A stretch of 20,497 nucleotides of DNA, from the IMG/VR virus record IMGVR_UViG_3300005841_000092, positions 1 through 20,497 of that record. One strand, written 5' to 3'. How positions within the stretch are numbered: the first letter of the stretch is position 1; every line of letters begins with the position of its first letter. Below, in pieces: positions 1-20,497 of the stretch. The translations under genes were made by a program, and so were the position numbers. This DNA comes from a virus. Below the pieces are notes generated by a model, which was not told the origin of the DNA, did not search any database, and worked only from the letters and a program-made list of their open reading frames with translations.

Positions 1-321
1 CCTCCTCCTCAACAACCGGATCCTCAAGCTCAAATGATGCAAGCTCAAATTCAATTAAAAGAAAAAGGCTTGGAAATTCAAATGGGTAAATTGCAAATGG
101 ATATGCAGAAAATGCATATTGAAATGCAAAAGATGGAAACAGAACTTAAGACAGCACTTATTAATAAGAATGCAGAAGTTAAAAAGGCTGAATTAGATCA
201 CAATGCAAAAGTCATAGAGACACAAGGCAAGATTATTGAAAGCCATAATGAATTACGAAAAGATGCATTAGGACATTTGGCTAATCATGTATTACATTCT
301 AGAAAACCAGATGATAAATAA
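1..321 (+). CDS. Portal protein, C-terminal end (partial)
   Basis: The reading frame is open from the first base of the window and ends at the stop at 319-321, so this is the 3' end of a longer gene. The visible 106 residues begin with a Pro/Gln-rich linker, then a long Met/Gln/Lys/Glu helix with heptad-like spacing and a basic tail. A Pro-rich stretch followed by a long charged helix is the usual end of P22-type portal proteins, where the C-terminus forms the barrel inside the capsid. A scaffold gene follows after 14 bases and then a P22-type coat gene, which is the order portal-scaffold-coat. The portal call rests on synteny and composition, because the conserved core lies outside the window. 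A different helical head protein in this slot cannot be excluded. Confidence 0.6.
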   Translation, partial: PPPQQPDPQAQMMQAQIQLKEKGLEIQMGKLQMDMQKMHIEMQKMETELKTALINKNAEVKKAELDHNAKVIETQGKIIESHNELRKDALGHLANHVLHSRKPDDK

Positions 322-335
322 AATAAGGGAAATCA

Positions 336-1253
336 ATGCAAGAAAACAATCAAGAACCAATTATTGAAAATAACACAGATAGTGTTATAGACAATAATAA
401 TGAAGGATCTCTCGATCATCATTCGGCTGTTGAACATGAACAACAAGATGATTCGCATCCATTAACTGAGGAAGAAGATGTCAAAACCTTGACAGAAGCG
501 CCATCTTCAGGCTCTACCGTAGCAAAAAAATCCTCGTCGAATGATGATCAAGGGATCCCTCAGTGGGGAAGAGATGATCCAGAAAAGTGGGGAAAATATA
601 AAGAACGAAAGGCGCAAAAAGAAGCTGAAAAGCAGATGCATGATTTGCGTAGAGAGCTTGAAGAGATTAAACGGCAACAAGCTTATGTTCCACAGCAACA
701 TGTTTCCGATCCCGATAGCGAATATAAATTTAACGATCCCGTAACTGGAATGGTTCTTGATGCAAGAACAGAGAAAGGCAAACAGGCTCTTCTACAATTT
801 GATTTAGAGCAATCGCGAAATGAATTTAGACAAGAAATTACTAAACAAACATTTCAAAGTTATGATGTAAAAAAGAAACAAGAATTAGCAGAACAATTAG
901 AAGAAGCCAAATATAAATACAATGATTTTAAAGATGTGGTGGAAGATAATGGCCATTTATACTCACAACAAATTGTTGACATAGCTTCTAGATTGCCAAA
1001 TAATGGAGCAGATTTCTTGTATTATTTGGGTAAAAATCCTAGAGAATTGAAAAAGATTACATCTATGCCAGCTCATGAACAATATGAAGAAATATTAAAA
1101 CATGTGATTGACTATGGAAGTAGAGGAAGGCGAACAAGTAATGCGCCGGATCCTATAAAACCATTGCCACGATCAAGTGATATTTCTGGCAGCGGAGCCG
1201 GCCAAGATATGGCAAGTGCAAAAGCCATTATGAAGGCGAAGTATTGCAAATAG
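336..1253 (+). CDS. Capsid scaffolding protein (P22 gp8-like position)
   Basis: This 305-aa hydrophilic protein has an acidic, Asn/Gln-rich disordered N-terminus (about residues 1-75), a charged coiled coil (about 85-115), a second helical region (about 150-195) and a short basic C-terminal end. Scaffolding proteins are typically helical, highly charged, of about 300 residues, and encoded directly between portal and coat; they bind coat through a basic helix-turn-helix at the C-terminus. The AAGGGAA ribosome site at 325-331 supports the ATG at 336. It likely guides procapsid assembly and leaves before or during DNA packaging. No sequence motif is diagnostic, so the call depends on size, composition and gene order. 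Confidence 0.7.
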   Translation: MQENNQEPIIENNTDSVIDNNNEGSLDHHSAVEHEQQDDSHPLTEEEDVKTLTEAPSSGSTVAKKSSSNDDQGIPQWGRDDPEKWGKYKERKAQKEAEKQMHDLRRELEEIKRQQAYVPQQHVSDPDSEYKFNDPVTGMVLDARTEKGKQALLQFDLEQSRNEFRQEITKQTFQSYDVKKKQELAEQLEEAKYKYNDFKDVVEDNGHLYSQQIVDIASRLPNNGADFLYYLGKNPRELKKITSMPAHEQYEEILKHVIDYGSRGRRTSNAPDPIKPLPRSSDISGSGAGQDMASAKAIMKAKYCK

Positions 1254-1426
1254 ATTTATGGGACCCAGGGACGACGGAGTCTTGAGCTCTGTAATTAAGA
1301 AGGCATTGATGTTGTACCCGAATCCCGCCATTTTTAAATGAGTAAGTCCTTTAATGCTCTTATAAGGTCATTTCATCGACTTGGCTATAACTTATAGGGT
1401 AAAAGTTTTTAAAGGGTTCATTGTGT
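1254..1426 (+). other. Non-coding leader with a GC-rich patch and two tiny coupled ORFs
   Basis: Between the scaffold stop and the tRNA lie 173 bases with no convincing gene. Bases 1259-1327 are clearly GC-richer than the surroundings and can partly fold: GGGA at 1259 faces TCCC near 1322, with an inner GGG/CCC pairing, and CCA follows directly. Two tiny frames also exist: 27 codons from the ATG at 1258 to the TGA at 1341, and 19 codons from the ATG at 1338 to the TAG at 1397, overlapping by ATGA. Neither has a recognisable ribosome site, so I do not call them genes. A short palindrome, CTATAA-C-TTATAG, lies just before the tRNA. A structured RNA or processing leader for the coat message is possible. 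Confidence 0.35.
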
Positions 1427-1500
1427 AGTTGTGTAGCTCAGATGGTTAGAGCGGTGTCCTCATACGGCATGTGTCAGTGGTTCAAGTCCACTCACAACTA
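1427..1500 (+). tRNA. tRNA with anticodon CAU (Met, or Ile if lysidine-modified)
   Basis: A complete cloverleaf folds by eye. The acceptor stem is 1427-1433 with 1493-1499 (7 perfect pairs). The D stem is GCTC/GAGC at 1436-1439 and 1449-1452. The anticodon stem is 1454-1458 with 1466-1470, including two G-T pairs, and its loop CTCATAC puts CAT at 1461-1463. The variable loop is 5 nt. The T stem is AGTGG/CCACT, with loop TTCAAGT. The discriminator is A1500. CCA is not encoded, so host CCA addition is needed. The first pair is A-T, so it lacks the C-A mismatch of initiator tRNA; elongator Met or AUA-reading Ile are the options. Two further pairs (1425-1501 and 1426-1500) would extend the acceptor stem. 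Its place inside a structural operon is unusual. Confidence 0.92.
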
Positions 1501-1505
1501 CTTTT

Positions 1506-1596
1506 GGTAAGTATGCAACCTTAAATGTATATGCTTGGTTAATATGACGCCTTAAGTTATATGTTCGGTCAGTATGCCGCCTCATGGTATATGTTC
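1506..1596 (+). repeat. Three tandem ~30-bp repeats between the tRNA and the coat gene
   Basis: Units at 1506-1536 (31 bp), 1537-1566 (30 bp) and 1567-1596 (30 bp) share the pattern GGTNARTATG, then CNNCCTYA, then TATATGYT. A degraded fourth copy may follow (CAATCAGTGCCTTAT near 1603-1616). The array lies immediately 3' of the tRNA and ends about 70 bases before the coat start. There are no spacers, so it is not a CRISPR array. It could be a protein-binding array, a recombination scar or an RNA element in the coat leader; the sequence alone does not decide. Confidence 0.8.
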
Positions 1597-1665
1597 GTGC
1601 CCAATCAGTGCCTTATCTGATAACTGTAGTTATTCCATACATTTATTTAGATAGGAGCATTCTCG

Positions 1666-2907
1666 ATGCCACAAACATTGTCCTTTAGTCAGCTAGTGTC
1701 TAACTTGTCACTGGCACAATTCCAATACAACATGCCTTTTATCATGACCTCTGATAGAGGATTTGAGCCAGATTTTATGGACAATTCTTATCAGCCAGGT
1801 TCTACCGTTAACGTTCGTAAAGTTAACCGTTATATCGCTCAACGCGGTCGAATTCTTACCCCTGAAGATACACTTGAAGAAACAACACCATTAACCATTG
1901 GTCCAGAGTACGGAAATGCTATTGCATTCAACTCTAAAGAATTAACATTAGAAGTCACTAAAGCAGCGCCAAAATATCAAGAACGATACGTGTCTCCAGT
2001 TGTTCAAAACTTGGCAGCAACTCTTGAGAAAGATATTGCAGCATCTGGACTTTTACAGGTTAACTATTTCTCTGGTTCACCAACAGCGCCAATTTCAGAC
2101 TTTGCGCAAGTTGATATTATCAATGCAGGCATGGTTGAGCTTGGCATGCCAACAGCTGAAGATGTAAGTATGGTATTGTCACCACGTGATGCATCTGCAC
2201 TTAAAGCATCTAACCAAAATGCATTTAATCCAACATTGAATACCGACATTTCTTTTCGTTCACAATTGGGAAGATACTCACGTTTCCAAATGTTTGAATC
2301 ACCAGCTACTCAAATCCATCAATCAGGAACTGTTACAGGCGCTCCATTAGTAACAGGTGTTGTGGCTTCTGGCTCAACCACAGTAACTGTTCATGGATTA
2401 ACACCTAGCACAGATACATTCAAAGCAGGTGACACCATTTGGTTTGGGACAGCTGGAACCAATACAGCGGTTAACTCTGTCAATCCTGTTACGCGTGATG
2501 ATACAGGGCAAGTAATGCCTTTTGTTGTTCAAAATGATGTAACTGCTGATGGCGCAGGTAATGCCACATTGACCGTATTCCCAGCGATTATTAGTGATCC
2601 CGCTAATCCACGACGCAATGTAAGTATGCCAATTCCTACTAACTCCACAGTTAACTTGTTAGGAAATGGATTGCGTTATCGTTATAGCTTTGCTTATACA
2701 AGTCGTGCTTTATCTCTTGTTATGCCTCCTATGGTTCGTGTTCATGCGCCAGAATGTGGTGTTGCTGTTGATAAAGAAACCGGCATGTCTCTTCGTGTAA
2801 CTATTGGTTTCGACATGATTAACGGTATCGATATGACGCGTATTGAGTTCTTGGCTGGTTTTAGATGGCATCAAGAATATGCATTCAAAATTATCAGTGC
2901 AGTCTAA
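1666..2907 (+). CDS. Major capsid protein, P22 coat (gp5) family
   Basis: This 413-aa protein has the features of the P22 coat family: an N-terminal helix, an HK97-like core, and an inserted beta-barrel domain at about residues 225-320. That insert carries the family pattern of a GDTIWFGTAGTNAVN-like strand, then NPVTRDDTGQ, then FVVQ, as in the P22 insertion domain. The protein builds the icosahedral shell around the scaffold. Its length is close to P22 gp5 (430 aa). TAGGAG at 1651-1656 sits 9 bases before the ATG. Codon use is richer in C- and G-ending codons than the neighbouring genes, as expected for the most highly expressed virion protein. The 412-base upstream region with tRNA and repeats gives it an unusually long leader. 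Confidence 0.93.
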   Translation: MPQTLSFSQLVSNLSLAQFQYNMPFIMTSDRGFEPDFMDNSYQPGSTVNVRKVNRYIAQRGRILTPEDTLEETTPLTIGPEYGNAIAFNSKELTLEVTKAAPKYQERYVSPVVQNLAATLEKDIAASGLLQVNYFSGSPTAPISDFAQVDIINAGMVELGMPTAEDVSMVLSPRDASALKASNQNAFNPTLNTDISFRSQLGRYSRFQMFESPATQIHQSGTVTGAPLVTGVVASGSTTVTVHGLTPSTDTFKAGDTIWFGTAGTNTAVNSVNPVTRDDTGQVMPFVVQNDVTADGAGNATLTVFPAIISDPANPRRNVSMPIPTNSTVNLLGNGLRYRYSFAYTSRALSLVMPPMVRVHAPECGVAVDKETGMSLRVTIGFDMINGIDMTRIEFLAGFRWHQEYAFKIISAV

Positions 2908-2918
2908 AAGGTAAAAAA

Positions 2919-3263
2919 ATGACTTATGTGGTTTATCATAAAACTTTATTGCCAGAAATAATTAAGGAAGAGGATTATCTTAATTATTTAGAAACAAACG
3001 AGTGGTTTGATAGGCCACAAACTGAAACTAGAAAGGGGAATAGCGATGGAACAAAACAAATACTCGAGAGACGTTCAAAAGAATCTAAATCCAGATTATT
3101 ACAGTGTGACGGACATGGAGAACAAATTCTACGGGATCGACATGTTGAAGAACGAATACATCACACCGAAACAATCAGTCAAGACAATGGAGCAAACGAA
3201 GCCTCAGCGCAAGTTGAAGAAGTAAAGAAAAAACGAGGAAGACGTCCTAAAGAAAGGGGCTAG
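2919..3263 (+). CDS. Small protein after coat, basic C-terminus (head/tail accessory candidate)
   Basis: A 114-aa frame starts at the ATG at 2919, preceded by AAAAGG at 2906-2911; an in-frame ATG at 2865 lies inside the coat gene and is unlikely. The N-terminal 35 residues look folded (VVYHKTL, NEWFDRP), while the C-terminal end is a basic KKKRGRRPKE tail that resembles an AT-hook. Many phages place a small protein with this layout (a short 'YHK...W.D.P' head and a KRGRPxK tail) between the coat and head-completion genes, but its function is not established. Third codon positions are A/T-rich, matching this genome, which supports this frame. Its middle part fully contains another frame with its own ribosome site (3046-3225). 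Confidence 0.68.
   Translation: MTYVVYHKTLLPEIIKEEDYLNYLETNEWFDRPQTETRKGNSDGTKQILERRSKESKSRLLQCDGHGEQILRDRHVEERIHHTETISQDNGANEASAQVEEVKKKRGRRPKERG
3046..3225 (+). CDS. Nested out-of-frame ORF, 59 aa (possible overprinted gene)
   Basis: The ATG at 3046 is preceded by AAAGGGGA at 3032-3039 with a 6-7 base gap, one of the better ribosome sites in this region. The frame runs 59 codons in a different register, entirely within 2919-3263. Its product has a balanced composition with aromatic residues (NPDYYSVTDMENKFYGIDML) and a basic end. Against it, its third codon positions are unusually C/G-rich for this genome, as expected when the other frame is the selected one. It could be a true overlapping gene, an ancestral frame later overprinted, or a chance open frame. 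I do not recognise the product. Confidence 0.35.
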   Translation: MEQNKYSRDVQKNLNPDYYSVTDMENKFYGIDMLKNEYITPKQSVKTMEQTKPQRKLKK

Positions 3264-3265
3264 AA

Positions 3266-4021
3266 ATGGCAAATCGAACGACTGAAGATATTATTATTAT
3301 GGCTTATAGGCAGACCAGTATTATTTCTGCCAATGAAATACCTTCAGCCGTTCAAATGTCGGATGGGTTTAATTTGCTTAATGATTTAATTTCATTATTC
3401 AATGCATCCGAGCTTTACATTCCTTATCAATCTATTATTAATTTTGATATGGTTGGCGGACAAAATAGATATGTATTTTCGCAATTACCACAGCCGCCAT
3501 CCCCTCCGGGGCCTCCATCTGTTGTTTCAAATCCTATTATTGAATTGGATTTTGTTAATTTAACATTTGGGACGGTTATTTATCCTGTTCGAATAATTAG
3601 TAAAGCTGAATTTTATAATAATATTCGGGTTGTTGGATTGCCTGGCATCCCTGTATTTTGTTTTTTAAGCTCGAAAGATATTCAGGGTAATACAAGTATT
3701 GTGGAATTTTATCCTTTCCCGTCTCAAGTCTATGGGATAGAGATGAAATGCAAAGTAGCATTAAATGCTTTAACGCGATTTACCAATGTTACGAATTTGC
3801 CTGCATTTTATTTTAGATTTTTACGTTACTCGTTAGCTCGAGAATTAATGTCATTTTATCCGTCTGAAAATTGGTCGGCGACTGATGAAAAAGAATATCT
3901 AGATATGAAAGAGAAAATGACGGCTGCTGATGAATGGAATTTAGCGGTTAAAACAGATAGAACTCTTAATTTCGGTGGTCCATTTTATGCATATGCTGTT
4001 AATGGAATGCTTATAGTATGA
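3266..4021 (+). CDS. P22 gp4-like head completion / tail accessory protein
   Basis: This 251-aa protein starts 2 bases after the preceding gene, with an AAAGGGG ribosome site. The N-terminal part (RTTEDIIIMAYRQTSII, then a LNDLISLF helix) resembles the helical N-terminus of P22 gp4-type proteins, which bind the portal from below and accept gp10. The C-terminal third (FRFLRYSLARELMSFY followed by a charged helix) also fits. P22 gp4 is shorter (about 166 aa); the extra length here includes a beta-rich middle region with a Pro-rich loop at about residues 74-86 (PQPPSPPGPP). The order coat-gp4-gp10 supports the call. The stop overlaps the next start by ATGA, which suggests translational coupling with the gp10-like gene. 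Confidence 0.75.
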   Translation: MANRTTEDIIIMAYRQTSIISANEIPSAVQMSDGFNLLNDLISLFNASELYIPYQSIINFDMVGGQNRYVFSQLPQPPSPPGPPSVVSNPIIELDFVNLTFGTVIYPVRIISKAEFYNNIRVVGLPGIPVFCFLSSKDIQGNTSIVEFYPFPSQVYGIEMKCKVALNALTRFTNVTNLPAFYFRFLRYSLARELMSFYPSENWSATDEKEYLDMKEKMTAADEWNLAVKTDRTLNFGGPFYAYAVNGMLIV

Positions 4022-5502
4022 GCGTTAATCCAGCATTACGTGAAATTGATTTTCCGATTGTTGGAAGCTTTCGTAAAGATCAAGTAACGAAAATAAGCGC
4101 GGAACAAACCATTAATTGGTATGAAGTTCTGCATCCTTATGGAAAGAAAACATCTGCACTTCATCCGGTACAAGGACTAAATAAGAAAGTCCAAATTGGA
4201 ATAGGACCCATTAGAGGTTCTTTTGTTTTTATCGATGATAAAGCCTATTTTGCATCCTCTAATCAATTATTCCAGATGGATACTGCTTATGTTGTAACAC
4301 CACTTTCCCCCCCAAACTTAACAACAACAACAGGATTTGTAAGGATTGTATCTAATCAAACCCAGATTATTTTTTGTGATGGGGTCACGGCAATTCTTTA
4401 TGATACGGTCGCATTAACATTAACAACAATTACATTTCCTGCAGGCGTTATTCCAGGGGATATCACTTATATGGATGGTTATTTTATTGTAACCAATGTT
4501 AATGATAATCGATTTTATGTCAGTAATTTAGATGATGGTTCCACATGGAATGCATTAAGTTTTGCCTCGATTAATTCGAGCCCCACGTTTGCTGTATCAG
4601 TTATTCGGTTAAAGAGGCGACTCTTTTTATTCGGTTCACTAATTACTGAGGTATGGCTAGATGCTGGTACAGCAAATTTCCCATTTCGAAGAGATAATAA
4701 TCTTTTATTCGAACATGGATTAGAAGCCGTTGGTTCATTAGTAGAGGGATTTGATAGATTATTTTATCTCTCTCGCGATGATGGCGGTCCTTCTTATGTG
4801 AAAATGGTTGAAGGAACAGTTCCTGTTAATATTAGCACATATGAAATTGATAATGTTATTCAAGGGCTTTCAAATACAGATAAAGCAGTTGGGATGGTTT
4901 ATAAAATTGATGGCATTATATTTTATAAATTAAATGTGGGTGGAATGACATTTGTCTATAACGTCACGATGTCAAGTGAAGGCGATAGAAAATGGCATCA
5001 AGAAGAGATGTTAGATGGCTCTCAAAGTCTCGCGAATACGCATATATTTTTTAATAATCTACATTTTGTTGGTGATTATAAATCTTCGAATCTTTATCAA
5101 TTTGATAAACAATTTTTAACAAATGATGGTGAGCATATACATCGATTACGAACAACGCATGTATTAAGCGATCCAACGTATAAGCAAATGCGAATTGATA
5201 GATTTCAAGTTGACATGCTTCAAGGTGTAGGTGAGCCAGGAAGTGATTGCACTGATTTTATATGCTTAAATGACAATCAAGATATGAATCCAGTTTTAAA
5301 TTTAAGTTTATCTTCAGATGGTGGATTAACTTATCATAATTTTGGGCCCGCTGAAATTGGAAAAACAGGCCAATATAAATGGCGTACTATTTGGAGAAAT
5401 TTAGGCGTTAACAGAGACAATATTTTGCGGATAGAAAGTTGGAATTCTGTATCGCTTTATATATTAGGTGCAGCAATTCATGTAGAAGATATGATGTCAT
5501 GA
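4018..5502 (+). CDS. P22 gp10-like packaged DNA stabilization protein
   Basis: This 494-aa protein is close in size to P22 gp10 (472 aa). It starts with a family-like N-terminus (ALREIDFPIVGSF, then SAEQTINWYEV), followed by repeated beta-strand blocks such as FVFIDDKAYFASSNQLFQMD and later RKWHQEEML, consistent with the beta-propeller-like fold. In P22, gp10 forms a ring under gp4 and, with the needle gp26, plugs the portal to retain DNA. Both ends overlap neighbours by ATGA (4018-4021 and 5499-5502), so gp4, gp10 and the next gene look translationally coupled. A C7 run at 4307-4313 encodes part of Ser-Pro-Pro and is the only long C tract here. Confidence 0.85.
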   Translation: MSVNPALREIDFPIVGSFRKDQVTKISAEQTINWYEVLHPYGKKTSALHPVQGLNKKVQIGIGPIRGSFVFIDDKAYFASSNQLFQMDTAYVVTPLSPPNLTTTTGFVRIVSNQTQIIFCDGVTAILYDTVALTLTTITFPAGVIPGDITYMDGYFIVTNVNDNRFYVSNLDDGSTWNALSFASINSSPTFAVSVIRLKRRLFLFGSLITEVWLDAGTANFPFRRDNNLLFEHGLEAVGSLVEGFDRLFYLSRDDGGPSYVKMVEGTVPVNISTYEIDNVIQGLSNTDKAVGMVYKIDGIIFYKLNVGGMTFVYNVTMSSEGDRKWHQEEMLDGSQSLANTHIFFNNLHFVGDYKSSNLYQFDKQFLTNDGEHIHRLRTTHVLSDPTYKQMRIDRFQVDMLQGVGEPGSDCTDFICLNDNQDMNPVLNLSLSSDGGLTYHNFGPAEIGKTGQYKWRTIWRNLGVNRDNILRIESWNSVSLYILGAAIHVEDMMS

Positions 5503-5834
5503 GTAATCCAAATCAAAATTTACCACCACCATTTATTGCAGAACCACCTATTTACGATCAATTCTTTAAAGAAGATGGAATAACAATATCAAATCCATGG
5601 GTTAACTGGTTAAACTCAGTAACGCGTGTTATGGGATATTGTATCGTTCAAGATTATATAAAAAATCCAATTTCTGGTGAAAGAATAAATGAAGTTCCAT
5701 TGCTTCAAGCCACATCAATGACAACAGCCGATCGCGATAATTTAGATAATGCGAGAGATGGAACGATAATATACAATACATCTGCTAATAAAATGAATTT
5801 TAGAATTGCTGGCGCATGGGTTCCATTCCCTTAA
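5499..5834 (+). CDS. Small virion protein in the tail-needle (gp26) slot
   Basis: The start is taken at the ATG at 5499, overlapping the gp10-like stop by ATGA; an earlier in-frame ATG at 5439 lies deep inside that gene. The 111-aa product has a Pro-rich N-terminus (LPPPFIAEPPIYD) and ends in a beta module (RDGTIIYNTSANKMNFRIAGAWVPFP region), in which 'G-x-I-I-Y-N-T-x-x-N-K...W' is a recurring motif at the C-termini of phage tail and fibre proteins. It lacks the long coiled coil of the P22 needle, so it is not an obvious gp26 homologue despite its position. A structural tail role is likely from location and the C-terminal motif; the specific job is unknown. An AT-only dyad at 5833-5849 follows. 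Confidence 0.6.
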   Translation: MSNPNQNLPPPFIAEPPIYDQFFKEDGITISNPWVNWLNSVTRVMGYCIVQDYIKNPISGERINEVPLLQATSMTTADRDNLDNARDGTIIYNTSANKMNFRIAGAWVPFP

Positions 5835-5867
5835 TTTTTAATAAAAATTAAATTATAGGAGTGACTC

Positions 5868-6398
5868 ATGGATGAAATAAAAAATGATATGCATATAAAA
5901 AATGTTGATAGAAAAATTGTAGACAATCATGCACTAGAAGTAAGGAGAACAAAAAATTATAAAGTTCTTCGGAAAATTATATTTAATAATGAAATTTATC
6001 CTGGATTATTATCAATAAATCCTAATGATGAATCCACTTTATTTGATAAAAATCCAAAGATATGTAATTTAGAAGAATATGCAGAAGACGTTCTTAATAA
6101 TGATTCAATGATTTATTATTTGCTGGAAGTAGACCAAAAAATAGCTGGGTTTTGTGCTTGGATGTTATTAAGTAATCAAAAGAATTATGCCGTGGATATT
6201 GGGATTTATAAAAAATTTAGAGGAAAGATGGGTTATCATTTGGGTTTAATGTCATTAGAGAAATTTAAGCGAGAGATAAGTAATGACATTATTTATGCTT
6301 CAGTAAAAGAAGAAAATAAGCCATCATTATTTTATAGTCAATCAATGGGCTTTAAGAAAGTTTTCAATAAAAACGGATTCATTTGTTTAGGGGTATAA
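5868..6398 (+). CDS. GNAT-fold N-acetyltransferase-like protein
   Basis: This 176-aa protein has a strong TAGGAG ribosome site (5856-5861). The GNAT signature region is visible: a strand KIAGFCAWML (about residues 88-97), then VDIGIYKKFRGKMGYHLGL (about 107-125), which matches the acetyl-CoA-binding motif A pattern R/Q-x-x-G-x-G/A with the second position modified (RGKMGY), then ASVKEENKPSLFYSQSMGF (motif B, with Asn and Phe-Tyr). It lies between head-completion and ejection genes, the same relative place as P22 gene 14 and T7 gene 13. Whether it acts as an enzyme on a host or virion substrate, or only as a structural GNAT-like ejection factor, cannot be told from sequence. Confidence 0.72.
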   Translation: MDEIKNDMHIKNVDRKIVDNHALEVRRTKNYKVLRKIIFNNEIYPGLLSINPNDESTLFDKNPKICNLEEYAEDVLNNDSMIYYLLEVDQKIAGFCAWMLLSNQKNYAVDIGIYKKFRGKMGYHLGLMSLEKFKREISNDIIYASVKEENKPSLFYSQSMGFKKVFNKNGFICLGV

Positions 6399-6399
6399 T

Positions 6400-7068
6400 A
6401 TGGGTGGTTTGGTTGATACATTATTTGGAGGCGGAAAAGGTCAGGCCTATGAAGATCTGCAAAAATATATTGGCCAAGGAATGGGTGAGAGAAAGAAATA
6501 TGAGCAAAGCGCTGAAGAAGCGTTAAGCCCTTATTTGAATCAACATAAATATGAAGATTTATTTACTAAAGCACTTTCTCAAGGTCAAAATCCTGGTGAA
6601 TTATTTTCAAATTTAATGTCAGGTTATCAGCAGTCCCCATTTGCAAAAGCACAAACTGAAGCCGGGATGAATTCTATTCAGCATGCATTAGCCTCCCAAG
6701 GATTACATGGAAGTGGAGATGAATTACGTGCATTACAAGAAAATGCTCAGAAGATTTCATCCGGTGATATGCAAAATTACTTACAAAACCTATTAGGAAT
6801 TAGAGGTCAATATTTATCAGGATTACAAGGATTACAAGGTCAAGAATCTGGTCATGAATATGGGGCAAGAACCGGTATTGGTGGATACAGAAATCAATTA
6901 GGCGGTAATTTAGCTCAAGATATTCAGCAGCAAGGTCTCGCTAGAGGAAATGAAGATATCGGCAGGGCTTCGGGATGGAGTAATTTATTAGGGTTTGGTC
7001 TTGGTGCCGCTGGTGGATTGCCTGGAAAAGCTGGTCATTTCTTTCAGGGATTAGGTGATTTATTTTAA
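6400..7068 (+). CDS. Ejection / DNA-transfer protein candidate (gp7 slot)
   Basis: This 222-aa Gly/Gln-rich protein starts one base after the GNAT gene, with AGGGG as ribosome site. Gly-rich hydrophobic stretches lie at both ends (MGGLVDTLFGGGKG at the start; LLGFGLGAAGGLPGKAG at about 197-213) and an amphipathic helical core lies between, including SPFAKAQTEAGMNSIQHALA and many Gln. Such glycine-flanked, helix-rich proteins are the first of the three internal proteins that podophages eject into the cell envelope to make a DNA conduit. No specific domain is recognised; the call rests on composition and on being the first of three consecutive genes in the P22 7-20-16 position. Confidence 0.6.
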   Translation: MGGLVDTLFGGGKGQAYEDLQKYIGQGMGERKKYEQSAEEALSPYLNQHKYEDLFTKALSQGQNPGELFSNLMSGYQQSPFAKAQTEAGMNSIQHALASQGLHGSGDELRALQENAQKISSGDMQNYLQNLLGIRGQYLSGLQGLQGQESGHEYGARTGIGGYRNQLGGNLAQDIQQQGLARGNEDIGRASGWSNLLGFGLGAAGGLPGKAGHFFQGLGDLF

Positions 7069-7080
7069 AGGAGAGTATAA

Positions 7081-8025
7081 ATGGCTCTTAATCTTTCAAT
7101 AGAAGAAGCTAAATCTTCTAATATTTTAGATGCATTATCGAATTTGGCTAAATTAAAACAGCAAAGAGCTGTTGCTCAATTTGCTCAACCTATGGAACAA
7201 GAAAAACTTAATAGATTAAAAACATTAATAGAAGAAACAAATCTTGGAAATCAAACATCAAGATTGAAAATGCCTTATGTAACAAAAAGAGAAGAGGCTG
7301 ATATAGGAAATAAATTGGCCAATACTGGTTATTTGCAAGCCGAAACAAATTGGATGCCTACTAAATATGCTATCCAACAAGGTAATTTAGATATTAGCAA
7401 GGGTCGATTTTCTCCTGAACAATTGGCGGCTAATTTGGCATTAGCGCAAGCACGCACAAAAGCTTTGAATCAAAAAACAACTGGTGGCTCATCTATTAAT
7501 GAAAAAGGTGAAAAATATTCACCCTTTACTAATCCGCAAAAAACATTTGTTCAAAATCAAACAAGAGGACTCAGAGATGTTGTTCCTGACTTAGATGAAT
7601 TAGTTAATATTGCATCAAAAGGATATGCCGGCCCTCCATCAGAATGGTTTCAACCTTCCGAATCTGCCAAATATAAATCAAAAATGTCAGAAATTAAGGA
7701 AAAATTAATAGCGGCAATAGGAACCAATAAGACAAATGAAGCATTACATATGATTGAGCAATATGTAAAAAGATATCCATTAGAAAGTGAAGAAGCTTAT
7801 AGAAAAAGAGCGCAAGGAATCAAATCTAATTTTAACAGTCAAATTATTAAAAATATGAAAGATTTGGAAAGAGGCGGGTATTTATTAGATGCAAATGCAA
7901 TGCAATCATCTGCTGGTAATTTTACTATGCCATCTTTTAAAGATGAGCAGGAATTTATTCAATGGAAAAAAAATGCGTCTCCTGAAGAGATTTCTGCATA
8001 TAAACAGCATTTAGGAATAAAATAA
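7081..8025 (+). CDS. Ejection / internal virion protein candidate (gp20 slot)
   Basis: This 314-aa, almost entirely helical, hydrophilic protein follows an AAAGGAGA ribosome site at 7067-7074. The first half is rich in Gln, Leu, Ala and Asn and reads as long amphipathic helices (residues about 5-140), with a flexible Thr/Gly/Ser segment near 150; the second half carries charged helices. It ends KQHLGIK and its stop shares one base with the next ATG (TAATG), implying coupled translation. No enzymatic motif is seen. In P22-like phages the second internal protein is of this kind; the function is inferred from place only. Confidence 0.55.
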   Translation: MALNLSIEEAKSSNILDALSNLAKLKQQRAVAQFAQPMEQEKLNRLKTLIEETNLGNQTSRLKMPYVTKREEADIGNKLANTGYLQAETNWMPTKYAIQQGNLDISKGRFSPEQLAANLALAQARTKALNQKTTGGSSINEKGEKYSPFTNPQKTFVQNQTRGLRDVVPDLDELVNIASKGYAGPPSEWFQPSESAKYKSKMSEIKEKLIAAIGTNKTNEALHMIEQYVKRYPLESEEAYRKRAQGIKSNFNSQIIKNMKDLERGGYLLDANAMQSSAGNFTMPSFKDEQEFIQWKKNASPEEISAYKQHLGIK

Positions 8026-9356
8026 TGGCATTTGTACCTTCCGCTAAAGATTTTGAATCGAGCGAACAAGGTTTTGTTCCGACTGCCGAGCATTTCGAAA
8101 ATAATGAAAAACAACAACCAGAATCTATTCTTCAAAGATTGAAACAAGTCCCTGGTAATCTTTTAAAATCTGTAGAACATGAGGCCATTAATACGGCAAA
8201 TCCATTTATTTCATTAGGGAATATTATTTCGGAAAAAGTACATAATATTCTTCCGGAAAGTTTAGCCAATCCTAATTATAGTAAAATGGAAAATATTCCA
8301 GAACCAGAAGGTTATGAGCAAATAAAGAATAGTCCTGAAGCATGGGCTGCTTTTGGTCTTCCTTTAGCAAGTGGAGCATATGGTTTAGGTAAATTAGGGT
8401 TTCGCGGTTTATCTTCAGCTGGGGCCAAATTGTCGCCTGCTATTGCAAAATTTACAGGTAAAGAAGCAACCGAAAAATCTGGAAATATATTTAAAGATTT
8501 AGTGGGCGAGAATAATTTAAGCAATTATCATGAGCCTATTGTAAAGAAAATTAGAAATATTTTTGGAAAGGATATAGAAGAAGTCCAAGGGAAATTCAAT
8601 GCCATTGGAGATAAGGCAAGCGAAAGAGGGATTGGAGAAGTAGATAAAGATACATTGGATTCTCTTCGAAGATTAAAATTAAAAAATGAATCCGCCCTTA
8701 AAGAGAGAGTTAAAAATTTTAAAGAAAATCCATCTTATAAAGAAGCTCATGAATTACAATCAGAATTAGGAAAAATTGGGGCAAAAAAATTAAAAAGTAT
8801 TGATACATCAGAAGAAGAATTAGGAAAAAAATTGCTTCAAATAAGAACTGAGCTTCGTTCTGATATTTTAGAGAATTTTGAAAGACATAATGCTGGTGAT
8901 TTGGCGCAAGAGTATAAAGATGCCACGCAGGATTGGAAGAATCGGGTAAAAATATATGATAAAAATAAAACCATAAGAGATATAGTTCATAAAACAGGAA
9001 TTGAAGAAATTAATCCAACAAATATCGATAAAGTATTAACGGAAGATAGTGCGGCAACTAGATATGTTTTATCTAAATTATCACAAGAAGAAAAAGATTT
9101 AATATTGGCAAATAGATTAAAAGCAGCCAATGAAAATCCGAAAAAGATGGTTGAAAAATTTAATCAGCTTAGGAATTCTCGTTATGCCAAACTTATAACG
9201 CCAGAACATGAGAATGCATTTACTGATCTCGAAAAGAGCGTAGAATTTGCCAATAAGTTTGGTAAAACTGCTCTTAAAGGAGCAGCTAAAACAGGTGGCG
9301 GAATTTTAGCTTTATTAGGCTTAGATAAAGCAGGTAGATATACGGGGATATTATGA
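8025..9356 (+). CDS. Large ejection / internal virion protein candidate (gp16 slot)
   Basis: This 443-aa protein begins with two copies of a short motif, FVPSAKDFE (residues 3-11) and FVPTAEHFE (17-25), a pattern often seen at the N-termini of phage internal proteins. A hydrophobic Gly/Ala region follows (about 110-145: AAFGLPLASGAYGLGKLGFR), then a long charged helical core (150-410), and a second hydrophobic Gly-rich segment at the very end (AAKTGGGILALLGLDKAG). Membrane-active segments flanking a helical body suit a protein that leaves the capsid and inserts into the envelope. There is no lytic transglycosylase motif. Its last bases overlap a 25-codon hydrophobic ORF by ATGA. Confidence 0.58.
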   Translation: MAFVPSAKDFESSEQGFVPTAEHFENNEKQQPESILQRLKQVPGNLLKSVEHEAINTANPFISLGNIISEKVHNILPESLANPNYSKMENIPEPEGYEQIKNSPEAWAAFGLPLASGAYGLGKLGFRGLSSAGAKLSPAIAKFTGKEATEKSGNIFKDLVGENNLSNYHEPIVKKIRNIFGKDIEEVQGKFNAIGDKASERGIGEVDKDTLDSLRRLKLKNESALKERVKNFKENPSYKEAHELQSELGKIGAKKLKSIDTSEEELGKKLLQIRTELRSDILENFERHNAGDLAQEYKDATQDWKNRVKIYDKNKTIRDIVHKTGIEEINPTNIDKVLTEDSAATRYVLSKLSQEEKDLILANRLKAANENPKKMVEKFNQLRNSRYAKLITPEHENAFTDLEKSVEFANKFGKTALKGAAKTGGGILALLGLDKAGRYTGIL

Positions 9357-9430
9357 CAGTTTCTATTTGGTCATGCGCAATTGTTCTTTTTGTAATATTT
9401 TGTACGCACGAAAACTTTAAAAATAAATAA
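9353..9430 (+). CDS. 25-aa hydrophobic mini-protein coupled to the ejection genes
   Basis: An ATG at 9353 overlaps the preceding stop (ATGA) and opens a 25-codon frame ending at 9430, just before the ribosome site of the fibre gene. The peptide is a single hydrophobic helix (SIWSCAIVLFVIFC, about residues 4-17) with a polar, basic end, as in small single-pass membrane peptides. Translation by re-initiation at ATGA is plausible, as for gp10 and its neighbours. It is too short to match a family by eye and could be a chance frame, but it fills the intergenic gap neatly. A membrane-associated role in DNA entry or lysis is only a guess. Confidence 0.4.
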   Translation: MTVSIWSCAIVLFVIFCTHENFKNK

Positions 9431-9441
9431 GGATACAGTTA

Positions 9442-11028
9442 ATGCCATCAACATTTGCTTTAGCGCCTATACCAATTTGGATCATATTAGAACCTAATGG
9501 ACAACCCGCATCTGGCGTTATCATGTATCCGCGATCTACACTAAATCACGATACCGTTAAAAATGTATTTCAAGATTCTGGCGGATTAATTCCATGGCCA
9601 TTAAATGCAGATGGCGGAATTGTTTTCCAAGGCAATGGAACGCAAGGTCCTTTTTATTGGGAAAACACAGGCATTGCCAATGATTTATATTTTTTAACAT
9701 TTTATGATGAAGCGGGTCAGTTAATATATACAGTTGATAAGTATCCACAAACGGGTGGTGGTGGCTCAGGCCCTGTTACAAATTTAATTAATATAAATAA
9801 TTTCATTATAGATGGACAATTTTCCTATAATGATTTAGGAAGCTCTACAATCGCCCCAGTTCCTCTTGGCGATACGGTCATTCAAAAAATCGCATTTCCT
9901 AAATCACCACAAAATTCCAGTGGAGGTTGGTTTTTTATAAAAGATGTCGCAGGGAATACAGATTCTATTTCTATTCCCCAAACATCATTAAGTGATGTTA
10001 CTCCATCAAATCCTAGAAATAGATTTGTTTATTCCTGCACAGTTGCAGGAACTGTAGGAAATGTTCTTGATTTAACATTTCAAATACCAGACGTTAAAAC
10101 ATTTAGTAATCAAGAATTACGATTTCAATTTCAGGCATCAGCAACAGGCTCAGCACCACCTGGCGTTATGTCAGAAGTAGTTGTTACTCAAAATTTTGGA
10201 ACCGGTGGGTCACCTTCTGCAACTATAGAGACTCCATTTGCTTTCACATGGCCCGCAGTTGAATCATTAGTTCCAGTTAGTATTACAGTTCCAACTGTAG
10301 CGGGTAAATCACGCGGAACTAATAATGATGACTTTATTTATATTTCTATTAGGTTCCCTATTGGAGTTACAGGTGTCTATAGCGTGACTAATGTAATGGG
10401 TGTTCAAGGAACTACTCAACCATCTAGTTATATTTATGATACTCAAAATGAGGTCTTTTATAAGATTTTAGCTTCCATGGTTCAAGATTCATTCTTTCAA
10501 ACTGGCGATATAGTCATGAATTGGAATGGCATTGTGGGAACCAGGCCAGGATGGCTTGCATTTGGTGATGGTACTTCACTTGGTAAGACGGGATCACTAG
10601 CAACAACAACGGGTCAAATTTATTTTAATTTATATAGTTTTTTATGGAATCATGTTTTAGATGCGCAAGCGCCTGTAACACCAGGTGGAAGAGGTGTTTC
10701 AGCATTAGCTGATTGGAATTCTTTAAAGAAAATACAAATTCCATTTACTTCACAAAGAGCTTTGATTAATTTTTTCAATGGTGGATATCAACAAGGACAA
10801 GCAGTTGGCGCAAGCAGTGTCTCATTATCGATAGCCAATTTGCCCGCTCATAGTCACACATTGGCTTTTCAATTATTAAAAGATGGCGCATCATTATTTT
10901 TATCAGCCGGCTCATCAGCTCCGGGTTTTGTTCATTCCGGTATTACTACAACCAATTCAACAGGTAGTGGAACAGCATTTAATATTATTCCCCCAGAAAC
11001 AGTTGCATCTTTCTGGATTAAACTTTAG
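9442..11028 (+). CDS. Tail fibre/spike: head-binding N-terminus, collar-like C-terminus
   Basis: This 528-aa protein has an AAGGA ribosome site 8 bases before the ATG. Residues 1-107 resemble the P22 tailspike head-binding domain in layout: NGQPASGVIMYPR, then VFQDSGG, then PLNADGGIVFQGNG, then FYDEAGQLIYTVDKYP. A Gly/Ser linker (TGGGGSG) follows, then beta-rich domains (about 120-350). The C-terminal third is tail-collar-like: GDIVMNWNG, then RPGWLAFGDG, NLYSFLW, and near the end LPAHSHTLAF with a terminal 'NIIPPETVASFWIKL', as in phage collar and fibre tips. It is probably the main adhesin carrier attached to the tail hub. I see no endorhamnosidase-type beta-helix, so no glycanase activity is claimed. 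Confidence 0.75.
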   Translation: MPSTFALAPIPIWIILEPNGQPASGVIMYPRSTLNHDTVKNVFQDSGGLIPWPLNADGGIVFQGNGTQGPFYWENTGIANDLYFLTFYDEAGQLIYTVDKYPQTGGGGSGPVTNLININNFIIDGQFSYNDLGSSTIAPVPLGDTVIQKIAFPKSPQNSSGGWFFIKDVAGNTDSISIPQTSLSDVTPSNPRNRFVYSCTVAGTVGNVLDLTFQIPDVKTFSNQELRFQFQASATGSAPPGVMSEVVVTQNFGTGGSPSATIETPFAFTWPAVESLVPVSITVPTVAGKSRGTNNDDFIYISIRFPIGVTGVYSVTNVMGVQGTTQPSSYIYDTQNEVFYKILASMVQDSFFQTGDIVMNWNGIVGTRPGWLAFGDGTSLGKTGSLATTTGQIYFNLYSFLWNHVLDAQAPVTPGGRGVSALADWNSLKKIQIPFTSQRALINFFNGGYQQGQAVGASSVSLSIANLPAHSHTLAFQLLKDGASLFLSAGSSAPGFVHSGITTTNSTGSGTAFNIIPPETVASFWIKL

Positions 11029-11036
11029 GAGTAAAT

Positions 11037-11333
11037 ATGTCAATTAATACATTATATAAAGTCGTTGATATTTTATTATCAACACGACGTGAAAGATTAG
11101 GAAGATTTGCTTCTAAAGGTTTTACATCTGCTATTACATTAGATGTCGAAAATCCTTGGGCATTTTCATCATTTATGGTGAGTGCAGCAGGTGATGTGGT
11201 GATTGAAGATGGTGAGGGTAATTTAATGAAATTTCCCGCTTGTCAAATAGGCCGTCAGTATTGGGCTGTTGGAGTAAAGGTTTTATCATCTGGAACAACA
11301 GCAACGGGTATTTTTGTTTATGGAGGAGTTTAA
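11037..11333 (+). CDS. Small 98-aa virion protein, function unknown
   Basis: The ATG follows TAGGAG with ideal spacing, 8 bases after the fibre gene. The product begins with a short basic helix (LLSTRRERLGRFASKGF) and then is mostly beta: FMVSAAGDVVIEDGEGNLMKF, CQIGRQYWAVGVKVLSSGT, TGIFVYGGV. Small beta proteins of about 100 aa with the 'DG-G....P......Y..GV..V..TGTT...I..' layout are common near phage tail and decoration genes, but I cannot name a family. It is placed between the large fibre and the modular paralogues, so an adaptor or trimerising or decoration role is plausible. It shares no evident module with its downstream neighbours. Confidence 0.6.
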   Translation: MSINTLYKVVDILLSTRRERLGRFASKGFTSAITLDVENPWAFSSFMVSAAGDVVIEDGEGNLMKFPACQIGRQYWAVGVKVLSSGTTATGIFVYGGV

Positions 11334-11336
11334 ATA

Positions 11337-11969
11337 ATGTTTAATTCAGAAGGTTTATTTACAGCATCAGGAATTTTTAATGCATCGGCTTATGGTGTTG
11401 CTCCTGCATTACATACTTATCATACAGAAGATAATATTGCGACAGTCTCAGCGCCTGATTATTTCCCTGATTTCTTTAATACGGATCCTTTAGATATTAG
11501 AGTTAAAGATATTCTATTTTTAGAATGCAGTGATTTTAATCTAATCGTAGTCATTGATTCCTTAGAACCAGTTACATTGACTCCATTTATTAATTTCCCA
11601 ACTAATATTGTAACAGAAACCACATCAACACAATCTCAAACCGCAAGTGGCGTTTGGGCTGCCCCTATCGCATTTACATTAGATTTTGTGCAACAAGGAA
11701 GCGAAACATTAATGACATTTCCAAACCTTGTCGATGTGTCGACAGGCGGACCTTCAATTTTATTTGATACCGCCATTCCATTAGCTAATCGTCCTGCATT
11801 TGAACAAGTTATTCCTATTTGGATCCTCGATAACAGTTTGGCTGAAGTTGGTGTTTTAACATTAGCAACATCAGGTATGGTAACAATTACTCGAGCTAAT
11901 AGCGTTGCATTTACTGCAACAGGTAATGCGGCAGTTGTTGGCATGGCTATTAAATATAAAAACGTCTAA
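11337..11969 (+). CDS. Modular tail/receptor paralogue 1 (head + tip, no stalk)
   Basis: This 210-aa protein has a GGAGGAG ribosome site inside the end of the preceding gene. Its N-terminal half (1-~92) matches the head module of the genes at 12911, 13990 and 15979: a GLFTASGIFNAS start, LHTYHTEDNIATVSAP, YFPDFFNTDP, IRVKDILFL, then SLEPVTLTPF and FP.NI. Its C-terminal half begins with the tip signature GVWAAP (residue 105) and ends in beta strands. The two modules are joined directly, so it is the minimal member of the family. It is the most divergent copy; the NRGTF motif of the others is not kept. It is separated from its relatives by the lysis genes. The stop shares a base with the endolysin ATG (TAATG). 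Confidence 0.72.
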   Translation: MFNSEGLFTASGIFNASAYGVAPALHTYHTEDNIATVSAPDYFPDFFNTDPLDIRVKDILFLECSDFNLIVVIDSLEPVTLTPFINFPTNIVTETTSTQSQTASGVWAAPIAFTLDFVQQGSETLMTFPNLVDVSTGGPSILFDTAIPLANRPAFEQVIPIWILDNSLAEVGVLTLATSGMVTITRANSVAFTATGNAAVVGMAIKYKNV

Positions 11970-12529
11970 TGATGCTAACAAAATCAATATTAGATTTGAT
12001 TGTTTCAAGAGGCGCAAAAGAGAAAAATATTCTTCTATTATTGGAAGCCTTAAAAAAATGGCTTCCAATATATTTGATGGATACTGATTTAAGATTAGCG
12101 GCTTTTTTATCTCAATGCGCTTATGAGACAGGTGGATTTATTTTCTTTAAAGAATTAGGTGGTCAGGATTATTTTAAAAAATATGAGGGCGACACTAAGA
12201 TAGGAAAGATGTTAGGGAACACTCAGCCTGGAGATGGGTATAAATATAAAGGAAGAGGTCCTTTACAAATAACAGGCCGTTCTAATTATGAACATTATGG
12301 AAAATTGATTAATGAGAATTTAATTGATGATCCCGATTTATTGCTCATTCCAGATATAGGTGTTCATTGCGCTTGTGAATTTTGGAAACAACATGATTTA
12401 AATACATTAAGTGATTATGGAAATATAAGGGAAATTACCAAACGAATAAATGGCGGTCTAAATGGATTAGACGAAAGAGTTAATAACTATAATGTATTGA
12501 TAAAGGCTTTGCATGTTAACGGAAAGTGA
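11969..12529 (+). CDS. Endolysin, GH19 (chitinase/lysozyme-like) family
   Basis: This 186-aa single-domain protein belongs to glycoside hydrolase family 19, used by many phages to cut peptidoglycan at lysis. The visible family features are FLSQCAYETGGF with the catalytic Glu at residue 53, a second acidic residue at 62 (FKELGG), the substrate-groove block YKYKGRGPLQITGRSNYEHYG (91-111), and the C-terminal KRINGGLNGLDERVNNY (158-174). There is no signal peptide or membrane anchor, so it needs a holin or another route. The first 40 residues form a helical lead. It overlaps the next gene (small membrane protein) by 17 bases. The presumed holin is on the other strand, 5 kb away. Confidence 0.93.
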   Translation: MMLTKSILDLIVSRGAKEKNILLLLEALKKWLPIYLMDTDLRLAAFLSQCAYETGGFIFFKELGGQDYFKKYEGDTKIGKMLGNTQPGDGYKYKGRGPLQITGRSNYEHYGKLINENLIDDPDLLLIPDIGVHCACEFWKQHDLNTLSDYGNIREITKRINGGLNGLDERVNNYNVLIKALHVNGK

Positions 12530-12710
12530 AGAAAAGGAAATAAGGGAAATTATAGAAGATCGCAGGAGATGGTTATCCTTTTTTTATATCTTAAGGAGAC
12601 CTTATGTATTTATACCAGCGTCCATTGTTTTTATTTCTCTTGTGGACAACCCTGATTTTTACATTGGTAAAATAATTATTAAGTTTTTTCACACATATTT
12701 TTCAGCTTAA
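12513..12710 (+). CDS. Small membrane protein after endolysin (lysis accessory candidate)
   Basis: This 65-aa protein overlaps the endolysin end by 17 bases, with AAAGG upstream of the ATG. A charged N-terminal helix (LTESEEKEIREIIEDRRRW) is followed by one clear membrane segment (about 28-44: RRPYVFIPASIVFISLV) and a second weaker hydrophobic stretch (FYIGKIIIKFFHTYF). The tight coupling to the endolysin suggests a lysis role, such as a second holin, antiholin or release factor. The layout (cytoplasmic charged head, then one or two helices) does not fit an i-spanin, which would need a long periplasmic coiled coil. Its 3' end overlaps a convergent small ORF by 32 bases. Confidence 0.6.
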   Translation: MLTESEEKEIREIIEDRRRWLSFFYILRRPYVFIPASIVFISLVDNPDFYIGKIIIKFFHTYFSA

Positions 12711-12849
12711 TAATAAAATTATTAATATTTTTTCTGTAAGCATCATGCGATATTGAATTATTTTCGAAATCTTTTTTGTTCCACTCAATCTCAAAAATTA
12801 TTTTTTTTAATAGGCAATCCAAATCATTATCTTTTTTATTTTTATCCAT
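12679..12849 (-). CDS. 56-aa opposite-strand ORF inside the late operon
   Basis: The ATG (complement of 12847-12849) opens a 56-codon frame ending at 12679. An AGGG lies 7-8 bases upstream on the same strand (TTTAGGGCATAAA before ATG). The product is charged and helical, with Lys-rich ends and an amphipathic middle (LDCLLKKIIFEIEWNKKDFE). It fills most of the 200-base gap between the small membrane protein and the next receptor paralogue, and is convergent with the former. Lone reverse genes in a phage late operon are often morons or host-modifying genes, but nothing shows a function. The natural amino-acid composition and filling of the gap favour a real gene; weak initiation signals argue against. 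Confidence 0.45.
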   Translation of the reverse strand: MDKNKKDNDLDCLLKKIIFEIEWNKKDFENNSISHDAYRKNINNFIIKLKNMCEKT

Positions 12850-12910
12850 TTTATGCCCTAAATTAATAATCTACACTCAACTATTATTACATTTAATAAG
12901 GAACATGACT

Positions 12911-13972
12911 ATGTACAATGAAACAGGTTTACAACTAAATAGAGGCACATTTAATTCGCAAATGAGTGGCAATGTAAGTGGTACTGTTATGCATTCCTAT
13001 AAAAATATGTTAGATACAATTGCAACAATAAGTGCGCCCGCATATTTTCCAGATAATTTTAATGCGGATCCAACAGAGATTTTTGTTGGAGATGCTCTAC
13101 AAATAGTAGGAAGTGATGGATTAGAAATATTTGAAATCACATCACTTTCTCCAGTTACAGTAGTGGCAAATAGTGGTAATTTTCCAGGTGGAATAACAAC
13201 TACTACAATTAATGCAACAACTTCTATAACAACCCCTAATTATTTTGGCACAAATATGACATTAACAGGTGATATTACTGCTAATAAAGTCAATGCACTT
13301 ACTGAAGTTTTTGCCCCTCTTATAAGAACAACTCCAATAACCGGACAAGTAACATCTGCAAATATTACGGCAACCTTTATTGGAACCAATACTATTGATG
13401 CAACAACTTATGTTTCTTCCAACGGATTTATACATGCCATTGGGGATATTACTTCTGATACAGGAAATATTACAGCTACCACTGGAAATGTTGTTGCAGG
13501 AGGCGCTATTTCAGCTCCCACAGGTAATATAACTACCGTTAATGCGGCAACTGTTGGAACAAGCGCCATATATATTGGGGGGGGCTCAACACCCGAGACT
13601 TATTTTGATGAATATTCGGCGACTGTTCCCGTAACAGGGCCTTGGGCATCTCCCATTAATACGTTTATAAAAATTCAACGTATTAATCAAATGCTCTATT
13701 ACTATATCCGTGAGATTCCTGCGGCTCCTGCAACTATTGCTAACGCTATGTTTATTGCTGATGGAACAATTCCTGCAGCATTTAGGCCGGCAATATTAAG
13801 AGATGTTGGTCCATTTACAACCATTAATAATGGCGTATATCAATTATCATCAGTTGAATGTAGATCATTAGGTGGAATAGTAATTTCAGGAAGCCTGCAG
13901 AATTCAACACCTTTTACAGGTGCTGGCACAGCTGGATTTTATGATATTCAGTTTGTCGTTTCTCAAAACTAA
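12911..13972 (+). CDS. Modular tail/receptor paralogue 2 (head + short stalk + tip)
   Basis: I place the start at the ATG at 12911, 8 bases after AAGGA (12898-12902); this makes the N-terminus MYNETGLQLNRGTF, matching the paralogues at 13990 and 15979, whereas the longer open frame from 12776 would add an unrelated hydrophobic lead. The product is 353 aa. The head module (1-~92) has NRGTFNSQ, HSYKNMLDTIATISAP, YFPDNFNADP, FVGDALQIVGSDG and SLSPVTV. The short stalk (~93-220) is Thr/Asn/Ile-rich. The tip module from GPWASP (243-248) ends in PFTGAGTAGFYDIQFV. The tip is close to that of the next gene, with shared IQRIN, YYYIR, ADGTIPA.FRP and FTTINN. An 8-G tract at 13577-13584 precedes the tip. 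Confidence 0.75.
   Translation: MYNETGLQLNRGTFNSQMSGNVSGTVMHSYKNMLDTIATISAPAYFPDNFNADPTEIFVGDALQIVGSDGLEIFEITSLSPVTVVANSGNFPGGITTTTINATTSITTPNYFGTNMTLTGDITANKVNALTEVFAPLIRTTPITGQVTSANITATFIGTNTIDATTYVSSNGFIHAIGDITSDTGNITATTGNVVAGGAISAPTGNITTVNAATVGTSAIYIGGGSTPETYFDEYSATVPVTGPWASPINTFIKIQRINQMLYYYIREIPAAPATIANAMFIADGTIPAAFRPAILRDVGPFTTINNGVYQLSSVECRSLGGIVISGSLQNSTPFTGAGTAGFYDIQFVVSQN
13577..13584 (+). repeat. Eight-G homopolymer in a receptor paralogue
   Basis: Eight consecutive G encode Gly-Gly-Gly (codons 223-225 of the gene at 12911) at the stalk-tip junction. The equivalent codons in the 13990 paralogue are GGT GCC GGT, so the tract is not needed for the protein. A one-base loss reads 16 further codons to a stop at about 13628; a one-base gain reads 8 further codons to a stop. 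Either removes the whole tip module. It is the longest G or C run in the window. Confidence 0.85.
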
Positions 13973-13989
13973 ACAAAAGGAACTTTTAT

Positions 13990-15969
13990 ATGTTTCAATT
14001 AGCCGGTTTAAAAATAAATAGGGGTACTTTTGGATCACCTATGACCTCTAGTGATAAAGGGTCTGTTATTCATACATATAAAAGTTTAACGGATACTATT
14101 TCAACTATTAATAGTCCTGGTTATTTCCCAGATAATTTCGATACTGATATTACTAATATTTTTGTAGGAGACGCGATTTCAATATCAGGATCCGATGGTG
14201 TCGAACTATTTGAAATAACAGGATTGGAACCTATAGCACTGGCATCTATTATCGAAAGTTTTCCATCAGGAATAACAACAACAACAGTTGATGCAAGCAC
14301 ATCGATAACATCTCCATTAATCAATACAACAACTATTAATGCAACTAATGTTAATACATCAAATGTAAATGCATCTGGAACGATTACTGTACAGGATATA
14401 ATTGGAACGGGAACATTATCATTTCCAACAATTAGTACTGGCGCAATTAATACAACTGGAAATATAACAACAACAAATTCAATCTCTGCAGGAAATGATA
14501 TAACAGCTGCAGATAACATTACATCTGCCACTATGAATGCTACTACTTCACTAACAACACCTGTTGGAAATATAACAACTCTTAATACAACAACATTTAA
14601 TTCGAGTGGCGATATTACAACTTCTTCCGATCTTCATGCCGCTAATGTTATTGCATCCAATTCAATTTCTGCAGGTAATGACATCACGGCAGTTGATAAT
14701 ATTACCTCTTCAACAATGAACCCAACTACATCATTGACCACTCCTATTGGTAATATAACAACTGTTAATGCAACCACAGTCAATGCAACAACTGTCACAG
14801 CGAGCGGAACAGTACAAGGATCAACAGTCCATGGAACAACAGCAGTAACCGCTCCTGCAATAACCGCCTCAACTTCTATGAGCACACCAACATTATCGGC
14901 AACAACTTCTCTCACTACACCAACAGGAAATATAACAACTGTTAATGCGACAACCGTTAATGCTACAAATGTCACGGCCACTGGAACCGTACAAGGTGCA
15001 ACGGTTCACGGAACATCGGCAGTTACTGCCCCGTCAATAACTGCTTCAACCTCCATGACAACCCCTACATTATCGGCTACCACTTCATTAACAACGCCAA
15101 CTGGAAATATTACGACTCTTAATTCTACGACTATAAATAATTCTGGGACTGTAAATGGTGGAACATTAGCTTCATCAGGAGCAGTTACAGGTTCAAGCAT
15201 GACAGCTACAGGCGCAATTCAAGGAGCAACTGTTAATGGCACAACATCTATAACAAGCCCCTCTTATTCGGGGACAAATATGACATTAAGTGGAGCTATT
15301 CAAGGAGCCACTTTAAATGGAACTACATCCGTTACTTCTCCTACAGGGAACATAACTACAGTAAATTCAACAACAGTTAATACAACAAATGCCAATGTTC
15401 CAGGAACATTAACGGTTGGTACTTTGAATGCAACAACTACTAGTTTTACAAATATCAATGCATCAGGAACTATTACGGCTCCTGTAATTGATGGCACTAC
15501 GTCAATGACAACACCGACAGGAAATATAACAACTGTTAATTCTTCAACTGTCGGAACCGGTGTTATATATATTGGTGCCGGTTCAACACCTATATCATTT
15601 TATGATGAATGGTCTGCAACCGTTTCATTTACTGGTCCATGGGCCTCACCCAATAATACATTTATGCGGATCCAGAGAATAAATGATGCATTATATTATT
15701 ATATTAGAGGTCTTGGGACGATTGCAGCTGTTGCAGCACAGCCAATGACTTTAGCTGATGGAACTATCCCAGCGAACTTTAGGCCGTCGATATTGCGTGA
15801 AGTTGGCACATTTACAACTATAAATAATAGTGTATATCAAGTGTCATCAGTAGCTGTCAGATCGGCTGGAGGTATTTTAATTTCTGGTGGATTACAAAAT
15901 ACATTGCCTTTTACGGCGTCCGGAAATGCGGGAACAATGGATATCGAATTTGTATTATCAACAAACTAG
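13990..15969 (+). CDS. Modular tail/receptor paralogue 3 (head + long repeat stalk + tip)
   Basis: This 659-aa protein has an AAAAGGAA ribosome site at 13975-13982. The head module (1-~93) starts FQLAGLKINRGTFGSP and contains HTYKSLTDTISTINSP and YFPDNFDTD. The stalk (about 94-540) is almost only Thr, Asn, Ser, Ala, Gly, Val and Ile in short repeats of the type 'TPTGNITTVNATTVNAT' and 'SGTVQGATVHGT', with a 59-residue unit present twice in tandem (codons 255-372). This composition suits a fibrous beta-helix or trimeric shaft. The tip module begins GPWASP at 549 and closely matches that of the preceding gene. It is the longest member and probably the extended fibre of the set. Long reverse-strand open frames over the stalk are by-products of its codon pattern. 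Confidence 0.8.
   Translation: MFQLAGLKINRGTFGSPMTSSDKGSVIHTYKSLTDTISTINSPGYFPDNFDTDITNIFVGDAISISGSDGVELFEITGLEPIALASIIESFPSGITTTTVDASTSITSPLINTTTINATNVNTSNVNASGTITVQDIIGTGTLSFPTISTGAINTTGNITTTNSISAGNDITAADNITSATMNATTSLTTPVGNITTLNTTTFNSSGDITTSSDLHAANVIASNSISAGNDITAVDNITSSTMNPTTSLTTPIGNITTVNATTVNATTVTASGTVQGSTVHGTTAVTAPAITASTSMSTPTLSATTSLTTPTGNITTVNATTVNATNVTATGTVQGATVHGTSAVTAPSITASTSMTTPTLSATTSLTTPTGNITTLNSTTINNSGTVNGGTLASSGAVTGSSMTATGAIQGATVNGTTSITSPSYSGTNMTLSGAIQGATLNGTTSVTSPTGNITTVNSTTVNTTNANVPGTLTVGTLNATTTSFTNINASGTITAPVIDGTTSMTTPTGNITTVNSSTVGTGVIYIGAGSTPISFYDEWSATVSFTGPWASPNNTFMRIQRINDALYYYIRGLGTIAAVAAQPMTLADGTIPANFRPSILREVGTFTTINNSVYQVSSVAVRSAGGILISGGLQNTLPFTASGNAGTMDIEFVLSTN
14752..15105 (+). 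repeat. 177-bp tandem duplication within the fibre stalk
   Basis: Two adjacent in-frame units, 14752-14928 and 14929-15105, each encode 59 residues starting NITTVNATTVNAT and ending SLTTPTG. By direct comparison they differ at 6 of 59 amino acids and at 35 codons, 29 of them synonymous (39 of 177 bases). Partial copies of the unit continue on both sides (for example SLTTPIGN before and NITTLNSTT after). The synonymous divergence shows that this is an old duplication kept under protein-level constraint, or one in which DNA identity has been reduced. Confidence 0.9.
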
Positions 15970-15978
15970 GAGTGCAAA

Positions 15979-16692
15979 ATGTATAATTTAAATGGATTAC
16001 AAATAAATCGAGGAACATATAACTCTCAACAAATTTCAGGAAATTTAACATCTTGTAATCATTCTTATAAAAGCGAAACAGATACAGTTGTTGAAATTTT
16101 GATGTCTGGATATTTCCCTGTAGATTTTAATGTCGATACTGATGATATAAAAGTGGGTGATTTACTTTGGGTTGTTGGCACAGATGGATTTTCTATTACA
16201 AAAATAACCTCTTTAAATCCAGTAACCTTGATGATCAATCCAGCAAGTAATGTTTTTCCAAGTGGTATTACAACTTCATCTATTGATTTTATCAATGGCG
16301 GAGGATTTATTGACTTTTTTGCTGCGACTAATTTACCCGTTAGTTGGTCTGGTCCTTGGGCTTCTCCAATTAATTTAAGCTCAGGAATAAGAGGGTATGT
16401 AATCAATGATTTATGTACATTAGTATTTATTCAGATCCCCTTTATAACAGCAACGAGCTCATCAATTATTACATTGGCCGATCCCCTTCCTGAAGATTTT
16501 AATCCAGATAGCGATAAGAGTTTTGGCCCATATTTGATGGTAAGTAATAGCATTAGGGTGGCGGGTACAATCCATATAACATCTGCTGGAGTTGTAACAA
16601 TATCATCAAATTTAGATGATTCAGGTGTATTTACAGGTCCTGGTGCTGCCGGCTTCTATACAATATCAGTTACATTTAATATCAATGATTAA
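15979..16692 (+). CDS. Modular tail/receptor paralogue 4 (head + tip, short linker)
   Basis: This 237-aa protein starts after TAGGAG with ideal spacing, 9 bases after the long fibre gene. Its head module (1-~95) begins MYNLNGLQINRGTYNSQ and has HSYKSETDTVVEIL, YFPVDFNVD, IKVGDLLWVVGTDG, SLNPVTL and FPSGI. Only a short linker separates it from the tip (GPWASP at 125-130), which ends VFTGPGAAGFYTISVTFN. The head module is close to that of the long fibre, while the tip is the most divergent in its middle, suggesting a different binding surface on the same frame. It could form a short spike beside the long fibre. Confidence 0.75.
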   Translation: MYNLNGLQINRGTYNSQQISGNLTSCNHSYKSETDTVVEILMSGYFPVDFNVDTDDIKVGDLLWVVGTDGFSITKITSLNPVTLMINPASNVFPSGITTSSIDFINGGGFIDFFAATNLPVSWSGPWASPINLSSGIRGYVINDLCTLVFIQIPFITATSSSIITLADPLPEDFNPDSDKSFGPYLMVSNSIRVAGTIHITSAGVVTISSNLDDSGVFTGPGAAGFYTISVTFNIND

Positions 16693-16707
16693 TACAGGAG
16701 ATTTTTA

Positions 16708-17112
16708 ATGGGTATTTATGTTCAGCAACAACATTTTCAAGAAGAGATAGAATTTACTGGTATTTGGGCTGCGCCAGTAAAAATTTTAGTAAATATTTTA
16801 ATAAATGAAATGTTAGCGACACTGCATTTTACAGAATGTGTTTTTGCAGCAACCACTTCGGCGATTATTGTTGCGCGACTTCCTTCTTATCTGGCGCCTG
16901 CAAATACAGAAACGAATGGCGTGAGAGATCTTTTAAGAGTAACCGATAATGGCGTTTTATCTGTAGGTGGCTATCGTCTTTTCTCTTTGCCATCTGGAGA
17001 AGTCCAAATCCAAGTTGGAACAGCATTAAATTCTACTATTCCATTTTCTGGAACGGGTCAGAGTGGCTTTTCTAGATTTGACATGACATATATTTTAGAG
17101 CAAACAAGATAA
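16708..17112 (+). CDS. Tip-module-only relative (stand-alone C-terminal domain)
   Basis: This 134-aa protein has an AGGAG ribosome site at 16696-16700. It lacks the head module; it starts with 12 residues (GIYVQQQHFQEE) leading directly into IEFTGIWAAP, the tip signature, and ends IPFSGTGQSGFSRFDMTYIL, matching the 'FTGAGTAGFYDI.F' close of the other tips. Hence it is a stand-alone tip domain, the last gene of the rightward unit, followed by a hairpin terminator. It may associate with a truncated or headless partner or bind other family members. It could also be a degraded member that lost its 5' part, but the clean ribosome site argues for a working gene. Confidence 0.7.
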   Translation: MGIYVQQQHFQEEIEFTGIWAAPVKILVNILINEMLATLHFTECVFAATTSAIIVARLPSYLAPANTETNGVRDLLRVTDNGVLSVGGYRLFSLPSGEVQIQVGTALNSTIPFSGTGQSGFSRFDMTYILEQTR

Positions 17113-17120
17113 ATTATTTT

Positions 17121-17149
17121 AAAGCCTCTTAATTGAGGCTTTATTTTTT
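17121..17149 (+). terminator. Rho-independent terminator of the rightward (late) unit
   Basis: A perfect 8-bp stem, AAAGCCTC (17121-17128) with GAGGCTTT (17135-17142), has a 6-base loop TTAATT and is followed by TATTTTTTA. It lies 9 bases past the last receptor gene and just before the convergent stop at 17152. In the reverse direction the T tract is interrupted (TTTAAAATAATTT), so stopping of the leftward transcript would be weaker. Confidence 0.88.
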
Positions 17150-17151
17150 AA

Positions 17152-17478
17152 TTAATAGTTTCCAGAAATGCCTCTAATTATTTCCCAATTTTTAAATTCA
17201 TCTTTTAGTTCCTCTATATTTTTATAGATATTATTATACTCATCAAACTTTTCTGTAATTTTAGCTTCTGAGCCACATACTTTAATATTATATCCATTTT
17301 TATTAGCAGATATTATTAAATCTGAAATATCACTTCCCATTCTACCTGCAATGTCATTATTCATATATATAAATTCATCCGCCTTTTCTTGAGTTAATTT
17401 TTTTTCGGATGTAAAAGGCTGGTATGTTGCATAATGACCATTATGGGTATCTTTAAATAAATAATTATAAATTGTCAT
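17152..17478 (-). CDS. 108-aa protein downstream of the holin, function unknown
   Basis: The start overlaps the holin stop by ATGA (17475-17478), so it is translationally coupled to it. The product is hydrophilic, with an N-terminal aromatic stretch (TIYNYLFKDTHNGHYATYQPF), a helix (TQEKADEFIYM), a strand (GYNIKVCGSE) and a C-terminal helix (FDEYNNIYKNIEELKDEFKNWEII). It has no signal peptide or membrane segment. I do not recognise a family. Coupling to a holin would suit a holin regulator, but nothing in the sequence shows this. It is the last gene of the leftward operon, ending 2 bases from the convergent terminator. Confidence 0.6.
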   Translation of the reverse strand: MTIYNYLFKDTHNGHYATYQPFTSEKKLTQEKADEFIYMNNDIAGRMGSDISDLIISANKNGYNIKVCGSEAKITEKFDEYNNIYKNIEELKDEFKNWEIIRGISGNY

Positions 17479-18005
17479 TTTTTATTTTCTCTATTCGCAA
17501 TATTAGCTAATAAATTAGTTTTTGTTGCCGAGCCATGGGTTGTTCCTAGATAAAAATTCATTGCTTGTCCACACCAAATAGCAAGACTTCCAATTAATAT
17601 CTGGATAATGTCTTTAGCTGAATCTCGTATAGGATATAGCATAAATAATAATAAAATAGAAAAAAACATGGTTAAAATTATAATAGAAAGGAAAGCGGGC
17701 ATTTTATCATGAAGCTGGATATTTCTATTTCTAGCACTTGCTATATCATCATTTTCTAATTGATGTTCGGCTAACTGAACAGAAAGTATTTTTTCTTTAT
17801 ATTTTTCATCTAGTTGTTTTAAAGCTACCAATTGATCGGGTGTGGCGTTTTTTATAGCATTAACAAATGATTCAGGACTTGCATTATACTCACCTGTAAG
17901 AAAAGAAGATAATGCAGAGGCTGCCTCACCACCTAATGGCCCACCAATAAGAGAGCCAATAAATGGTGCAACAGAACTTATGATTTCTTTAAGAGTTGTA
18001 TTCAT
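17475..18005 (-). CDS. Holin, GTA-type (3TM holin family)
   Basis: This 176-aa protein has the layout of the gene-transfer-agent release holin family: a Gly-rich amphipathic N-terminus (residues 12-36, APFIGSLIGGPLGGEAAS), a charged helical middle with LENDDIASARNR (84-94), a first strong membrane helix (103-126) and a second (132-150) with the conserved aromatic end MNFYLGTTHGSA. Holins of this type permeabilise the inner membrane so the endolysin can reach the wall. AAAGGA lies 5 bases before the ATG. It is on the strand opposite the GH19 endolysin, so the two lysis functions belong to different transcripts. The upstream spacer holds a candidate promoter and three repeated motifs. Confidence 0.8.
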   Translation of the reverse strand: MNTTLKEIISSVAPFIGSLIGGPLGGEAASALSSFLTGEYNASPESFVNAIKNATPDQLVALKQLDEKYKEKILSVQLAEHQLENDDIASARNRNIQLHDKMPAFLSIIILTMFFSILLLFMLYPIRDSAKDIIQILIGSLAIWCGQAMNFYLGTTHGSATKTNLLANIANRENKK

Positions 18006-18023
18006 TTTAATCCTTTAAAGTAG

Positions 18024-18077
18024 TTATCCCCAGATTATGTTGATAAGCCTGGGGATAAGTGATGATCTTATACCCAG
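18024..18077. promoter_or_regulatory. Three-copy TTATMCCCAG motif array upstream of the holin
   Basis: Three copies of one motif occupy the spacer between the ssDNA-binding gene and the holin: TTATCCCCAG at 18024-18033 (+), CTTATCCCCAG on the minus strand at 18049-18059, and CTTATACCCAG at 18067-18077 (+). The middle copy is an exact inverted repeat of the first (10 bp, 15-base loop) and pairs 10 of 11 with the third. Either proteins bind three alternating sites, or the RNA can switch between two exclusive hairpins. The third copy covers the -10 of the likely holin promoter. The core is one base from the DnaA box TTATCCACA in each copy, so an origin-like role is another reading. Confidence 0.65.
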
Positions 18078-18094
18078 ACTATTGAAAATGATAA
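18067..18094 (-). promoter_or_regulatory. Candidate promoter for the holin pair
   Basis: On the minus strand, TTATCA (complement of 18089-18094) and TATAAG (complement of 18067-18072) are 16 bases apart. They match the sigma70 -35 at 4 of 6 and the -10 at 5 of 6. The -10 lies inside the third TTATMCCCAG copy, so a protein bound there would block transcription. The start would fall near 18060, placing the other two motif copies in the leader. Confidence 0.4.
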
Positions 18095-18122
18095 GTATTT
18101 TTATTTGATCAAAGGATAGACA

Positions 18123-18632
18123 TTAAAACGGTATATCATCATTTAATTCATTATTTTTTCCACTATCTGATATCTGATCGGATTGAACACCGGCCACTCT
18201 TATATCAACTACTTTTTCCGCTCTTAAATAAAAGTTAATCTTATTAGTAGGCTTTTGCATCGTATTATCAACTAATATATCAGCACCAATCACCCCACCT
18301 ATCAATATATTTAAATCTTTCTTGATTGAGAATATATCTACCTTATCTAGTATAGTGCATATTGTTCTAAGTTTACGTCTAGCATAATCTTGAGCTTTCT
18401 CGCTAGCATTTTCTACATTAAGGAAATCAAATATAACCCTTCCTTTATGTTCACCTTCAGTAACCATCAAATCCAATCTAATAGCTCTTTCTCCTGTTCC
18501 CTGCACTTTACCTTTATTTGTTAGATTAAGCTTTGCATCTGTTATACGTAGAACATATTGATTCTTTGGCAAAGGCTCAAAATCTTGTAAAGGCTCATAT
18601 GATTTAATATCAAAATCGATTACGTTGTCCAA
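18123..18632 (-). CDS. DUF669-like ssDNA-binding protein, TTG start
   Basis: The 169-aa protein starts at TTG (complement of 18630-18632), 8 bases after AAGGAG; no in-frame ATG fits as well. It resembles phage DUF669 proteins: an N-terminal 'FDIKSYEPLQDFEPLPKNQY' start, LRITDAKLN, the strands RAIRLDLMVTEGEHKGRVIFDFLN, a helix with YARRKLRTIC, then an OB-like C-terminal part. It ends in an acidic linker and DDIPF, the same tip bacterial SSB uses to recruit partners. It probably coats ssDNA for replication or annealing and works with the adjacent Sak4-like ATPase, 2 bases upstream in the operon. The family assignment is by pattern and context, not by alignment. Confidence 0.72.
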   Translation of the reverse strand: MDNVIDFDIKSYEPLQDFEPLPKNQYVLRITDAKLNLTNKGKVQGTGERAIRLDLMVTEGEHKGRVIFDFLNVENASEKAQDYARRKLRTICTILDKVDIFSIKKDLNILIGGVIGADILVDNTMQKPTNKINFYLRAEKVVDIRVAGVQSDQISDSGKNNELNDDIPF

Positions 18633-18634
18633 TT

Positions 18635-19336
18635 TTATTCTCCTTTTATGTCGTTAGTAATTGTTTCATCTTCATTAATATTTTCATCATCATATTCGTA
18701 ATAATCTTTCATTAAATTTAATATTTGTTTCATATCATTATCGATTAATGAATCATCAAACATTCCCATAGGGGATTTAGCCAATAAAAATCCATTATGG
18801 TTTGTCAAAAATTTATAATTTCCATCATCTACTACTGAATGCAATACAACGGTAAATCTTCCTTCAAAGGTTATTTTGTCATCAACAACTTTCCCAACTG
18901 TTTTTAACCTACAAATACCATCTTGGTCTTTTGATGAATGAGCAATGATAATAAGATTCAAATCATTTCTTAATTTACTAGCTTTTGTAATTATATTAAA
19001 TGCAGCAACACCAATATCAGTAAATTTGGCATATCCTGTTTCTTTTGCTCTCCGCATGTATTCATTTGATAATATGTATTGGAAATCATCTATCACTAGA
19101 TTTTTAATATCTGGCCTATGATCAGATACATTATCAATTAATGCACAAATCTTATTAGGATTATCCGAAATAGCAAAGTTACCACCTTCTTTCATGACAT
19201 ATTTATTTTTAAATCCTCTAAATGGAAGGGGTTTATCGACAACATTCAATATAAACGTTTCTTTATAATCAAGATTTCTAAGGCTTGTGCTTTTTCCAGT
19301 TCCAGAATCACCTAATATCAATATTGAATTACCCAT
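18635..19336 (-). CDS. Sak4-like RecA-fold ATPase (ssDNA annealing/recombination)
   Basis: This 233-aa protein has a Walker A loop GDSGTGKS at residues 9-16, Walker B NLVIDD at 79-84 followed by FQYIL, and a strand ending IIIAHS at 129-134, a layout seen in short phage RecA-core ATPases such as Sak4 and the phage AAA_24 group. The C-terminal end is acidic and probably flexible. Sak4 proteins promote strand annealing with a cognate SSB, and here an SSB-like gene follows directly. GGAGG lies 6 bases before the ATG. The gene overlaps the upstream coiled-coil gene by 8 bases. The role is in phage DNA recombination or replication in the early operon. Confidence 0.8.
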   Translation of the reverse strand: MGNSILILGDSGTGKSTSLRNLDYKETFILNVVDKPLPFRGFKNKYVMKEGGNFAISDNPNKICALIDNVSDHRPDIKNLVIDDFQYILSNEYMRRAKETGYAKFTDIGVAAFNIITKASKLRNDLNLIIIAHSSKDQDGICRLKTVGKVVDDKITFEGRFTVVLHSVVDDGNYKFLTNHNGFLLAKSPMGMFDDSLIDNDMKQILNLMKDYYEYDDENINEDETITNDIKGE

Positions 19337-19577
19337 AACTAACCTCCGATTGTTTCATCGAAAGAATTGAATTTATTGTTGAAAAATCATTAACATATTG
19401 TTTTGTCATTTTTATTTGCTGTTTAACAATTTTTAATTTTTCTGTAATGTCGTCTGTTATATTTTTATGTTTTTCTAGTAATTCATGCTGTTCTCTATAT
19501 AGTTTTCTTATGTTTTCAAGAACGCCAATTGCGTCTTTTCTTAAGGATATTCCATTATCAAAATTAGCTTCATACAT
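19329..19577 (-). CDS. 82-aa coiled-coil protein, function unknown
   Basis: AAGGAG precedes the ATG with good spacing. The product is nearly all helix, with heptad-like hydrophobics from about residue 15 to 65 (AIGVLENIRKLYREQHELLE, then ITDDITEKLKIVKQQI). Its end overlaps the Sak4-like gene by 8 bases, so it is translated in the same block. It may be a small partner of the recombination proteins or a host-takeover peptide; the sequence shows only a coiled coil. Confidence 0.6.
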   Translation of the reverse strand: MYEANFDNGISLRKDAIGVLENIRKLYREQHELLEKHKNITDDITEKLKIVKQQIKMTKQYVNDFSTINSILSMKQSEVSYG

Positions 19578-19770
19578 TTTTATTCTCCTTATTATCTATA
19601 TGAATAGGCTCTATATAAGAATAGTTATATATATTTTTAGATATCAATGAAAAAGCGGATGTGAAAAACCATGTAAATAATATTATTATTAATGTAATAG
19701 CTAAGACATCACTAATCATATCTTTGAGCTTAAATTTTTCTTGTGCTTTATAATCCTTGTAATCAATCAT
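19570..19770 (-). CDS. 66-aa single-pass membrane protein, function unknown
   Basis: Three ATG codons follow each other in frame (starting at 19776, 19773 and 19770). AAGGAG at 19783-19778 sits 7 bases before the third and only 1 before the first, so I choose 19770. The product has a charged N-terminus (residues 1-19), one strong membrane helix at about 21-43 (DVLAITLIIILFTWFFTSAF) and a polar C-terminal part of about 23 residues with several Tyr. Early-operon membrane peptides may act in superinfection exclusion or host membrane modification, but no family is recognised. Confidence 0.62.
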   Translation of the reverse strand: MIDYKDYKAQEKFKLKDMISDVLAITLIIILFTWFFTSAFSLISKNIYNYSYIEPIHIDNKENKNV

Positions 19771-19782
19771 CATCATTCTCCT

Positions 19783-19884
19783 TTAGCTTATTGGTGTTTC
19801 CATTTCTTTTTGATACTCTAACCATTCCTGAATTTCCAATTGTTCTTGATGGAACCATTCTGAAGAATCTTCATGCTCTTGCAT
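19783..19884 (-). CDS. 33-aa acidic small protein with strong ribosome site
   Basis: The ATG (complement of 19882-19884) lies inside the end of the 140-aa gene in another frame, 8 bases after GGAGGA (complement of 19893-19898). The 33-codon frame ends at 19783, where its stop overlaps the ribosome site of the next gene. The product is acidic and helical, with repeated Glu-Trp pairs (SEWFHQEQLEIQEWLEYQ). The strong ribosome site, the gap-filling position and the chain of overlaps support a real gene. The function is unknown. Confidence 0.65.
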   Translation of the reverse strand: MQEHEDSSEWFHQEQLEIQEWLEYQKEMETPIS

Positions 19885-20293
19885 AAGAGTAATCCTCCAT
19901 CTCAAAGTTTGATTTAAAAGCTGATAATGCTTGATCAATATGATCATCAACAAAATACTGCATATGCTTTATCGTTGATTCACAAAAAAAGGTATTTGCT
20001 AAATAAACTCGAGTACATACAAACTGTATAAATCTATGATTCAATTCAGGGGTATCATCTGGCTCTAATTCCAAATTTATCTTGGAAAACCATTTGAATA
20101 ATCGCGTAAACCAATAAGGATCAATTAAGGAATCCATAACATCAAAGTAATCATAATCAACATACCTAAAATAGGTGTTAGCAAATTTCTTAATATCTTC
20201 ATCACTCGTCAATCGATAATTACGATCACCTTTAGAAAGGATAGAGATTAATTCCATTACATCTTCGAGACTTACTTTTTTATAATAGGCCAT
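19871..20293 (-). CDS. 140-aa first gene of the leftward operon, unknown
   Basis: The ATG at 20293 follows AGGAG with 7 bases between; an ATG 5 bases upstream is out of frame and opens only 8 codons. The protein is acidic and rich in aromatic residues (RYVDYDYFDVM, DPYWFTRLFKWF), mainly helical, with no membrane segment and no known motif that I can see. It is the promoter-proximal gene behind a perfect consensus promoter, so it is probably among the first proteins made; such positions often carry regulators or host-takeover proteins. I cannot assign a function. Confidence 0.65.
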   Translation of the reverse strand: MAYYKKVSLEDVMELISILSKGDRNYRLTSDEDIKKFANTYFRYVDYDYFDVMDSLIDPYWFTRLFKWFSKINLELEPDDTPELNHRFIQFVCTRVYLANTFFCESTIKHMQYFVDDHIDQALSAFKSNFEMEDYSYARA

Positions 20294-20325
20294 TTCATTT
20301 CTCCTTTTGTTTGGCTTCGAGCGTC

Positions 20326-20353
20326 ATTATATCTGGCCTTTTCAACCTGTCAA
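20326..20353 (-). promoter_or_regulatory. Consensus sigma70 promoter for the leftward operon
   Basis: On the minus strand the -35 is TTGACA (complement of 20348-20353) and the -10 is TATAAT (complement of 20326-20331), both exact, with a 16-base spacer. The AT-only stretch just upstream (about 20355-20392) could act as an UP element. It should be used by the host polymerase at once on entry. Confidence 0.85.
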
Positions 20354-20391
20354 CATTTATTTTAAATTATTTTAAATAAATTTAAATAATA

Positions 20392-20461
20392 TCAATTATC
20401 ATTAATTTATATTGCAAATATTTTAGTATAAGTTATGATTTGTTCAATTATCATAATAATT
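20392..20461. promoter_or_regulatory. Pair of matching dyad sites (operator candidates)
   Basis: The 11-mer TCAATTATCAT occurs at 20392-20402 and 20444-20454, exactly 52 bp apart (five helical turns). Each lies in a dyad: AATTA-TCAT-TAATT (20394-20407) and AATTAT-CATA-ATAATT (20446-20461). The second sits at the expected start site of the rightward promoter. This spacing suits a looping or cooperative repressor. Confidence 0.5.
20412..20439 (+). promoter_or_regulatory. Candidate rightward promoter
   Basis: TTGCAA (20412-20417) and TATGAT (20434-20439) are separated by 16 bases; they match the sigma70 consensus at 4 of 6 and 5 of 6. The promoter lies between the two dyad sites and about 33 bases before the ATG at 20472, which has TAGGAG upstream (20461-20466). 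Confidence 0.55.
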
Positions 20462-20471
20462 AGGAGAAAAA

Positions 20472-20497
20472 ATGAACAAATCTATAGCATTAGAAAA
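20472..20497 (+). CDS. 5' end of a rightward gene (partial)
   Basis: An ATG follows TAGGAG by 5 bases and a well-placed promoter; only eight codons (MNKSIALE) lie in the window. It diverges from the leftward operon and is controlled from the same spacer, so a regulator or the first gene of another early unit is likely. Its identity cannot be told. Confidence 0.55.

Follow-up and report, generated by a model that had tools for sequence, protein, structure and literature searches.

The window analysed here, the whole 20,497-base virus record, is a fragment of a P22-like podovirus known only from metagenomes. It encodes a P22-type major capsid protein (MCP) and a gp10-type connector (phrog_578), the two features by which a P22-like podovirus was recognised, together with a scaffold protein, a GH19 endolysin and a Sak4-like annealing protein. 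Four genes of its late region encode fibres, in which an N-terminal head module (hereafter the anchor) and a C-terminal tip module (the knob) are joined by a stalk, and a fifth encodes a knob by itself (Table 1). The five open reading frames open at the positions given in a preliminary description of this DNA; for g12911 the start at 12911, which has AAGG 9 nt upstream, is the better one, the longer frame from 12776 being a mere TTG extension. Each array gene has its own ribosome-binding site within one late-gene run. The array adjoins the tail fibre and lysis genes rather than the MCP gene, a position that speaks against a capsid location of its products, and the tail already has its own fibre gene (9442-11028), which speaks for one.

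Table 1. Coordinates of the fibre array and of related features in the window
Feature	Position	Strand	Details
P22-like major capsid protein, suggested docking partner	1666-2907	+	phrog_283 E 1e-35; P22 gene 5 protein in PDB E 4e-7
Tail fibre protein preceding the array	9442-11028	+	phrog_25042 tail fiber E 2e-6
98-aa gene separating tail fibre from array	11037-11333	+	phrog_12296 (tail) E 0.006
g11337, class-a fibre	11337-11969	+	Anchor residues 1-84, almost no stalk, knob ~94-209 (HMMs of heads and tips)
GH19-type endolysin, splits the array	11969-12529	+	PF00182 E 3e-10; phrog_181 E 9e-46
g12911, class-b fibre, 353 aa	12911-13972	+	Anchor 1-86 (12911-13168), stalk to ~13603, knob 232-353 (13604-13969)
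Junction hotspot in g12911	13571-13780	+	Codons 221-290; 14.8% divergence from L002 vs 0.6% upstream; permutation p<=0.0005
g13990, class-b long fibre, 659 aa	13990-15969	+	Anchor 1-86, Thr/Ser/Asn-rich stalk ~87-537, knob 538-659
Junction hotspot in g13990	15460-15669	+	Codons 491-560; 11.0% divergence from L002 vs ~2% either side; permutation p<=0.0005
g15979, class-b short fibre, 237 aa	15979-16692	+	Anchor 1-86, linker ~28, knob 115-235
g16708, free knob, 134 aa, without anchor	16708-17112	+	Tip HMM E 1e-34
Terminator-like hairpin followed by a T run, end of the late operon	17120-17143	+	Closes the array after the free knob

Heads and tips were compared without the stalks, using 300 shuffles per comparison. 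The heads of g11337, g12911, g13990 and g15979 gave pairwise z-scores of 19-45, and the tips of all five genes gave z-scores of 5.6-72, with no shuffle out of 300 reaching any of the observed scores. The 98-aa gene and the tail fibre, which served as controls, showed no head similarity, and in one case a control tip comparison, of g13990 with the 98-aa gene, gave a z-score of 4.2, with 1/300 shuffles reaching it. The proposal that four genes share an N-terminal module, and that these four plus g16708 share a C-terminal one, was therefore upheld for both modules, and the lack of significant similarity that was to have refuted it was not observed. The stalks are of low complexity, and a chance resemblance among Thr/Asn-rich proteins was accordingly considered as the source of the likeness; however, the heads and tips outscored every shuffle with the stalks excluded and the profile matches fall within the modules, which leaves this explanation so improbable that it was ruled out for the observation. 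The most divergent member is g11337, where HTY, YFP and SLEPV of the listed head motifs are kept but ASGIF and VKD replace NRGTF and VGD. The stalks span about 10 (g11337), 140 (g12911), 450 (g13990) and 30 (g15979) residues, so that the earlier series of absent, short or about 450 residues was correct for those sizes but missed the intermediate one. Thr makes up 30% of the g13990 stalk, in which repeats recur at lags of 11 and 59 residues and a 177-nt unit is repeated in tandem at 14748-15123.

Near-identity to the window was seen in just two other contigs (L002, which is 97% identical, and L003), and two relatives are diverged, G003 (L005; 32.9 kb) and G004 (L006). G003 looks circularly permuted and nearly complete, because its two ends, as read from the open reading frames, overlap within one fibre gene; an exact terminal repeat was sought in it and none was found. 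Scanning the contigs of genomes with the tip revealed no relative. In all lineages (the window, G003 and G004) a class-a gene is kept between the 98-aa gene, which has homologues in both diverged relatives, and the endolysin, and the g11337 orthologues at this place are 42-46% identical. Gene number, which the preliminary description had suggested comparing across related phages, differs among them: in the window lineage the lysis genes are followed by three class-b fibres and the free knob, amounting to four fibres plus a free tip, vs a single class-b fibre and an 84-aa free anchor in both G003 and G004, amounting to two fibres plus a free anchor. Different phage lineages carry different kits of fibres, free tip and free anchor.

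The head tree and the tip tree give the same groups, with class a apart from class b and g12911 paired with g13990, and the g12911 anchor shares 51-54% identity with the anchors of g13990 and g15979. By these sequence comparisons, g11337 is an orthologue class distinct from the other three fibres, and the extra class-b copies derive at least partly from duplication. Since the two trees agree, the classes are old and co-inherited, and module shuffling between classes inside the phage was rejected; the array does not behave as the within-phage reservoir for module exchange that had been envisaged. In every member that differs between the window and L002, pN is well below pS, and the array members are therefore selected genes. 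Between these two close contigs g11337 is identical, and g12911 and g13990 diverge by 0.6-3.7% outside two hotspots, both of which sit at the stalk-tip junction. Where the two strains differ in g13990, L002 shares the state of the paralogue g12911 at 10 sites and the window does so at 1, a pattern suggestive of gene conversion but short of proof. The idea of module exchange holds in a narrower form, as localised replacement at the stalk-tip junction and as tip swapping between phages in related decoration proteins (see below), but not as exchange between the classes here.

The same data bear on whether only some members are virion fibres, with class a as a fixed structural part and class b as a variable cassette, or as a decoy or adhesin released at lysis. 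On the one hand, class a is a separate orthologue group in both trees, is conserved at one locus in three lineages and is invariant between the close contigs, and the class-b genes come after the lysis gene in varying numbers. On the other hand, purifying selection maintains the same anchor module in class b, and each gene is equipped with its own ribosome-binding site in a single late-gene run. This division of roles is consequently regarded as clearly improbable.

Neither Pfam nor PHROGs yielded a significant match when searched with the five array proteins, and tblastn of g12911, of a single head or of a single tip found nothing credible in 50,697 phage records. Separate profile searches with heads and tips, as had been recommended, were more productive. 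The profile of nine tips matched one solved structure, Zav_19 of Zamilon vitis (7qrj; E 5.7e-15). An AlphaFold2 model of the tip (pLDDT 83) also retrieved Zav_19 in Foldseek (E 1.3e-4, prob 1.00), with weaker scores for the adenovirus fibre, reovirus sigma1 and the lactococcal receptor-binding heads 2fsd and 4ios; in a viral library it retrieved proteins of Pithovirus LCPAC001, a collagen-like protein of Guarani virus and Lactococcus phage proteins. Moreover, tblastn with the Zav_19 domain reached the receptor-binding proteins of 936-group Lactococcus phages (E 2e-3). Zav_19 and NMV_189 have the fold of ORF121, a trimer that caps the marseillevirus capsomers (PMC11936420). On the predicted model, the tip is a viral receptor-binding or cap knob of the trimeric knob fold, which would itself form a trimer and bind a ligand. 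The adhesin-like layout proposed earlier, an anchor, a stalk and a tip of receptor-binding type, gains from this, as known viral receptor-binding knobs have the fold predicted for the tip.

The head profile matched orf16 in PDB entry 9eg4 (chain H; E 4e-5), and hhalign of the array heads against the orf16 family gave a probability of 96.7 and an E-value of 3e-10. Foldseek with the g11337 model also placed 9eg4_H first (prob 0.97, E 0.17), a list that gives weak support and mainly names the entry, the full-length model being of low confidence (pLDDT 42) and too poor to interpret. The title of 9eg4 is 'icosahedral capsid of LME-1 phage', and the entry holds seven MCP chains and seven orf16 chains, with 89/269 residues of orf16 modelled. 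These numbers suggest a T=7 asymmetric unit in which each MCP is accompanied by one orf16, a ratio that presumably also equals trimers on all 140 three-fold sites. A search for an open paper on this entry found none. LME-1 (Legionella mobile element-1) is a phage-like element of Legionella pneumophila (PMC9765430).

Further relatives of the anchor were found by scans in a MAG contig (L040), eleven viral contigs (L041-L051) and the isolates SI2, EXVC031P and MEP301; one of the queries behind the isolate matches was a consensus of the module put together by hand, a search probe rather than a natural sequence. In each carrier with an inspected neighbourhood (L040-L047, L049, L051, MEP301, EXVC031P and SI2, with L048 and L050 outside this set) the module gene directly follows the MCP gene, and a tail tubular A gene comes next where the contig continues. 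Near-duplicates occur among them (L044-L046; L047-L050) and L043 is a truncated contig, leaving about ten independent contexts. The window does not share this arrangement, its array (11337-17112) lying away from the MCP gene. The module constitutes an entire protein in MEP301 (gp30, 88 aa, phrog_18004 E 4e-18) and EXVC031P (81 aa, E 1e-12), so that PHROG 18004, for which no function is annotated, is the module as a stand-alone protein; by sequence, such proteins correspond to the free anchors of G003 and G004. In the Pfam and PHROG searches the anchor module matched no tail or tail-fibre PHROG. The head module is thus not an orphan; it is related to LME-1 orf16 and PHROG 18004 and is probably a capsid-decoration domain, a role that it may also have in this phage.

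The tail fibre was used as a probe to collect a wider phage group, and 20 contigs, two of them already known, have this fibre in common with the window. The modules were absent from the available sequence of the 18 more distant contigs. Genes of about 100 aa in the wider group correspond to the 98-aa gene (E 1e-7 for that of L020), and in the sister contigs inspected these are followed by other modular stalked genes. The first of them, at the g11337 position, matched PHROG 2647 'head decoration' in 5/5 scanned. In L032 and L033 this gene shares 58-61% identity with the orf16-like capsid gene of L040 over the C-terminal domain, although the N-terminal domains are unrelated, which links the locus to capsid decoration and indicates that tips move between anchors. 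The sister PHROG 2647 anchor and the array anchor were compared and are not homologous, and the next gene in L020 has a domain that also matches tail-fibre PHROGs; synteny alone is therefore not proof.

Combined with the above analysis, the array probably encodes capsid-anchored, knob-tipped head fibres, a placement we favour with some reserve. The relationship of the head module to LME-1 orf16 and PHROG 18004 makes capsid fibres more likely than tail adhesins. The N-terminal module of about 86 residues would dock on the outer capsid face in the manner of the N-terminal domain of LME-1 orf16, and the stalk would space the C-terminal 120-residue beta-barrel away from the capsid, where it may form a trimeric knob binding a surface ligand. 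Because one anchor is common to all, the paralogues would be expected to compete for the same capsid sites and to produce a virion on which long, medium and stubby fibres are mixed, and the free knob of the window lineage and the free anchor of G003 and G004 are the same parts unlinked. One finding against a capsid location is that the MCP of this phage (phrog_283, P22-like) has no similarity to the LME-1-like MCP detectable by BLAST; as these MCPs belong to different families, the docking surface need not be conserved.

The main competing explanation is that these are tail-attached receptor-binding proteins, with the anchor fixed to either the short tail or the 9442 fibre and the paralogues supplying the tail with several specificities, a view close to that of the preliminary description. 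It agrees with the order of the genes, in which the tail fibre and the 98-aa gene, with its tail PHROG match (phrog_12296), precede the array, and with the occurrence of the knob fold in tail receptor-binding proteins of lactococcal phages. It is nevertheless rather unlikely, given that the anchor module adjoins the MCP gene in all other inspected carriers, with one carrier protein present in a solved capsid, and has no match to a tail-fibre PHROG, and that a tail with 6- or 12-fold sites would not easily accommodate four to five paralogues plus free anchors. The notion of an array of receptor proteins is thus retained in its anchor, stalk and tip architecture, but the site is probably the capsid rather than the tail, the head being related to LME-1 orf16.

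Several known systems share parts of this proposed capsid fibre. LME-1 orf16 carries a homologous N-terminal module at the protein start, followed by a stalk or linker and a separate C-terminal domain, and its partly modelled chain is as expected of a flexible fibre; it differs in being one copy located directly after the MCP gene (in relatives), whereas the array has four copies after the tail fibre and lysis genes, and in having another C-terminal domain (FNGMYAAP type in relatives) and another MCP family. The PHROG 18004 proteins of Methylophilales phage MEP301 (gp30), Pelagibacter phage EXVC031P and SI2 are stand-alone or short proteins of the same module, but adjoin the MCP and lack the array-type knob. 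Zav_19, Noumeavirus NMV_189 and the Jyvaskylavirus ORF121 capsomer cap share the knob by profile (rounded, E 6e-15) and by fold, but belong to viruses of amoebae, lack an array-type anchor or stalk and act in the particle by capping; the marseillevirus ORF121-type knob is a trimeric capsid surface protein (PMC11936420). The lactococcal heads (2fsd, 4ios), reovirus sigma1 and adenovirus knobs likewise place a C-terminal beta-barrel on a stalk, and theirs bind receptor; their sequence identity is low and their anchors, to the baseplate, the reovirus vertex or the penton, are unrelated. The head fibres phi29 gp8.5 and T4 Hoc are adhesive accessories (PMC7602432), and the capsid fibres of phage 7-7-1 bind the flagellum (PMC12796354); these and SPP1 gp12 are likewise capsid-borne adhesive accessories or fibres (PMC7602432, PMC12796354), but their folds differ.

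Among the systems familiar to us there is, to our knowledge, no report of four paralogues on one anchor together with unlinked anchor and knob genes, and we know of no earlier link between the PHROG 18004 module, the LME-1 orf16 structure and the giant-virus or virophage knob. More speculatively, and as a doubtful extension, the virion might be a mosaic coat, in which paralogous fibres of four lengths and with four knobs (in the relatives, also blank anchors) compete for hundreds of equivalent capsid sites, with gene dosage and recombination at the stalk-tip junction adjusting the mixture; the knob family is common to giant viruses of amoebae and virophages, and the fibres might even help the phage adhere to a protist in which its bacterial host lives. 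Through LME-1 orf16, the widespread and unannotated capsid-adjacent module PHROG 18004 gains a structural identity and a testable function, that of a capsid anchor. The anchor module may serve as a marker for capsid fibres that would otherwise be mistaken for tail fibres through gene position, and the array offers a natural system for asking whether one capsid lattice can mix several fibres.

Both diverged relatives of the window phage encode the 84-aa anchor as a separate gene, with neither stalk nor knob attached; this mirrors the window, in which it is the knob that stands alone. The FNGMYAAP-type C-terminal domain retains ~60% identity across two unrelated N-terminal anchors, one adjoining an LME-1-like major capsid protein (MCP) and the other downstream of a podovirus tail fibre; this is a clear case of domain swapping.

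Contig L040 (JAHEYD010000014.1) is assigned by its label to a Candidatus Nitrosotalea MAG; it belongs to a podovirus, has an LME-1-like head operon and was therefore probably misbinned. The algal host label of 'Dunaliella viridis virus SI2' (HQ332136.1) is doubtful, because this record carries a bacteriophage head operon comprising a phage-type MCP, an anchor-module gene and tail genes.

The conserved membrane protein and the 65-aa possible membrane protein of the window are candidates for a holin or spanin. A counterpart of its GNAT-type acetyltransferase gene was present in the diverged relative L005, and the isolate phage MEP301 has a putative acetyltransferase close to the terminase.

Features of the window and related contigs
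Feature	Location	Strand	Remark
Tandem repeats, 30 nt (n = 3)	window 1506-1597		scaffold-major capsid intergenic gap
GNAT-type acetyltransferase (phrog_1249)	window 5868-6398		within structural gene run
Class-a fibre	window 11337-11969
Possible membrane protein, 65 aa	window 12513-12710	+	downstream of endolysin
Conserved membrane protein (phrog_1544)	window 17475-18005	-	convergent with array
ssDNA-binding protein	window 18123-18632
Stand-alone anchor, 84 aa	L006:2596-2850	+	without stalk or knob
Stand-alone anchor, 84 aa	L016:12263-12517	-	without stalk or knob
FNGMYAAP-type gene	L040:5837-6646
FNGMYAAP-type gene	L032:11986-12807
FNGMYAAP-type gene	L033:11974-13311

Between the window and its close relative L002, the gene for the class-a fibre and that for the ssDNA-binding protein both show 100% DNA identity, whereas their neighbouring genes differ by 3-4%. 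This pattern suggests recent recombination tracts at both genes.
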